From Clostridia bacterium (GTDB taxonomy: Bacteria > Bacillota > TC1 > UBA5767): a DNA stretch of 64,000 bases. How positions within the stretch are numbered: the stretch's first letter is position 1; each line of letters opens with the position of its first letter. The DNA lies in NCBI GenBank assembly GCA_016887505.1, contig CP069393.1, positions 2,441,001-2,505,000 of the forward strand, read 5' to 3'. The notes under the pieces are model-generated. The model had not been told where the DNA came from and made no database searches. It saw only the letters and a list, made by a program, of their open reading frames with translations. Positions 1 to 64,000 of this stretch are shown here, piece after piece. Made by a program: the position numbers and the translations under genes.

Positions 1-21
1 TGTTTAAAAAAGGGAGATAAA

Positions 22-2166
22 ATGAATTTACTGGAAAACCTTAATCCTGCCCAACGAAAGGCAGTAGAACATATAGACGGACCACTTCTGATCTTGGCAG
101 GAGCTGGTTCAGGAAAAACCAAAGTCCTAACCACAAGAATAGCCTATATGCTAGACAAGGGTGTGAATCCTGAGGAAATTTTAGCCATAACCTTTACCAA
201 TAAGGCAGCCAAGGAAATGAAGCAACGTGTAGAAAGGCTAGTAGGTGCGGACAAGGGACGCAAGCTCTTTGTTTCTACCTTCCATTCCATGGGCAATCGA
301 ATTCTCAGAAGACATATTAATAAAATGGGATATGACAATAATTTTGCCATCTATGACCGCGACGATAGTTTGAAGTTGTTGAAAAAGGTCGTCAAGGAGT
401 TGGACTTAGATCCCAAGAAAAATACCCCACGGGCTATGCTAGGGGGCATTTCCGATTTAAAAAATCAATTTAAAACACCCAAACAGGCTTTAGAGCAAGC
501 AACAGACTACCATGACGAAATTGTAGCAAGGGTTTTTCAATCCTATTCAAAGCAACTCAAGAGTGCCAACGCACTAGATTTCGATGATTTATTGGTTATG
601 TTGCTGAAACTCTTGATGGAACACGACGATGTGCGAGACTACTATACCAATAAGTTTCGATATATATCTGTTGATGAGTACCAAGATACCAACTATGTAC
701 AATACCGCCTGGTCCGCATTCTAGCGGGCAAACATCGCAACCTGGCTGTAGTTGGAGACCCTGACCAGTCCATTTATGGCTGGCGTGGTGCCGATATGCA
801 GAATATTTTGGATTTTGAAAAAGATTATCCAGATGCTGCCGTCATCACGTTAGACCAAAACTATCGTTCTACCGGTTGTATTCTAAGAGCCGCCAATGGG
901 GTTATTTGCAATAACGCAGAACGCAAGGAAAAAAATCTTTGGACGGATAAGGGCGAAGGTGTACGTCTTAAGGTATATGAAGGTCAGGATGAGAACCATG
1001 AGGCATGGTATATTGCAAACGAAATTGCGAAATGTATGAAAGCGGAAAATCGGAGTTACTTGGATTTTGCAGCCCTCTACCGTACCAATGCACAGTCCAG
1101 GGCACTAGAGAAAGCCATGATCAGGCAAAATATCCCCTACCGTATTTATGGAGGCACTTCTTTCTATGCTAGAAAGGAGATTAAGGATATCCTGGCTTAT
1201 CTACAAGTATTGAACAATCCCCACGATTTTGTAAATTTAGGCCGGATCATCAATGTACCCAAACGAGGCATCGGGGTAGCGACGGTAGACAAGATCTTGG
1301 CCTATGCCGCAGCCAATGAGGTAAGTGCCTTGGAGTCGGTAAATCTGTTGGATACCGTGGGCAGTGGTCCAAGAAATAAATTAAAAGCCTTCTATAAGAT
1401 GATGCAAAAATTCCAAGAACAGGTAGACAAGGTGCCGCTGACGGCCCTAGCGGAAGATATACTCAAGGAAACGGGGTATGTGGATGCCTTAAAGAAAGAA
1501 GGCACAACAGAAGCCGTCAACCGGATCGAGAACCTACAGGAATTTTTAAGTGAGACCTTAGAGTTCGATAAATATGCAGAAGATAAGCGCTTGGAGGAAT
1601 TTTTGGCAGCCACAAGCCTATATACAGATTTGGATGCCAACAAAGCCTCGGGCGACGAAGTGACACTCATGACCTTGCATGCAGCAAAGGGACTGGAATT
1701 TCCCGTGGTCTTTCTGGCCGGCATGGAAGAAGGCATTTTTCCTCATCAACGAGCTCTGTATGACGACAGAGAAATGGAAGAGGAACGTAGATTATGCTAT
1801 GTAGGCATTACCCGGGGGATGGAGAAGGTATACATCACGAGGGCTTGGCAGAGAAACATGTATGGCATGACCAAATACAACCAACCATCTCGCTTTATCG
1901 AGGAAATACCTGCCGACTGTATCAAGATGAGCTTTGAACGTAAAAAAGAGCAGAAAAAACTTAAAAATCAAGAACAGGAAACAGCGAGTATTGGTGAGAT
2001 ATCCGATTTCCGCCTAGGCGACAGAGTGATTCATGCAAAATTTGGTGAAGGCACCGTGGTTAAGACGGATGGAACGGGAGCTCAGATGGAGCTGTCCATC
2101 GCCTTTCCTGGACAAGGAATCAAGATTTTCATTGCCGAATACGCTCCGGTACGCAGAGCGGACTAA
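22..2166 (+). CDS. pcrA: ATP-dependent DNA helicase PcrA/UvrD (SF1A)
   Basis: A 714-residue superfamily 1 3'-5' DNA helicase used in nucleotide excision repair, replication restart and removal of RecA. The Walker A motif AGAGSGKT is at about residues 26-33 and the Walker B/motif II DEYQD near 218-222. The QSIYGWRGAD, LMTLHAAKGLEF and YVGITRG motifs (III, V, VI) follow in order. The C-terminal tail ends in a Tudor-like segment (GDRVIHAKFGEG) that in PcrA binds RNA polymerase. Length is normal for the family. The ATG follows an AGGGAGAT ribosome binding site. ligA starts 17 bases downstream, the usual pcrA-ligA pairing in Firmicutes. Confidence 0.96.
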   Translation: MNLLENLNPAQRKAVEHIDGPLLILAGAGSGKTKVLTTRIAYMLDKGVNPEEILAITFTNKAAKEMKQRVERLVGADKGRKLFVSTFHSMGNRILRRHINKMGYDNNFAIYDRDDSLKLLKKVVKELDLDPKKNTPRAMLGGISDLKNQFKTPKQALEQATDYHDEIVARVFQSYSKQLKSANALDFDDLLVMLLKLLMEHDDVRDYYTNKFRYISVDEYQDTNYVQYRLVRILAGKHRNLAVVGDPDQSIYGWRGADMQNILDFEKDYPDAAVITLDQNYRSTGCILRAANGVICNNAERKEKNLWTDKGEGVRLKVYEGQDENHEAWYIANEIAKCMKAENRSYLDFAALYRTNAQSRALEKAMIRQNIPYRIYGGTSFYARKEIKDILAYLQVLNNPHDFVNLGRIINVPKRGIGVATVDKILAYAAANEVSALESVNLLDTVGSGPRNKLKAFYKMMQKFQEQVDKVPLTALAEDILKETGYVDALKKEGTTEAVNRIENLQEFLSETLEFDKYAEDKRLEEFLAATSLYTDLDANKASGDEVTLMTLHAAKGLEFPVVFLAGMEEGIFPHQRALYDDREMEEERRLCYVGITRGMEKVYITRAWQRNMYGMTKYNQPSRFIEEIPADCIKMSFERKKEQKKLKNQEQETASIGEISDFRLGDRVIHAKFGEGTVVKTDGTGAQMELSIAFPGQGIKIFIAEYAPVRRAD

Positions 2167-2171
2167 ATTAG

Positions 2172-4184
<2,013 letters not shown>

Positions 4185-4216
4185 GACGCTATGGATTATA
4201 AAGAAATGAGGGAATT

Positions 4217-4963
4217 ATGATTACCTTAGAGAATATCAGTTTATCCATGGATACGGAACATGGAAAAACGCAAATCTTGCATGATATCAATTTGGATTTA
4301 GAAGACCACAAATTCTATGTCTTTACTGGCCCCAATGGAGGAGGAAAGTCTTCACTGGCCAAAGTAATCATGGGCATCTATAAACCCGATACCGGGCGTG
4401 TTCTTTTAGACGGCAAAGATATTACGGCCCTAGATATAACCCAAAGGGCAAAACTGGGTATTGGGTTTGCCTTTCAGCATCCGCCACGTTTCAAGGGACT
4501 GACAATCGGCAAGCTATTAACCTTGGCTGGCTGGGACCCTAAAAAGGATCCTATGTGTTCAGTGCTTAAGGTGGTTGGCCTTTGCCCGGATAATTATTTG
4601 AAAAGGGAAATTGATGATTCGCTATCTGGTGGAGAGTTGAAACGGATTGAAATAGCCAGCATTTTAGCCAAAAAGCCGAAGTTCTCTATTTTCGATGAAC
4701 CAGAGGCGGGCATCGATTTGTGGAGCTTTAGCCGATTGACCGAGACCTTCAAAGACTATCATAGCAATGGCACTTCAAATGGTATGCTCATCATCTCGCA
4801 CCAAGAGAGAATTATGGAACTGGCCGATGAGATTGTCTTGATATCTGGCGGTAAAATTGATAGGCGCGGCACCAAGGATGAAATCTTGAAAAAGATTTTA
4901 CATACAGATGCCTATTGTGACTTTACGTGCGACAAGGAGATTAACTATGGACAAAACAGCTAA
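4217..4963 (+). CDS. sufC: SUF-type Fe-S assembly ATPase (SufC/SmsC-like)
   Basis: A 248-residue ABC-type ATPase. The Walker A motif GPNGGGKSS is near residue 39, the signature LSGGELKR near residue 136 and the Walker B FDEPEAGID follows. The AGIDLWSF segment is typical of SufC rather than of transport ATPases, and there is no membrane partner. The gene overlaps the following SufB/D-family gene by 17 bases. Together they make a two-gene Fe-S cluster scaffold like the minimal SUF (SMS) systems of anaerobes and archaea; no sufD, sufS or sufU is adjacent. The biochemical role is inferred from the family. Confidence 0.9.
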   Translation: MITLENISLSMDTEHGKTQILHDINLDLEDHKFYVFTGPNGGGKSSLAKVIMGIYKPDTGRVLLDGKDITALDITQRAKLGIGFAFQHPPRFKGLTIGKLLTLAGWDPKKDPMCSVLKVVGLCPDNYLKREIDDSLSGGELKRIEIASILAKKPKFSIFDEPEAGIDLWSFSRLTETFKDYHSNGTSNGMLIISHQERIMELADEIVLISGGKIDRRGTKDEILKKILHTDAYCDFTCDKEINYGQNS

Positions 4964-5870
4964 AGAACTGTTGCAGAAAGTTGCCGATATCAAAGAGGTA
5001 CCGAAAGGTGCTCATAGCATACGGGAAGATGGCGGATCCTATAGCCTTTATTCCACGGAAACCGTGAAAATTAAGGCCCGAGAAGATAAGATGGGCATCG
5101 ACATTCATGTCCTGCCTGGAAGCAAAGGGGAAACGGTGCATATCCCGGTTATTATTACGGCAAGTGGACTCAAGGAAAGAGTCGTCAACACCTTTTTAAT
5201 CGGAGAAGGCGCAGATGTGAACATTGTGGCTGGTTGTGGCATCCACAACTGTGGTACAGGCGATTCGCAGCACGATGGTTTACATACCTTTCATTTGGAA
5301 AAAAACGCAAAGCTTAAATATACAGAAAAGCACTATGGTGAAGGAGATGGCGGTAAGAGATTTCTGAATCCTAAAACGGAGTTAGTTCTAGAGAAGGGTT
5401 CGCAGGCTATTTTGGAAATGGTGCAGATCGAGGGCGTAGATGATACGACTAGAGAAACGGTCGTGGAGCTTGAAGATGATGCCAGCCTGCTCATCCAAGA
5501 ATCGATGCTTACGGATAGTCAGCAAAGGGCCAAGAGTATCGTGGACATCATTTTAAAAGGTGAAAATGCAGATGCCCAGATTATTTCCAGAAGTGTGGCC
5601 AAGGGCAATTCTAGACAGGAATTTGAATTAAAAATGACGGGACGCAATCATTGTCGTGGACACATCCAATGCGACTCGATCATCATGGATTCGGCACAAG
5701 TCTCTAGTGTTCCGGAAATTCGAGCAGAACATGAGGGCGCTAGCCTGATTCACGAGGCAGCCATTGGACGGATTGCAAGTGACCAGCTAATCAAACTGAT
5801 GACCCTGGGCCTAAATACAGAGCAAGCAGAAAAAGTTGTAATTGAGAGCTTCTTGAACGAAGAGGTATAG
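4947..5870 (+). CDS. sufB: Short SufB/SufD-family Fe-S scaffold protein (SmsB-like)
   Basis: A 307-residue SufB/D-fold protein, far shorter than classical SufB (about 470 residues). The C-terminal core is recognisable: GRNHCRGHIQCDSIIMD, then the acidic and histidine-rich stretch around EIRAEHEGASLIHEAAIG. A GCGIHNCGTGDSQHDG segment near residue 95 supplies conserved Cys and His candidates for cluster ligation. I chose the ATG at 4947 because AAGGAGATT lies just upstream and it gives translational coupling to sufC; an upstream extension would lie wholly inside sufC. It probably builds [4Fe-4S] clusters with the preceding ATPase for the many Fe-S proteins encoded here. Confidence 0.86.
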   Translation: MDKTAKELLQKVADIKEVPKGAHSIREDGGSYSLYSTETVKIKAREDKMGIDIHVLPGSKGETVHIPVIITASGLKERVVNTFLIGEGADVNIVAGCGIHNCGTGDSQHDGLHTFHLEKNAKLKYTEKHYGEGDGGKRFLNPKTELVLEKGSQAILEMVQIEGVDDTTRETVVELEDDASLLIQESMLTDSQQRAKSIVDIILKGENADAQIISRSVAKGNSRQEFELKMTGRNHCRGHIQCDSIIMDSAQVSSVPEIRAEHEGASLIHEAAIGRIASDQLIKLMTLGLNTEQAEKVVIESFLNEEV

Positions 5871-5935
5871 TCTACCCAGAATAGGGGTTTTCTGATACAA
5901 TACAGAAGGATTTTTAAGAAAAAGGCGGTGAAAAT

Positions 5936-6220
5936 ATGTCCATCAGCAAAAAAGAAGTTGAACACGTTGCCAAACTGGCACGTTTGGAACTAACGGAAGA
6001 AGAAAAAACATTGTATACCGAGGAACTGAATGCTGTTCTTGGATTCATGGACACTTTGAATCAATTGGATATCAGCCATGTGCCTCCGACCAGTCACGTG
6101 CTGGATATCAAAAACGTATTCCGAGAAGATGTAGTGGAGCCTTCGATGGAACCTGAGGAAGTGGTAGCCAATGCTCCAGCGGCTAAGGACAACCAGTTCC
6201 GTGTGCCCAAAATTATGTAG
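5936..6220 (+). CDS. gatC: Asp-tRNA(Asn)/Glu-tRNA(Gln) amidotransferase subunit C
   Basis: A 94-residue GatC, the small subunit that stabilises the GatA-GatB contact in the tRNA-dependent transamidation route to Gln-tRNA and Asn-tRNA. Typical features are the [16 protein letters not shown] opening and the [10 protein letters not shown] and RVPKIM segments near the end. Length is normal. An AAGGCGGTG ribosome binding site precedes the ATG. The 65 bases upstream contain TGATACAAT, a possible extended -10 box, so the gat genes may have their own promoter as well as read-through from sufB. Confidence 0.96.
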
Positions 6221-6233
6221 CGAGGTAATAAAC

Positions 6234-7700
6234 ATGAAATTTCATGAAATGAGTGCCCACGAACTAAGTGAATTGATGGTGAAAAAAGAAGTCAGTTCCT
6301 TGGAAATCGTGAGCGAGCACTATGAACATATTCGTACAGTAGAACCCAAAGTACAGTCCATGGTAAGTCAGACGGAAGAGTTGGCGATAAACCGGGCAAA
6401 AGAAATAGATGCAAGGCGGATTATGGGTGAAGAACTTTCTCCCCTGGCAGGTATCCCGATGGGAATCAAGGATAATATTTCCACCAAAGGTTATACGACG
6501 ACTTGCAGCTCCAAGATGTTGGAAAACTATGTGCCGGCGTATGATGCCCATGTAATGGAAAAATTGAATGCTGCAGGTGGCGTTATGGTAGGAAAGCTCA
6601 ATATGGATGAGTTTGCCATGGGGTCCTCAACGGAGAATTCTAGATTTTTCCCAACCAAAAACCCTTGGAATTTAGACTGTGTACCGGGAGGATCGTCAGG
6701 TGGTCCGGCAGCCTGTGTGGCAGCGGGAGAAGCCGTGTTCTCTCTTGGTTCAGATACGGGTGGATCAATCCGCCAACCAGCTTCCTTGTGTGGTCTGGTG
6801 GGCTTGAAGCCAACCTATGGTAGAGTATCTCGCTATGGCCTGATTGCGTTTGCATCTAGCCTAGATCAGATTGGTCCTTTTACCAAAGACGTAGAAGACT
6901 GTGCGCTGGTTATGGAGAGCATTGCCGGCTATGACAAAAGAGATTCCACATCAGCAAATGTTGAAGTACCCCGGTACCGTGATTTTCTAAATCAAGATGT
7001 AAAGGGTATGAAAATTGGTGTACCGAAGGAATATTATGGTGAAGGCCTAGATGAGGGAACCGTTGCTTTGGTTCAAGAAGCCATTGAGACCTTTAAAAAA
7101 CTAGGTGCAGAGGTAGAAGAAATTTCCATGCCTTACACCAAGTACGCCCTTCCGGCATACTATATTATTGCACCAGCTGAATGCTCCTCCAACCTAGCTC
7201 GTTTTGACGGTGTGCGCTATGGCTACCGTGATATGGAAGCGGAGGATGTGTACTCCATGTATACGAGGACCAGAGCCGAAGGGTTTGGTCATGAAGTTAA
7301 GAAGAGAATTATGCTGGGTACGTATGCACTCAGCTCAGGCTACTATGATGCCTATTACAAAAAAGCCCAACAGGTCCGCACCTTGATTAAACAAGACTTT
7401 GACAAGGCTTTTGAAAAATTTGATGTATTGCTTACCCCAACGGCTACCGGACCTGCCTTTAAGTTTGGCGAAAAGACAAAGGATCCATTGAGTATGTATC
7501 AATCCGATATTTGTACTGTAACCATCAACATGGCAGGCGTACCTGCGCTGTCCATGCCTTGTGGATTTATTGATGGCCTGCCCATCGGTATGCAACTGAT
7601 CGGGGCGCCCTTTGCAGAAGGCACTATTCTAAAAGCAGCACATGCCTATGAGCGCGCTACGGATTTCCATACCAAACGTCCGAATCTGGAGGTGGAATAA
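6234..7700 (+). CDS. gatA: Asp-tRNA(Asn)/Glu-tRNA(Gln) amidotransferase subunit A
   Basis: A 488-residue amidase-signature enzyme that hydrolyses glutamine to supply ammonia to GatB. The Ser-cisSer-Lys triad is visible: the lysine in GIKDNIS (about residue 79) and the serines in the GGSSGGPAA and [13 protein letters not shown] motifs. The start is set at the ATG at 6234, preceded by GAGGTAATAA; the longer reading would overlap gatC and lacks the family N-terminus [11 protein letters not shown]. It overlaps gatB by one base (TAATG), so translation is coupled. Confidence 0.97.
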
Positions 7701-9148
7701 TGACACAATATGAAGCTGTCATAGGACTTGAGGTCCATGTAGAGCTGAAAACCAAAACCAAGATATTCTGTTCCTGTTCAACTGAATTTGGAGGAGAACC
7801 CAATACCCATGTTTGTCCAGTTTGCTTAGGCTTGCCGGGCGTTTTACCAGTACTGAACAAGCAAGTGGTTGAGTTTGGCATTCGTACAGGTTTGGCGTTG
7901 AATGCCCACATCAATGGCTACAATAAATTTGATAGAAAAAACTACTATTATCCGGATTTATCTAAAAACTTCCAGACTTCTCAATTTGATCAACCCATTT
8001 GCGAGCATGGTTCGCTTGCAATTGAATTGGAAGATGGAAGGACGAAGGTCATCGGTATAACCAGAGCACATATGGAAGAAGATGCCGGTAAATTGGTCCA
8101 CAACGGGAATACCATCATGACCTCTAGTGGTTCCCTAGTAGACTACAATCGTGTGGGTGTACCCCTACTTGAAATTGTTTCTGAACCGGATATTCGTTCT
8201 TCAGAAGAAGCAAGGGCTTATGTTGAGGAATTACGAAAAATTATCCGTTATATCGATGTTTCCGACTGCAAGATGGAAGAAGGCTCACTTCGGGTAGATG
8301 CCAATGTATCGGTACGCCCGGTGGGCAGAGAAGCCTTCGGTACCCGGACTGAAACCAAAAACATGAACTCCTTTAAGGCCTTAGAACGGGCGATTGATTA
8401 TGAGATTTCCCGTCAGATTGAAGTGATTGAAGCAGGCGGTGTTATCGTACAGGAAACCAGAACCTGGGATGATGCCAAAGGCATTACCCTTTCGATGCGT
8501 AGCAAGGAAGAAGCCCACGACTACCGCTATTTCCCAGAGCCGGACCTAGCTCCAATCGTCATATCAGATGAATGGATTGAAAAGGTTAAAAATGCTCTGC
8601 CTGCCTTACCGGCTGAGCGCAGAAAGCGTTTGATTAGTGAAGATGGTCTATCTGCCTACGATGCGATGGTGATTACCGATACGCTGGAAATGGCCGAGTT
8701 CTATGATGGCGTTCGGGCCAAGGTGGATGACCCCAAAACGATTGCCAACGTACTGATGGGAGACTTCTCAAAAGCCTTGAATGCGAAAAACATAAAGGTA
8801 GATGAATCCAAGGTCAGCCCAAAAGACGTAGCGGAACTGATCAAACTGATGCATGATGGCACCATTAGTGGAAAAATTGCCAAACAAGTGATTCCAGAGA
8901 TGGTGGAAACGGGAAAAACCCCGAAACAAATCGTGGAAGAAAAAGGTTTGGTTCAGGTGAACGACGAAGGCGCAGTGGAGGCAATCGTAGAGGAAGTACT
9001 TGCTGCGAATCCCCAGTCTGTTGCCGACTACAAGGGTGGCAAGGGCAAGGCGATTGGATTTTTGGTCGGTCAGGTTATGAAGGCCAGCCGAGGCAAAGCC
9101 AATCCCGGTTTGGTTAATAAGATTTTAAAACAAAAGCTTGATGCTTAA
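7700..9148 (+). CDS. gatB: Asp-tRNA(Asn)/Glu-tRNA(Gln) amidotransferase subunit B
   Basis: A 482-residue GatB, the kinase/transamidase subunit that activates misacylated Glu-tRNA(Gln) or Asp-tRNA(Asn). The cradle-domain start [15 protein letters not shown], the zinc-ligand cysteines (FCSCST ... CPVCLGLPG) and the C-terminal YqeY-like tRNA-binding domain ending in [16 protein letters not shown] are all present. Length is standard. It ends the housekeeping block and is followed by a terminator. Confidence 0.97.
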
Positions 9149-9159
9149 TTTGTATGAAA

Positions 9160-9187
9160 GGTGCCACGAACGGTGGTGCCTTTTTTA
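9160..9187 (+). terminator. Terminator after gatB
   Basis: GGTGCCAC (9160-9167) pairs with GTGGTGCC (9173-9180) through six Watson-Crick and two G-U pairs around a five-base loop, followed directly by six T residues. It sits 11 bases after the gatB stop. Confidence 0.8.
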
Positions 9188-9215
9188 TTGCAAAATACTA
9201 GCGAAAAGCAATGAT

Positions 9216-9275
9216 GCGTCGAGAGCTCAGATGCCGGACGCGACTCGGTGCCTGGGCCGAGGGAATGGACCCGTG
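9216..9275. other. GC-rich intergenic element with three predicted hairpins
   Basis: The 240-base gap between gatB and the XRE-cupin gene is AT-rich except for this stretch. GCGTC (9216-9220) pairs with GACGC (9237-9241), CTCGG (9244-9248) with CCGAG (9257-9261), and GG(G) (9261-9263) with CC(C) (9270-9272). It lies after the gatB terminator and about 115 bases before the next start. It matches no riboswitch consensus I know. It could be a small RNA, a leader element or a repeat. The strand is unknown and it is non-coding as far as I can tell. Confidence 0.45.
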
Positions 9276-9391
9276 ATTTGTTTTGTAAAAAAAGCAAATA
9301 AATACTTTTTGCTGGGAAAACTGTGAATTTATGTAGATATATTTAAATAATTAGAGTAATATAGAGTGAGACTAAACACTGGAGGAATTTG

Positions 9392-9928
9392 ATGTTAGGT
9401 GATAAAATTCGCAAAAAGCGAAGTGAAAAGAATTTAAGCTTAAAGGAACTGGCGGAGAGAATTGGTCTGACGGCTTCCTTTTTAAGTCAAATTGAACGTG
9501 ATTTGGCTGAACCTTCCATCTCATCACTTAGAAAGATTGCGAAAGCATTGGATGTGCCGATTTTCTATTTCTTGATAGACGATCAGAAATCCAGTCCCGT
9601 AGTGCGTCGTTCAGAACGAAAGACACTGAAACTACCGGAATCCCACTTGATTTATGAATTACTGACACCAGATGTAAACCGGGCGATGGAATTATTTATT
9701 GCGCGTATTGAACCCAATACAGATGTAGGAGAAGAAGGATCAGTCCACCCTGGTGAAGAGTGTAATTTGGTAATGCAGGGAACGATGGAGATTAAGATTG
9801 GCGAACAGACCTATACGCTTCAGGAGGGTGATAGCATTTATTACTTTGCCTCCTTGCCCCACAGCATTCGCAATGCAGGGGAAGACGAGATGGTATTTTT
9901 GTCTGCCATTACACCACCGAGATTTTAA
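9392..9928 (+). CDS. XRE-family regulator with C-terminal cupin domain
   Basis: A 178-residue protein with an N-terminal helix-turn-helix (about residues 4-58: LGDKIRKKRSEKNLSLKELAER, then TASFLSQIERDLAEPS) and a C-terminal cupin (about 105-175: EPNTDVGEEGSVHPGEE ... EGDSIYYFASLPHSIRN). This is the architecture of PuuR-like regulators that sense a small metabolite in the cupin. The start is the ATG after GGAGGAATTTG. It stands first in the purine/molybdenum-hydroxylase locus with its own terminator, so it is the best local candidate for the locus regulator. The ligand is not deducible. Confidence 0.88.
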   Translation: MLGDKIRKKRSEKNLSLKELAERIGLTASFLSQIERDLAEPSISSLRKIAKALDVPIFYFLIDDQKSSPVVRRSERKTLKLPESHLIYELLTPDVNRAMELFIARIEPNTDVGEEGSVHPGEECNLVMQGTMEIKIGEQTYTLQEGDSIYYFASLPHSIRNAGEDEMVFLSAITPPRF

Positions 9929-9929
9929 T

Positions 9930-9953
9930 AGCCGCCTAGTGCGGCTTTTTTTG
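9930..9953 (+). terminator. Terminator after the XRE-cupin gene
   Basis: AGCCGC (9930-9935), loop CTAGT, GCGGCT (9941-9946), then a T run. It separates the regulator from the maturation operon that follows. Confidence 0.87.
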
Positions 9954-9979
9954 TACCAGGATGCGCAAATGCAGGAAAG

Positions 9980-9988
9980 TGGTATAAT
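9980..9988 (+). promoter_or_regulatory. Extended -10 promoter of the yqeC-mocA operon
   Basis: TGGTATAAT is a perfect -10 box with the TG extension. No good -35 box lies at the right distance. The start codon is 36 bases downstream, behind a GAGGAGAACG site. Confidence 0.6.
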
Positions 9989-10023
9989 AGAATCAATCGT
10001 TATGTTTTAATGAGGAGAACGAT

Positions 10024-11388
10024 ATGGAGCATGAATTATTGTTAACCAATTGGCTGATCGCGGGTGATGAAAAGGTACACTATTTCATCGGTGGAGGCGG
10101 TAAGACTAGTACCATCCGGCATGTGGCGGAGACCTGCCTTGAAAAAGGTCTAAAGGTGCTCATCGCTACGACCACCAAGGTGCTAATAAGCGAGTTTACG
10201 GATTACCACACCTTGCAGGTTGGGGATCGACTGACCAAGCAGGACTTGGAGGCTTTGCGGGCAATCTGGCGAGCGGGAGAAATTCCAGTTCTCTACAGAT
10301 CCACTTGGCCTGAAAAAAAGAAATACCTTGGGCATGAACCAGAAGTGTTAGAAGCCATCAGACGTCAGGTGGAAGAATATCTTCACGAGCAAGTTATCCT
10401 GCTTGTGGAAGCAGACGGTGCTCGGAACCGTCCTTTGAAAGCGCCCTACCCTCATGAACCGGTTATCTCTGAAGAGGGAAATGTGGTTGTACTAATTGGA
10501 AGTGAAGTTCTAGGAGAAAGACTAGACCCAGATATGGTATATGGCTATGAAAATATTCTGAAGGTGTTGCGAAAGGATGCCCCCTTTATCCTAGGGGCAG
10601 AAGAACTTGCAAATCTTGTCGTACATCCTGAAGGATATATGAAAGGTGTGCACAATAAAAAACGTCTTAAAGTAATTTTCAACAAATCCGAATCCCAAGA
10701 AAAGAGGAGCTTCGCCTTAGAATGTAAGAGACTTCTTGAAAAGAGGGGGGTTGACTGCAAAGTCATCTCACTGTTGGCTAAAAAGGAATACGAGATGTGC
10801 CTGGCAACGCTAGTTCTTGCTGCTGGTACAAGCAGCCGCATGGGCCGGGACAAGCAGACCCTCTCCTGCGGAGAAATGAACTTTTTAGAAAAAACGGTTT
10901 CCCTTTACCAGGACTTTGGGGAGGTTTCCGTAGTTTTGGGACACAATCTAGATGAAATCATGGCACAAAGTTCACTTCCGGGCGTGCAAATCATAGAAAA
11001 TCCAAACTATAGGCAGGGCATGGGAAGCTCCTTGGTTGCCGGTGTGCAGGCCTTGCAGGAACTCAAGCTGGATGGTATTTGGATTACCTTTTGTGATATG
11101 CCGCACCTGAAAGAGGAGACGTTGGCAAAACTCTACCAATATGTGCTTGCCAATTCGAATCGCATTGTGTTGCCTAGCTATGAGGGAAGAAGGGGCCACC
11201 CCGCCTATGTGCCAGCAGATTTATTTTCTGAATTGTTAGCGGTTCAAGGAGACGTAGGTGCAAGAGAAGTACTGAAGCGTCATGAGGACAGGATTACCTT
11301 TTGTCCGGTCCTTGATCAGGCCGTAATAGAAGATGTAGACCAAAAAGAGATTTTAGAGCATGTACGTGAAAGAGAGGCATGGAAATGA
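10024..11388 (+). CDS. YqeC-MocA fusion: selenium-dependent hydroxylase accessory protein plus molybdopterin nucleotidyltransferase
   Basis: A 454-residue two-domain protein. Residues 1 to about 255 match the YqeC family, with a P-loop-like GGGGKTSTIRH near residue 25 and LLVEADGARNRPLKAP in the middle. From about residue 259 a MobA/MocA-type nucleotidyltransferase begins (LVLAAGTSSRMGRDKQ), with ENPNYRQGMGSSLVAG and WITFCDMPHL further on. MocA enzymes add CMP to molybdopterin for xanthine-dehydrogenase-type enzymes; YqeC is linked by gene neighbourhood to selenium-containing molybdenum hydroxylases, with no known chemistry. In enterobacteria these are separate genes. It overlaps the next gene by four bases (ATGA). 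Confidence 0.9.
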   Translation: MEHELLLTNWLIAGDEKVHYFIGGGGKTSTIRHVAETCLEKGLKVLIATTTKVLISEFTDYHTLQVGDRLTKQDLEALRAIWRAGEIPVLYRSTWPEKKKYLGHEPEVLEAIRRQVEEYLHEQVILLVEADGARNRPLKAPYPHEPVISEEGNVVVLIGSEVLGERLDPDMVYGYENILKVLRKDAPFILGAEELANLVVHPEGYMKGVHNKKRLKVIFNKSESQEKRSFALECKRLLEKRGVDCKVISLLAKKEYEMCLATLVLAAGTSSRMGRDKQTLSCGEMNFLEKTVSLYQDFGEVSVVLGHNLDEIMAQSSLPGVQIIENPNYRQGMGSSLVAGVQALQELKLDGIWITFCDMPHLKEETLAKLYQYVLANSNRIVLPSYEGRRGHPAYVPADLFSELLAVQGDVGAREVLKRHEDRITFCPVLDQAVIEDVDQKEILEHVREREAWK

Positions 11389-12188
11389 AAATTGTAGTGA
11401 AAGGCGCCGGAGATCTTGCAACAGGCGTCGCTTATGTACTCAAAAGAGCTGGCTTTCAGGTCGTTATGACGGAAATCGCAGAACCCACAGTTATTCGTAG
11501 GACGGTATCCTTTGCGGATTGCATGTATAAAGAGAAGGCTGTGGTGGAAAATATGGTAGCCAAACGAGCTGATTTTTCAAACTACCAAGAGATACTAGCG
11601 GAAAATAGCATTCCCGTACTGGCGGACCCTGAGGCCAAGATTATTCAAGAGTTTCAACCGCGAGTCGTAGTAGACGCCATTCTTGCCAAAAAAAATCTTG
11701 GAACCAGTATGGATGATGCGGAACTGGTTATTGGATTGGGCCCAGGCTTTTGTGCCGGCAGGGATGTTCATGTGGTGATTGAGACCATGCGGGGACATGA
11801 TTTAGGAAGAATTATTCTTAAAGGGGAAGCACTACCCAACACCAATACACCGGGCATCATCGGTGGCCGAAGTGCAGATAGGGTGCTAAGAGCACCGAAG
11901 GAAGGACTTTTCAAGGAAATTGTACAGATTGGCGACTATGTAAAAGAGCATGAACTGGTTGCCGAAGTAGATGGTAATGCAATTAAGGCTCCTTTCGATG
12001 GTGTAGTGCGAGGACTGTTGAAAACTGGCTTGGCTGTATTTCCTGGCATGAAGGTGGGAGATGTTGATCCTAGACCGGTACAGAAGAATTGCTACAGCAT
12101 ATCCGATAAGGCGAGAGCACTAGGTGGTGCAACCTTGCTTGCGGTGATGGAACAATTGGGAGGGATTGATGGATTTTCAGATCATTAA
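11385..12188 (+). CDS. yqeB: YqeB/EF2563-family selenium-dependent molybdenum hydroxylase system protein
   Basis: A 267-residue protein of the family found wherever selenium-dependent molybdenum hydroxylases occur. It opens with MKIVVKGAGDLATGVAYVLKRAG, a Rossmann-like start, and contains LVIGLGPGFCAGRDVHVVIET and NTNTPGIIGGRS. A biotinyl-lipoyl-like segment follows (GDYVKEHELVAEVDG ... IKAPFDGVVRGLL). I chose the ATG that overlaps the preceding stop codon; another ATG lies six bases upstream. Its presence suggests that the xanthine dehydrogenase here carries the labile selenium cofactor, not a selenocysteine. That is inferred from the family. Confidence 0.87.
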   Translation: MKIVVKGAGDLATGVAYVLKRAGFQVVMTEIAEPTVIRRTVSFADCMYKEKAVVENMVAKRADFSNYQEILAENSIPVLADPEAKIIQEFQPRVVVDAILAKKNLGTSMDDAELVIGLGPGFCAGRDVHVVIETMRGHDLGRIILKGEALPNTNTPGIIGGRSADRVLRAPKEGLFKEIVQIGDYVKEHELVAEVDGNAIKAPFDGVVRGLLKTGLAVFPGMKVGDVDPRPVQKNCYSISDKARALGGATLLAVMEQLGGIDGFSDH

Positions 12189-13176
12189 GGAGATTGTAAA
12201 CAACAAAGGTAGGGAAATGGCCTTGGCTACAATTATTCAAGCCACTGGCTCGACCCCTCGTCATGAGGGGACGAACATGCTGGTCTTTTCCGATGGAAGC
12301 TTTGTTGGAACGGTGGGGGGCGGAACCGGCGAAGAACGAATTCGCCAGTTTGCTCTTAGCGTGATTAAGGATAAAAAGAATGCGATCTCTCAAATCACGT
12401 TGCAAGACGATATAGCCATGAAAGAAGGCATGATTTGTGGGGGCACCATGAAGACCCACGTGGAGTATGTACGGGAGACAAAAACCTATGAAAGGATTCT
12501 GTCTTTGCTAAACAACAAGGAGCAAGGTATTCTCTTTCGTGATTTGGAAGGAGATAAAAAGATTCTTGTTTCTGAAAAAGAAGCCAAGAACCAGTCGGAA
12601 CTGGCCCGTGAATTGCTGCCGGATGAACTTTTGACGAGATTGTTACACCGTGATAAGTTTTGTGTCAAAGGTCGGTGGGTGATTGAGGCAGTTACGCCGT
12701 ATGAAAAGATGGTGGTATTTGGGGGTGGACATATCTCGATACCGCTTACGGAGATGGCTTCTCGCTGCGAGTTTGAGGTGACTGTCATAGATGACCGTCC
12801 TGAGTTTGCCAATAAGGAACGTTTTCCATGGGCAGATTTAGTCCTATGTAAACCCTTTGAGAAGGCGTTGTCTGAGATTGGTTTTGATACGGCTACCTAT
12901 GTGGTGCTAGTTACTAGAGGGCATGCCTACGATATGATTTGTCTTAGAGAAATATTGAAGAATCCGTGTAAGTATATTGGAATGATTGGATCTAAGTCTA
13001 GGGTAAAAACACTTCTTAACAATTTAGAAGAAGAAGGCTATGACAGGGAACTGTTGGATTCAATCTATACACCGATTGGATTGCCAATAGGGGCGGAGAC
13101 CACGCAGGAAATTGCCATTTCTATTATGTCTGAAATTATTGCGCTTAGACGAGATCGGATTGCTCATTTCTCATAA
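12169..13176 (+). CDS. XdhC/CoxI-family molybdenum hydroxylase maturation factor
   Basis: A 335-residue protein with an N-terminal XdhC_CoxI domain (ATIIQATGSTPRHEGTNML, then GTVGGGTGEERI) and a C-terminal Rossmann domain (MVVFGGGHISIPLTEMA ... VTVIDDRPEFAN ... VLVTRGHAYDMICLREIL). Proteins of this type bind molybdenum cofactor and help insert its terminal sulfur or selenium ligand into apo-xanthine dehydrogenase. It is not the 2Fe-2S subunit also called XdhC, encoded at 36.0 kb. The ATG at 12169 lies 20 bases before the preceding stop, so the three maturation genes form one tightly overlapping operon. Confidence 0.9.
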   Translation: MDFQIIKEIVNNKGREMALATIIQATGSTPRHEGTNMLVFSDGSFVGTVGGGTGEERIRQFALSVIKDKKNAISQITLQDDIAMKEGMICGGTMKTHVEYVRETKTYERILSLLNNKEQGILFRDLEGDKKILVSEKEAKNQSELARELLPDELLTRLLHRDKFCVKGRWVIEAVTPYEKMVVFGGGHISIPLTEMASRCEFEVTVIDDRPEFANKERFPWADLVLCKPFEKALSEIGFDTATYVVLVTRGHAYDMICLREILKNPCKYIGMIGSKSRVKTLLNNLEEEGYDRELLDSIYTPIGLPIGAETTQEIAISIMSEIIALRRDRIAHFS

Positions 13177-13257
13177 TTTCGAGATTACTATCTGGATAAA
13201 AGCGGCTCCTGCTGGTGTTTTTATCAAATAATGAAATTAACCGGGTTGAAATTTGAA

Positions 13258-13294
13258 AATATAAGTTAACTTATATTAAAGAATGTTGTAAAAT
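13258..13294 (+). promoter_or_regulatory. glyA promoter overlapped by a 20-bp perfect palindrome
   Basis: Positions 13258-13277 form a perfect 20-base palindrome centred on GTTAAC. A -35-like TTAACT (13266-13271) lies inside it, 17 bases before TAAAAT (13289-13294). A repressor bound here would cover the -35 box. The start codon is 52 bases after the -10 box. Confidence 0.55.
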
Positions 13295-13345
13295 AATAGG
13301 AAGAGCCCCATCTAGGGTTAAAATAAAATATAGGTAGGTGTAGTT

Positions 13346-14716
13346 ATGATTAGATTAAAGGAATTTGATCCAGAAATTGCTGAAGTACTACAAAAGGAAA
13401 GAGCAAGACAAGACCGAAAAATCGAGCTCATCGCCAGCGAAAACTTTGTTAGCCCTGCCGTGATGCAGGTGCAAGGTAGCGTTCTTACGAATAAATACGC
13501 GGAAGGTTATCCTGGAAAGCGTTATTATGGTGGTTGTGAGTATGTTGACGTAGCCGAAGATTTGGCTAGAAAACGGGCTTGTGAACTGTTTGGCGCTGAC
13601 CATGCAAACGTACAACCTCACTCAGGCGCAAGCGCCAATTTGGGTGTATACCTAGCATGCCTGAAACCTGGTGATACCGTACTTGGCATGAGCCTAGCAC
13701 ACGGTGGTCACTTGACTCATGGTTCACCGGTTAACATTTCTGGCTTGTGGTTTAATTTTGAATCCTATGGTGTTCAGCCTGACACGGAAACCATTGATAT
13801 GGATGTTGTTTTGGAAAGAGCCAAAGAAGTCAAACCCAAGCTGATTGTAGCTGGTGCATCTGCCTATTCTAGAGTTTTTGATTTCAAACGCTTTAGAGAA
13901 ATCGCAGATGAAGTCGGCGCACTCTTGATGGTAGATATGGCTCATATTGCTGGTTTGGTAGCAACTGGCCTTCATCCCTCACCCGTACCGTATGCAGACT
14001 TTGTAACCACTACAACACATAAGACATTGCGTGGACCTAGAGGCGGTATGATTCTTTGCAAAGCAGAACATGCTAAGAAAATTGACAAGGCAATATTCCC
14101 AGGTTTGCAAGGTGGCCCATTGATGCACGTTATTGCAGCGAAAGCGGTAGCCTTTAAAGAAGCCCTACAACCAGAATTTAAAACCTATCAGCAACAGGTT
14201 ATCAATAATGCAGCAACCCTAGCCGATTCCTTAAGTGAAGCTGGACTACATATCGTATCTGGTGGTACAGACAATCACGTAATGTTGGTTGATGTACGTT
14301 CTAGAAATATGACAGGAAAAGTTGCAGAAGCTCGTTTAGATGAAATTGGAATTACTTGCAACAAGAACTCGATTCCATTTGATCCAGAGAGCCCATTCGT
14401 TACGAGTGGTATCCGCTTGGGTGCTCCTGCTGCTACGACTAGAGGTTTCAAAGAAGAGGATATGAAGAAAGTCGCTAGCCTGATTGACCGTGCATTATCC
14501 GATGAATTTGATAGCAACCTTGCAGGACTGCAAGCAGAAGTAACTGCTATCTGTGATGCACACCCTCTGTACTCTGACCTAAAAGCGTTGGATGATATGA
14601 CCGATAAAATGTTATCTGCCAAAGATGGTTTTGAAGACATAAAGGGTAGCGCATTTGAATTGGCCAATGAAGCCAAGGATAAGGCTGGAGAACTATGGAG
14701 CCGCCTGACCAAATAA
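13346..14716 (+). CDS. glyA: Serine hydroxymethyltransferase with C-terminal extension
   Basis: A 456-residue PLP enzyme interconverting serine and glycine with tetrahydrofolate. Hallmarks are [46 protein letters not shown] and the PLP lysine in [13 protein letters not shown] (K226). Family members end near residue 415 (here around CDAHPLY). About 40 further residues, rich in Lys, Glu and Ala and probably helical, form an extension ([12 protein letters not shown] ... [10 protein letters not shown]). Its position inside a purine-catabolism locus suggests it handles glycine and one-carbon units released from the purine ring rather than ordinary biosynthesis. Confidence 0.95.
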
Positions 14717-14757
14717 GGTTTACCCAGAACGTTTATACAGAACAATATGATTGAAAG

Positions 14758-14806
14758 AAGTGCACCTTGAATGTTGGATGAAAAAGCAGCATTTGGAGGT
14801 GCACTT
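14758..14806. repeat. Inverted repeat downstream of glyA
   Basis: AAGTGCACCT (14758-14767) is the perfect inverse of AGGTGCACTT (14797-14806). An inner AATG/CATT pair (14770-14773 with 14790-14793) extends the stem. Only three T residues follow, so it is a weak terminator at best. Confidence 0.55.
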
Positions 14807-15099
14807 TGATGTGTACCGGCAAAAGCATGCTCACCGCGTGCAGGCTCGGGATTCAACCTACCGTGTTGGAGCATCCTGCCCCCTTTCTTATCGAGGACTG
14901 GTGTGGTGAAAAAAAGATTTCGTGAGAAATTTTTAAAAATAATTTTTTACGACCAGATGCCGGCGAGATAGGGATACATATTTTCACACAATTGAGTAAA
15001 AGAGAGTAAATAGGACTTATGCCGAGTAAAACAGAGGTATAACAGTTTGAACTCCTTAATTTGTCCGGAATATAATTCAAAATATCTCAATAAGGGTTA
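14807..15099. other. Long non-coding gap between glyA and ygeY
   Basis: No convincing gene lies in this stretch. Its first part is GC-richer than the rest. GCAGG-CTC (14840-14847) can pair with GAG (14869-14871) and CCTGC (14875-14879), with an inner CAAC/GTTG helix (14854-14857 with 14865-14868), giving a bulged stem-loop. GCATGC (14825-14830) can pair with GCGTGC just before it. The second part, from about 14910, is very AT-rich and contains ATTTC-GTGA-GAAAT next to T and A runs, a weak terminator-like hairpin. The function is unknown. Confidence 0.4.
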
Positions 15100-15128
15100 T
15101 TGACAGGGATATGGGTACTGTGTAAGAA
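15100..15128 (+). promoter_or_regulatory. ygeY-ygeW promoter
   Basis: A perfect -35 box TTGACA (15100-15105), a 17-base spacer and TAAGAA (15123-15128). The start codon is 46 bases downstream, behind GGAGGAGG. Confidence 0.75.
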
Positions 15129-15174
15129 TAAGATGCACTTGCAAAGATGGGTTTGTAGTAGGAGGAGGTAGTTT

Positions 15175-16386
15175 ATGGAAAACATTACTGACATCACGAA
15201 ACAAATTAGTGATTATATTGATGAACACAAAAGTGAGATGATCTCATTTCTACGTGAGTTCGTTTCTATCGAGAGCGTAACCTACAACGAAGGCGAAGCC
15301 GTTAACTGGTTGGCCAAGAAAATGGAAGAAATGGGTTACGATGAAGTACGTATCGATGCTATCGGAAACATCCATGGCCGTGTAGGACATGGTGATAAGG
15401 TACTATTGTACGATGCACACATTGATACTGTTGAAACTGGTGATGCCTCTGAATGGGGATTTGATCCTTTAGAAGGCAAAATGGACGAAAATGGAGATAT
15501 CTGGGGCCGTGGCGCTGTAGATGATAAGGGTCCATTGTCCGCCATCGTTTGGGCAGCTAAAGCCATCAAAGATCTTGGCTTAGATGACAAGGTAACCATG
15601 TGGGTAGGTGGTTCCATTTCTGAAGAAGATGTGGAAGGTTCCTGCGCAGAAGAAATGATGAAGCTTGAAGAAGACATTAACCCGGACTACATTATTGTAT
15701 CCGAAGCGTCAGATGGAGAATTGAAGCGTGGTCATAAAGGCAGAGCGTTGATTAAGATTACCGTTCCTGGAAAATGTGCCCATGGCAGTTGTGCCTGGAA
15801 GGGTGAGAACGCGCTGATTAAAGCCTTGCCAATTATTAAAGGAATTGATGCTTTTGATGACTTTAAAGAAGATCCATTTTTGGGTAAAGGTTCTATCGAA
15901 GTAACTAAAGTTGAGTGTAAGACACCTAGCTTGAATACTATTCCTGGTGAAGTAACCATTTATTGCGACAGAAGAATTTCCTGTGGCGAGTCTAGAGAAG
16001 ACCTAATTAAAGAGCTTAAACCTGTTTTGGACTTGGTACCGGATGCAACAGCAGCAATCGATGAAGAATTAGTTGTAAGCTATACCGGTTATGAAATCAA
16101 CGCTGAAGATTACTTCCCTTCATGGGAAATTCCTGAAAGCCATGAAATCATACAAGCTGGTATTGAAGCTTTTGAAGCTGTATTCGGCAAAAAAGCAGTT
16201 GTAAGCAAATGGGACTTTTGCACCAACGCAACTTCCCTGTGTGCCAAAACTGGCGTACCTGCATTGGGCTTTGGCCCTGGGGATTCCAGCCTGTGCCATT
16301 CTACGGAAGACAAAGTCAACGTAGATGAGTACTTGGCCGCATCTAAGTTTTTTGCACTGGTAGCACTGACTGCCAGTGAAAAATAA
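15175..16386 (+). CDS. ygeY: YgeY-family selenium-metabolism-linked M20 hydrolase
   Basis: A 403-residue metal-dependent M20-family peptidase/deacylase. Metal ligands are visible in LYDAHIDTVETGD, RGAVDDKGPLSAI and ISEEDVEGS, and the dimerisation domain begins near HKGRALIKITVPG. The sequence FVSIESVTYNEGEAVNWLAKKM at the start is typical of YgeY. In the purine-degradation clusters of gut anaerobes YgeY stands next to YgeW and is thought to hydrolyse an intermediate of purine-ring breakdown. The ATG follows GGAGGAGG. It is 28 bases before ygeW and shares its promoter. Confidence 0.9.
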   Translation: MENITDITKQISDYIDEHKSEMISFLREFVSIESVTYNEGEAVNWLAKKMEEMGYDEVRIDAIGNIHGRVGHGDKVLLYDAHIDTVETGDASEWGFDPLEGKMDENGDIWGRGAVDDKGPLSAIVWAAKAIKDLGLDDKVTMWVGGSISEEDVEGSCAEEMMKLEEDINPDYIIVSEASDGELKRGHKGRALIKITVPGKCAHGSCAWKGENALIKALPIIKGIDAFDDFKEDPFLGKGSIEVTKVECKTPSLNTIPGEVTIYCDRRISCGESREDLIKELKPVLDLVPDATAAIDEELVVSYTGYEINAEDYFPSWEIPESHEIIQAGIEAFEAVFGKKAVVSKWDFCTNATSLCAKTGVPALGFGPGDSSLCHSTEDKVNVDEYLAASKFFALVALTASEK

Positions 16387-16414
16387 GCATTGCTATTAAG
16401 GAGAGGAGAAAAAG

Positions 16415-17416
16415 ATGAAAACTTTATTAAAAGGCAAACACTTGTTATCTACCAAAGATTGGACCAACGAAGAGTTGGAAACACTATTTCTCACCACTGA
16501 GAGATTAAAACTGGAAAACACCCTGGGTATTCAGCACGACGATATCCTGCGTTCAAAATCTTTATTCATGCTGTTCTTCGAGGAATCTACAAGAACTAGA
16601 AACGCATTTGAGTGTGGTATTACTCAATTGGGTGGTCACGGTAACTACCTGACTCCCAAAGCTACTCAAGTTGACCATGGCGAAACTCCTAAAGATACTG
16701 TAGAAGTATTGGGCAGAATGGGCCACGGTATTGGTATCCGTAACACCTTGGTTGGCGGAAACGATTGGATGCAAAAAGTTGCAGCAGCTTCCAACATTCC
16801 TGTTTACAACATGCAGTGTGACATTTGGCACCCAACGCAAGCTTTGGCTGACATGTTCACCATTAGAGAAAAATTCGGCAGAGATTTGAAAGGCAAAAAA
16901 TTTGTTATTTCCTGGACTTCTGCTGGTAACTACATGAGACCTCTTTCTATGGCTAACTCCTTGGTATCTATCATGACTCGTTTTGGCATGGACGTTACCT
17001 TGGCTCACCCAGAGAAATTTGATATTCTTCCTGAAGCGGTAGCTTTGGCTGAAGAAAATGCTAGAAAGAACGGCAGCAAGTTCGAAATCGTTCACGATAT
17101 GGACGAAGCTTGTACTGATGCTGATATCATCTATGCAAAAGGTTGGGGCCCAATCATGCACGTAGGCAACGACGAAGCAGCTGGTCTTGAAATGATTGAA
17201 GCTAATCCAGGCTGGATCATCGACCAAAGAAGAATGGAACTTGCAAAAGAGCAAGCCATCTACATGCACTGCATGCCTGCTGATGTAGGTAGCGAAGTAA
17301 CTGAAGAAGTTATGTACGGTCCTCAATCCGTTCTTTACGATGAGGCTGAAAACAGAATGCACACCATTAAAGCACTGATGGCATTGACCATGGGTAACGT
17401 TGGTGGACAAAGATAG
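16415..17416 (+). CDS. ygeW: YgeW-like carbamoyltransferase
   Basis: A 333-residue aspartate/ornithine-carbamoyltransferase-fold enzyme. The carbamoyl-phosphate motif STRTR occurs in FEESTRTRNAFECG (about residue 55), followed by the HPTQALADMFT segment and the C-terminal HCMPADVG motif. The substrate loop differs from arginine-biosynthetic enzymes, and the pairing with YgeY points to YgeW. That family is proposed to run in the catabolic direction, giving carbamoyl phosphate that carbamate kinase (30.3 kb) turns into ATP. It is shorter than E. coli YgeW. The exact substrate cannot be read from sequence. Confidence 0.87.
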   Translation: MKTLLKGKHLLSTKDWTNEELETLFLTTERLKLENTLGIQHDDILRSKSLFMLFFEESTRTRNAFECGITQLGGHGNYLTPKATQVDHGETPKDTVEVLGRMGHGIGIRNTLVGGNDWMQKVAAASNIPVYNMQCDIWHPTQALADMFTIREKFGRDLKGKKFVISWTSAGNYMRPLSMANSLVSIMTRFGMDVTLAHPEKFDILPEAVALAEENARKNGSKFEIVHDMDEACTDADIIYAKGWGPIMHVGNDEAAGLEMIEANPGWIIDQRRMELAKEQAIYMHCMPADVGSEVTEEVMYGPQSVLYDEAENRMHTIKALMALTMGNVGGQR

Positions 17417-17432
17417 TAATCTTAAAAATGGA

Positions 17433-17461
17433 AGAGACTGCATTGGCAGTCTCTTTTTTTT
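17433..17461 (+). terminator. Terminator after ygeW
   Basis: AGAGACTGC (17433-17441), loop ATTG, GCAGTCTCT (17446-17454), then a T run. Perfect nine-base stem. Confidence 0.93.
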
Positions 17462-17491
17462 GTGGTGGATAGAACCGGTTCCAATTATCCG

Positions 17492-17519
17492 TTGATTGTC
17501 TGAAGACTTGTGATATAAT
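17492..17519 (+). promoter_or_regulatory. Promoter of the aldehyde:ferredoxin oxidoreductase gene
   Basis: TTGATT (17492-17497), a 16-base spacer and TATAAT (17514-17519) with a TG extension at 17511-17512. The start codon is at 17551. Confidence 0.75.
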
Positions 17520-17550
17520 GAGATTATACGAAATGAATAGGGGTGTAATT

Positions 17551-19263
17551 ATGAAATTATTGCGCATCAATGTAGCCGATCAGAGCTACAAATTTGAAGA
17601 ACTTACGGGTGATGACCAGCTATTGGGTGGTAGAGGGTTAACCAATAAGATTATTACAGAAGAGATTCCTCCAGGCTGTGATGCTATGGGAAGACACAAC
17701 AAGCTGATATTTGCGACTGGCCTTATGCCAGATTCAGCAGTTTCTTCTGGTGGCAGGATTTCTATTGGGTGTAAGAGTCCTCTTACTGGTGGTGTGAAGG
17801 AAGCCAACAGTGGTGGTATCGTGGCGAATTCCATGGCAAAACAAGGAATTCGGGGTATTATCCTGGAAGAAAAAGCAGATAAGGATTCTCTTTGGTTACT
17901 TAAAATTGAAAACGATACGGTGGAATTTATCGACGCTAAGGAATATTCTGGCTTGGGCAACTTCAGCCTAGCGAAGAAATTGTTTGAAAAATATAGCGAA
18001 GACTATGCCATTATTTCGGTGGGACCTTCTGGTGAGTATGGCATGATGGGTAGTGGTATAGCCAATACCGATATGTTCTCAAGACAAAGCAGAATGTCAG
18101 CGCGCGGAGGAATCGGTGCGGTGATGGGTGAAGTGAAACGCGTGAAAGCGATTCTGATTCCTAGAAAAGGTAGTTACCAACTGCCTAATAGAAACTCGGA
18201 TGCCTTTAAGAAAGCCAGAATGGCTTTTAATACTTGTATCGCAACCAGTGATCGTCCAAAAGCCATGAAAAAATATGGTACCGCTGACACGGTGATGCCG
18301 GTTCAAAAACTGGGTGGACTTCCTACTAGGAATTTTTCAGAAGGTACTTTTGAGCATGCGGAGGATATTTCTGGTGAAGCACTTTACGATTTGATCCAGG
18401 AACGTGGTGGTTGCGGACGCAATTGGGAACCCTGCATGCCAGGATGTATCGTACAATGCTCAAACGTAGTGCCTAAGGCCAATGGTGAAGAATTGGTTGC
18501 ACCATTGGAGTATGAGACGATTGCCTTGATGGGCTCCAACTTGGGCTTGGGTACCTTGGATGAAATTGGCGAACTAAACTATATTGCCAACGATCTAGGA
18601 CTAGATACCATTGAATTGGGTGGTGCATTGGGCGTCATGGCTGAAGGTGGCATGGTAGAGTTCGGTGACTTTGAAGGATTTAAAGCCATCATGAACGAAG
18701 TGTATACCGGTGGTATGCGTGGAAGAATTGCCGGAAACGGTGCCAGCCGTGCAGGACAACTGTTAGGCGTCAGACGGATCCCGACTGTTAAAGATCAAAC
18801 GATGAGTGCATATGACCCGCGTGGTGTGAAAGGCACAGGAATTACCTATGCTACGACTCCTATGGGGGCAGACCATACGGCAGGACTTACGGTCTTTATT
18901 CCGAAGGACCACCATGATAAAAACGAGGGTTGGGTAGGAATATCTAGAAATATGCAAATTACGAGAGCCTTATATGATATTGCTGGAATTTGCGCCTTTG
19001 TTACTTCGGCAACGGCTATGCAACCAGAACTTCTTAGAGATATGATTAATACTTTGTATAATCGTGAAGAAACGATTGAAAGCTTAAATAAATGGGCCAT
19101 AGACTTGATTATGTCCGAAAAGGCCTATAACGAGAAGTGCGGACTAGGTAAGAGCACCGACCGCATTCCGGAATTCATGAAGGAAGAACCTCTTCCACCC
19201 TACGATTTACTGTGGGATATTACGGATGAAGAATTGGATGCAATGTGGGAGGACCAGGAATAA
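17551..19263 (+). CDS. Aldehyde:ferredoxin oxidoreductase family protein (tungstopterin, 4Fe-4S)
   Basis: A 570-residue AOR-family enzyme. It opens with the usual MKLLRINVADQSYKFEEL and contains LLGGRGLTNKII and the pterin-region segments TGLMPDS and CKSPLTGG. Four candidate 4Fe-4S cysteines are present: CMPGCIVQC near residue 305 and a late one in NEKCGLGKSTDRIPEF. The family uses tungsten-bispterin to oxidise aldehydes with ferredoxin. The start is the ATG behind AGGGGTG; an upstream in-frame ATG at 17518 overlaps the -10 box and was rejected. Its own promoter and the ygeW terminator make it a separate unit. The substrate is unknown. Confidence 0.9.
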   Translation: MKLLRINVADQSYKFEELTGDDQLLGGRGLTNKIITEEIPPGCDAMGRHNKLIFATGLMPDSAVSSGGRISIGCKSPLTGGVKEANSGGIVANSMAKQGIRGIILEEKADKDSLWLLKIENDTVEFIDAKEYSGLGNFSLAKKLFEKYSEDYAIISVGPSGEYGMMGSGIANTDMFSRQSRMSARGGIGAVMGEVKRVKAILIPRKGSYQLPNRNSDAFKKARMAFNTCIATSDRPKAMKKYGTADTVMPVQKLGGLPTRNFSEGTFEHAEDISGEALYDLIQERGGCGRNWEPCMPGCIVQCSNVVPKANGEELVAPLEYETIALMGSNLGLGTLDEIGELNYIANDLGLDTIELGGALGVMAEGGMVEFGDFEGFKAIMNEVYTGGMRGRIAGNGASRAGQLLGVRRIPTVKDQTMSAYDPRGVKGTGITYATTPMGADHTAGLTVFIPKDHHDKNEGWVGISRNMQITRALYDIAGICAFVTSATAMQPELLRDMINTLYNREETIESLNKWAIDLIMSEKAYNEKCGLGKSTDRIPEFMKEEPLPPYDLLWDITDEELDAMWEDQE

Positions 19264-19342
19264 CGCATCTTGCAATTATTCCTGTCTTCGGGTAAAATGG
19301 TTTTAAGCCTCGTCACGGCATAGTGGCTACTTAAACTAGAGT

Positions 19343-19376
19343 TTAAGGCCTTGCGTAAGCAAGGCCTTAATTTTTT
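19343..19376 (+). terminator. Terminator between the AOR and amidohydrolase genes
   Basis: TTAAGGCCTTGC (19343-19354), loop GTAA, GCAAGGCCTTAA (19359-19370), then six T residues. A competing hairpin TTAAAC-TAGA-GTTTAA (19331-19346) shares the left arm, so the two are mutually exclusive. The next start codon is only 17 bases after the T run, so this may act as an attenuator as well as a terminator. Confidence 0.85.
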
Positions 19377-19392
19377 ATTCGGAGGTGTACGA

Positions 19393-20796
19393 ATGATTGA
19401 TGTATTGATACGCGATGCCATCATTGTCACGATGAACGGCAAGAGAGAGACTCTGTATGAGCATTCCTTGGCAATTGACCAAGGACGCATTTTGGAAATT
19501 GGTCCGGTTGCGGAAATGGATCAAAAATACCTTAGTGTAGAGAAAGTCATTGAAGCGAAAGGGAAGATAGTGTTTCCCGGCCTGGTGAATACCCATAACC
19601 ATCTTTTCCAGACCTTGTTAAAGGGTTTGGGAGATGATAAGGTGCTCTCTGATTGGCTTTCTGATATGACCTTTCCCAGCAGCACTCATCTAACCCAAGA
19701 GGATTGCTATACCGGTGCTTTGATTGGTACGGTGGAAGGTATACATAGTGGGGTTACTACCCAACTAGACTACATGTATCCTCATCCTAGAGAGAATCTT
19801 TCGGATGGTGTGCTTAAAGCCTTCAAGGAATTGGGTGTCCGGGGTATTTTAGCCCGTGGCTACATGGATGATGGATTCCAGTTTGGTGTGCGTCCTCAGA
19901 TGGCTCAGACGGTAGATGTGATTGAAAAAGACGTTCGCAGACTGGCTGCAGCCTACCACAATACCGAGAATGAGCGGCTCAAAATCTGGTTGGCACCAGC
20001 AGCAGTTTGGAGTAACTCAGCGGCCTCACTCAATATGACGCGAGATTTAGCGAATGAAATTGGAACCGGCATAACCATCCATATCTCTGAAACGCCGTTT
20101 GACCGAGCTGCATCAGAAGAATTGCATGGTCTTCCCGACATCGATGTGATGGAAAAAATGGGTATCATGGGACCCAACTTCTTGATGGTGCATTGTGTTT
20201 ACCTAACAGACCGGGACATTCGTATGAGCAAGATATTTGACGCCAAGATATCCCATAACCCTGTATCCAATATGTATCTTTCATCCGGCGTACCACCAAT
20301 TCCCAAATTCAATGTGGCCGGTTTGACGGTGGGATTGGGAACAGATGGAGCAGGCAGCAATAACTCGAATGACATGATTGAGCTATTGAAGATGACGGCG
20401 CTATTGCAGAAGGTTACGCACCGGGATCCAACCATCATGACGGCTGGCAAGGTATTGGAGATGGCCACGATTGAGGGGGCGAAAGCGCTAGGTCTAGATC
20501 ATGAGATTGGCTCTTTAGAAGTTGGAAAGAAAGCGGATTTGTTTTTATTTGACCCGGCACTCGATATGAAAGCCATACCGATGCACAACCCGATTTCTAC
20601 CTTGATTTATTCATCTGGCAACAAGAATGTGGAAACGGTACTCATAGACGGCAAAGTGGTTATGGAAAACTCCATCATACTTGGATTGAACGAGAGTGCA
20701 CTTGCTGCCTCAGGTCAGGCTACAGCAGACGATTTAGCCCGCAGAGCTGGAACAGACCATTTGAAAAAAAGACCTTTTAAAAGTTTAGCTTACTAG
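19393..20796 (+). CDS. Amidohydrolase-superfamily deaminase (guanine/8-oxoguanine deaminase-like)
   Basis: A 467-residue TRZ/ATZ-type amidohydrolase. The metal-binding residues are in NTHNHLFQ, TIHISETPFD, MVHCVY and GLGTDGAGSNNS, the order seen in guanine, 8-oxoguanine and SAH deaminases. Given the surrounding purine genes, a purine or ureido-purine deaminase is most likely, but the specificity is not determined. The ATG at 19393 follows GGAGGTGT; an earlier in-frame start lies within the terminator hairpin. It is followed by a strong terminator that closes the first half of the locus. Confidence 0.85.
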   Translation: MIDVLIRDAIIVTMNGKRETLYEHSLAIDQGRILEIGPVAEMDQKYLSVEKVIEAKGKIVFPGLVNTHNHLFQTLLKGLGDDKVLSDWLSDMTFPSSTHLTQEDCYTGALIGTVEGIHSGVTTQLDYMYPHPRENLSDGVLKAFKELGVRGILARGYMDDGFQFGVRPQMAQTVDVIEKDVRRLAAAYHNTENERLKIWLAPAAVWSNSAASLNMTRDLANEIGTGITIHISETPFDRAASEELHGLPDIDVMEKMGIMGPNFLMVHCVYLTDRDIRMSKIFDAKISHNPVSNMYLSSGVPPIPKFNVAGLTVGLGTDGAGSNNSNDMIELLKMTALLQKVTHRDPTIMTAGKVLEMATIEGAKALGLDHEIGSLEVGKKADLFLFDPALDMKAIPMHNPISTLIYSSGNKNVETVLIDGKVVMENSIILGLNESALAASGQATADDLARRAGTDHLKKRPFKSLAY

Positions 20797-20800
20797 TAGT

Positions 20801-20828
20801 AGGGACCCTTCGGGGTCCTTTTTTTTAT
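20801..20828 (+). terminator. Terminator after the amidohydrolase gene
   Basis: GGACCC (20803-20808), loop TTCG, GGGTCC (20813-20818), then eight T residues or more. Stable tetraloop. Confidence 0.95.
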
Positions 20829-20912
20829 ATTTTTTGTTCCAAATTCATTAAAGAAGAGTGAAAGGATAGGGGATTACTAAGCGGTTACGAATAGAGATTT
20901 GAGGAGGTCGCT

Positions 20913-21638
20913 ATGAAGTGGATGGTTCATGGAAAAAGACTGCCAGGCTATTATCCCCGGATACTGTGTATTGTCCTGGCGCTGTTATTGGTTGGCTTGT
21001 CATACTACTTTCAGAAGATTGCCTTGCCTGGGGAATTAAAAAAGCAAGAGGCATACCTTCGAAGCACGATGGACTTAGATGCCATGGAACAGGATCTGGT
21101 TTTGGTGCTAAAAGAAAATACTAGACTCAGCAAGGGGAGTGCCATTGATGAGGAGGCGCTCGCCAAGATAGAACTGGTGGAAAGACCGGTGCTTTTTCTG
21201 CCAGAACATTATTTGAGCAGCTTAGATGAAATAGAAGGACAGATTGTTGAAAGAAACATAGGCGGTGGTGAAATACTGGTGCTGGAGAGCTTGAAAACAC
21301 AGGATAGCAGGCAAGAAGGGTATTATCGCTTGATTAGTGTAAGCCTTAGGGAGGATTTGTTAGGCAGTCTTGAGGCCGGCCGAAACATAGATTTGCTTGC
21401 ACATCGAGATGATGGGACCTATGAGATTTTAGTTAGCAAAACACCCCTCATGCAGGTGCAGACTACTGAAGAGGGTAGGACTGAAATCTTGATTCCAGTG
21501 GATGATTATGAGCAGCGTCTAATAGAAAAAGTACGGGGGGTGGTAACGTTTAGCGCCAGACTATATCTGGATTCAACGCAACCACAGTCTCCTTGCATAG
21601 AGTCCCCTACGAAGAGGGTGGAAAAATATGAGAATTGA
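20913..21638 (+). CDS. CpaB/RcpC-like SAF-domain pilus assembly protein
   Basis: A 241-residue protein with one N-terminal membrane helix (ILCIVLALLLVGLSYYF) and a periplasm-like domain with the SAF pattern of CpaB (TRLSKGSAIDEEAL ... GQIVERNIGGGEILVLESL). CpaB/RcpC proteins assist Tad (Flp) pilus assembly, in Gram-positives on the outer face of the membrane. Assignment rests on this pattern and on the downstream genes. The ATG follows GAGGAGGTCG. It overlaps the next gene by 11 bases and starts a nine-gene rightward operon. Confidence 0.7.
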   Translation: MKWMVHGKRLPGYYPRILCIVLALLLVGLSYYFQKIALPGELKKQEAYLRSTMDLDAMEQDLVLVLKENTRLSKGSAIDEEALAKIELVERPVLFLPEHYLSSLDEIEGQIVERNIGGGEILVLESLKTQDSRQEGYYRLISVSLREDLLGSLEAGRNIDLLAHRDDGTYEILVSKTPLMQVQTTEEGRTEILIPVDDYEQRLIEKVRGVVTFSARLYLDSTQPQSPCIESPTKRVEKYEN

Positions 21639-22341
21639 AATTATGGGACTACAAACAGGACTAGGTGCGACCAGCCTGATACGAACCATGGCCTGGATTT
21701 TGGCGGGTATGGATAAGGAGGTATTGGTTCTTTCGGATAGCTTGAAATTGGATCAGAAATTTTGCAAAAAACCTAGTGGTGCAGCAGATGCCTACTTGCT
21801 GGACCTAGCGCGAGGGAAAGCCAATACCCCTGTTTTAGACTATGCGACTGAACTGCATTCCAACCTGCGCATCTTGGAATCGTCCTCGGTTCTTAGTCAA
21901 CGGGAGAAGATGGAAATGCAAAAGGAGGCGAGCATAAAGGCGGAAATGGTACTGCTTGCGGAAGGGTTTACGAGAAGGCCTGCTAGAAGATTCCTTGTTC
22001 TTCCTCCCAATCCACTCTGGCTGCAACTAGATAAGAAACGGGTAGATGAGCTTCAAGTGGAACATTTCTTTGTTAGTCATTTGTCTGAGGAAAATTGTTG
22101 CCTAGAAATGTATAAGGCATACGATGGAATTTTTGGAAAACCCTTTACGCTACTGCCTTCCTGCCCTTTATTACAACGGGAGTGGCTAGAGCCACTCAAT
22201 CTAAGAAATCTGCTTAATTCTTCCTATGGGCAGGCAGTACAAGGGAGTGTCGAAAATTTGTTTTTTCCAGAGCGGGTTATGGAAAGAAATCCAGTTTACA
22301 AAGTGTTACATCGTTTTAGGAGAAAACAAGATGAAAGATAA
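21628..22341 (+). CDS. CpaE/MinD-like protein lacking a functional Walker A
   Basis: A 237-residue protein in the position of CpaE (the ParA/MinD-like localisation ATPase) of Tad clusters. The start MRIEIMGLQTGLGATSLIRTMAWIL aligns with the deviant Walker A region, but the KGGxGKT lysines are absent (LQTGLGATS). The rest has a MinD-like look (VLVLSDSLKLDQKF) with weak conservation. It is probably a nucleotide-binding-dead member. It overlaps both neighbours (11 bases each), so it is translated with them. The identification is by position and fold pattern only. Confidence 0.5.
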   Translation: MRIEIMGLQTGLGATSLIRTMAWILAGMDKEVLVLSDSLKLDQKFCKKPSGAADAYLLDLARGKANTPVLDYATELHSNLRILESSSVLSQREKMEMQKEASIKAEMVLLAEGFTRRPARRFLVLPPNPLWLQLDKKRVDELQVEHFFVSHLSEENCCLEMYKAYDGIFGKPFTLLPSCPLLQREWLEPLNLRNLLNSSYGQAVQGSVENLFFPERVMERNPVYKVLHRFRRKQDER

Positions 22342-23908
22342 GTGGATGCGTTCCTTTCTTTCTACCTGTTACTGCACGGTATCCTCCATTTTGGAAGAAC
22401 CCCAAAAATATGCCCAGGCTTTTAAGCTGAGCAAGGAAACGGCCAGAAGTAAGTGGCAGTCCTGGCAAAAAACACGAGAGGAAGCGATGCAGGGGCTGTT
22501 GCAATCTAAAAATCATATGGTGCTCCTTTACGCGAGTGTCTTAGCTAGAGAGCTAAAGGATGAAGCCATGGAGGAATTTTTCATGCCACCTCATTCCTAC
22601 TGGCTTTTACTGGAATTAGTCCTAGACCTTGGTGGTTTGGAAGAATTGTTAAGGCAATGCGAGTCAGCGGCACTAAGGCGGGAAGACTTAGAAGACTTTT
22701 TGGTGGATGAAAAAGCCAGGCTTGACGCGAACCTAGGGGATTTGACCTACCGAAGAAGGCTGCTAGCTCGAATGATATTTGCCCAGGAAAATGGACAAGA
22801 TGTGCTTGACTCCTTGCAATACCAAAATATTGATGAGATGGGGGTATTGCGTTCCGACTATATTTATATCGTGTTCCAGGGAAGAAAGATTCGTTTGGAA
22901 GGACTATCTTTTGCTTCCAATACTGCGCTTTACCGGGTGCAGAAAAAGGCCGCGGGGCGAGCTAGACCGCAATATGACTACAACCGACCTGCTCTAAGTG
23001 TAGATAAAATATCTGGCTCCCGGGTTACGGTGGCAGGATATTTGGCAACACCCGGTCCGGGTGATCTCTATTTCAATGAGCGCCTGTTCAACCTGAAGAA
23101 GGTGACCTTGGAAACCTTACGGGATAAATATGGCACGATAGACCAAAAGATATATCGATTGCTTTGCCAAAACCAAAGGGGGAGGGGTTCCTTTTTGGTG
23201 ACGGGCTCAGAGATGGGTATTGGAAAGACCACATTTTTGTCTGCCCTAATTGAGAAAATTCCAAACTATTGGGGCATTGGCATTCTGGATACGGAAAATG
23301 AGCTCAGGGTTCAAGAGCATTACCCGGAGAAGAACATTTTAGCGGTGATTGAAAATCCTCATTTGAGTATTGAAGAGGGCTTTCGCTATATGTTGAAAAC
23401 ATCGAGAGATGTTTTGGTAGTGGGAGAGATTACCTGCCGTGAGGAAATGGAGAGCTTGGTTCGTGGGGCGATACGACTTAATGCAGGTATTGGCGGGACC
23501 TTGCATGCAGCCAAAGCGTCCTTAGCGATTCGCTGTTGTGCAAATCTTTTAAAGGAGAGTGAAAGGCAGAGCCGGATGGCTGAGGAAAATTTGGCGGATA
23601 GCTTGGATTTGATTATTCATCTAGCTAGACATCCTTATGAGAGTAGACGAATTGTGGTGGAAGAAATAGTGGAGGTGAGACGCAAGGAACTTCACCTGGA
23701 GCATTTATCTCTTGAGGAACTTCGCAGGTTGGAGATTATTCGCAGGCTAGATCCCAAACCGTATGAGTTAAGAGTCTTGGCGAGATATGACTATGAGCAG
23801 AATGGGTTTGTACATTTGGAGCCGCCGTCGGATACCTATATTGACAAGTTGAGCCGATATGTTAGCCGCCGGCGTTGTGAAAAACTAGCCTCAGAATGGA
23901 GAGATTGA
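22331..23908 (+). CDS. CpaF/TadA-type secretion ATPase
   Basis: A 525-residue type II/IV secretion ATPase that powers pilus assembly. The Walker A motif TGSEMGIGKTTF is about residue 294, the Asp-box and Walker B region reads LVVGEITCREEMESL and the His-box-like GGTLHAAKASLAIR follows. An unusually long N-terminal region of about 250 residues carries no recognised motif. I chose the ATG at 22331, which overlaps the previous stop; the upstream reading lies in the previous gene. The usual DExR pattern of the Walker B is changed to GEIT. Confidence 0.82.
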   Translation: MKDKWMRSFLSTCYCTVSSILEEPQKYAQAFKLSKETARSKWQSWQKTREEAMQGLLQSKNHMVLLYASVLARELKDEAMEEFFMPPHSYWLLLELVLDLGGLEELLRQCESAALRREDLEDFLVDEKARLDANLGDLTYRRRLLARMIFAQENGQDVLDSLQYQNIDEMGVLRSDYIYIVFQGRKIRLEGLSFASNTALYRVQKKAAGRARPQYDYNRPALSVDKISGSRVTVAGYLATPGPGDLYFNERLFNLKKVTLETLRDKYGTIDQKIYRLLCQNQRGRGSFLVTGSEMGIGKTTFLSALIEKIPNYWGIGILDTENELRVQEHYPEKNILAVIENPHLSIEEGFRYMLKTSRDVLVVGEITCREEMESLVRGAIRLNAGIGGTLHAAKASLAIRCCANLLKESERQSRMAEENLADSLDLIIHLARHPYESRRIVVEEIVEVRRKELHLEHLSLEELRRLEIIRRLDPKPYELRVLARYDYEQNGFVHLEPPSDTYIDKLSRYVSRRRCEKLASEWRD

Positions 23909-23909
23909 G

Positions 23910-24842
23910 ATGACAATCTTATTCCTGCTACTGGCTGCACTCCTTATTTTGGAGTTTCTTTTGCGCTCGGTAGAAAAGAAAAAACGGATTCAAAAAATGC
24001 TGGGGCTGGAAAAAGAAGATCTGTTAGATAGCCTAGTTGGCCATCTTAAAGAAAAATCACGGAGCGCCAAAATCCTGGAAAAAGCATCCTTCTTTCTTGC
24101 CTTTATGGACTGGCATGTTGGAGGGACAAGCGAAAAAGCCTTGGTGCTATTGGTATTTCTGCTTTTGGTTTTTTGTATTCTATTGTTTCTAGTTCTGCTG
24201 GTTTTAGGGTATGGCCTGATTCGGTCTTTACTATTTTTAGCTTCGGCAGTTCTCGTAAGTTTGATTCTTCTATATCTATTGACCAAACGGGGAAAGGAGA
24301 GACTCCAGGCTGAACTGCCTCAAATCTATCGCCTTTTGTCTTCCCGCTATTTAATTAGTGGAGACATGTTGGAATCTATCCAAAGTTTGATACCAGAATT
24401 GCATGGTGGCTCAAGGAGAATTTTCGAGAATATTCTACAAGCCTTACAGTACAACGATTTAGCGAGAAGGGATGAAATCTTTTTAACGATGATGAAGACC
24501 ATCGACCTTGAGTATTTTACCTTGCTTCTATATATTGTCCGACAAGCGTGTGAAAAGGGTGGACGTAAGACCATACTTGAACAGTTTGTCGATCTTGCAG
24601 AAGAATGCTTGGTGGAGATGCAGACGATGAAAGAGTTGAAAGCGTTAAGCCGTTCCTACCAGGTATTGCTGATTATTCTTGGTGTGCTCTATATCCTGGT
24701 GCCGGTTCTGAATAAGGCTTTGATGATTACTGGTGCAAATGCGTATTACACTTCTTTTAAACATGATATTTTTACCGGCTTCTATCTTATTGTACTCTTG
24801 GTTTTCTGTTTTATATTGCAATACCTAGAAAGGACGTTCTGA
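23910..24842 (+). CDS. TadB-like pilus assembly membrane protein
   Basis: A 310-residue membrane protein with an N-terminal helix, a pair of strongly hydrophobic helices around residues 75-130, a cytoplasmic GspF-like segment (LQAELPQIYRLLSSRYLISGD ... ILQALQYNDLARRDEIF) and two C-terminal helices. Length, topology and position after the ATPase match TadB/TadC platform proteins. It ends in TGATG, overlapping the next gene. Confidence 0.7.
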   Translation: MTILFLLLAALLILEFLLRSVEKKKRIQKMLGLEKEDLLDSLVGHLKEKSRSAKILEKASFFLAFMDWHVGGTSEKALVLLVFLLLVFCILLFLVLLVLGYGLIRSLLFLASAVLVSLILLYLLTKRGKERLQAELPQIYRLLSSRYLISGDMLESIQSLIPELHGGSRRIFENILQALQYNDLARRDEIFLTMMKTIDLEYFTLLLYIVRQACEKGGRKTILEQFVDLAEECLVEMQTMKELKALSRSYQVLLIILGVLYILVPVLNKALMITGANAYYTSFKHDIFTGFYLIVLLVFCFILQYLERTF

Positions 24843-25600
24843 TGCAAATTTGGATTAAGATTTCCCTGTTTCTACTCCTGCTTCTCGTAGTGGACACAAT
24901 CCGGATATCCTACCAAAGAGGTGAGCTTTTCTTTGCCGTCTTGAAGCCTTTGGTACAAGGATATGCGAGGAAGCTTCGCTGTACAGTCATAGTGCCGGAA
25001 ACATTTTGGCGTTTCAAAAAAATTGGTGTTTTGTTTTTTGGTTTTGGGTTGATATTTTTCCCAGACAAAGGGTTTGGGCGTCTACTAATTTTGCTTGTTC
25101 CTTTTTTACCGGACTTGTGGCTTATGGCAGTCTACTCCTATGGAGCCAAGGACCGGCAAAAAGAGATCCGGTTTTTGAAGCGCCTTTTTATTCTTACTGG
25201 TTCAGTCGAACCCTCTTGTTTTAGCGAGGTACTTCATATTCTGCAAAATCACGCTTTCTATCTAAGACCTACCCTAGACTTGATACGAAGAGAGCGAGAA
25301 CGAAACAGTGCCGATATGCTCGCTGTTTACCAAAGAATCGACCGAGAGGTAGGGGATTTAGAGTTGAGACTCTTTATTGAAAAGATATCTCAAGCAGATC
25401 GCATCCATTTAATGGAAGGAATCCGGTCTATGCAAACGGATCTCTGTATTAGTAAGCTTATTCGCAAACAGGAAGCTAGAAGACGCAAAGAAACCATCGA
25501 GTTGTTTGGCATCTTTAGTGGCCTTACTTTGGCTGGTTTATTGACCTATGCCATGCTCTTGCCCTGGCTTAGTGGCAGCGTGCCTTTCGTTCCCATATAA
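24842..25600 (+). CDS. TadC-like second platform membrane protein
   Basis: A 252-residue protein with an N-terminal helix (ISLFLLLLLVVDTI), two central helices (residues about 58-95) and a C-terminal helix (IFSGLTLAGLLTYAMLLPWL). The central cytoplasmic part is charged. The position directly after the TadB-like gene suggests the TadC role, but no motif proves it. It overlaps the previous stop codon by one base. Confidence 0.55.
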   Translation: MQIWIKISLFLLLLLVVDTIRISYQRGELFFAVLKPLVQGYARKLRCTVIVPETFWRFKKIGVLFFGFGLIFFPDKGFGRLLILLVPFLPDLWLMAVYSYGAKDRQKEIRFLKRLFILTGSVEPSCFSEVLHILQNHAFYLRPTLDLIRRERERNSADMLAVYQRIDREVGDLELRLFIEKISQADRIHLMEGIRSMQTDLCISKLIRKQEARRRKETIELFGIFSGLTLAGLLTYAMLLPWLSGSVPFVPI

Positions 25601-25612
25601 AAGGAGAAACGT

Positions 25613-25993
25613 ATGAACCAACTGGTAGCTGAAATACTCATAACTTGTATTATTCTTTCCCTGATTATTTGCTGTATTCCCCTATATCGTCAATCTATGG
25701 AAATGTTGGGGTCATTGGCATCACTTAGCTTAGCGGAAAACCAATTTCCTACATTCCTGCCAGATACCCAGGCCTATGGAGCAGATGTCATATCTTTAAT
25801 CGATTATTACGCTGAGAATGAGGCTGTCAGCATTGTGCTGGATTCTAGTTATGGCCAGAAAACATATATAGACACTACCTATGAAGAAAATCCCTATACC
25901 TACCCATTTACCCTAGAGCAACGATTTCTAATGGATGTGACCTACGAAAGTAAAAAGGTTACTTCTATTCATTTCATCTTACAGGAGGATTAA
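25613..25993 (+). CDS. Small membrane-anchored pilin-like protein
   Basis: A 126-residue protein with one N-terminal hydrophobic helix (EILITCIILSLIICCIPLY) and a polar domain rich in Tyr and acidic residues. The layout suits a minor (pseudo)pilin, but I see no clear prepilin peptidase site. Its layout resembles the next gene (helix, then a DYY-centred segment, then a beta-rich tail), so the two may be distant paralogues. AAGGAG precedes the ATG. Function unknown; assigned by context. Confidence 0.5.
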   Translation: MNQLVAEILITCIILSLIICCIPLYRQSMEMLGSLASLSLAENQFPTFLPDTQAYGADVISLIDYYAENEAVSIVLDSSYGQKTYIDTTYEENPYTYPFTLEQRFLMDVTYESKKVTSIHFILQED

Positions 25994-25995
25994 AC

Positions 25996-26340
25996 ATGGA
26001 TAAAATTGTCGTATTGGTACTTACTATTGCTGTGACGATTGGCTTATTTTCTTTTTCAGTCTTGGGAGAAGCTGCAAACGCTCGAGACATGATGTCTTAT
26101 GTAGAACAAGAACAAAACGAAGTACAGTTCTTGATGAACAATCCCAATGTAGTCACTGCCCAATATGCCTATGACTACTACAACAAGTACAATGGGCAGT
26201 ATACAATTGTGTTCTTTGATAAAGAAGAAGTTGAGATTCTCACTACTAGTGTTCAAGATTACAATTTCTTTAATATTGAAAAGACGTATGGAGATTCGGG
26301 CGAGATTACAAAGGTTACTTTTAAAGAGTACGAGGCCTAA
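25996..26340 (+). CDS. Small membrane-anchored pilin-like protein
   Basis: A 114-residue protein with an N-terminal helix (IVVLVLTIAVTIGLFSFSVL), then a polar region with YAYDYYNKYNGQYTIVFF. A G-E pair right after the helix resembles a TadE/F-like or pilin junction, though not a textbook cleavage site. GGAGG precedes the ATG. Likely a structural pilus component; the exact role is unknown. Confidence 0.5.
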   Translation: MDKIVVLVLTIAVTIGLFSFSVLGEAANARDMMSYVEQEQNEVQFLMNNPNVVTAQYAYDYYNKYNGQYTIVFFDKEEVEILTTSVQDYNFFNIEKTYGDSGEITKVTFKEYEA

Positions 26341-26342
26341 TA

Positions 26343-26774
26343 ATGGGTAGGGTATATGGGATGGTGCTTTCTTTGCTGGGGTTTACCCTGATGATGTTGC
26401 TTGTCTTTACTTTCCATATGCAGATACAGGAAAGAGGTAGAGTGTATTATGAGGCGGAATGCTTTTTGCAGGATGTGTGCCGAGATGCGGTGATGCATAG
26501 GGAGGATGTGCTTAGGTTGAAAGAAGACTTGGGGGAGTATGAAGTGGAGACCTGTGTGTTAAGACGGGTAGGGAAGAATGTACGTCTTCGGGAATTCGAT
26601 GCCGATGGCTGGAATCAGGAATTGTATGTGGGAGACGAGGTTATCGTCTCCTGCTTGCGTCTTAGCCCTTCTAGACTGGTGCGCTTTTTGTATGCAACAG
26701 ATTTAGGCCCTGAGGGACTATTGGTTACGGAAATCGTGGTGAGAGGTATGGTCTTTGGGGAAGGGGGCTACTGA
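26343..26774 (+). CDS. Membrane-anchored pilus-associated protein, hypothetical
   Basis: A 143-residue protein with an N-terminal helix (MVLSLLGFTLMMLLVFTFHM) and a basic/acidic soluble domain containing two cysteines (ECFLQDVC) that might form a disulfide. No family recognised. It sits inside the pilus operon, overlaps the next gene by one base, and has TadE/F-like size and topology. Confidence 0.45.
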   Translation: MGRVYGMVLSLLGFTLMMLLVFTFHMQIQERGRVYYEAECFLQDVCRDAVMHREDVLRLKEDLGEYEVETCVLRRVGKNVRLREFDADGWNQELYVGDEVIVSCLRLSPSRLVRFLYATDLGPEGLLVTEIVVRGMVFGEGGY

Positions 26775-27373
26775 TGGAAAAGGTATGGCAATTCATGTTG
26801 GTGGCTTTTTTGGGATGCATTTTCCTTTTGCCCGAAATGGCCTTGTCACAGGCAATGAAGGATAGCGAGATCGATGAATGGCAGGATGCAGCTCGCTCGT
26901 CCTATATACTTGCTTCTCTCTATGATGATCCTGAGTTTATGGAAAGCATTGGCGCTGGACTAGGTAGTCTGATTTCCTTTGACGAAGAAAGACTTGCCAA
27001 ACAGGTAAGGTCGCAGTTTGGTGAAGAGCTAATTGGTTTTATTCTGGTAACAGAACGCTACATTCGTATTGATGCAGGAGAAGGACTTGGGGTACCTAGA
27101 TACTACCGTAGTGTCGGTAGTGGTGGCGTTTGTACTTGGTACCAAAGAGAAAAGTTAGTGGGATATACCCGTGGGGAGGAAGAAGCCTATGTTGCATGCG
27201 ATACCTCAAAAAGAGATGCTGCTGTCTATGCTGTTGAGGATAGCATGGGACTTGAAAGAGTGCCGATGAGAGCGGGGCTTAGGGTCTTTTTGTCGAAGAA
27301 AGTTGTCCTTCCCTGGCTGGGTGGTACAAAAGTGTGGAAAAAGCAACGAGAGTGTAGGATTTTTATCAAATGA
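26774..27373 (+). CDS. Secreted or membrane-anchored pilus-associated protein, hypothetical
   Basis: A 199-residue protein with an N-terminal hydrophobic segment (FMLVAFLGCIFLLPEMALSQA) resembling a signal peptide or anchor. The rest is soluble, with a GSGGVCTWYQREKLVGY region. No family recognised. It is the last gene of the pilus operon, and no terminator is obvious before the next promoter. Confidence 0.45.
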   Translation: MEKVWQFMLVAFLGCIFLLPEMALSQAMKDSEIDEWQDAARSSYILASLYDDPEFMESIGAGLGSLISFDEERLAKQVRSQFGEELIGFILVTERYIRIDAGEGLGVPRYYRSVGSGGVCTWYQREKLVGYTRGEEEAYVACDTSKRDAAVYAVEDSMGLERVPMRAGLRVFLSKKVVLPWLGGTKVWKKQRECRIFIK

Positions 27374-27395
27374 TGTAATGCGGAATAATTTTCTG

Positions 27396-27404
27396 TGGTA
27401 TAAT
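27396..27404 (+). promoter_or_regulatory. Extended -10 promoter of the threonine-synthase-like gene
   Basis: TGGTATAAT, with no strong -35 box at a proper distance. The start codon is 43 bases downstream. Confidence 0.55.
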
Positions 27405-27446
27405 TTAAGCGATATTTAATTTAATCAAAAATTGAGGAGTACTGTT

Positions 27447-28706
27447 ATGTCTACATTAAAAAATGTTAAACACTTGCAATGCATTCACTGTAAGAAGACC
27501 TTTCCGGCTGAACCGGGCGTATACACCTGTCCTGACTGTGGACCTAAGCTAGGCATCTTGGATGTGATCTATGACTATGACTACATCAAGGCCAACACTT
27601 CTAAGGAAGACTTTGCGAACAACAAGGATTACTCTATTTGGAGATATGAGCCCTTTATGCCAATCGAGGAGAATGGTCCCAAGCCTAAATTAAGAGTTGG
27701 TTGGAGCCCCCTATATAAAGCGGATGGCCTGGGTGAAATTATTGGTCTTGATACTTTATATGTCAAGGACGATGGCATCAACCCTACTGCAAGTTTGAAA
27801 GATAGAGCTTCTTGCGTGGCGGTTGCCAAAGCACTAGAAGAAAAAGCAGAAGTCATCTGTTGTTCTTCAACTGGGAATGCGGCTTCTTCTTTGGCAGGAA
27901 ACGCAGCTTCGGTTGGCATCAAGACGGTTATTTTTGTACCAGGTAGAGCTCCTAGCGGAAAAGTAAGCCAATTGAAAATTTTCGGTGCCAACGTGATGAG
28001 CGTACAAGGCAGTTACGAAGAAACCTTCCAACTTAGTGCAGAAGCAATTAGTAGGTTTGGTTGGTATAATAGAAATGCAGCCGTAAACCCCTATTTAGTT
28101 GAAGGAAAGAAAACGGTTACCCTAGAGATTTGCGAACAAATGGATTGGAAAGTACCTGACTGGATTGTATTCAGTGTAGGTGACGGCTGTACCATTGCTG
28201 GCGCTTGGAAGGGATATGTTGACTTATTCAAAGCCGGCTTTATCGACAAGTTGCCACGTGTTGCTGGCATTCAAGCAGAAGGCTGTGCGCCACTAGCACA
28301 CGCTTGGAAGAACGGCAAAGGCGAAGCTTGGGAACAAGAAGTCGAAAATACCATCGCGGACAGTATTGCGGTAGGCGTGCCTAGAAATGCAATCAAGGCT
28401 CTACGGGCAATTAAAGAGTCGAACGGTGTTTGGGAAACCGTGACGGATGAAGAAATTCTAGACAGCATGCGACTCATGGGCAAAACCGCCGGCGTTTTCG
28501 GTGAACCTGCCGGATGTGCTGGTATGGCTGGTTTGCAAAAACTAGTTAAAGACGGAGTGATCGGTAAAGAGGAGACAGTAGTTTGTGCCGTTACCGGTAA
28601 TGGTTTAAAAGATGTTAAAAATGCCATCGATGCAGCAGGCGAACCACTTAAGGTGGAACCCACCATTGAAGGCTTGAATGAAGCATTGAAAAAAATTGGT
28701 TATTAG
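27447..28706 (+). CDS. Threonine-synthase-like PLP enzyme (fold type II)
   Basis: A 419-residue fold-type-II PLP enzyme. The N-terminus has a small zinc-ribbon (CIHCKKTFPAEPGVYTCPDC), the PLP lysine is in NPTASLKDRAS and the phosphate-binding loop reads CCSSTGNAASSLAGNAA. Annotation pipelines would call it threonine synthase, but no homoserine pathway gene is nearby. It stands at the head of the hydA-arcC-ssnA-xdh half of the locus, where related clusters carry ygeX (2,3-diaminopropionate ammonia-lyase), also a fold-type-II PLP enzyme. A lyase role here is an inference. Confidence 0.8.
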   Translation: MSTLKNVKHLQCIHCKKTFPAEPGVYTCPDCGPKLGILDVIYDYDYIKANTSKEDFANNKDYSIWRYEPFMPIEENGPKPKLRVGWSPLYKADGLGEIIGLDTLYVKDDGINPTASLKDRASCVAVAKALEEKAEVICCSSTGNAASSLAGNAASVGIKTVIFVPGRAPSGKVSQLKIFGANVMSVQGSYEETFQLSAEAISRFGWYNRNAAVNPYLVEGKKTVTLEICEQMDWKVPDWIVFSVGDGCTIAGAWKGYVDLFKAGFIDKLPRVAGIQAEGCAPLAHAWKNGKGEAWEQEVENTIADSIAVGVPRNAIKALRAIKESNGVWETVTDEEILDSMRLMGKTAGVFGEPAGCAGMAGLQKLVKDGVIGKEETVVCAVTGNGLKDVKNAIDAAGEPLKVEPTIEGLNEALKKIGY

Positions 28707-28721
28707 GAAGTAGGAGAGGCA

Positions 28722-30074
28722 ATGGCTTTACTAATAAAAAACGGAAAAGTATTTCTGGAACATGGTCTTGAAGCTACAGATCTTAAGATTGTGGACGGTA
28801 AGTTTTCGGCCATTGGCACGGATATGCTCGCGAACAGTCAGGATCAAGTGATTGATGCAGGCGGTAAGTTGGTGCTTCCTGGTCTGATTGACGCCCATGT
28901 TCATTACAAGATGGGCATTGGGAATGTATTCACCATCGATAATTTTGAGACTGGATCGAGAGCAGCCTTGTTTGGAGGCGTGACTACGATTGTAGACTAT
29001 GCGGAGCCCACTTCTGGTGTAACAATGAGTGAGGCTTTGGCTCTTCGTAAGGAGGAGGCGCACGGTGCAAGCTTTGTTGACTACACCTTCCATGTGGTTT
29101 CGTCCGATGTGAAAACAACCAAGAAAGAGTTAGAAAAATTAAAAGCGGCCGGTGTCAATAGTCTAAAACTATTCACAATCTATGACCAAAGAATGCCCTA
29201 CGAGGAAATGGAACGAATCATCGCCATGTGTAGTGAACTGGACTTGGTGGTTACGATTCATGCCGAAGATGAACCCATTATTGCCAACAAGATTGCTGTA
29301 TTAACGAAAGAAGGCAAAACTGCACCGAGATACCATGGTGTGAGTCGACCGGTTGAAGCAGAGGTTCACGCTGTAGAGCGCATCATTGAGATCGTCAGAA
29401 AGTATGACACCCATGTGCATATTGTGCATGTATCCGCTGGCGAGACGGCAAATAGGATTAAGGCAGCCCGCAAAGAAGGCGTTAATATTAGCGGGGAAAC
29501 GTGTCCCCACTATCTGCTTTTAAATGAAAAAGCCTATGAGCGGGACGATGCCCAACTCTACATCATGCAACCACCTCTTAGAAGTGAAGAAGAGCGCCGG
29601 CTTTTGTGGGAGAATGTGGCGGAAAACACGCTCGACATGTTTACCACGGATCATTGCTCATACTGTGCGATGCAAAAATTCAATGGTGACACCTTCTTTG
29701 AAACCAATGGTGGCATCCCGGGAACAGAAACCTTGTTCCCCTGCTTACATACAGCTGGTGTTGGAGAAGGTAAAATCAGTTTCGAAACACTCATCAAAAT
29801 GCTGAGTGAAAATCCCGCTAAAACCTTTGGTATTTATCCTAGAAAAGGGGTAATTCGGGTAGGGTCAGATGCCGATTTGGTAATCTTTGATCCTGAGAAG
29901 GAAGTAACCATCAGCAAGGAAACGGTGCACACGGCAGCGCAGTATTCCACTTTTGATGGTATGAAGTTGAAGGGGTATCCCGTTGCAACTGTTCTGCGAG
30001 GACAGCTAATGTGCCAAGACGGAAAGTTTGTACAGGGAGAACCAATCGGCGAATTTGTAGAAACAGTTAAATAG
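28722..30074 (+). CDS. hydA: Dihydropyrimidinase/hydantoinase-type cyclic amidohydrolase
   Basis: A 450-residue amidohydrolase. The metal site is visible: DAHVHYKMG, the carboxylated-lysine segment NSLKLFTIYD, VTIHAEDE, HIVHVSAGE and FTTDHCSYC. It hydrolyses cyclic amides; in purine clusters it probably opens a dihydropyrimidine or hydantoin-like intermediate. The ATG follows GTAGGAGAGG. It is 15 bases after the PLP enzyme and co-transcribed with it. A terminator follows. Confidence 0.88.
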   Translation: MALLIKNGKVFLEHGLEATDLKIVDGKFSAIGTDMLANSQDQVIDAGGKLVLPGLIDAHVHYKMGIGNVFTIDNFETGSRAALFGGVTTIVDYAEPTSGVTMSEALALRKEEAHGASFVDYTFHVVSSDVKTTKKELEKLKAAGVNSLKLFTIYDQRMPYEEMERIIAMCSELDLVVTIHAEDEPIIANKIAVLTKEGKTAPRYHGVSRPVEAEVHAVERIIEIVRKYDTHVHIVHVSAGETANRIKAARKEGVNISGETCPHYLLLNEKAYERDDAQLYIMQPPLRSEEERRLLWENVAENTLDMFTTDHCSYCAMQKFNGDTFFETNGGIPGTETLFPCLHTAGVGEGKISFETLIKMLSENPAKTFGIYPRKGVIRVGSDADLVIFDPEKEVTISKETVHTAAQYSTFDGMKLKGYPVATVLRGQLMCQDGKFVQGEPIGEFVETVK

Positions 30075-30090
30075 GATATTGTTTATGTTG

Positions 30091-30127
30091 GCGGAACCAC
30101 CCATCCGGGTGGCTCCGCTTTTCTTGT
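30091..30127 (+). terminator. Terminator after hydA
   Basis: GCGGAACCACCC (30091-30102), loop ATCC, GGGTGGCTCCGC (30107-30118), one mismatch in the stem, followed by TTTTCTTGTTT. Confidence 0.85.
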
Positions 30128-30269
30128 TTGAAGGCTCAAATGGGGCAAAAGAAGAGCTAGAAAGGTATCGCGTCGGAGTGTAATCAATACTATGACGGAT
30201 TTAATAGGCGCTTGTTTGCTATTAGATTGCAATAAGACTTAAAGAATTTAATCACACTTAAGAATATCT

Positions 30270-30297
30270 TTGCAACAGGTATGATTTGGGGTATAAT
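30270..30297 (+). promoter_or_regulatory. arcC promoter
   Basis: TTGCAA (30270-30275), a 16-base spacer and TATAAT (30292-30297). The start codon is at 30336. Confidence 0.7.
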
Positions 30298-30335
30298 TGC
30301 CTTATGTAATTAAGACTTATAGGAGGATATTAGAT

Positions 30336-31268
30336 ATGAAATCAGTAGTAGTAGCTTTGGGTGGAAATGCTATTTTGAAGCCAGGGCAAAAAGGTTCTGT
30401 TGAAGAACAGATGGCCAATGTAAATGAAGCAGCAAAGAACATCGTTAAATTGGTCAAAGAAGGCTATGAAGTAGTCATTGCACACGGTAATGGTCCGCAG
30501 GTTGGCAATATCTTATTGCAGAATGCAGCAGCCAGAGAACAGGTGCCTGCTCAACCATTGTATATCTGTGGTGCTATGTCCCAAGGACAAATTGGATATA
30601 TGATTCAGCAGAATATTATGAATGAACTAAAAAGAGAAGGTCTAAATAAGCCGGTCGTGACCGTACTGACCCAGGTTGTTGTAGACCCTAAGGATCCTGC
30701 ATTTGAAAATCCAACCAAACCAGTTGGCGCTTTCTATACTGAAGAAGAAGCAAAAGTTGGTATGGCAAACGGCGAAAGCTGGGTAGAAGATTCCGGTAGA
30801 GGCTGGAGAAAAGTTGTTCCTTCCCCAAGACCCATTGATGTAGTGGAGTTGGAAGAAGTGAAAGAACTGATCAATGCTGGATGCATCGTTATTTCTGTCG
30901 GCGGTGGCGGTATTCCTGTTATGAGAGACGAACAAGGCATACTTTCTGGTGTAGAAGCTGTAATCGACAAAGACCTAGCGTCTAGTTTGCTGGCTTCTGA
31001 ACTAAATGCAGACATACTGACGATTGCAACGGATGTCAGCAATGTAGCCATCAACTTTGGTACACCGGAACAAGAAAATTTAGGTGTGGTAACAGTGGCT
31101 GATGCGAAGCGCTATGACCAAGAAGGTCAATTCGGAAAAGGTAGTATGGGCCCTAAAGTTCAAGCGATTGTTGAATTTGTTGAAAAGGGTGGAGAAGGTA
31201 TCATTACTTCACTTGACAACCTAAGAGATGCTGTAGTTGGTGACAAGGGTACCAAAATTGTAAAATAA
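30336..31268 (+). CDS. arcC: Carbamate kinase
   Basis: A 310-residue carbamate kinase converting carbamoyl phosphate and ADP to ATP, CO2 and ammonia. The opening VVALGGNAILKPGQKGS, the HGNGPQVGNILLQN motif and the DKDLASSLLASELNADIL nucleotide-binding segment are diagnostic. The ATG follows AGGAGGATAT; an upstream in-frame start overlaps the promoter. Beside HydA and YgeW it is the expected ATP-yielding last step of the carbamoyl-phosphate branch. Confidence 0.95.
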   Translation: MKSVVVALGGNAILKPGQKGSVEEQMANVNEAAKNIVKLVKEGYEVVIAHGNGPQVGNILLQNAAAREQVPAQPLYICGAMSQGQIGYMIQQNIMNELKREGLNKPVVTVLTQVVVDPKDPAFENPTKPVGAFYTEEEAKVGMANGESWVEDSGRGWRKVVPSPRPIDVVELEEVKELINAGCIVISVGGGGIPVMRDEQGILSGVEAVIDKDLASSLLASELNADILTIATDVSNVAINFGTPEQENLGVVTVADAKRYDQEGQFGKGSMGPKVQAIVEFVEKGGEGIITSLDNLRDAVVGDKGTKIVK

Positions 31269-31276
31269 GTTATAAC

Positions 31277-31306
31277 TTTACAAAAAGGTTTGTTCTATAG
31301 TATAAT
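31277..31306 (+). promoter_or_regulatory. Promoter of the ssnA leader
   Basis: TTTACA (31277-31282), an 18-base spacer and a perfect TATAAT (31301-31306). A start near 31313 would give a leader of about 175 bases before ssnA. Confidence 0.7.
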
Positions 31307-31322
31307 TATTTCGACGTAAAGA

Positions 31323-31386
31323 TGTATTGAGTACCTATATTTATGGAACCGGAACCGGGAACTGGCACTCCAAAGGTAAGAATACA
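31323..31386 (+). promoter_or_regulatory. Folded leader upstream of ssnA, candidate riboswitch or attenuator
   Basis: TGTATT (31323-31328) pairs with AATACA (31381-31386), and TACC (31332-31335) with GGTA (31375-31378), across a GAG/AG internal loop. Inside, TGGA pairs with TCCA and CCGG with CTGG, giving one long bulged hairpin with an AACCGGGAA loop. It lies between a strong promoter and a terminator, and matches no riboswitch consensus I know. Confidence 0.5.
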
Positions 31387-31421
31387 AGCGTACACCGGCT
31401 TTTGCTGATGTACGCTTTTTT
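31386..31421 (+). terminator. Terminator in the ssnA leader
   Basis: AAGCGTACA (31386-31394) pairs with TGTACGCTT (31409-31417), with a GC/loop interior, followed by T residues. Because it follows its own promoter and lies 67 bases before ssnA, it is a conditional terminator in the leader, not the end of arcC (118 bases upstream). Confidence 0.8.
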
Positions 31422-31487
31422 AGTTGTCTTGAAAATATTAAGCATAAACGCTGTAATAGAAAAATATATGGGTAGGAGGAAAAAAAG

Positions 31488-32798
31488 ATGATAACTGTTT
31501 TTAAAGGTGCATGCCTCATGACGGAAGAAGGCTTGAAGCAGGACTGGGGGGTCCGTGTGGAAGGCAATCAGATTGTTGCAGTAGGACCGAACGCAGAGAT
31601 TGACGAGACTGGTGCAGACAAGATTATTGATGCAAAGGGTAAGATGATTGCACCCGGATTTGTCAACGGACACAATCACATGTATGGCGTCTTATCACAC
31701 GGAATTACCACGGAAGCATTGGTAACGGAATTTTCAAGCTTTTTGGATGATTTTTGGTGGCCGTACGTGGAAGATCGCGTAGATCATGAGTTAGTAGAAA
31801 AAACAGCTCGTTGGGCATGTGTAGAAGCCATTGATTCTGGTGTTACTACTTTTGTTGACATTCTAGAAGGACCAAACTCTATACCAGGTGCCTTGAATAT
31901 CGAGAAAAAAGTACTAGAAGAGGCCGGCGTAAGAGGCGTATTGTGCTTTGAAGCTTGCCAAAGACAAAGTGAAGAAAATGCACAATTGGGACTTAAAGAA
32001 AACTACGACTTCTGCAAAGAAAACAACAAAAAAGGCGGATTGGTTGAAGGCATCATGTCTATTCATACTCTATTTACAGGGGATGAGGACTTTGTGATGG
32101 GCGCCAAAGCAATGGCCGACGAACTAGGTACAGATATTCATATGCACATGTCTGAATCAGTATTCGAGCCCAACTGGTGCTTGGATAAGTACGGTAAGAG
32201 AACCGTAAATGTATATGAAGACTTTGGATTCCTTTCCGAAAATGTACTTGCTTCCCAAGGTGTACAACTGGAACAAGACGAGATTGACATTGTAGCCAAA
32301 CGCGGTACAAGAATTGTCCACATGCCTTTATCCAACTGTGAAGTTGGTGGCGGATTTGCGCCCATCCCTGAATATCTAGAAGCGGGTGTTCCAGTGGGTA
32401 TCGGTAGTGACGGCTACGTTAACAACTTCTTTGAAGTTATGCGTGGTGCATTCTTGGTACACAAAGCTCATAAACAAGACCCACAAGTTATGCCAGCAGA
32501 CGTTGTCTACAAGATGGCTACTTCCATGGGAGCAGATGCCATCAAGCGCGAAGACTTAGGAAGACTGGCCGTTGGCAAAAAAGCCGATATTATTACCATT
32601 GACATCGACAGCCCAACACCAATCAACCAATTCAACGTATATGACCAACTGATCCTTTTCAGAAATCCCAACAATGTTTCTGAAGTAATGATTGACGGAA
32701 AACTGGTCAAAGAAAATTACCAGATTAAAACCATCGATGTTGAAAAAGCCAAAGATGAGATGCGTGAAGCAACGCAGCGTTTTTGGAAGTTTAATTAG
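31488..32798 (+). CDS. ssnA: SsnA-family aminohydrolase
   Basis: A 436-residue amidohydrolase of the SsnA family. The metal-binding residues appear in GFVNGHNHMYGVL, DIHMHMSESVFE, RIVHMPLSNCEVGGG and GIGSDGYVNN. SsnA is always linked to molybdenum-hydroxylase/purine clusters and is thought to be a deaminase or cyclic-amide hydrolase; its substrate is not certain. The start follows GTAGGAGG. It is 18 bases before xdhA and starts the xdh operon, which is under control of the leader at 31.3 kb. Confidence 0.9.
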   Translation: MITVFKGACLMTEEGLKQDWGVRVEGNQIVAVGPNAEIDETGADKIIDAKGKMIAPGFVNGHNHMYGVLSHGITTEALVTEFSSFLDDFWWPYVEDRVDHELVEKTARWACVEAIDSGVTTFVDILEGPNSIPGALNIEKKVLEEAGVRGVLCFEACQRQSEENAQLGLKENYDFCKENNKKGGLVEGIMSIHTLFTGDEDFVMGAKAMADELGTDIHMHMSESVFEPNWCLDKYGKRTVNVYEDFGFLSENVLASQGVQLEQDEIDIVAKRGTRIVHMPLSNCEVGGGFAPIPEYLEAGVPVGIGSDGYVNNFFEVMRGAFLVHKAHKQDPQVMPADVVYKMATSMGADAIKREDLGRLAVGKKADIITIDIDSPTPINQFNVYDQLILFRNPNNVSEVMIDGKLVKENYQIKTIDVEKAKDEMREATQRFWKFN

Positions 32799-32816
32799 AA
32801 AGCGGGAGGTAAACCT

Positions 32817-35162
32817 ATGCCATTAATGGGGAAAAAGAACTTTCGATATCTGAACAAGCGAGTAACTAGACTCGACGCAGTCGACAAAGTTACCGGCCGT
32901 GCGGTCTATGCTGCTGATGTTGAGTTCCCAGGAATGCTGTACGGCGGATGTTTGCGCAGCCCATATGCGCATGCTAAGATTGTCAGCATTGATACAAGCA
33001 AAGCCAAAGAGTTGCCGGGAGTACACGCTGTACTGACCGGAAAGGATGTCAGAAAGCCGCAAAGCTGGGCTGATTATCCATACGTAACAGATGAAATCTT
33101 ACGGTACGTAGGTGAAACAGTTGCAATCGTGGCTGCAGAGACGAACGAACTGGTGCAAGATGCATTGGCGGCTATCGAAGTAGAATATGAAGAACTAGAG
33201 GGCGTTTTTACAATTGAAGAAGCACTGGCTAAAGACGCAGTTCAAATTCGTGAAAAGGGTGTCGGCCTAAAGGACGGCGTTCCCAATAAGGATGTAAAAG
33301 GAAATATCTTCTTGGATTCCTACTTCCCTATTCGCAAAGGGGATGTAGAAAAAGGCTTTGAAGAAGCAGATATCATCTTAGAAAGAGAATATAGAACCAA
33401 CCATGTGGAACATTCCTACCTTGAAACAGAGTCTTGTGTAGTATTACAAGACCCAGTAGACGGTGTGATCACTGCACATGCTTCTGCACAAAACCCCTTC
33501 TTCACCAGACGTTACCTAGCAGATGCTACGGGTGCTCCTTTCAATAAGTGCCGTGTAGTACAAAGAATGCTCGGTGGATCTTTTGGCGGTAAGGAAGAAC
33601 TAGTCGGAATGATTGTTGGCAGAGCAGCTCTGCTTTGCATGGAAACGGGCCGACCCGTCAAGATGGTTATGACTAGGGAAGAATCCTTTATGGAGTCTCC
33701 CAAACGTCACCCATTCCACTTCCACTACAAAGCTGGTTTGACGAAGGATGGTAAAATTGTGGCTTGGGAAGGCACCCAGATTGACAATGCTGGTGCTTAC
33801 AACAACCAAACCCAGTTCATGAACTGCCGTGCCGCCATTCACTCGGCTGGCGTTTACAACATTCCGAATGTAAAAACAGATACCTATGGCGTATTTACCA
33901 ACAATATCCACGGTGGCGCTATGCGGGGCTATTCATCACCACAGATTATCTTTGCGCAAGAACAATTCATCAATGAAATCGCGAAGGAACTGGGGATGGA
34001 TGAAGTAGAATTCAGAAAGTTGAACGTGTTACAAAAAGGTGATTTAACGGCGACTGGTCAAGAACTGGTGGAAGAAACAATTACCCTAGAAATGATCGAT
34101 ACCTTGGTTGAGAGAACCGATTACTATGCTAAGAAAAAAGAGTATGCTAAAACGCATAACAACCAAGAAAAGAGAAAAGGGATTGCTCTTGTTAACTGCT
34201 ATCGTGGTTGTGGTTATGGTGCTGAAACACCAGATGCAGGAGCCGCTCTTTGTACCGCAATCGAGGATGGAACTATTTTGATTAACTCAGGCCTGGCTGA
34301 GAATGGCCAAGGTTTGAAAACAGCCTATGCACAAATCGCGGCAGAAGGTATTGGTTGTACCCCAGATAGAATCAACTTTGTTGGTGTGGACACCCACTCC
34401 ATTCCTGACTCAGGCATGACCGTGGCTTCCCGTGGTACCGTAATGGGCGCACAATCCATGAGAAAAGCTAGTTTGGAGCTTGGTCGCTTGCTGAAGGAAA
34501 CCGCTGCTCAAATGTTGGAAGCAGATGTGGACGATGTGGACATTGAAAACAATGAATACTTTGTCAGAGGCAACCAAATGGGCGCTAGCAAACATAAAGT
34601 TTGCCTAGGCGATGTTTGCAACACTAGACTTTGGACTGGAAAATCGTTAGCTGCCTTCAACTGGAGTGAGCCGAAAGATCTTGGCTTAGACCATCACACT
34701 GGTCAAGGGGATGCATTCCCAACCTACTCCTATGGCGTAATCGTAGCGGAAGTTGAAGTAGATATGGAAACAGGCTTTGTAGACGTCCTAAAAGTTACTT
34801 CAGGACACGACCTAGGAACCTGCGTAAATCCAGATACCTCAGAAGGACAGATTTATGGTGGTATTGCCATGGGTCAAGGTCTTGGTGTTACCGAGGAAGT
34901 ACCGGTAAATAAGGGTAAGCTGGGAAGTAAAAACTTTGATAGCTATATTTTCCCAACTTCCATGGATGTACCGGAGATGGAAGCCATCCTCTTTGAATGT
35001 GAGGATAAAGAAGGTACCTATGGTGCTAAGTCCTTGGGAGAACCGGCAACCGAAGCGGTTGGTGCAGCCATTGCAGCTGCCATCGCAGATGCTAAGGGTG
35101 AGCCTGTAAGAGAGATTCCTTGCAACCTGGAACGTTCACTTCTGGGCAGATCATTGAAGTAG
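32817..35162 (+). CDS. xdhA: Xanthine dehydrogenase, molybdenum-binding subunit
   Basis: A 781-residue molybdopterin subunit of a xanthine-oxidase-family enzyme. The start is VTRLDAVDKVTGRAVYAADVEFPG. The cofactor-binding segments GGSFGGKEE, GAMRGYSSPQ and NSGLAENGQG are present, and the catalytic glutamate motif is GAKSLGEPA. The gene order molybdenum, FAD, 2Fe-2S and the subunit sizes (781, 292, 157) match XdhABC of E. coli. It oxidises hypoxanthine or xanthine, or in this anaerobe possibly reduces urate in the reverse sense. No in-frame TGA was seen, so no selenocysteine. Confidence 0.93.
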   Translation: MPLMGKKNFRYLNKRVTRLDAVDKVTGRAVYAADVEFPGMLYGGCLRSPYAHAKIVSIDTSKAKELPGVHAVLTGKDVRKPQSWADYPYVTDEILRYVGETVAIVAAETNELVQDALAAIEVEYEELEGVFTIEEALAKDAVQIREKGVGLKDGVPNKDVKGNIFLDSYFPIRKGDVEKGFEEADIILEREYRTNHVEHSYLETESCVVLQDPVDGVITAHASAQNPFFTRRYLADATGAPFNKCRVVQRMLGGSFGGKEELVGMIVGRAALLCMETGRPVKMVMTREESFMESPKRHPFHFHYKAGLTKDGKIVAWEGTQIDNAGAYNNQTQFMNCRAAIHSAGVYNIPNVKTDTYGVFTNNIHGGAMRGYSSPQIIFAQEQFINEIAKELGMDEVEFRKLNVLQKGDLTATGQELVEETITLEMIDTLVERTDYYAKKKEYAKTHNNQEKRKGIALVNCYRGCGYGAETPDAGAALCTAIEDGTILINSGLAENGQGLKTAYAQIAAEGIGCTPDRINFVGVDTHSIPDSGMTVASRGTVMGAQSMRKASLELGRLLKETAAQMLEADVDDVDIENNEYFVRGNQMGASKHKVCLGDVCNTRLWTGKSLAAFNWSEPKDLGLDHHTGQGDAFPTYSYGVIVAEVEVDMETGFVDVLKVTSGHDLGTCVNPDTSEGQIYGGIAMGQGLGVTEEVPVNKGKLGSKNFDSYIFPTSMDVPEMEAILFECEDKEGTYGAKSLGEPATEAVGAAIAAAIADAKGEPVREIPCNLERSLLGRSLK

Positions 35163-35175
35163 GAGGATATGGAAG

Positions 35176-36054
35176 ATGATTAGATTTGAATATAAGAGAC
35201 CCACTTCTATCGAGGCCTGCCTGGAACTGCTAGACCTGTATGGCAAGAAAGCCAAACTGATTGCTGGCGGTACCGACTTAATGGTTGAGATGAGAGATGA
35301 CGACAAAAAACGCCTTGGTGTTGAAATAGTAATCGACACGACCCATATCGCGGAACTGAAGTTTATCGATGTGGAAGACGATATGATCAATTTGGGACCT
35401 GGCATTACGCATGAAGAAATCTGGGAGAATCCATTTTTAAATGAATATGCTCCATTCCTTTGTGAAGCATGTCATAGTGTAGGTTCACCACAGATTCGCC
35501 ATGCAGGTACTGTCGGTGGTAGTATTGGAACGGCATCGCCGGCTTCTGACCCACTACCTCCCTTGGTGGCCTTGGGTGCCTTCATTGTACTGGCCAGCGT
35601 GAATGGAACAAGAGAAGTTCTTTTAGAGGACCTTTTGTTGAAACCGTATGTAACGGATATCGCTGAAAATGAGCTTATCGTTAGCATCCGCATACCCATC
35701 ATGAATCCAGAAGCAGGCTACAGCTTCGTGAAGTTGGGCCGTAGAAAAGCTTTGGCCATTTCTAGAATGAATGTGGCTACCTATGTGGAACTGGACGAAG
35801 AAGGTAAGGCTGTGGAAGTACGCATTGTGCCTGGAAGTTGTATGCCGACTGCGGTTCGCATCAAATCGGCAGAAGAGATGCTGTTAGGCCAAAAACCGAG
35901 CTATGCACTGCATAAAGCAATCGGTGAAAAGGTGGCCGAGGAAATGGTCAGCGTGACCGGCAGAAGATGGTCCACGCCGTATAAGGAACCAGTAATCGCC
36001 AGCTTGGTGAAACGCTCTTTGAACGAAGCCACGGGGGTGAGTGAGAATGAATAA
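35176..36054 (+). CDS. xdhB: Xanthine dehydrogenase, FAD-binding subunit
   Basis: A 292-residue FAD subunit with the FAD-binding signatures IAGGTDLMVEMRDD and GTVGGSIGTASPASDPLPPL, and the CO-dehydrogenase flavoprotein C-terminal domain. Length equals that of E. coli XdhB. It carries electrons from the 2Fe-2S centres to NAD or ferredoxin. AGGAGGATAT precedes the ATG, 13 bases after xdhA. Confidence 0.94.
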   Translation: MIRFEYKRPTSIEACLELLDLYGKKAKLIAGGTDLMVEMRDDDKKRLGVEIVIDTTHIAELKFIDVEDDMINLGPGITHEEIWENPFLNEYAPFLCEACHSVGSPQIRHAGTVGGSIGTASPASDPLPPLVALGAFIVLASVNGTREVLLEDLLLKPYVTDIAENELIVSIRIPIMNPEAGYSFVKLGRRKALAISRMNVATYVELDEEGKAVEVRIVPGSCMPTAVRIKSAEEMLLGQKPSYALHKAIGEKVAEEMVSVTGRRWSTPYKEPVIASLVKRSLNEATGVSENE

Positions 36055-36520
36055 GATTACGGTAAACATGATTGTCAATAGGAAACCGGTTACGGTGGAA
36101 ATCGAACCGTATGCCCGTTTACTGGACGTATTAAGAAAAGATTTGAAATTAACAGGAGCCAAAGAAGGTTGCGGCATCGGTGAATGTGGTGCTTGTACTG
36201 TCATCATAGACGGTGAAACCGTAGATAGCTGTCTCACCTTGGCTGCTTCCTGCGAGGGTAAAAGCATTGAGACCATCGAAGGTGTAGCAGATGGCGATAA
36301 ATTGCATCCAGTTCAGGAAGCATTTGTGGAGCACAACGCCATGCAATGTGGTTTCTGCATCCCTGGCTTGGTCTTGTCTGGAAAGAATATTCTAGACAAG
36401 TATCCTGAAGCAGACCGGGAAAGAATTGTGGAAGCAATTTCAGGCAACTTGTGCCGTTGCACAGGTTACAAACAGGTAGTAGACGCAATTGAAGACGCGA
36501 AAGATAAGCTAAACGACTAA
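36047..36520 (+). CDS. xdhC: Xanthine dehydrogenase, 2Fe-2S subunit
   Basis: A 157-residue two-cluster ferredoxin-like subunit. The plant-type cluster cysteines are in GCGIGECGACTVIIDG with the fourth in SCLTL. The second, four-helix cluster is in QCGFCIPGLVL and GNLCRCTGYKQVV. The ATG at 36047 overlaps the end of xdhB by eight bases, giving coupled translation. Confidence 0.94.
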   Translation: MNKITVNMIVNRKPVTVEIEPYARLLDVLRKDLKLTGAKEGCGIGECGACTVIIDGETVDSCLTLAASCEGKSIETIEGVADGDKLHPVQEAFVEHNAMQCGFCIPGLVLSGKNILDKYPEADRERIVEAISGNLCRCTGYKQVVDAIEDAKDKLND

Positions 36521-36577
36521 GTATCTAATTAAGTTTATACTGAAAAATAGATAATAAAATTCATTTTGGAGGTAGTT

Positions 36578-39184
36578 ATGCAAAGTATCAGAAACATTAG
36601 ATGGATGAAAGATTTGCCTGAGGATTTTAAAGGCGCTGACATTACCACAGAACTCTGTGGCGTGAAGATGCAGTCCCCTTTGATTTTGTCATCAGGCCCT
36701 CTATCCTTCGCAGCTGAAGGTTTAATCCGTGCTCACGAATGTGGTGCCGGTGCGGTAGTAACTAAAACTATTCGTAAGCAAAGAGCAGTTAACCCAGTTC
36801 CTCACATCGCGATGCACAACAACGATTCGCTGATCAACTGTGAAAAATGGGCTGACTCTGACCCCGAAGTATGGTTCGAAAGAGAAATCCCGATGACCAA
36901 AGCAGCTGGCGCTGTCGTTATCGCATCTGTTGGACACACCCTGCCTGAAGCAGAAGCAATTGTAGCCAAAGCAGAAGCAGCCGGTGCTGACTTTATTGAG
37001 TTGGTTTCCTATACGGAACACGATATGATCCCTATGCTCAAAGCAACCTTAGAGCGCGTATCTATTCCAATTATTTGTAAACTAAGTGCTAACTGGGCAG
37101 ACCCTGTCGGTTGTGCTAGAACCTGTTTGGAATTAGGCGCATCCGCTATCGCGGCTATCGACTCTATTGGACCTACTTTAAAAGTAGATATCTACAATAA
37201 GAGACCAGCAATGGGTTCTGCAGATGGTTACGGCTGGATGTCCGGTGGTGCCATGAGACCGATCGCTATGAGAATCAACTCCGAGATTGCTAGAAATGCA
37301 ATTGAAGACGGCATCGAAGACCTGAACCTATATGGTATCGGTGGTGTTACCAACGCAGAAGACTTAGTAGAATTCTTGATGGTTGGTTGTAAAGCAGTCG
37401 GTGTATGTTCCATCGCCATCATCAAGGGTATTGAATACTACACCAAACTTTGTAAAGATCTCTCCGTACTGTTGAAACAGTTGGGATACAATTCTTTGAC
37501 CGAGGCTGTTGGTGCAGCATTACCTGCCTTCAAAACGCAGTTTGAAAACAAACCTCATGTAGGTGAAAGAGAAGAAGACAAAGAATCTGATGTGAAGTTC
37601 CAATTCAAGTATGACCCAGACTACTCACCTTGTCAGGCTGCTTGTCCTGCTGGTGTAGATGCAGCACTGTACATCGACCAAGTTCGCCGTGGAGATTACA
37701 TCGGCGCATACAAAACAGTCAGCCATGCTAACCCCTTGGTAGCAATCTGTGGTAGAGTATGTGACCATCCTTGTGAAGCAGCTTGCCGTCGTGGATTTGT
37801 AGACGAGCCCATAAGCATCCGTCTTCTGAAGAGAGCTGCAGCAGATGAAACCTTCATGGCTTGCGGATCTGAACTTCCTATCCCTGAATTGGCTCCGTAC
37901 AATGGCAAAAACATTGCTATCGTAGGTTCTGGTCCTGCTGGTCTGTCCGCTGCTTACTACATGGCTAAAGCTGGTTACGGTGTGAAGATATTTGAAGCAC
38001 TTCCAATCGCTGGTGGTATGTTGGCAGTAGGTATTCCTGATTACAGATTGCCTAAAGACATCCTGAACTTGGAAATTGGACGCATTGAAAGTATGGGCGT
38101 TGAGATTAGAACAGGTGTTAAAGTAGGAACTGATGTTAGCTTAGATCAACTGAAAGAACAGTATGATGGTGTTATCGTGGCCCTAGGCGCCCATGGTGAT
38201 CCTAACATTTCCATCGAAGGACAAGAGAGCGGAAACGTTCTTTCTGGTGTATCCTTCCTAAGAGACGTTAACTTAAATCTAGCTGGTTCTATGAAGGGCA
38301 AAAAAGTTGTGGTTATTGGTGGCGGTAACGTAGCCATTGACGCAGCGAGAAGCGCTTTAAGACTATCTGCTGATGAAGTAACCGTGGTATACAGAAGAGA
38401 CGAAGATGCTATGCCAGCCTATGCAGAAGAAATTGCTCACGCTAAAGAAGAAGGCGTTGCCTACAAGTTCTTAGCAGCACCTTCTAAAATTGATGGCAGC
38501 AAACTCTACTACTCACCCATGAAATTGGGCGCTGTAGATGCATCTGGTAGAAGAAGCCCAGAAGCGACTGGCGAAGCTGATAAAGCAATCGATGCAGATA
38601 TCGTAATTCTGGCTACTGGCCAAACCATTGTTGGAGACTTCATCCCGAACGTAATCGACATGAATAGTGGCAAATCTGTTGAAGCTGGCGTATACGTTGC
38701 CGGTGACTGCGCTACTGGACCTAAATCTGTAATTGAAGCGGTTGCAAGCGGAAGAAAATCTGCTGAGGCCATTGACTATGAATTGGGCGGCAGCGGCGAT
38801 TTGAAAGGTGAATTGGAAGCCAATAGAATGCATTTCATTGACCTTAACGATGATGTTCAAGGCAGAATGGATGGATACTTCATCGATGTAGAAGACAGAG
38901 TACCTGGATTCAACGAAGTTGAGCTTGGTCTGTTGGAAGACGATGACAGAAAAGAAGCTAGTCGCTGCATGCATTGTGGATGTATTAACTGCATGCGTTG
39001 CGTAGAAGCTTGCTCCTATGATGCACGTCAGTTGGACTTCCCAATTATGACGGTTGACCGTGACTTGTGCAGAAACTGTGGTGTATGTATTTCCTCTTGT
39101 CCTACGGGCGCACTTAGTGGTATTATCGTGGACAAATTCAGCGAAACCGACAACACGCAGAACTATCTAGGCCTCTTTAGCTAG
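36578..39184 (+). CDS. YgfK-like fusion: dihydroorotate-dehydrogenase-like barrel, GltD-like flavoprotein and ferredoxin
   Basis: An 868-residue fusion. Residues 1-330 resemble the FMN barrel of dihydropyrimidine dehydrogenase (GVKMQSPLILSSGPLSF ... GGAMRPIAMRI ... LYGIGGVTNAEDL). Residues about 345-450 hold Fe-S cysteines (CQAACPAGV ... CGRVCDHPCEAAC). FAD (NIAIVGSGPAGLSAA) and NADPH (VVVIGGGNVAIDAA) sites follow, and the C-terminus has two 4Fe-4S motifs (CMHCGCINCMRCVEAC, CRNCGVCISSCPTGAL). In animal dihydropyrimidine dehydrogenase the barrel is near the end. The pyrimidine-site motif NLSCPHG is replaced by LVSYTEH. So it is probably an electron-transfer partner of Xdh like YgfK, not a pyrimidine reductase. 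Confidence 0.83.
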   Translation: MQSIRNIRWMKDLPEDFKGADITTELCGVKMQSPLILSSGPLSFAAEGLIRAHECGAGAVVTKTIRKQRAVNPVPHIAMHNNDSLINCEKWADSDPEVWFEREIPMTKAAGAVVIASVGHTLPEAEAIVAKAEAAGADFIELVSYTEHDMIPMLKATLERVSIPIICKLSANWADPVGCARTCLELGASAIAAIDSIGPTLKVDIYNKRPAMGSADGYGWMSGGAMRPIAMRINSEIARNAIEDGIEDLNLYGIGGVTNAEDLVEFLMVGCKAVGVCSIAIIKGIEYYTKLCKDLSVLLKQLGYNSLTEAVGAALPAFKTQFENKPHVGEREEDKESDVKFQFKYDPDYSPCQAACPAGVDAALYIDQVRRGDYIGAYKTVSHANPLVAICGRVCDHPCEAACRRGFVDEPISIRLLKRAAADETFMACGSELPIPELAPYNGKNIAIVGSGPAGLSAAYYMAKAGYGVKIFEALPIAGGMLAVGIPDYRLPKDILNLEIGRIESMGVEIRTGVKVGTDVSLDQLKEQYDGVIVALGAHGDPNISIEGQESGNVLSGVSFLRDVNLNLAGSMKGKKVVVIGGGNVAIDAARSALRLSADEVTVVYRRDEDAMPAYAEEIAHAKEEGVAYKFLAAPSKIDGSKLYYSPMKLGAVDASGRRSPEATGEADKAIDADIVILATGQTIVGDFIPNVIDMNSGKSVEAGVYVAGDCATGPKSVIEAVASGRKSAEAIDYELGGSGDLKGELEANRMHFIDLNDDVQGRMDGYFIDVEDRVPGFNEVELGLLEDDDRKEASRCMHCGCINCMRCVEACSYDARQLDFPIMTVDRDLCRNCGVCISSCPTGALSGIIVDKFSETDNTQNYLGLFS

Positions 39185-39204
39185 AGCTATATTTTAGTAA
39201 TATG

Positions 39205-39240
39205 GGAGGAAACTTCTTCGGAAGTTTCCTCCTTTTTTTT
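39205..39240 (+). terminator. Terminator closing the purine locus
   Basis: GGAGGAAACTTC (39205-39216), loop TTCG, GAAGTTTCCTCC (39221-39232), then eight T residues. A perfect 12-base stem, the strongest terminator in the window. Confidence 0.97.
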
Positions 39241-39270
39241 GTTTGAACGGTACTCTTGGCAAAGGAGTCC

Positions 39271-39298
39271 TTACAAGTTCGATAAAAAATGATATAAT
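39271..39298 (+). promoter_or_regulatory. Promoter of the lipoprotein gene
   Basis: TTACAA (39271-39276), a 16-base spacer and TATAAT (39293-39298). Confidence 0.6.
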
Positions 39299-39329
39299 TA
39301 ACAATAGAAGGATTTTGAAAGGAGTTATT

Positions 39330-40856
39330 ATGAATACAAAGAAAAAAGCGTTGGCATTATTGATGGTTATGTTCATAACGGTATCACTGATTGCCGGTTG
39401 TTCTAGTGCAGAAATAGCACTCTATAATGCTACGATGAAAAATGCAGAGATGTTGTCTTACGAAGACAATATGGAAGCAAAAGTATCCGTAGAGATTAGT
39501 GGTATGTCTGATGAGGATATGGCGGATATTCAGCCTATTTTGAATATCATTAATGCGTCATCCATTACCATGTCTCAAAAATTGATCACGAATGATGATC
39601 AGACCATGGTCAAGGGCAGAATCGATATGAATCTTATGAGCATTATGGGAGATATGCCGTTTACAATCTGGATGGACATTGATCTTTCAGGTAGTGATCT
39701 TACCTTTGAAGAGATTGTTAAATTACCCTCCCAGTTGACCGCGGAAATACCGGAGTTGGAAGGAAAAGAGTATATTGCAATTCGTTCCAATGTGATGAAT
39801 GATGTATTGGGTATTGATTATTCTGGTGTATTGGAATCTAGCTTGGAATTTGAAGCGGACATGAAGGACATGGCCGCTGAGTTCATGCAAGACTGGGATT
39901 ATTCAGGAAACTACCTAAGCAATACGGGTAGGGGTACCCTGGATGGTGAAACAGTAAAAATTTACAATCTTAAGATGAGTGATGAAGAAGCAAAAGATTG
40001 GTTAAATTATTTTATGACTTTTATCATTGATGAAGGCTATTTCACTTCCTTTATGGAAGGCTACGTAGGATTAATTGAGCAATCCATGCCCCAAATGGAA
40101 ATGGGTAGTGAAGATGCTGTGGAAATACAAGAATTTGAAGAAATAATCAAAATGTATAGCTCTGATGAAACCAAAGAAGAGATGCTTGAGGCGATTGATG
40201 AATTCTTTGACATGATCGACGATGTCAACATCTTAGACGAAGATGGAATAGACATTACCTATAAGATTGATTCAGAAGGATACTTGGTAGCTACAGAAGG
40301 AACGATAGGTCTAAGCCTAGACGTGAAAGAGTTTAGTGAAGCGATTGATGAACCTTGGACGATGGAAGAAGAACCGGAAATTAATATCGTTTTAACCTTC
40401 AACGACAGAATTTCAAACATCAACGCTGTCGAGGAAATTGAATTTCCAGAACTGACCTTGGATAACTCTCTAGATCTTTACGATATGATGAGCGATACCA
40501 TGGACGAAATGAAGGTCTTGGTAAATAACGAACGTGTTTACTATGACGAATTACCTCGCATGGAAAGTGGACGTACCTTGGTGCCACTAAGAAAAACAGC
40601 TGAAGCGATGGATATGCAAGTGACATATGACGATGCAACCCGGACGGTAACGGCTAGTAAAGAAGGCACAGAAATCAAGCTGACCATAGACCAAGATACA
40701 GTTTACGTGAATGGCGAAGCGGTGAAGATTGATGTACCGGCGAGAATGATCAATGGACGTACCTTGATTCCCCTTCGTTTCATTGGAGAAAATTTAGATT
40801 CAGAAGTACAATGGGATGCACCAAACAATGCGGTATGGATAACGAAAATGCAGTAA
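39330..40856 (+). CDS. Lipoprotein with C-terminal copper-amine-oxidase-N-type (stalk) domain
   Basis: A 508-residue exported lipoprotein. The N-terminus is KKKALALLMVMF then a lipobox LIAGC, so the mature protein would start at that cysteine. The long acidic middle region has no recognised motif. The last 115 residues carry two stalk-domain repeats (VLVNNERVYYDELPRMESGRT and VYVNGEAVKIDVPARMINGRT, each followed by LVPLR or LIPLR), common in Clostridia as a wall-associated module. The ATG follows GAAAGGAG. It is a stand-alone gene bounded by terminators. Function unknown. Confidence 0.85.
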   Translation: MNTKKKALALLMVMFITVSLIAGCSSAEIALYNATMKNAEMLSYEDNMEAKVSVEISGMSDEDMADIQPILNIINASSITMSQKLITNDDQTMVKGRIDMNLMSIMGDMPFTIWMDIDLSGSDLTFEEIVKLPSQLTAEIPELEGKEYIAIRSNVMNDVLGIDYSGVLESSLEFEADMKDMAAEFMQDWDYSGNYLSNTGRGTLDGETVKIYNLKMSDEEAKDWLNYFMTFIIDEGYFTSFMEGYVGLIEQSMPQMEMGSEDAVEIQEFEEIIKMYSSDETKEEMLEAIDEFFDMIDDVNILDEDGIDITYKIDSEGYLVATEGTIGLSLDVKEFSEAIDEPWTMEEEPEINIVLTFNDRISNINAVEEIEFPELTLDNSLDLYDMMSDTMDEMKVLVNNERVYYDELPRMESGRTLVPLRKTAEAMDMQVTYDDATRTVTASKEGTEIKLTIDQDTVYVNGEAVKIDVPARMINGRTLIPLRFIGENLDSEVQWDAPNNAVWITKMQ

Positions 40857-40891
40857 TTGCATTGTAAAATGAATAATTATTAATAGCGAGA

Positions 40892-40925
40892 GGCGGTTGT
40901 ACTTTTGTACAATCGTCTTTTTTTA
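40892..40925 (+). terminator. Terminator after the lipoprotein gene
   Basis: GGCGGTTGTAC (40892-40902), loop TTTT, GTACAATCGTC (40907-40917), with two G-U pairs, then a T run. Confidence 0.87.
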
Positions 40926-40971
40926 AAAGGGAGTAGGGATTTTATCAATCTTATGCCACATGCTAAAACCT

Positions 40972-41000
40972 TTGTATAATTTATACCATTTTGGTATAAT
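40972..41000 (+). promoter_or_regulatory. Citrate synthase promoter with an operator in its spacer
   Basis: TTGTAT (40972-40977), a 17-base spacer and TATAAT (40995-41000). TTATACCA (40981-40988) and TGGTATAA (40992-40999) are perfect inverted arms three bases apart, covering the spacer and the -10 box, so a repressor site is likely. Confidence 0.65.
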
Positions 41001-41067
41001 TATAAAGCGAAGAAATTGGGAAAATTGTAAAATCCGAAGATATATTTATAGGCGAAAGGAGTACAAT

Positions 41068-42426
41068 ATGCTATCAAATAAAGAGCAAACCATTATTGAC
41101 AAACTGGCAAAGATGGCTGAAGAAAACAATCATATAGAACCAGATTTATATAAAAAATATGAGGTGAAACGAGGCCTCCGAAATGAAAATGGAACCGGGG
41201 TCTTAGTGGGTCTTACTTCTATTGCTGAAGTACACGGATACATCATCGTGGACGGTGAAAAAGTGCCGGATACTGGTAATCTTACCTATAGAGGGATTCC
41301 TTTGCGGGAACTTTGCCAAGGATTTCTTAAAGAAAAACGTTTTGGCTTTGAGGAAACCATCTACTTGTTGATGTTTGGAAGCTTGCCCAATAAAGAAGAA
41401 TTACAGGATTTCAATGAAGCCTTGGGCAATCATCGCAATCTTCCAGATGGATTTGTAGAAAATATGATCCTTAAGAATCCTAGTACAGATATTATGAATA
41501 AAATTCAGCGCAGTTTGCTGGTGTCTTATTCTTATGATAATAATCCAGACGATATCTCGATTCGGAATATCACTAGACAAAGTTTGGATATGATTGCGAA
41601 GATGCCTGCCATGGTGGCCTATGGCTATCAGGCTAAACAGCATTATTTTAATAATGCTAGCTTATACATACACGCACCTAAAAAAGAATATTCCACAGCG
41701 GAGAATATCCTACATATGATTCGTCCAGACAATAAGTTTACAGCGAAAGAAGCAGAGCTGTTGGACTTATGTTTGGTAATTCATGCAGAACACGGTGGCG
41801 GAAATAACTCTGCCTTTACTACCTACGTTGTTTCCTCATCCGGAACGGATACCTATGCCGCACTATCCGCGGCGGTGGGTGCATTGAAAGGTCCGAAGCA
41901 TGGTGGCGCCAATCGTAAAGTTCTTGAGATGATGGCGGATATCATGGGCAATGTGGAGGACTGGCAAAACGACACGGAATTGTACAAGTACTTGATGAAA
42001 ATCGTTAAAAAGGATGCGTTTGATCAAACCGGATTAATCTACGGTATGGGACATGCAATTTACACGAGCAGTGACCCTAGAGCGGAAGTACTGGAACAAA
42101 AGGCCTTGGAATTGGCGGAAGAAAAAGGTCGTGTCGATGAGTTCAAACTCTACCAGAGCGTAGAACGTCTGACCAAACAGCTATTTAAAGAACTAAAGGG
42201 AGAAGATTTTGCAATCTGTGCAAATGTAGATTTTTATTCTGGTCTAGTTTATGACATGTTGAATATTCCAGGAGATCTTTATACACCAATCTTTGCGGTT
42301 GCTAGAACAGCTGGTTGGTGTGCACATCGTATTGAACAGTTGATTTCAGAACAAAAGATTATCCGGCCTGCCTATAAATCGGTATCAGGCAAGGGAGCCT
42401 ATATTCCCATGGATAGTCGAAAATAA
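41068..42426 (+). CDS. gltA: Citrate synthase
   Basis: A 452-residue citrate synthase family enzyme. Catalytic residues are in IHAEHGGGNNSAFT, GPKHGGANRK and YGMGHAIYTSSDPRAEVL. Its length and N-terminal extension match the type common in Clostridia, often annotated citrate/2-methylcitrate synthase. The ATG at 41068 follows GAAAGGAGTAC; an in-frame upstream start at 40960 lies before the promoter and was rejected. Other citric-acid-cycle genes are not nearby, so a role in glutamate synthesis is likely. Confidence 0.93.
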   Translation: MLSNKEQTIIDKLAKMAEENNHIEPDLYKKYEVKRGLRNENGTGVLVGLTSIAEVHGYIIVDGEKVPDTGNLTYRGIPLRELCQGFLKEKRFGFEETIYLLMFGSLPNKEELQDFNEALGNHRNLPDGFVENMILKNPSTDIMNKIQRSLLVSYSYDNNPDDISIRNITRQSLDMIAKMPAMVAYGYQAKQHYFNNASLYIHAPKKEYSTAENILHMIRPDNKFTAKEAELLDLCLVIHAEHGGGNNSAFTTYVVSSSGTDTYAALSAAVGALKGPKHGGANRKVLEMMADIMGNVEDWQNDTELYKYLMKIVKKDAFDQTGLIYGMGHAIYTSSDPRAEVLEQKALELAEEKGRVDEFKLYQSVERLTKQLFKELKGEDFAICANVDFYSGLVYDMLNIPGDLYTPIFAVARTAGWCAHRIEQLISEQKIIRPAYKSVSGKGAYIPMDSRK

Positions 42427-42457
42427 GAAATATATTTTGAAAAGGTGTGAAAAAAGG

Positions 42458-42486
42458 TTGACATAGATACCCCCAGGGGGTACAAT
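42458..42486 (+). promoter_or_regulatory. Thioredoxin promoter with CsoR/CstR-type operator
   Basis: TTGACA (42458-42463), a 17-base spacer and TACAAT (42481-42486). The spacer contains the perfect palindrome TACCCCC-A-GGGGGTA (42468-42482), which overlaps the -10 box. This resembles operators of the CsoR/CstR copper- or persulfide-sensing repressors. No such regulator gene is in the window. Confidence 0.7.
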
Positions 42487-42542
42487 GAGTACAGAAATTA
42501 GGAATACACAATAGATTCTAAAAGAAAAACGAGGTGAAGGAT

Positions 42543-42866
42543 ATGTCAATCGTACATGTAAGTGATGCAACTTTTAAAGAAGAAGTTTTAAATTCAGAAC
42601 AACCAGTGTTGGTAGATTTTTGGGCAACTTGGTGTGGCCCCTGTAGAATGGTAGCACCAGTTGTAGAAGAAATTGCTGGCGACACGGAAGGTAAACTGAA
42701 GGTAGCCAAGTTGGATGTGGATGCAAATGTTGTGACCTCATCGGAATACAGTATCATGAGTATCCCAACTTTGATGGTATTTAAAGGTGGAAAAGTGGTA
42801 GACAAATTGGTTGGATTTATGCCAAAAGACGCCATGATGAATGTGATTAACAAACATATTAGCTAA
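42543..42866 (+). CDS. trxA: Thioredoxin
   Basis: A 107-residue thioredoxin with the redox motif WCGPC at about residues 30-34 and the cis-proline region [11 protein letters not shown]. It reduces disulfides in the cytoplasm. The ATG follows GAGGTGAAGG. It is transcribed alone, from a promoter with an operator, and is followed by a terminator. The operator suggests induction by sulfur or copper stress, which would be unusual for a housekeeping thioredoxin. Confidence 0.96.
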
Positions 42867-42873
42867 ATAAAAG

Positions 42874-42898
42874 AATTGCCTTCGGGCAATTTTTTTTT
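42874..42898 (+). terminator. Terminator after trxA
   Basis: AATTGCC (42874-42880), loop TTCG, GGCAATT (42885-42891), followed by a T run. Confidence 0.93.
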
Positions 42899-43035
42899 GT
42901 TTTTTAGCAGACCATACTCTGATAAAGTAAATTGTGACATTTCTGTGAATAGACTAATTTTCTATAGACAAGATATAGATGTGTGGTATACTCAAATATA
43001 GTTAGCCGGCAAAATAAATACTAAAGGATGGTACT

Positions 43036-43485
43036 ATGCATAGAAATAGTTTATTGCACAATCTAGGCTATACATCTAGATTGGTGCACCGAAAATTGCA
43101 TGAGAACCTCGAGGAACTAGGTTTGTACCAGGGTCAGCCACAGTTATTGGCCTTTCTCATGCACCAGGATGGCAGTAGTCAACGAGACATTGGAGAATGG
43201 ATGGATATACGTCCGGCCACAATTACCAAGATGGTGGCACGAATGGAAAAGGCAGGTTTCGTAGAACGCAGGCGTGACTTAAACGATAAAAGGTCTATGC
43301 AGGTGTTCCTAACGGATAAAGCCAGGGAAACCATGCAAATATTACAAAAGGATATGCAAGAGCAGGAAGAAACAGCCTTTCAAGGCTTTACCGCAGAAGA
43401 AAAGTTACAGTTTAACGGGCTTCTTATGAGGGTTCGAGAAAATCTGGGTGTTACAGGACATCCTTGCAGGAGAAAAAATATATGA
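43036..43485 (+). CDS. MarR-family transcriptional regulator
   Basis: A 149-residue winged-helix repressor. The recognition region reads SSQRDIGEWMDIRPATITKMVARMEKAGFVERRRDLNDKRSMQVFLT, typical of MarR. It is upstream of and overlaps (ATGA) a two-gene ABC exporter, the usual arrangement of a drug-responsive repressor with its pump. TGGTATACT at about 42990 is a likely extended -10 box. Confidence 0.92.
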   Translation: MHRNSLLHNLGYTSRLVHRKLHENLEELGLYQGQPQLLAFLMHQDGSSQRDIGEWMDIRPATITKMVARMEKAGFVERRRDLNDKRSMQVFLTDKARETMQILQKDMQEQEETAFQGFTAEEKLQFNGLLMRVRENLGVTGHPCRRKNI

Positions 43486-45224
43486 AGCAATTATGGGGAT
43501 TATTGAAACAACTAAAGAATTACAAAAAGGCAGCCATCCTAGCACCGACTTTTATTATGGGCTCGGTTCTTATGGATTTGCTACTTCCTGCCATCATGCA
43601 GCGAATGATCGATATTGGCGTAGCGAACAAAGATTTGGGCTATATCGGAAAAATGAGTATTCTAATGTTGGGAGCAGCCATCGTGGGCCTTGTTTCGGGA
43701 CTTGTGTGCAATTATTATGCTTCTATTGCGTCTCAAAGTCTAGGTGGAGATTTGCGGGATCAAGTATTTGGGAAAATTATGCGCTTATCTAGAGGGAACG
43801 TGGATAGGTTGGAGACCGGTCAGTTGATTACCCGGGCTACCAATGATGTGAACCAGGTTCAGCAGACAGTACTCATGGGATTAAAGGTAGCATTACGCGG
43901 GCCATTTTTACTCTTAGGTGGTTTGGCTATGGCGGTGGTAACTAGTCCTGGACTTACCAGAGTAATCGCCTTCATGTTGCCGATTCTCATTGTAGGGGTT
44001 GTTCTTCTTATACGCTTTGCCTTTCCCATGTTTTCGAAGGTCCAAGAAAGAATTGATGCTGTAAACGGCGTAATTGGAGAGAATCTTTCTGGTATCCGGG
44101 TTATCAAGGCTTTTGTGCGTGGCGATTTTGAGAAAAAGCGTTTTGGAAAGGTCAATGAGGATCTTTATCAGACATCTACGATTGCTTACCAACGCATTGC
44201 CCTGATGATGCCTCTTATTCTAATCGTCTCCAATATGGCTATTGTGGGTGCACTATATTTGGGTGGTGTGAATTTTGCAAATGGCAGCATTCAGATTGGT
44301 CAGATTCAGGCTTTTATCAACTATCTTGGCCTGATTATGATGGGGCTGATGATGATGGCCATGGTCTTGATGACGATTTCCAGAGCAGCAGCTTCGGCAA
44401 AACGGATACAAGAGATTCTTGACCAACAAAGTGATATCCAGGATATGGAAAAGGCCCTGCAAGAAGTAGATATTCGGGGCAAAATCGAATTCAAGAATGT
44501 TTGTTTTGATTACGATAAACATGGTGCAGACTGTGTGCTGAAAGATTTGAATTTCACAATAGAACCTGGTGAGAAAGTAGCCATACTCGGTGCTACTGGT
44601 TCCGGTAAGAGTACGCTTATTCATTTGATCCCTCGATTTTATGATGTGACGCAGGGACAGGTGCTAATAGATGATATTGACGTGAAAACGATTTCCAAAA
44701 GCGTTTTGAGAAAACAGATTGGTATTGCGCTTCAAGCACCACTTCTTTTTTCGGGCAGTATAGAAGATAATTTGCGCTTTGCCAAACCAGATGCTTCCTT
44801 TGAGGAACTTCAGCGTGGGGCGCAGATAGCCCAGGCCAATGAATTTATTGAGGCCATGCCGGATGGCTATAAGACTGAGCTGGGCCAGAAGGGGGTAAAC
44901 CTATCTGGTGGACAAAAACAACGTCTTTCGATAGCGCGTGCGATCATTTCAGATCCGGCAATCTTGATTCTCGATGATTCAACCAGTGCAGTAGACGTTG
45001 AAACTGAGACGAAACTGCAAAAAGAGATGGAGGAAGTTTTGGCTGGACGGACTAGCATTACCATAGCCCAACGGATTTCTACCGTGCTTTTGGCAGATAA
45101 GATCTTGGTCTTGGACGATGGCATGTTGCGTGGAATCGGTTCTCATGAGGAGCTAATGCAAACCAGCGACATATATAGAGACATATACGAATCACAGTTG
45201 GGAGGAATAAATGATGGCCAATAA
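43482..45224 (+). CDS. ABC exporter half-transporter, subunit 1
   Basis: A 580-residue type IV ABC exporter with six N-terminal membrane helices and a C-terminal ATPase: Walker A LGATGSGKST, Q-loop, signature NLSGGQKQRL and Walker B ILILDDSTSAVD. The last has Asp-Asp where Asp-Glu is canonical, so the catalytic glutamate is replaced. This is usual for one half of heterodimeric exporters (BmrC/LmrC-like). I chose the ATG overlapping the MarR stop codon, preceded by GCAGGAG. Substrate: probably drugs or a lipid-like compound. Confidence 0.9.
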   Translation: MKQLWGLLKQLKNYKKAAILAPTFIMGSVLMDLLLPAIMQRMIDIGVANKDLGYIGKMSILMLGAAIVGLVSGLVCNYYASIASQSLGGDLRDQVFGKIMRLSRGNVDRLETGQLITRATNDVNQVQQTVLMGLKVALRGPFLLLGGLAMAVVTSPGLTRVIAFMLPILIVGVVLLIRFAFPMFSKVQERIDAVNGVIGENLSGIRVIKAFVRGDFEKKRFGKVNEDLYQTSTIAYQRIALMMPLILIVSNMAIVGALYLGGVNFANGSIQIGQIQAFINYLGLIMMGLMMMAMVLMTISRAAASAKRIQEILDQQSDIQDMEKALQEVDIRGKIEFKNVCFDYDKHGADCVLKDLNFTIEPGEKVAILGATGSGKSTLIHLIPRFYDVTQGQVLIDDIDVKTISKSVLRKQIGIALQAPLLFSGSIEDNLRFAKPDASFEELQRGAQIAQANEFIEAMPDGYKTELGQKGVNLSGGQKQRLSIARAIISDPAILILDDSTSAVDVETETKLQKEMEEVLAGRTSITIAQRISTVLLADKILVLDDGMLRGIGSHEELMQTSDIYRDIYESQLGGINDGQ

Positions 45225-47052
45225 AGATATGAAAAAGAATTCGCCAAATATACGTTCGGGGCGTGGCCATGGTGGCCCAGCTTCTCGGTTCTCCCAAGAA
45301 AAACCAAAGCTTGAGAATCCTAGAAAGACGGTATTACGCCTTTTCTCATACATGGATGACCAGAAGATTATGATTTTTTGGACGACAATTTTGGTTGTTG
45401 TGACGACGGCACTGACCGTTTTTGCACCCATTCTGATGGGCAAAGCAGTAGATGATTATATCCTACTTGGTGACGTACCCGGCCTGGTGCAACTCTTGCT
45501 AGTTTTGAGCGCTTGTTATCTGGCAATCGGTTTGTTTACCTATATCCAAACCAGGCTTATGATTCGGGTGAGCCAGGTTGCAGTCAAAAGACTTCGGAAT
45601 GAATTGTTTAGTAAGTTGCAGAGCTTTTCACTTCGCTTTTTTGATACACATTCACATGGCGATTTGATGAGTCGTATGACCAACGATATCGATAATATTT
45701 CGAATACCTTATCCCAAAGTGTTACCCAGCTAGTGTCGAATACGCTGACCTTGGTTGGGGTAACCATCATGATGTTTGTGATTAACTGGCAACTGGGCGC
45801 GATTACTGTTTTGATGATACCTGTTACGTTTATACTGATGGGTTTGGTAGGCAAAAAGACCAGAAAGAACTTTTCTTCTCAGCAAGGTAATTTGGGTAAT
45901 ATTAATGGTATGGTTGAAGAGTATTGCACTGGGCATCAGGTGGTCAAAGCCTATGGGCGTGAAGAGGCTGTCATAAAGGATTTCCAAGAGAAAAATCAGA
46001 AGCTGGTCAAGGCCTCCATTAAGGCACAGATTTATTCTGGTATGATGATGCCGCTCATGATTTTTTTGAACAACTTCAGTTACGCAGTAGTTATTTCAGC
46101 GGGGGCTGTGTTTTATGTCTATGGTTTACTGACCCTAGGTGTTATCACGATTTTCATGAACTATGCGAGACAGTTTGGGCGCCCCCTAAACCAGATTGCT
46201 CAGTTGTATAACACCATTCAACTGGCGATTGCTGGTGCAGAACGAGTATTTGAAATTATGGATCAAGAACCTGAAGTAAAAAATTCTAAGCAAGCGATTC
46301 AAGTTGAAAAACTAAATGGGAACGTTCGCTTTGATAGGGTGAATTTTGCTTATGATCCGGAAAAACCGATTCTTAAGGATGTGTCTTTAGAAGCGAAGAG
46401 TGGCGAAACCATTGCTTTGGTGGGGCCAACAGGAGCAGGCAAGACAACCATAATTAATCTTCTGACCCGGTTTTATGATATACAAAAAGGAAGCATTACG
46501 ATTGATGGCCAGAATATTGTGGACCTGGAGAAGGAGTCGCTGCGAGAGAAGTTAGGCATTGTATTGCAAGATACCTATCTTTTTTCGGGTACTGTGCGGG
46601 AAAATATCCGCTATGGCCGTCTTACGGCGACAGATGAGGAAGTGGAAGAAGCGGCAAAATTGGCAAATGCGCATCTGTTTATTCACCGCTTGCCTGAAGG
46701 ATATGACACGCATTTGACGGAGGAAGGAAGCAACTTGTCTCAAGGACAAAGGCAGCTTTTGGCTATAGCGAGGGCAATCTTAGCGAGTCCAGATATTCTA
46801 ATCTTGGATGAAGCAACTAGTTCAGTCGATACGAGGACAGAGTCGCATATCCAAGAGGCCCTATTAAGACTTATGGAGGGTAGGACCAGCTTTGTAATTG
46901 CGCATAGATTAAGTACGATTCGTAAAGCAGACCAAATCTTGGTCATTGATGATGGACGGATTGTAGAGCGGGGAAGTCATGAGGAGTTGATGGACAAGCA
47001 AGGTTTCTACTACCGGATGATTCAATCTCAATACAAATCGAAGGCATCCTAG
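45211..47052 (+). CDS. ABC exporter half-transporter, subunit 2
   Basis: A 613-residue partner of the preceding gene, overlapping it by 14 bases. The N-terminal cytoplasmic extension is basic and Gly/Pro-rich, then six membrane helices, Walker A GPTGAGKTT, signature SNLSQGQRQL (a variant of LSGGQ) and Walker B ILILDEATSSVD with the catalytic glutamate intact. Together the two subunits have one consensus and one degenerate ATP site, the rule for heterodimeric exporters. GGAGGAATAA precedes the ATG. Confidence 0.9.
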   Translation: MMANKDMKKNSPNIRSGRGHGGPASRFSQEKPKLENPRKTVLRLFSYMDDQKIMIFWTTILVVVTTALTVFAPILMGKAVDDYILLGDVPGLVQLLLVLSACYLAIGLFTYIQTRLMIRVSQVAVKRLRNELFSKLQSFSLRFFDTHSHGDLMSRMTNDIDNISNTLSQSVTQLVSNTLTLVGVTIMMFVINWQLGAITVLMIPVTFILMGLVGKKTRKNFSSQQGNLGNINGMVEEYCTGHQVVKAYGREEAVIKDFQEKNQKLVKASIKAQIYSGMMMPLMIFLNNFSYAVVISAGAVFYVYGLLTLGVITIFMNYARQFGRPLNQIAQLYNTIQLAIAGAERVFEIMDQEPEVKNSKQAIQVEKLNGNVRFDRVNFAYDPEKPILKDVSLEAKSGETIALVGPTGAGKTTIINLLTRFYDIQKGSITIDGQNIVDLEKESLREKLGIVLQDTYLFSGTVRENIRYGRLTATDEEVEEAAKLANAHLFIHRLPEGYDTHLTEEGSNLSQGQRQLLAIARAILASPDILILDEATSSVDTRTESHIQEALLRLMEGRTSFVIAHRLSTIRKADQILVIDDGRIVERGSHEELMDKQGFYYRMIQSQYKSKAS

Positions 47053-47110
47053 TTTGCCAAGAAATCGTTCATGCGTTAATATATTAGAAGCGTTTTGGAA
47101 AGGTGGGTAG

Positions 47111-47293
47111 ATGAGTATGCAAAAAGTGATTGCTCGCATTAATGAGCTTTACCATAAGAGATTGGAAGAAGGCTTGACGCCGGAAGAACTGGAAGAACAA
47201 GAAAAACTGCGTCGCCAGTATATTGATAATGTGAAGCGTAATTTCCGTAAGGAGATTGGCAAAGTGAAAAAAGTAGATTCCTCTCACTGCTAG
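47111..47293 (+). CDS. DUF896-family small protein (YnzC-like)
   Basis: A 60-residue protein rich in charged residues, with the family pattern IARINELYHKRLEEGLTPEE, EEQEKLRRQYID and NVKRNFRKEI. DUF896 proteins are small helical cytoplasmic proteins in Firmicutes; YnzC of Bacillus is tied to the SOS/LexA regulon, but the molecular role is unknown. The ATG is preceded by AGGTGGG. It is followed by a terminator. Confidence 0.85.
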   Translation: MSMQKVIARINELYHKRLEEGLTPEELEEQEKLRRQYIDNVKRNFRKEIGKVKKVDSSHC

Positions 47294-47327
47294 CGGGGGA
47301 GAATCTTAGGAAAACAAAATAGATAGT

Positions 47328-47363
47328 AGGAAAAAGGACTATGAGAGTTATAGTCCTTTTCCT
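47328..47363 (+). terminator. Terminator after the DUF896 gene
   Basis: AGGAAAAAGGACTAT (47328-47342) pairs with ATAGTCC-TTTTCCT (47350-47363), one bulged A, loop GAGAGTT. The T-rich right arm acts as the T tract. Confidence 0.8.
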
Positions 47364-47502
47364 TTGGACCAAATTTGGTAAAGGCCCTATCGAAGCAGTA
47401 CCGGTTATGTAGCGATATGACGAAGAGGTATGAAAAAGGGGAATGTAGCAGTAATGTCGAATTACTACCATACACATAAAGATTATCTGTAAGGAGAATA
47501 GC

Positions 47503-48483
47503 ATGAGTCTATATCGAAATATTTTGCAGAAAAGCCCCATTGGATATGCACTACATAAGAGAATCTGCGAGGACAATGAATCGGAGGCATACTACAAGGT
47601 TGAGGAAACAAATACAGCATTCTCCACGATTGTGGGCCTAAATAAAAAGGGAATAATTGGTGCTCGAAGTCAAGATGTCCTGTCTTCAAATTCGATGAAT
47701 AAGATTTTAGACCGAGATGTTCATATTGCGACACATCGATATGAAAGGGAGGTACGGTTTAAATACTATTCTCAGGCTCTGAAAAAGTATTATACTGTTA
47801 CGGCCTATAAGGAACAAGAGGGCTATATTGTTACTTTCTTGCATGAGTATGTAGAGGATAAATTGTGTGATAATTATTCCGTAAATGATATTCAAAAGCT
47901 TAATCACTGTGAGATCTTGGTAAACACGATTATGAATGCTCTTTTTGAAAAGAATAACAGAGAGATGCGTCATTCACAACGAGTCGGTTCATTATGTGAA
48001 GCCATCGCTAGGAGATTAGGGTTGGAAATGGAAGAAGTAAGTAAAATCAAGAACGCTGGCCTATTACACGATATTGGTAAAATCGCTGTCAGCAACTCGG
48101 TGTTGGATAAGACGGGTCCGTTAAATGAATTAGAATGGGCGGAAATTCGTGGGCATAGTATTTCTGGATACAATATATTGTGTGGAACACTTACATTTTC
48201 TGATGTTGCGAGTTTTATCCTCGACCACCACGAGAGATTAGATGGTTCGGGCTATCCCAATGGGAAAAAGGGGACAGAGATCTCCTTGGGTGCTCGCATA
48301 ATTGCTGTGGCAGATTCTTTTGATGCCATGATTTCTCCGAGACCGTATTGTCAGGCAAAACGGGAAGAGGAAGCGCTTCTTAATTTGCAAGCTTGTGCTG
48401 ATGCTTATTTTGATGCAGACGTCATACAGGTTCTCGTGGAGCTAGTTGGAAGAAATGAATGGAAAGCTAGTGCAATCCTGTAA
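47503..48483 (+). CDS. HD-GYP domain protein (putative cyclic-di-GMP phosphodiesterase)
   Basis: A 326-residue protein with an N-terminal sensory domain of about 130 residues, PAS-like (NTAFSTIVGLNKKGIIGARSQDVL), and a C-terminal HD-GYP domain: HSQRVGSL, LLHDIGKIAV, HSISGYNIL, DHHERLDGSGYPNGKKG and ADSFDAM. The catalytic HD and GYP motifs are intact, so hydrolysis of cyclic di-GMP is expected. The ATG follows GTAAGGAGAA. It is monocistronic. Confidence 0.9.
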   Translation: MSLYRNILQKSPIGYALHKRICEDNESEAYYKVEETNTAFSTIVGLNKKGIIGARSQDVLSSNSMNKILDRDVHIATHRYEREVRFKYYSQALKKYYTVTAYKEQEGYIVTFLHEYVEDKLCDNYSVNDIQKLNHCEILVNTIMNALFEKNNREMRHSQRVGSLCEAIARRLGLEMEEVSKIKNAGLLHDIGKIAVSNSVLDKTGPLNELEWAEIRGHSISGYNILCGTLTFSDVASFILDHHERLDGSGYPNGKKGTEISLGARIIAVADSFDAMISPRPYCQAKREEEALLNLQACADAYFDADVIQVLVELVGRNEWKASAIL

Positions 48484-48595
48484 GAGTCCTAGATGCTAGC
48501 AAGTGCTTCTTGCTATGCTAGATTAGATATTCGAAAACCCAAACAAAGAAGAAAAAGGAGTCTTGTGAACGAAGGTGGTAATAGCTAGGTATACT

Positions 48596-48620
48596 TGTCC
48601 CTGGAACAGGGACATTTTTT
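48596..48620 (+). terminator. Terminator between the HD-GYP and CPBP genes
   Basis: TGTCCCTG (48596-48603), loop GAA, CAGGGACA (48607-48614), then six T residues. It lies 113 bases after the HD-GYP stop. A second hairpin without a T run (TAGCAAG-TGCTT-CTTGCTA, 48496-48514) lies closer to the stop. Confidence 0.87.
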
Positions 48621-48755
48621 GTCGTTTTGCTTGTATCTTGGATGAGATTTGTTCTGTTTTGTCTGTATATATCAAGCTTATCAGAACTTAGGTGCGACAA
48701 GAGACATAGAATCTTATATAATGAGGGAAGAAAACAGACAGAAAAAGAGGTTAAC

Positions 48756-49436
48756 ATGCAAAAAAGTTTATCATCAAACAATTGGAATATTTGGGACGCC
48801 CTGATTGTTCTAGCAACAGTTGTCCTATTCCGAGCTATAACCCGATTGATTTTGGGGAATGTATCTACGGGCCTTTCTATGGGACCGGTACTTTTATTAG
48901 AATTTTTGGGCGGGTCTATTGGCCTAGGGGTAATCCATACATATATGCAGCATCATTATTACCGTTCCAGTTTGAAAATCAATTTGACTATGGAAAAGCC
49001 CTGGTGGTATGTCCAGATTGCATTGATATCAGGCATTCTTATGTTTGCTGTACTAACCTTGGGCTATTATTATTTATTATTGCTCCTGGGTGTGGATATT
49101 TCTTCCTTTTTTGCGGGGATTCGCCAAGCAAGTGGCGTCTTCAATAGAGCTACTGTCTTTATGGCTGTTTGCATCTTTTTCCCCCTGCTTACCGAGGTGG
49201 TCTACCGGGGCTACTTGTATTTGGCGATGGAAAAGCAATGGGGAAATGGGGTGGCTATGCTTGTGAGTAGTCTTTTGTTTTCATTGTTTTTTTTCAATTT
49301 TTGGTTGATGCCACCACTTTTTTTTGCTGGTATCGTTTTGGTTTTAGTTTATGAAATGACGAGTTCTCTATATACTTCGATTTTCTCTATGATGATATGG
49401 CAGGCGTTGACCATGGCCTATATCAATATTTTTTGA
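48756..49436 (+). CDS. CPBP-family membrane protein with degenerate active site
   Basis: A 226-residue membrane protein with six to eight hydrophobic helices and the motif 1 region of the CPBP (Rce1-like) family: PLLTEVVYRGYL. In active members this reads EExxxR; here the first Glu is Thr. The second and third motifs normally carry histidines, but LLFSLFFFNFW and IFSMMIWQALTM have none. So it keeps the fold but probably lacks protease activity. The ATG follows AAAGAGGTTAAC. It ends nine bases before the glycosyltransferase gene, probably the same operon. Confidence 0.75.
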   Translation: MQKSLSSNNWNIWDALIVLATVVLFRAITRLILGNVSTGLSMGPVLLLEFLGGSIGLGVIHTYMQHHYYRSSLKINLTMEKPWWYVQIALISGILMFAVLTLGYYYLLLLLGVDISSFFAGIRQASGVFNRATVFMAVCIFFPLLTEVVYRGYLYLAMEKQWGNGVAMLVSSLLFSLFFFNFWLMPPLFFAGIVLVLVYEMTSSLYTSIFSMMIWQALTMAYINIF

Positions 49437-49444
49437 GGTGGGTT

Positions 49445-51646
49445 ATGAAAAAAGTATTATTGATGACATTGTCGACTGGCGGAGGTCATAATTATGCAGC
49501 AAATTCCTTAGAGAAAAAGTTGAAGGAACTAGGTTTTGAAACGGCGGTAAGTGACCCCTTTAAGGAACAGGATAAGCTCTTGGATGTATTGGTCTCGGAT
49601 GGCTATAAGCGTTTGGCCAAAACGACGCCTCAGCTTTATGGCCAGGTTTATCGGGTAGCGGATAAGAATAGACTAAATGAAGCTGCAATCAATATTATAA
49701 AGAAGAAATCGGAAAAAGGGATATTGCAGATTATTGAAAATCAGGTGCCGGATATTATTATTTCTACCCATCCTATTTTGACGTTTATCTTGGGTGCCCT
49801 TAAGGAATCCGGTAAGATAGATCTACCCTTAATCTCGGTTGTGACCGATTTTGAAGGCCACCACACATATACGGCGAAACATAGATTTATTGATGCCTAC
49901 ATTACGGGCAGTCAGCATACTAAGAAGGACCTGATGTTGCGCGGGGTTCCTGAAAACAAGGTCTTTCCGTATGGTATACCGATACGACAAGAGTTTTATG
50001 AGCCTAGACCAGAAAAAAATCCGGATGATTTGTTTACCATTTTATTGATGGGTGGCTCTATGGGTTTGAAGTTAATGGAAAAGGTGTTGGCTAGGATTGT
50101 GGCCATGCCTGTAATCATGCGCATCATCGTAGTTTGTGGCAATGATGAAGCCTTGCATAAGCGCTTGCTCAAAAAATACGGGGAAGGTTTATCTGAAAAG
50201 GAAATCGTGATACATGGTTTCTATACAGACATTGCTGGACTGATGGACCAGGCAGATTTGCTTATTTCGAAACCAGGTGGGCTTAGTGTATCGGAGGCGA
50301 TTGCGAAAAAGATGCCGATGCTAATTCCCTATCTGATTCCTGGGCAGGAAGAGGACAATGCGGATTTCTTAGATGCGGAAGGTGCTGCCATTAAGGTTGA
50401 GGATATATCGCATATTCCTTCAATTATAATGCTGATGTTGGAACAGCCATATATCTTGAAAACGATGCAAAAGAATATGGAGAGTATTGCGGATACGCAT
50501 TCATTGTCTGCGATTATGGAGATAACCCAGAATCTAAGCCAACAGAAAACTAGTAAAAATGAGAAGCGTCTTCCTGTTCTCATCTTTTATAACGGCCTGT
50601 TTAGTTCTAATGCTGATGCGGCGGTGGCCTTGGAAAATCAGATGAGTAGAAACGGGATGGACGTCCTGTCGATGGACCTATTTCAGCATGTTGCTCCTAG
50701 ATTGCATAGGGGGATCTATTTGTCCTTAAGTAATTTAGCGGGACACCTAACGATTCAGGAGAGTGTCTTGCGGGGAACAAGATTTCGGTCTGAAAATGTG
50801 GAGGATCTATTTTCTCGCATATTTTTCCCCATGTTTAGACGGGTGATTCGTCAGAAAAAGCCTAGTGTCATTATATCCCTGTATCCGGAATTGGCCATTT
50901 TATCTTCGAGCTATAAGCAACATTATGGCGGGAAATATAAACTGATTTTGGCTGTTACCGAGATGCCGAAGAATCGTTCTTGGCTAGTTCGTGGGGTGGA
51001 TGCCTATATTGCTGCGGATTCAGTTATTGAACAGAGGTTAATCGACTTAGGAGTTGATAGATTAAAATTGCGCAAGGCCAACCTGCCCTTTGAGAGAACG
51101 AAGGAAGAGCATCCTCCGGCCTTATTCAATGAGCATATGCCGACCTTGGTCTTGTTCGGTGATTATTTGGAAAGGCTGGAGCAACCGAAGAAGTTTTATG
51201 ACTGGTTGAATGATTCTGGCTGGCAAACCATTATGGTAACGGGTGGAAAGCGTTCACTAAGCCGCTCAATTGGAAAAGGGTACACAAATATTCATGAGTT
51301 GCGTGAGGTGGAAAGTATTCAGGAGATACTGGGGCATGCAGACTTATTGGTGGCAAAACCCCTGTACATTACAGCATATGAGGCGCTTCTCAATTGGACG
51401 CCATTTGTGGCTTTTACCAAGAAGAAGCAGCCCATGCTGGAAATTGTCCAAAAGACGGCGATGCAGGTATCGAATACAGATGAGTTGAAGAGTATTTTGA
51501 AGACATTCATTGCTTCTAGTGAGATGCGCAAGGAGTGTATGGAGCGCATTGAAGGGGTAAGAAAAGAGTATGAGCAGGATAGTACATATGTAAAGGTAGC
51601 CATTGAGCTGCTTAAAAAAGTTGAGGACGGCAATACAGCCGGATAG
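49445..51646 (+). CDS. Tandem GT28-type glycosyltransferase (diacylglycerol glucosyltransferase-like) with degenerate second half
   Basis: A 733-residue protein made of two MGDG-synthase/UgtP-like halves. The first (residues 1 to about 380) is intact: LSTGGGHNYAANSLEK at the lipid side and LLISKPGGLSVSEAIAKKMP at the sugar-nucleotide site. The second (about 390-733) repeats the pattern: LIFYNGLFSSNADAAVALENQ and LLVAKPLYITAYEALLNWTP, but the GGHN and PGG elements are lost. UgtP-type proteins make glucosyl-diacylglycerol for membrane and lipoteichoic acid anchors, so only the first half is likely catalytic. GAGGTGGGTT precedes the ATG. Confidence 0.85.
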   Translation: MKKVLLMTLSTGGGHNYAANSLEKKLKELGFETAVSDPFKEQDKLLDVLVSDGYKRLAKTTPQLYGQVYRVADKNRLNEAAINIIKKKSEKGILQIIENQVPDIIISTHPILTFILGALKESGKIDLPLISVVTDFEGHHTYTAKHRFIDAYITGSQHTKKDLMLRGVPENKVFPYGIPIRQEFYEPRPEKNPDDLFTILLMGGSMGLKLMEKVLARIVAMPVIMRIIVVCGNDEALHKRLLKKYGEGLSEKEIVIHGFYTDIAGLMDQADLLISKPGGLSVSEAIAKKMPMLIPYLIPGQEEDNADFLDAEGAAIKVEDISHIPSIIMLMLEQPYILKTMQKNMESIADTHSLSAIMEITQNLSQQKTSKNEKRLPVLIFYNGLFSSNADAAVALENQMSRNGMDVLSMDLFQHVAPRLHRGIYLSLSNLAGHLTIQESVLRGTRFRSENVEDLFSRIFFPMFRRVIRQKKPSVIISLYPELAILSSSYKQHYGGKYKLILAVTEMPKNRSWLVRGVDAYIAADSVIEQRLIDLGVDRLKLRKANLPFERTKEEHPPALFNEHMPTLVLFGDYLERLEQPKKFYDWLNDSGWQTIMVTGGKRSLSRSIGKGYTNIHELREVESIQEILGHADLLVAKPLYITAYEALLNWTPFVAFTKKKQPMLEIVQKTAMQVSNTDELKSILKTFIASSEMRKECMERIEGVRKEYEQDSTYVKVAIELLKKVEDGNTAG

Positions 51647-51656
51647 GGGGCAAGCT

Positions 51657-52955
51657 ATGCTGAATAAGAAATCGACGTATACGGTAACGGCCAGTGATTT
51701 AACCCAAGATGGGGACGGCGTAGCCCGGATCGATGAGTTGGTAGTATTTGTACCGGGACTGTTGCCTTTGGAAAAGGCGCATATCCGGCTTAAGAAAATT
51801 AAGAAGAGTTATGCCCTGGGGGAATTGGTGGAGATTCTTGAAAAGAGTCCTTACAGGGTGAAGCCACCGTGTAGATTTTTTCCTGAATGCGGGGGATGCG
51901 ATATTCAGCATCTAACCTATTCAGCTCAGTTGGATTTGAAGAAGAATCAGGTAGGCCAGGTTTTGGCGCGTATTGGTGGCTTGGAAGATATAACAGTAAG
52001 ACCGGTTATAGGCATGGATGATCCGCTACGCTATAGGACGAAGATTCAATTTCAGGTGAGGGGACATGAGCTTGGTTTTTTTGCTAAGAAGTCCAAGCGT
52101 TTTGTAACAATCAAGGAATGTTTGTTGATTCCTGGGGATATGAGTGAACTTAAGAGGCAGCTTGAGACTTTTCTTGCCAAGCATTCACTTCAAGTCAATA
52201 GGGTGGTCATCAAGAAGAGTATTAAAAACTCTAATTTTATGGTGATTCTGCATGGAAAGGTGCCAACGGGAAGCGTACTCAAACGCATGAAGGATTCTTG
52301 TCATGAATTGCGTAAGGTTGTGAGTCTGGTTTGGTTTGATAGTGAGGAGCATAAATACTATCACCTAAGTGGAGATGACTATATTGAAGAAAACATCTTA
52401 GGCTTTACCTTCCGGATTTCACCGCTTGCTTTTGTGCAAGTAAATCATAGTCAGATGCAGGCCCTGTATGCTTATGCATTAAATAAGGCTGCCATAACCA
52501 AAGAAGACCAAGTATTAGACCTTTACTGCGGGATGGGAAGTATTACTTGCCATATAGCCAAGAGAGCTGGTGAGGTTATAGGCATAGAAGTGGTGCATTC
52601 TGCGATTAGAGATGCTGAGCTAAATGCAAAATTGAATCATATCGACAATGCCCGTTTTCTCTTGGGCAAGGTGGAAGAAATCCTCCCAGAGAAGCTTCCT
52701 AAAGATTTCCATCCAGATGTCATCTTTCTAGATCCACCCAGGTCTGGCGTTGAAGCAGAAGCCCTACAAGCAATACTAGATGCTGGCCCGCGTGAAATAC
52801 TATATGTATCATGTAATCCTGCCACACTAGCAAGAGACCTGAAGCTTCTACTAGAGACCAACCAATACCAGATCGTGGATGTGCAACCATTTGATATGTT
52901 TACGCAATCGACACATGTGGAGACGGTAGTAAAACTACAACGCCAGAACCCTTGA
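51657..52955 (+). CDS. rlmD: 23S rRNA (uracil-5-)-methyltransferase RlmD/RumA family
   Basis: A 432-residue RNA m5U methyltransferase. An N-terminal TRAM domain (SDLTQDGDGVARIDELVVFVPG) is followed by Fe-S cysteines (CRFFPECGGCDIQHL), the SAM motif LDLYCGMGSITC and the catalytic VSCNPATLARDL. The ATG at 51657 follows AGGGGGCAAGC, and the C-terminus HVETVVKLQRQNP looks complete. The 3' end of this gene is a known insertion target of integrative elements in streptococci. The character of the DNA changes immediately after it. Confidence 0.92.
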   Translation: MLNKKSTYTVTASDLTQDGDGVARIDELVVFVPGLLPLEKAHIRLKKIKKSYALGELVEILEKSPYRVKPPCRFFPECGGCDIQHLTYSAQLDLKKNQVGQVLARIGGLEDITVRPVIGMDDPLRYRTKIQFQVRGHELGFFAKKSKRFVTIKECLLIPGDMSELKRQLETFLAKHSLQVNRVVIKKSIKNSNFMVILHGKVPTGSVLKRMKDSCHELRKVVSLVWFDSEEHKYYHLSGDDYIEENILGFTFRISPLAFVQVNHSQMQALYAYALNKAAITKEDQVLDLYCGMGSITCHIAKRAGEVIGIEVVHSAIRDAELNAKLNHIDNARFLLGKVEEILPEKLPKDFHPDVIFLDPPRSGVEAEALQAILDAGPREILYVSCNPATLARDLKLLLETNQYQIVDVQPFDMFTQSTHVETVVKLQRQNP

Positions 52956-53210
52956 TTTTACTGGAGTTCAAGCACTTTTATGACTTCTTTAGTTTTAGCA
53001 AAAATAGCGAAAATTACCCCCAAAAAGACCTAAAAAGGAGTATCAAAATCAAAATTGCAATATGACCTGGTACGTGGGAACACGTCAACCAGCAGTCGGT
53101 TTTGTGGTTCAAAAATTGAAAATAGGTAGCAAAAAATCCTGAATTTGTGGCATGAGAATTCAGGATTTTTTATTACTAATTTTCTATTATATTTATTTGT
53201 AGAACATTAT
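52956..53210. other. Junction between chromosome and integrated element, with hairpin
   Basis: No gene lies here. CTGGT-ACGTG (53067-53076) pairs with CACGT (53081-53085) and ACCAG (53088-53092) around a GGAA loop, with a CA bulge. This is not followed by T residues, so it is not a terminator and could be a recombinase or transfer-related site. The exact attachment site cannot be fixed because the other end of the element is outside the window. Confidence 0.45.
53131..53171 (-). terminator. Bidirectional terminator of the defence-like operon
   Basis: A perfect 15-base inverted repeat (53131-53145 with 53157-53171), core ATCCTGAATT, 11-base loop. Poly-A on the left arm and poly-T on the right make it work in both directions. 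It ends the leftward operon and would also stop read-through from rlmD. Confidence 0.9.
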
Positions 53211-55163
53211 TTATTGGTCAATAACTGAGAAACCAGTTTTATTTAATTTATCGATAAGCTCCTGTTTATAATTAGAAATTGAAGTCTCGCTGATAAATAT
53301 TGTTAAATTACGGCGAGATCTAGAACAGCCAACATAAAATAAACGATATGCACTCAGTGAACCATAAACTACACTTTCTTTGAAACATTTGATTACTCGA
53401 GTTTTATTTGGTCTTGAGAGGTAATCGGTATAATCTTTTTCACATAATAGTTGAAAGTATTGATTATCAGAATAATGTGAAAGTAAAGAGTTAACACGAG
53501 ATACTAAATAATCCATCTTTTCGGCATGTAGTTCTGGAGTGATATCAGATATCTGGAAACCTAATTCGGTATTAGTTTCATTAATCCACTTGCAGTATTC
53601 ATAATAAAAGGATTCGAATGTAGTAAGTGAAATATCATTAGTGCTCCAGAGCTCAAAAAATTTGTACATATGTACAACAGGTATTCTATTACTATTCTCT
53701 GCGATGAAAAAGACGGTATCGTGACTTTCACCTTTAACACCATGCTGTGTTGAAATATTAGGGCTTTTTAAATAATTTAGGATAGCTTTGAACTCAGAGA
53801 ATTTTACATCTAAAACATTGGAGTATTCTATTTCATAATCAGGATCAAGGTAATCTGTTCTAATAAGATTGCTTTCTAGTAAGCATGATAGTATGGTTTC
53901 TAGTTTGTTTGTTACATCGTTGCTTAGGTACTGGGTAATAACTTTCTCTAGAATAGTTGAAAGTCTTTTTTTGTCATCGTGAGACTTAAACTCATATATC
54001 TTTGCATTAAAGATTCTGTGGTTTTGTTTGAATAATTGAAGTATTTTGCCCAAGTTGTGATGATTGTAATAATCTGAGATTTCTGCAATGATAAAGAATA
54101 CTCTTAAAATTGGATCAGGATTCTCATTTGAAAAATCTGTAAGAATATCAGAGGCGCTATATTTTTGAACATGAGAATACCTTTCCAAACGGTTAAGTGT
54201 GCGATATAAGTTCCCACACCCAATAGAATCGAATTTTTTTTGATTTAAAAGATATAAACAAAGAGCATTTGGGAAACAATTAAGCTCCTGATTAATCGCT
54301 TTCTCGATATCGTTACAAATTATTACTCTAGGATTGTGGTCTGGTTTGATATCGATATTTTTACTTGAAGGTACTTGTACAAATGAAGGGTCGTTGTACA
54401 GTTTATTAAGAATATCAATAACTTCAGATATCGAACGGTGATTAGTTGTAAGGGAGATAGTGGTATTTAAACTTGATAATTGTTTTTCAAATGTACCATC
54501 ATAATTTTTATATATTTGTTGCATTTTATCACCTAATAAGTATAGTTTAGATGGCGTATTTAAAGTCGCGTTATAAAAGATCTTTAGTATATCAGCAGAT
54601 GCATCTTGATATTCATCTATAAAAATAGCCTGAAATTTCTGTGATAAACGTTTTTTTATTACAGTGAAATTATCAAATATCACTTTTGAAAATACAATTA
54701 AATCATCATGTGAAAGCCCGCCGTAATATAAGGAGTTGAATGCTGTTTCATTATATGATAATGACGTGATATTGCTTTTTAGCGTGTCATAATCCAAAGA
54801 ACCATATTTTTCAATGTACTTTTGATTACTATTATTGATATGGTCTTCATTTTCAATATTTTCAATGCGTTTTTTTATTTTATTACTATAGAATTTAAAA
54901 TAGAGTTTTAAAATATCCTGATGACTAAAATAGACACCAATAAAATCGTTTAAAAAGGAGTGAATGGTTGATATGTGAATTTTAGGATTATTCAAATCTT
55001 TATTCAATTCTTCGGCAGCACGATTTGTGTAAGTTATACATAAAATATTATCTTCTGGGAATTCAATAGAGTGATTAGTGACCATAGAACGTATTTTATA
55101 TGTTTTACCACTTCCAGCCGGTGCATTTACTAGAAAAATATTATCAACTATTGAATTAGCCAA
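53211..55163 (-). CDS. UvrD-like SF1 helicase of a Gabija-like defence operon
   Basis: A 650-residue UvrD/PcrA-like helicase. Walker A is NAPAGSGKT (residues 14-21), motif II is FIDEYQDASADI, and LGDKMQQIYKNYDG and a late YVGCSRSRRNL are motifs III and VI. The start is TTG, five bases behind GGAGGG, and overlaps the upstream gene by 16 bases, so the two are translationally coupled. With an OLD-family TOPRIM nuclease as partner this is the Gabija (GajA-GajB) architecture, though it is longer than GajB of Bacillus (about 494 residues). Codon use is much more AT-rich than the flanking chromosome. Defence role is inferred. Confidence 0.85.
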   Translation of the reverse strand: MANSIVDNIFLVNAPAGSGKTYKIRSMVTNHSIEFPEDNILCITYTNRAAEELNKDLNNPKIHISTIHSFLNDFIGVYFSHQDILKLYFKFYSNKIKKRIENIENEDHINNSNQKYIEKYGSLDYDTLKSNITSLSYNETAFNSLYYGGLSHDDLIVFSKVIFDNFTVIKKRLSQKFQAIFIDEYQDASADILKIFYNATLNTPSKLYLLGDKMQQIYKNYDGTFEKQLSSLNTTISLTTNHRSISEVIDILNKLYNDPSFVQVPSSKNIDIKPDHNPRVIICNDIEKAINQELNCFPNALCLYLLNQKKFDSIGCGNLYRTLNRLERYSHVQKYSASDILTDFSNENPDPILRVFFIIAEISDYYNHHNLGKILQLFKQNHRIFNAKIYEFKSHDDKKRLSTILEKVITQYLSNDVTNKLETILSCLLESNLIRTDYLDPDYEIEYSNVLDVKFSEFKAILNYLKSPNISTQHGVKGESHDTVFFIAENSNRIPVVHMYKFFELWSTNDISLTTFESFYYEYCKWINETNTELGFQISDITPELHAEKMDYLVSRVNSLLSHYSDNQYFQLLCEKDYTDYLSRPNKTRVIKCFKESVVYGSLSAYRLFYVGCSRSRRNLTIFISETSISNYKQELIDKLNKTGFSVIDQ

Positions 55164-57226
55164 AGTAATCCCTCCTCAATGTATTTTGGTAGAAGCTGTT
55201 CGGTATAATTATTAAGTATTACTGAATACATAAAATCTGTTTTCCCATTTGATGTATGTGCAACGATATCGCGTATACAATACCGAGCATTTTTTTGAGG
55301 GATTGTATATTTCAAATTATCATTAGATCTTAGTTTAACCCATGAGGATCTATTTTTGCTTGTGAATGCATTTACATTATAGTGTTTTGCTAACATTGCT
55401 TCTTCTAACGTTCTTGAATATCCATCATCTTTACCTTGATAGGCTAAGTAAGCATGTCCGTCTAGAATGACATTACCACCTAAGTAAGACCAATTATATA
55501 AGTCAGATACGTTCGGTTCAACATTATTGTGTGTATCCTTATAAAAATTTTTAAGAGTTGCATTTGTAGTAAATGAATTTTGTATTTGATTTTCAGTTTT
55601 TGCCAATTTGTCATAATCTAAATCTGTAATAATTAATGTTTTAACCTTAAGGAATTCAATAAGCTTCTTGTAATTATAAGCATAAGCACCGCCAACTTGA
55701 ACAAATGCAACATAAAGCTGATTTAATTTTTTAAAGCAATCAAATGTTGCAATTTTTCGTATTAGCATTCTTTCGGTATCACCCTCATATAATATAACTC
55801 TATCTGCAAAAACTACTTCAGAGAAGCCTACTTCAAAGAACCAGTCATAAAAATTATCAATTATTGGATCATTTTTGATTTCATCCTTAAAATCATAAAA
55901 ATCAAGTATATCGCTTTTAAAATTACTAAAAGAACGGCTTATTCTTAGATTCTTCATATCAGTTGCTCTGACTATTTCACTTGAATGAGTTGTTATTAGA
56001 CCTTGAATTTTCTGCATTTGATAGTATTTTCTTAAGTATTTTCCAAAAACATTTTGCATTTGAGGATGCATATGAGATTCAGGTTCTTCAATAAAGAACA
56101 TGTTAACCAGTAGGGAATTTATACTCAATTTATAATTCTCTAATTGTACTAGTATGTAAATCATATTGCTGTACCCAAGTCCCTGTGAAGATTCATTTAG
56201 GAAGTGATTATCAACAAGATACTTGGCGCTTGTAATTTGCATTATCAAGGTTCTGATAGCATCTTCAGAGACATCCATATTAAGTACCATGTTTCCAGTA
56301 TTTCCACCATTAGTTTGAGCTATTGAACTAATAGCATCACTTAGTCCGTTAATAGAAGTCTCTTGAACAAGTGAAGTAATATTTTCTGCTTCTAGTCGTT
56401 GTAATATCTTATCTGGTAACTGTTCAATCAACGATTTCCATTCTTTATTATGACTTGTAAGGGTGATCATATCTTTGCTTAAAGTTTTGTGTTTATCTCC
56501 ATTTTGATCATCCAGAGATCTGCCAGCACAGATATTATGAAAGTTAAATAGTTTTTTGAAGCTCTTTGTTTCGATTTCGTTGCGATTGCTAAATTGCTTA
56601 TCCGTAAAAAAGCATTTATCAACTAAGCAAGAAACATATAACTTGAGAATACGTTCCTTGATGGAGTTTATTTTTAGAATATCAGAATCCGGATCTGTTA
56701 GCTGAGCAAAGCGTAATTTTAATTTGCCAAAATCATTTGCTAGAACCTTGCCAAAAATCGATGCGGTTGGTTCAAAACTATATTCGAAATAGAAAGAGTG
56801 ATTTGTCGGATCAAAGTCCATAATATAATCAGCAAAATTTCTTATGTCGTCATTCTGAGGATCATAATCAATGGTAAATTTAACGTTTGTTAGTGGTAAA
56901 AGAATTGGCTCTGTTTCAGTTATAGAGTCAAGGCCAAAAATACTGTTTACTATATCGTGAATTACTTTTTCATTATCATGTATTTGAGTAAATGAATTTA
57001 AGAAGAGTGGATATACTTTATCTAGCCATTCTTTAGAATTTTCAACTGGAATATCTTCAACTCTTAAATTAGTTTTTGTGCTATTAATTATATGTTCCAT
57101 CAATTCGATAATAGATGTTTTACCACTATTGTTTGCGCCTGCTAATAAAGTAATGTCTTCATCAAATGAAAGTGCAGTATTTAAGAATTTACGATAGTTG
57201 TTTACTTCAATTCGTTTTAATATCAC
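55148..57226 (-). CDS. OLD-family ATPase/TOPRIM endonuclease (GajA-like)
   Basis: A 692-residue protein with an N-terminal ABC-type ATPase and a C-terminal TOPRIM nuclease. Walker A is GANNSGKT (residues 30-37), the signature region SSQGLGYSN and the Walker B FFIEEPESHMHPQMQ follow. The TOPRIM motifs are VILYEGDTERML near residue 475 and IITDLDYDK near 535. Gabija GajA has the same layout but is shorter (about 578 residues). I chose the GTG at 57226, six bases behind GGAGGT; an ATG at 57241 is possible. It is the first of two coupled genes, in very AT-rich DNA. Confidence 0.85.
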   Translation of the reverse strand: MILKRIEVNNYRKFLNTALSFDEDITLLAGANNSGKTSIIELMEHIINSTKTNLRVEDIPVENSKEWLDKVYPLFLNSFTQIHDNEKVIHDIVNSIFGLDSITETEPILLPLTNVKFTIDYDPQNDDIRNFADYIMDFDPTNHSFYFEYSFEPTASIFGKVLANDFGKLKLRFAQLTDPDSDILKINSIKERILKLYVSCLVDKCFFTDKQFSNRNEIETKSFKKLFNFHNICAGRSLDDQNGDKHKTLSKDMITLTSHNKEWKSLIEQLPDKILQRLEAENITSLVQETSINGLSDAISSIAQTNGGNTGNMVLNMDVSEDAIRTLIMQITSAKYLVDNHFLNESSQGLGYSNMIYILVQLENYKLSINSLLVNMFFIEEPESHMHPQMQNVFGKYLRKYYQMQKIQGLITTHSSEIVRATDMKNLRISRSFSNFKSDILDFYDFKDEIKNDPIIDNFYDWFFEVGFSEVVFADRVILYEGDTERMLIRKIATFDCFKKLNQLYVAFVQVGGAYAYNYKKLIEFLKVKTLIITDLDYDKLAKTENQIQNSFTTNATLKNFYKDTHNNVEPNVSDLYNWSYLGGNVILDGHAYLAYQGKDDGYSRTLEEAMLAKHYNVNAFTSKNRSSWVKLRSNDNLKYTIPQKNARYCIRDIVAHTSNGKTDFMYSVILNNYTEQLLPKYIEEGLLWLIQ

Positions 57227-57267
57227 TGTGTTACCTCCCATATCAACATTGATTTCTAATTCAATAA

Positions 57268-57483
57268 TTAGATTCTTTCCCCATTCTTCTCAACAAAATA
57301 CCCCTCAAACTCACAATCTAAAGCTTCGCCAATCGCTTCTAACTCATTCACAGAGAAGTTATCTCTTTTGAGTTTATTAGCCATGTTCTGATTTGTGGTA
57401 CCGAGTCTTTTGCTAAGTTCTATTATCGTTACATTCTTTCTTTTAAGTAAAATACGGATCTTTTCACCCATCGTTAATTTCAT
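57268..57483 (-). CDS. Small XRE-family regulator
   Basis: A 71-residue single helix-turn-helix protein (IRILLKRKNVTIIELSKRLGTTNQNMANKLKRDNFSVNELEAI). It stands upstream of the defence-like pair on the same strand with its own ribosome binding site (AGGTGA, six bases before the ATG). It probably represses the divergent promoters described at 57507-57644. Confidence 0.8.
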   Translation of the reverse strand: MKLTMGEKIRILLKRKNVTIIELSKRLGTTNQNMANKLKRDNFSVNELEAIGEALDCEFEGYFVEKNGERI

Positions 57484-57506
57484 TAATTATCACCTACCTA
57501 AGTTAA

Positions 57507-57535
57507 ATAATACACCTATTAGTGAATATCTGCAA
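57507..57535 (-). promoter_or_regulatory. Leftward promoter of the XRE-nuclease-helicase operon
   Basis: Read on the minus strand: TTGCAG (57535-57530), a 17-base spacer and TATTAT (57512-57507). One copy of AGTGAATATC (57521-57530, plus strand) lies in the spacer and -35 edge. Confidence 0.7.
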
Positions 57536-57569
57536 TTGTATCATCGAATGATTCAATGAAAGTAATTCA

Positions 57570-57593
57570 AAATAAGCGAAAAAATAAGCGAAA
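57570..57593 (+). repeat. Tandem 12-bp direct repeat upstream of parA
   Basis: AAATAAGCGAAA occurs twice with no gap (57570-57581, 57582-57593), ending two bases before the parA -35 box. It could be a regulator or ParB binding site. Confidence 0.7.
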
Positions 57594-57595
57594 CC

Positions 57596-57644
57596 TTGAT
57601 ACAGTTAATCTAAAAGTGTATTATCACATTATAAAGTGAATATC
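57596..57644 (+). promoter_or_regulatory. parA promoter and downstream operator repeat
   Basis: TTGATA (57596-57601), a 17-base spacer and TATTAT (57619-57624). The second copy of AGTGAATATC is at 57635-57644, just after the start site. The same 10-mer occurs in the divergent promoter, suggesting one regulator for both. Confidence 0.75.
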
Positions 57645-57664
57645 AGAAAGGAGCATAAAAAATC

Positions 57665-58447
57665 ATGAGTAAAATTATAGCTGTAGCATCCCAAAAAGGT
57701 GGGGTAGCCAAAAGTACAACTTGCAGGAATTTAGCAACAATCTTAGCAAAGGAGGGTTACAAGGTACTGGCAATCGATACGGATAACCAAGCCTCCATGA
57801 CTGACTGCTTTGGTATTGTAAAACCTGAAACTTTGGATACGACACTGTACCATTTGATGATGGCTGTTATGAATGAAGATGATCTTCCGCCAAAAGAGAG
57901 TTACATACTAAATAGTGATGGTGTGGATGTTATTCCAAGTAGTATTGAAATGTCAGCCATTGAAATGAACTTGGTCAGTACTATGAGCAGAGAGTATGTT
58001 CTAAAAACAATCACAGAAAAGCTTAGACCAGATTATGATTTCATCATTGTAGATTCAGCACCATCTTTAGGCTTGATGACTTTAAATGTATTGGCTGCTT
58101 GTGATAGCGTATTGATTCCGGCAACACCGGAGTACCTATCTGTAAAAGGTTTGGAGTTATTACTTCAAACAATTATGAAGATAAAGCGCAGAATTAATCC
58201 AAGCATTACTTTTGAAGGTATTCTGCTAACCATGTTTGATGAAAGAACCAATCTATCCAAGAATATGATTGAAATGGTGGATGAAGCTTATGGTGAACAT
58301 ATCAAAGTGTTTGATATTAGGATACCTAAGTCAGTAAAAGTAGGTGAAGCCAATCTTCAAAGTAAATGTATTGTGGATTATATGCCAACAAATAAAGCTG
58401 CTATAGCGTATCAGGAACTAGTAAAGGAGTTGATTAGTAATGGATAA
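57665..58447 (+). CDS. parA: ParA/Soj-family partition ATPase
   Basis: A 260-residue ParA ATPase with the deviant Walker A QKGGVAKST at about residue 9, the AIDTDNQASMT loop and the IIVDSAPSLGLMT switch. The GVGKTT consensus is changed to GVAKST, while the signature and catalytic lysines are kept. In Tn1549/CTn-like elements such a gene stabilises the excised circular form. GAAAGGAGC precedes the ATG. It overlaps parB by eight bases. Confidence 0.92.
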   Translation: MSKIIAVASQKGGVAKSTTCRNLATILAKEGYKVLAIDTDNQASMTDCFGIVKPETLDTTLYHLMMAVMNEDDLPPKESYILNSDGVDVIPSSIEMSAIEMNLVSTMSREYVLKTITEKLRPDYDFIIVDSAPSLGLMTLNVLAACDSVLIPATPEYLSVKGLELLLQTIMKIKRRINPSITFEGILLTMFDERTNLSKNMIEMVDEAYGEHIKVFDIRIPKSVKVGEANLQSKCIVDYMPTNKAAIAYQELVKELISNG

Positions 58448-59462
58448 AACAAAAATGAAAAAAGTTGAAACCTTTGCCTCAATATTTGGTGAAGATCACA
58501 GTGAAGTGCCATCTGAAAAACAAGATGGCACAACCTCTTTAAAGCTGGATGATCTTATTCCTTTTAGAAATCACCCATTCAAGCTTTATGAAGGGGACCG
58601 GTTTAATGACATGGTGGAGAGCATTAAAAACTACGGTGTGATTGTTCCTATTGTAGTAAGAAAAGTGGATGATAAGTATGAAATATTATCTGGCCATAAC
58701 AGAGTTAATGCGGCTAAAGAAGCTGGATTAACTGAAGTTCCAACAGTTATTAAAGAAGGACTTACAGAAGAAGAAGCAACACTCATAGTCACTGAAACAA
58801 ATTTAATGCAACGATCTTTTTCAGATTTAGCTTACTCAGAAAGAGCCACGGTTATTGCTACTAGACATACAGCCATGAAGAAACAAGGTGTAAGAAATGA
58901 TCTGCTAGATGAAATTGAAAAGCTATCGAAAGCTCCTGATTTGTCAGCTGATTCAACTTTTCGCCCAATGGGCGAAAAGTTAAGGTCTGATCAAAATATT
59001 GGTGAAGAATACGGTATTTCTCCAAGAAATATATCAAGATACTTACGTATTAACGAATTAAGTGCTCCATTAAAAGACTTAGTTGATGAAGGTAAAATTG
59101 CTATGCGAGCTGGGGTAGACCTCTCTTATCTATCACAGGAAAATCAAGAAATGGTGGAGGCCATTATTTCTGAAAACACATTTAAAGTGGATATGAAAAA
59201 GGCTGCTCTTTTGAGAAAGCATGAGAAAGAGGGTAACCTAAACTGGAATACAGCCCAAAAGATTATTAATGGAGATATGCTAAAAAGCACTGGTAAAGTG
59301 AAACCATTTAAGCTACAACCAACAATCATTTCAAAGTATTTTAATCCAAATGAAGATAAGAAGGCTATTGAAAAAACAATTGAAAAGGCTCTTGATTTTT
59401 ACTTTAGCCAGATGAAAAACCAATCACATTACATTGAGGAGGGGGAGGAGATGATTGAATAG
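58440..59462 (+). CDS. parB: ParB-family protein
   Basis: A 340-residue ParB/Spo0J-like protein. The N-terminal nuclease-like domain contains LDDLIPFRNHPFKLYEGDRF, the EILSGHNRVNAAKEAG box and TETNLMQRSFSDL. A KorB/ParB helix-turn-helix follows (GEEYGISPRNISRYLRINEL). The coding sequence carries a 27-base inverted repeat at 58955-58981. It ends in ATGATTGAATAG and overlaps the next gene's TTG start. Role: partitioning or stabilisation of the integrated element. Confidence 0.9.
   Translation: MDKTKMKKVETFASIFGEDHSEVPSEKQDGTTSLKLDDLIPFRNHPFKLYEGDRFNDMVESIKNYGVIVPIVVRKVDDKYEILSGHNRVNAAKEAGLTEVPTVIKEGLTEEEATLIVTETNLMQRSFSDLAYSERATVIATRHTAMKKQGVRNDLLDEIEKLSKAPDLSADSTFRPMGEKLRSDQNIGEEYGISPRNISRYLRINELSAPLKDLVDEGKIAMRAGVDLSYLSQENQEMVEAIISENTFKVDMKKAALLRKHEKEGNLNWNTAQKIINGDMLKSTGKVKPFKLQPTIISKYFNPNEDKKAIEKTIEKALDFYFSQMKNQSHYIEEGEEMIE
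58955..58981. repeat. 12-bp-arm inverted repeat inside parB
   Basis: AACTTTTCGCCC (58955-58966), spacer AAT, GGGCGAAAAGTT (58970-58981). The arms match perfectly, although the sequence is translated (STFRPMGEKL). Confidence 0.8.
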
Positions 59463-62400
59463 ACTGACAGAAATCAAGGAAATTTATGACTACATCTTGA
59501 AGGAAATCATGCAAGATGAGCAGGCATGGAAATACTTTCTAACATTTCATGCAAAGATATATAAGCACAGCTTTAATAATGCCGTGCTCATATATGCCCA
59601 AAGACCTGAAGCTACATTAGTTGCTGATATGGAAATCTGGAACCGTCGCATTGGCAGGTGGATTAACAGAGGTGCTAAGAGTATTGCAGTCTTCGATGAT
59701 CAAAGTGCTTATTTAAAACTAAAATACCTGTTTGATATTGAAGATACCCATGGCCAGCCACATACCATTCCAAAAGTGTGGAAATTGAATGAAACATTAG
59801 AATCACAACTATTAGAAAGTTTTAATGCAAACACCCTGTCAGAATGGATTGCAAGGCGGACCCATGAATCTGTCCTTGCTTATACCTCAGATATCCAGCA
59901 AGGTCTTGAAAAGGAATTGCCTAAGACCAAATTATCGGGACTTCCCGTTGAAGGCGTTTTAAGGCAGTTTATGCAGTCTCTTATGGATAGTGTAGAGTAT
60001 ATGACAGCCATTCGATCAGGCATTGAAGAACCTAAGCTAAGTAATCTAAATTCATTTAGTACAGTAACAGATTTTGATTCAAAGGCATTAACACTAAGAT
60101 TAGGTTATCTGACAAGTACCATCTCAGAACATATTCTAAGAGAAATCGAAAGAGAAATTAAGACCATCAAAGAAGAAAAAAGGAGCGTGAATGTTAATGA
60201 AACCCATGGAACTCAGTTATCAGGAAGTACAAGGGATTTATCATCCTCAGATTCAAGTATCGAGGGAGGAAAGCTACGACAAGAAGCCGCTAGGGAAGTA
60301 CGGGCAGATGGCGTTGAATTATCTGAAAGAGGAACACATCAATCGGTACAATTATCTAGTGACCGAAGGGACGTTGCTTCCAATGATGCATCAAGTGAAC
60401 GAGGAAGCGTGGGAGAGGATGGAGAAACTTCAAGGCCAGATGCTACAAGAAGAACCCATTCAGGACCCGACCAACACTTATCAGACTTATCATCACAGAG
60501 AGATGATCAGAATGAGAGCGGAGGAGATCGTTCTTCAAGAAATCATCTTCAAGGAGAGATAGCAAAAGATTTAGAGCTGCCAGAGCGTAGCTCTTTTTTA
60601 ATGGAACTAACAGATGATGAAATTATTGAAAAGGTAGTACTAAGAGGTTCTGGTTTTGAAGGTGGGAAACAGCGGATTGTAGATTTCTTCTCAGAAGAAC
60701 ATACTGCAAAAGAAAAAGCAGACTTTCTAAAAAATGAATATGGTACTGGCGGTAGTTCTGTTACATTCTCTGATGATTTAAGTGGTTTTGAAAACCACGA
60801 CAGTAAAGGAATTACAATTGATATTTATAAAAGCGATAAAGAAATTCATTTGTCTTGGGCTAAAGTGGCTTCTGGTATTGATGCCTTAATTGATAACGGT
60901 AAATATTTTGAACCACGTTATAAAAATGATAATCCACCAACAAGAAAGACAGTGTATCAACCAACATTATTTGACTTAGGTTACGCTGAAAATGACATTA
61001 GGCATGAGAATTATAAAAAGTTAATGAAGGTTGCTCCTGGAATCTTAAACGGACGTTATCGGTATATGAAGCTAAAAGCGCCTGGCTTTATGGACCTTGT
61101 CATTGAAAGACTTTATGAGAATCGAATCTCTCTATCCCATTATTACGAGCAAAATGGAGATTTAATGAGTGATCCAGATATGGAACTCATAGTGGACCAT
61201 AATCAAAAGACATTAACAGCAGCCACTTTTCAACAAGATAATATGGCAATCTATCATGTAGCGTATCAGGGTGATGAGTTGATTAATCTTGATTTAGAAG
61301 ATGAGTTAAATGATTTTCTAAAAGATTGGTTATCAAATATTGCTAGGCAAGGTCACATTGTTTATAAGGCTTATTATTTAGAGGATATTGATGAAGAGAA
61401 TCAAGAACCAATATTTGATGATAACGGTCATGAAATCATTATTGAAGCATCTTCAAAAACGGATGATTTATTGGACTTAGAAGATGAGGATCTCCATGAA
61501 TATCCTTTAGAAGTGGGTATGGAAGTGGATATTGAGGGAAGGAAATTTCAGATCGAATCCATTGATTATGATAGCAATGCGGTATCTCTTATGGATTTAA
61601 CTTTTGCAGGGCAAACGGGTTATCCAATTTTCAGAAAAGAAAGTGTTGATTTTATTTTGGATTTTCTCCCTGATGAGAAACCACTGACTGAAGAAGAAAA
61701 GTGGGGCATTGTATCCATTGGTCCAGTTAAAGATGAAAAGAAAAAGGAGGAACAATCTACAAAAATCAATTATCAATTTTCACCTGAAGATGAGATTGGT
61801 ATTGGTGGGTTAAAAACAAAATTCAGAGCCAATGTTGAAACCATTAAAACGTTAAAAGTTATTGAGGCAGAAAATCGAATGGCAACAGATAAAGAACAAT
61901 CCATCTTAGCCAGGTATGTAGGTTGGGGTGGTATGCCTGGGGCTTTTGATATAGGGGCAAGTGGCTGGAGCAATGAGTATGCTGAATTAAAGAAACTCTT
62001 GTCACAAGAAGAATACGATAGTGCAAAAGCCTCAACGCCCAATGCCCACTATACATCTTCAATTGTCATTCAAAGCATTTATCAGGCACTTGATCAGTTT
62101 GGTTTTAAAAAGGGGAACATCTTGGAACCTTCCTTAGGTGTTGGTAATTTCTTTTCCCACCTTCCTGACTCTATGAACAAGTCAAAACTCTTTGGGGTTG
62201 AACTGGATGATGTATCAGGTCGTATTGCAAGACAGCTCTATCAGAATGCACAGATTCAAATTAAAGGTTATGAAGAAACACAGTTTGAAGATAACTTTTT
62301 TGATGTAGCCATTGGCAATGTCCCTTTTGGTAATTATAAAGTATATGACAGACTTTATGATAAGCATAACTTCATGATCCATGACTATTTCTTAGCAAAA

Positions 62401-64000
62401 ACATTAGATAAAGTACGTCCTGGTGGCATCATTGCCTTTGTTACCAGTAAGGGAACCATGGACAAAAAAGATCAAGCTGTCAGAAAGTATATTGCTGAAA
62501 GAGCAGAGCTGATAGGTGCAATACGATTACCCAATACAGCATTTAAGGAAAATGCTAATACCGATGTAACAGCAGATATTCTTTTTCTTAAAAAAAGAGA
62601 ACGCAGGTCGGTGGAAATACCAACTTGGCTATCAGTTACAGAAAATGAAAATGGGGTCCCCGTCAATCAGTACTTCATTGACCATCCCCATATGATGCTT
62701 GGTGAAATGATATTTGATGAAAGAATGTTTGGTAGAGACAGTCGTTATACGACATGTGTAAATACAGATAGTAACTTTAATCTACAAGAAGCTCTAACAG
62801 AAGCAGTCTCTCATCTTCAAGCTGAAATCGGCTATTACGAGCAGGCAAAAAAAGAGGATAACAATGACATCCCTGCTGATCATAAGTATAAGAACTACTG
62901 TTATGCCTTTATAGATGACAAACTTTATTACCGTGAAAACTCTATGATGAGACGAATGGATTATACCGGTAAAACCCTTGAACGTATTCAAGGCATGATG
63001 GCGATTCGTGAAATAACAAGAGAAACCATTACACTTCAAATGGAAGGTTGTACTAAGGAAACGCTTGAAAAGGCTCAAGATCAATTAAATCAACTCTACG
63101 ATACATTTGTGAAGAATCATGGTTATATTACTTCAAGACCAAATGCCAGTGCCTTCCGTGATGACAATGATTATCCACTTTTATGTTCTCTAGAAGTGGA
63201 GGATGAAGATCATCATGTCACAAAGGCAGACATGTTTACCAAAAGAACCATTAAGCCTTATGAATCCATAACAGATGTAGATTCTGCATTTGAAGCATTA
63301 ACAGCTTCCTTAAATGAAAAAGGCATGGTGGATATTCCATTTATGGCTGAGCTTTATGATGAAGAACCTCAAGTCATCATTAAAGAGCTTGAACAAGACA
63401 TTTATCTGAACCCTGAAAAGTATGATGAAAATGATGTTTTAAGAGGCTGGGAGACAGCTGATGAGTACCTCTCAGGTGATGTTAGGCAAAAACTTAAATT
63501 TGCCAAGGTCTTTGCGGATATGAATCCTGAACTCTTTTCTAAGAATGTCCCTGCCCTAGAAAAAGTACAACCCATTGATCTTGAAGCCAGTGATATTGAT
63601 GTAAGGTTAGGAACCACTTGGATTGAACCAACAGATTATGAGCAGTTCATCTATGAGACCTTGAAAACACCGAGATATTATTACAATACTGGTGGAAGAA
63701 ATGAAATCAAAGTGCACTACAACAATTACAATGCAAGCTTTGCAGTTGAGAACAAAGGATTAGATGGCTATTCAGTTTCAGCCAAAGAAACCTATGGTAC
63801 ATCTAGAATGAATGCTTACTACATCATTGAAGACAGCTTAAACCTTAGAAATTCTACGGTGAAGGATCGCGTTGAAGATGGTGATACAGTAAAATATATC
63901 ATCAACAAAAAAGAGACCATGCTGGCGAGAGAAAAACAATCACTGCTAAAACAAGCCTTTAAAGAATGGCTATTTAAAGATCCAGAAAGACGTAAAAAGT
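59455..64000 (+). CDS. Giant element-encoded DNA methylase/helicase protein, partial (runs off the window)
   Basis: One reading frame stays open from 59455 to the window end, over 1,500 residues. The start is TTG, behind GGAGGAG and directly after an in-frame TGA, overlapping parB by eight bases. The first 60 residues resemble the ArdC-like start (FHAKIYKHSFNNAVLIYAQRP ... WINRGAKSI). A low-complexity Ser/Arg/Asp-rich linker runs to about residue 380. The N6-adenine methylase motifs are LEPSLGVGNF (about residue 892) and IGNVPFGNY (about 953). In Tn1549/CTn-like elements this gene also has an SF2 helicase domain, expected beyond this window. Confidence 0.87.
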   Translation, partial: MNRLTEIKEIYDYILKEIMQDEQAWKYFLTFHAKIYKHSFNNAVLIYAQRPEATLVADMEIWNRRIGRWINRGAKSIAVFDDQSAYLKLKYLFDIEDTHGQPHTIPKVWKLNETLESQLLESFNANTLSEWIARRTHESVLAYTSDIQQGLEKELPKTKLSGLPVEGVLRQFMQSLMDSVEYMTAIRSGIEEPKLSNLNSFSTVTDFDSKALTLRLGYLTSTISEHILREIEREIKTIKEEKRSVNVNETHGTQLSGSTRDLSSSDSSIEGGKLRQEAAREVRADGVELSERGTHQSVQLSSDRRDVASNDASSERGSVGEDGETSRPDATRRTHSGPDQHLSDLSSQRDDQNESGGDRSSRNHLQGEIAKDLELPERSSFLMELTDDEIIEKVVLRGSGFEGGKQRIVDFFSEEHTAKEKADFLKNEYGTGGSSVTFSDDLSGFENHDSKGITIDIYKSDKEIHLSWAKVASGIDALIDNGKYFEPRYKNDNPPTRKTVYQPTLFDLGYAENDIRHENYKKLMKVAPGILNGRYRYMKLKAPGFMDLVIERLYENRISLSHYYEQNGDLMSDPDMELIVDHNQKTLTAATFQQDNMAIYHVAYQGDELINLDLEDELNDFLKDWLSNIARQGHIVYKAYYLEDIDEENQEPIFDDNGHEIIIEASSKTDDLLDLEDEDLHEYPLEVGMEVDIEGRKFQIESIDYDSNAVSLMDLTFAGQTGYPIFRKESVDFILDFLPDEKPLTEEEKWGIVSIGPVKDEKKKEEQSTKINYQFSPEDEIGIGGLKTKFRANVETIKTLKVIEAENRMATDKEQSILARYVGWGGMPGAFDIGASGWSNEYAELKKLLSQEEYDSAKASTPNAHYTSSIVIQSIYQALDQFGFKKGNILEPSLGVGNFFSHLPDSMNKSKLFGVELDDVSGRIARQLYQNAQIQIKGYEETQFEDNFFDVAIGNVPFGNYKVYDRLYDKHNFMIHDYFLAKTLDKVRPGGIIAFVTSKGTMDKKDQAVRKYIAERAELIGAIRLPNTAFKENANTDVTADILFLKKRERRSVEIPTWLSVTENENGVPVNQYFIDHPHMMLGEMIFDERMFGRDSRYTTCVNTDSNFNLQEALTEAVSHLQAEIGYYEQAKKEDNNDIPADHKYKNYCYAFIDDKLYYRENSMMRRMDYTGKTLERIQGMMAIREITRETITLQMEGCTKETLEKAQDQLNQLYDTFVKNHGYITSRPNASAFRDDNDYPLLCSLEVEDEDHHVTKADMFTKRTIKPYESITDVDSAFEALTASLNEKGMVDIPFMAELYDEEPQVIIKELEQDIYLNPEKYDENDVLRGWETADEYLSGDVRQKLKFAKVFADMNPELFSKNVPALEKVQPIDLEASDIDVRLGTTWIEPTDYEQFIYETLKTPRYYYNTGGRNEIKVHYNNYNASFAVENKGLDGYSVSAKETYGTSRMNAYYIIEDSLNLRNSTVKDRVEDGDTVKYIINKKETMLAREKQSLLKQAFKEWLFKDPERRKK

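What the first reader, a model, noticed from the sequence alone, without database searches (positions are those of the whole stretch)
53211..57483. Gabija-like nuclease-helicase pair with a dedicated XRE regulator, carried by an integrated element
The sequence shows an OLD-family ATPase/TOPRIM protein (Walker A, Walker B and TOPRIM motifs) translated with coupling into a UvrD-like helicase, with a small HTH gene at the front. GajA-GajB of Gabija have the same two-domain partners. Both proteins here are over 100 residues longer than the described Bacillus ones, and the added HTH is not part of standard Gabija. The whole cassette is AT-rich and sits at the edge of an integrated element, where cargo is expected. 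That it is an anti-phage system is inference.
Basis: partly seen in the sequence, partly recalled or inferred. Interest (0 to 1): 0.75.

Follow-up and report, generated by a model that had tools for sequence, protein, structure and literature searches.

The report
Gabija phage-defence genes on an ICE
This is an ordinary two-gene Gabija anti-phage system carried as cargo at the edge of a 93-kb conjugative element that also holds a second Gabija and a BREX system; the small regulator gene beside it belongs to the element, not to Gabija.

Summary
The two large genes match PADLOC GajA and GajB profiles of the same length, end to end (E 4e-288 and 1e-253), with key catalytic motifs intact and a 16-bp gene overlap. 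They are a known subfamily of Gabija (class 2 OLD nuclease plus UvrD-like helicase). Their extra length is normal for it: relatives run 689-748 and 641-661 aa.

The 'dedicated XRE regulator' is not supported. The HTH gene was found in none of 24 GajA relatives. Instead it sits divergent from parA in three related elements, two of them without Gabija, with a conserved dyad upstream. In two relatives it is followed by its own hairpin. Here none is seen and gajA starts about 41 bp downstream, so read-through is possible.

The element is a 92.7-kb ICE in the 3' end of rlmD (rumA), with a 23-bp direct repeat, one copy in rlmD and one in the serine recombinase gene, as described for rumA ICEs. It also carries a BREX type 1 gene set and a second, distant GajAB pair. 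A relative has yet another GajAB pair in the same HTH-rlmD slot. Defence activity was not tested. New member of a known kind.

The parts
52909..52931 (+). attL: 23-bp direct repeat CGACACATGTGGAGACGGTAGTA inside the 3' end of rlmD (rumA); the other copy (attR) is at C1:23586-23608 inside the serine recombinase gene
   Evidence: rejoining the two host flanks restores the C-terminus HVETVVLMSRVK, like relatives without the element
53211..55163 (-). gajB: UvrD-like SF1 helicase, 650 aa, TTG start overlapping the end of gajA
   Evidence: PADLOC GajB PDLC00109, E 1.1e-253, positions 3-645 of 647; Pfam UvrD-helicase; model pLDDT 89.5, best folds Rep/UvrD, GajB among hits
55148..57241 (-). gajA: OLD-type ABC ATPase plus TOPRIM nuclease; ORF 697 aa, likely true start GTG at 57226 (692 aa)
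   Evidence: PADLOC GajA PDLC00082, E 3.8e-288, positions 3-692 of 694; Pfam AAA_15 and OLD-like_TOPRIM; best fold GajA 8u7i; best solved sequence for the family profile GajA, E 4e-19
57268..57483 (-). XRE/Cro-type HTH gene, 71 aa: a backbone gene of the ICE, divergent from parA; not part of Gabija
   Evidence: HTH_26; 61-68% identical copies divergent from parA in L076, L078, L079; not found in gajA relatives
57511..57526 (.). Putative operator dyad TACACCTATTAGTGAA just upstream of the HTH gene (consensus TACACTAATTAGTGTA)
   Evidence: Aligned in five HTH upstream regions; best match beats shuffles (p 0.004 here, 0.036 in the weakest of the five)
57624..57639 (.). Second, weaker palindrome (TCACATTATAAAGTGA) in the parA promoter region; not significant here against the operator consensus
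57665..58447 (+). parA of the ICE backbone
   Evidence: Pfam AAA_31
58440..59462 (+). parB of the ICE backbone
   Evidence: Pfam ParB_N, HTH_ParB
59455..64000 (+). Start of a 2368-aa ICE backbone protein; DUF6908 detected in the part within the window, the rest unclassified here
   Evidence: a homolog lies next to parB in L078

Best explanation
53211-57241 encodes a complete two-gene Gabija system of a longer-protein subfamily, carried as cargo between attL and the partition/regulator module of a 92.7-kb ICE integrated in the 3' end of rlmD (shown by sequence). Its mechanism is most likely that of known Gabija (inferred from homology): GajA multimers bind GajB, whose helicase engages DNA exposed during phage replication; nucleotide depletion then frees the TOPRIM nuclease, which nicks or cleaves DNA and stops the phage. 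The HTH protein is the ICE's own small repressor, probably acting on its own promoter and perhaps on the divergent parAB promoter (inferred). In this copy gajAB lies just downstream without a detectable terminator, so part of its expression may follow the ICE regulator (inferred).
For: Full-length GajA/GajB matches; active-site motifs conserved in relatives, with E486, K41 and H419 aligning to E379, K35 and H320 of B. cereus GajA, mutants of which were assayed in PMC8136825. GajA fold best match is GajA. The pair with its overlap is kept in 23 of 23 loci that reach gajB, from Bacillota to Corynebacterium, Arthrobacter and Bartonella. The element also holds BrxA, BrxB, BrxC, PglX, PglZ, BrxL and a second GajAB. 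The HTH gene is found with parA/parB in rlmD-integrated elements carrying other cargo. A strong hairpin follows it in L077 and L079; none was found here. The att arrangement matches single-serine-integrase rumA ICEs (PMC4701971).
Against: No activity was tested. Similarity to the experimentally studied B. cereus proteins is remote (phmmer with GajA alone did not reach B. cereus GajA; only the profile did). The GajB model is closer to Rep/UvrD than to B. cereus GajB, and overall TM-scores are modest. Assembly into the 4:4 complex was not modelled.
Confidence: 0.88

Rival explanations
1. The HTH gene is a dedicated regulator of Gabija, and the three genes form one defence operon.
For: It lies 26 bp upstream of the gajA ORF on the same strand with no terminator found between them.
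Against: No HTH homolog in 24 gajA loci; none of the genes next to gajA in loci with enough upstream DNA is such a gene; close HTH homologs sit divergent from parA in elements with other cargo, and two relatives have a hairpin right behind the HTH gene.
Confidence: 0.07
2. The pair defends the ICE against competing plasmids or ICEs rather than the host against phages.
For: It sits on a conjugative element beside BREX and a second Gabija, and its slot is swapped among related elements.
Against: Known Gabija systems were shown to act on phages (PMC10568477); nothing here measures plasmid exclusion.
Confidence: 0.15
3. It is a cellular repair nuclease-helicase pair, not defence.
For: RecB/PcrA/UvrD and RecF/Rad50 families give weak matches.
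Against: Those scores are far below their curated cut-offs while GajA/GajB models fit end to end; the genes are AT-rich cargo of a mobile element with other defence systems.
Confidence: 0.03

Closest known systems
Gabija (GajA/GajB; class 2 OLD nuclease plus UvrD-like helicase), PADLOC models PDLC00082 and PDLC00109
   Same: Domain content, gene order, gene overlap, full-length profile match and conserved catalytic motifs.
   Different: Proteins are 692-697 and 650 aa against 578 and 494 in B. cereus VD045, but that is the norm for this subfamily; sequence similarity to the solved proteins is low.
Single-serine-integrase ICEs integrated in rumA/rlmD (PMC4701971)
   Same: Direct repeat with one copy in rumA and one inside the serine recombinase gene; exchange of the 3' ends of the two genes; relaxase, coupling protein and conjugation ATPase genes present.
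   Different: 92.7 kb, 23-bp repeat (2-21 bp in the streptococcal set), another host group; partition module with the XRE gene; two Gabija pairs and BREX as cargo.
Small defence-island regulators (RptR, BrxR/CapW, C proteins; PMC12255303)
   Same: A DNA-binding gene in front of defence genes.
   Different: Here the regulator belongs to the ICE backbone and occurs without the defence genes.

Membership tests
Gabija | GajA: N-terminal ABC ATPase plus C-terminal TOPRIM nuclease (OLD family) | tested here: met
Gabija | GajB: UvrD/PcrA/Rep-like helicase encoded next to GajA | tested here: met
   conserved adjacency
Gabija | TOPRIM catalytic residues (E379, D511, K541 of B. cereus GajA) | tested here: inconclusive
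   E379 aligns with E486, and a DxD motif with D540/D542; D511 and K541 lie beyond the alignment, though E613, K667 and D669 are invariant or nearly so in relatives
Gabija | GajA tetramer and 4:4 GajA-GajB complex | not tested
   Only monomer models were made
Gabija | Protection against phages | not testable with these tools
   Needs a plaque assay
rumA-type serine-recombinase ICE | Integration in the 3' end of rumA with a direct repeat in rumA and in the recombinase gene | tested here: met
   literature
rumA-type serine-recombinase ICE | Relaxase, coupling protein and conjugation ATPase genes | tested here: met
   PF03432, PF02534 and a TraG-type ATPase
rumA-type serine-recombinase ICE | Excision and transfer | not testable with these tools
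   Needs PCR for the circular form and mating
Dedicated defence-operon regulator (HTH) | Regulator co-occurs with the defence genes in relatives | tested here: not met

The most novel reading that the evidence does not exclude
An ICE's own XRE repressor has captured a defence system: with no terminator left in front of newly inserted gajAB, it couples Gabija expression to the regulatory state of the element (for example switching it as the ICE enters a new host), and the HTH-attL gap is a slot where unrelated Gabija systems are swapped between ICEs.
Probability: 0.25. Interest if true: 0.5.

Novelty: new member of a known kind. Interest (0 to 1): 0.3.

Why it matters
It shows one conjugative element carrying two different Gabija systems and BREX type 1, and a cargo slot in rlmD-integrated ICEs that has received different Gabija pairs in different elements. 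It also shows how a regulator beside a defence operon can be mistaken for part of it. If the ICE repressor does control gajAB, it would be a simple test case of how mobile elements time their defence genes.

Tried and rejected
HTH as part of Gabija: rejected after comparison in both directions (gajA relatives and HTH relatives). Unusual protein length as a novelty: rejected, it is the norm of the PADLOC subfamily. Integration at a tRNA: no tRNA in the window. A complex model was not attempted. Searches of the family and class for the HTH and ParB found no close copy outside the genome itself because these groups hold only 4 to 10 genomes (likewise the order of G093); the phylum sample was informative. 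More distant HTH homologs (33-54%) also exist, and three of those fetched (L080-L082) are not beside parA, so the family is wider than these ICEs. One Pfam call failed on a bad frame and was repeated without it.

Full report
Observation. The GajA-like ORF has AAA_15 and OLD-like TOPRIM domains, the GajB-like ORF a UvrD-helicase domain, and the small ORF a Cro/C1-type HTH. gajB starts at a TTG inside gajA, an overlap of 16 bp. gajA probably starts at the GTG at 57226, which follows GGGAGGT by about 7 nt and is where most relatives have their ATG. The cassette is 28-33% GC, below both the chromosome just to the left (42-45%) and the ICE backbone (36-38%).

Identity. The best PADLOC models are GajA PDLC00082 (E 3.8e-288, 694 positions) and GajB PDLC00109 (E 1.1e-253, 647 positions), both matched end to end. 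Curated repair families such as RecB, PcrA and RecF score far below their cut-offs. The longer proteins are therefore the normal size of this subfamily: 689-748 aa for GajA and 641-661 aa for GajB among the relatives aligned. The helicase also matches the DRT-associated RTasHel model (E 1.5e-82), as do the other two GajB proteins examined, more weakly.

Relatives. A genome scan gave 24 loci, mostly Bacillota, with Corynebacterium, Arthrobacter and Bartonella. All 23 that reach far enough have gajB next, overlapping by 16 bp (20) or 19 bp (3). Walker A, Walker B, H-loop, TOPRIM glutamate and DxD are conserved, as are the helicase motifs. A profile of the family finds solved GajA first among PDB sequences (E 4e-19); in that alignment K41, H419 and E486 fall on K35, H320 and E379 of B. 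cereus GajA. E379A abolished its nuclease activity in PMC8136825, while K35A and H320A did not. The AlphaFold model of GajA (pLDDT 84) matches GajA structures best; that of GajB (pLDDT 89.5) matches Rep/UvrD best, with GajB further down.

The element. A 23-bp repeat lies at window 52909-52931, in the 3' end of rlmD, and at C1:23586-23608, inside a serine recombinase gene. The contig is 2,563,013 bp and the interval runs across its start, so the element measures 92,713 bp if the contig is a circle. Joining the two host flanks restores an rlmD end of HVETVVLMSRVK, like the ends in related genomes without the element there (HVETVVLLEWK, HVETVVLMSRK), which also supports the circle. The present rlmD ends in KLQRQNP supplied by the ICE, and the recombinase gene has received the old end of rlmD. 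This reciprocal exchange is what was described for streptococcal rumA ICEs with a single serine integrase (PMC4701971). Relaxase, coupling protein and a TraG-type ATPase are present. The cargo includes BrxA, BrxB, BrxC, PglX, PglZ and BrxL and a second GajAB pair of other PADLOC subfamilies (PDLC00091 and PDLC00129).

The HTH gene. No homolog was found among ORFs of the 24 gajA loci, and the gene next to gajA there is something else in each locus with enough upstream DNA (L016, L020 and L028 have little). In 399 genomes of the phylum the HTH protein has three close homologs (65-69%), and a fourth is in Acetoanaerobium noterae (61%). In three of these four (L076, L078, L079) it lies divergent from parA and parB, and rlmD follows the cargo at the other side. 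In L079 that cargo includes another GajAB pair, of subfamilies PDLC00070/PDLC00117 and in the opposite orientation; in L076 and L078 nothing there matches gajA or gajB. In L077 the gene stands without parA. The upstream region keeps a dyad, consensus TACACTAATTAGTGTA, near the HTH start, found once in the window at 13 of 16 matches or better. Behind the HTH gene L077 and L079 have strong hairpins followed by T-rich sequence; in the window none was found. The simplest reading is that the HTH gene is ICE backbone and gajAB was inserted behind it.

Mechanism. Inferred from Gabija literature: GajA assembles with GajB, the helicase engages phage DNA, falling nucleotide levels relieve inhibition of GajA, and the TOPRIM site cuts DNA. 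Nothing here was tested biochemically. Control by the ICE repressor is a possibility that follows from gene order alone.

Verdict. A complete Gabija system of a known subfamily on a defence-rich rlmD ICE; ordinary as a system, mildly interesting for its context.

Noticed in passing
G000 C1:2537596-2551620 (L013:4596-18620), outside the window: BREX type 1 gene set (brxA, brxB, brxC, pglX, pglZ, brxL) on the same ICE.
   Followed up: yes
G000 C1:2553081-2557038 (L014:81-4038), outside the window: A second, distantly related GajA-GajB pair on the same ICE, shortly after brxL.
   Followed up: partly
L079:2604-6441: In a related rlmD ICE of another family, a different Gabija pair occupies the same slot between the HTH gene and rlmD, in the opposite orientation.
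   Followed up: yes
L076:8232-9335: In Acetoanaerobium noterae a 367-aa protein with no Pfam match starts 15 bp after the ICE HTH gene; possibly unknown cargo in the same position as gajA here.
   Followed up: no
L016: A contig filed under Candidatus Heimdallarchaeota carries a GajAB 55-57% identical to this one; 4.4 kb long, so possibly a misbinned bacterial contig.
   Followed up: no
L015:8073-10024: gajB of Paenibacillus sp. JCM 10914 is split into two ORFs, perhaps a decayed gene or an assembly error.
   Followed up: no
window:53211-55163: The GajB helicase also matches the PADLOC RTasHel model (DRT-associated helicase) over its full length, E 1.5e-82, hinting that the helicase type is shared with reverse-transcriptase defence systems.
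   Followed up: no
G000 C1:3450-5333 and 5709-7187 (L039): A further serine recombinase gene and, by eye only, an HsdM-like gene inside the interval, so the element may be composite.
   Followed up: no
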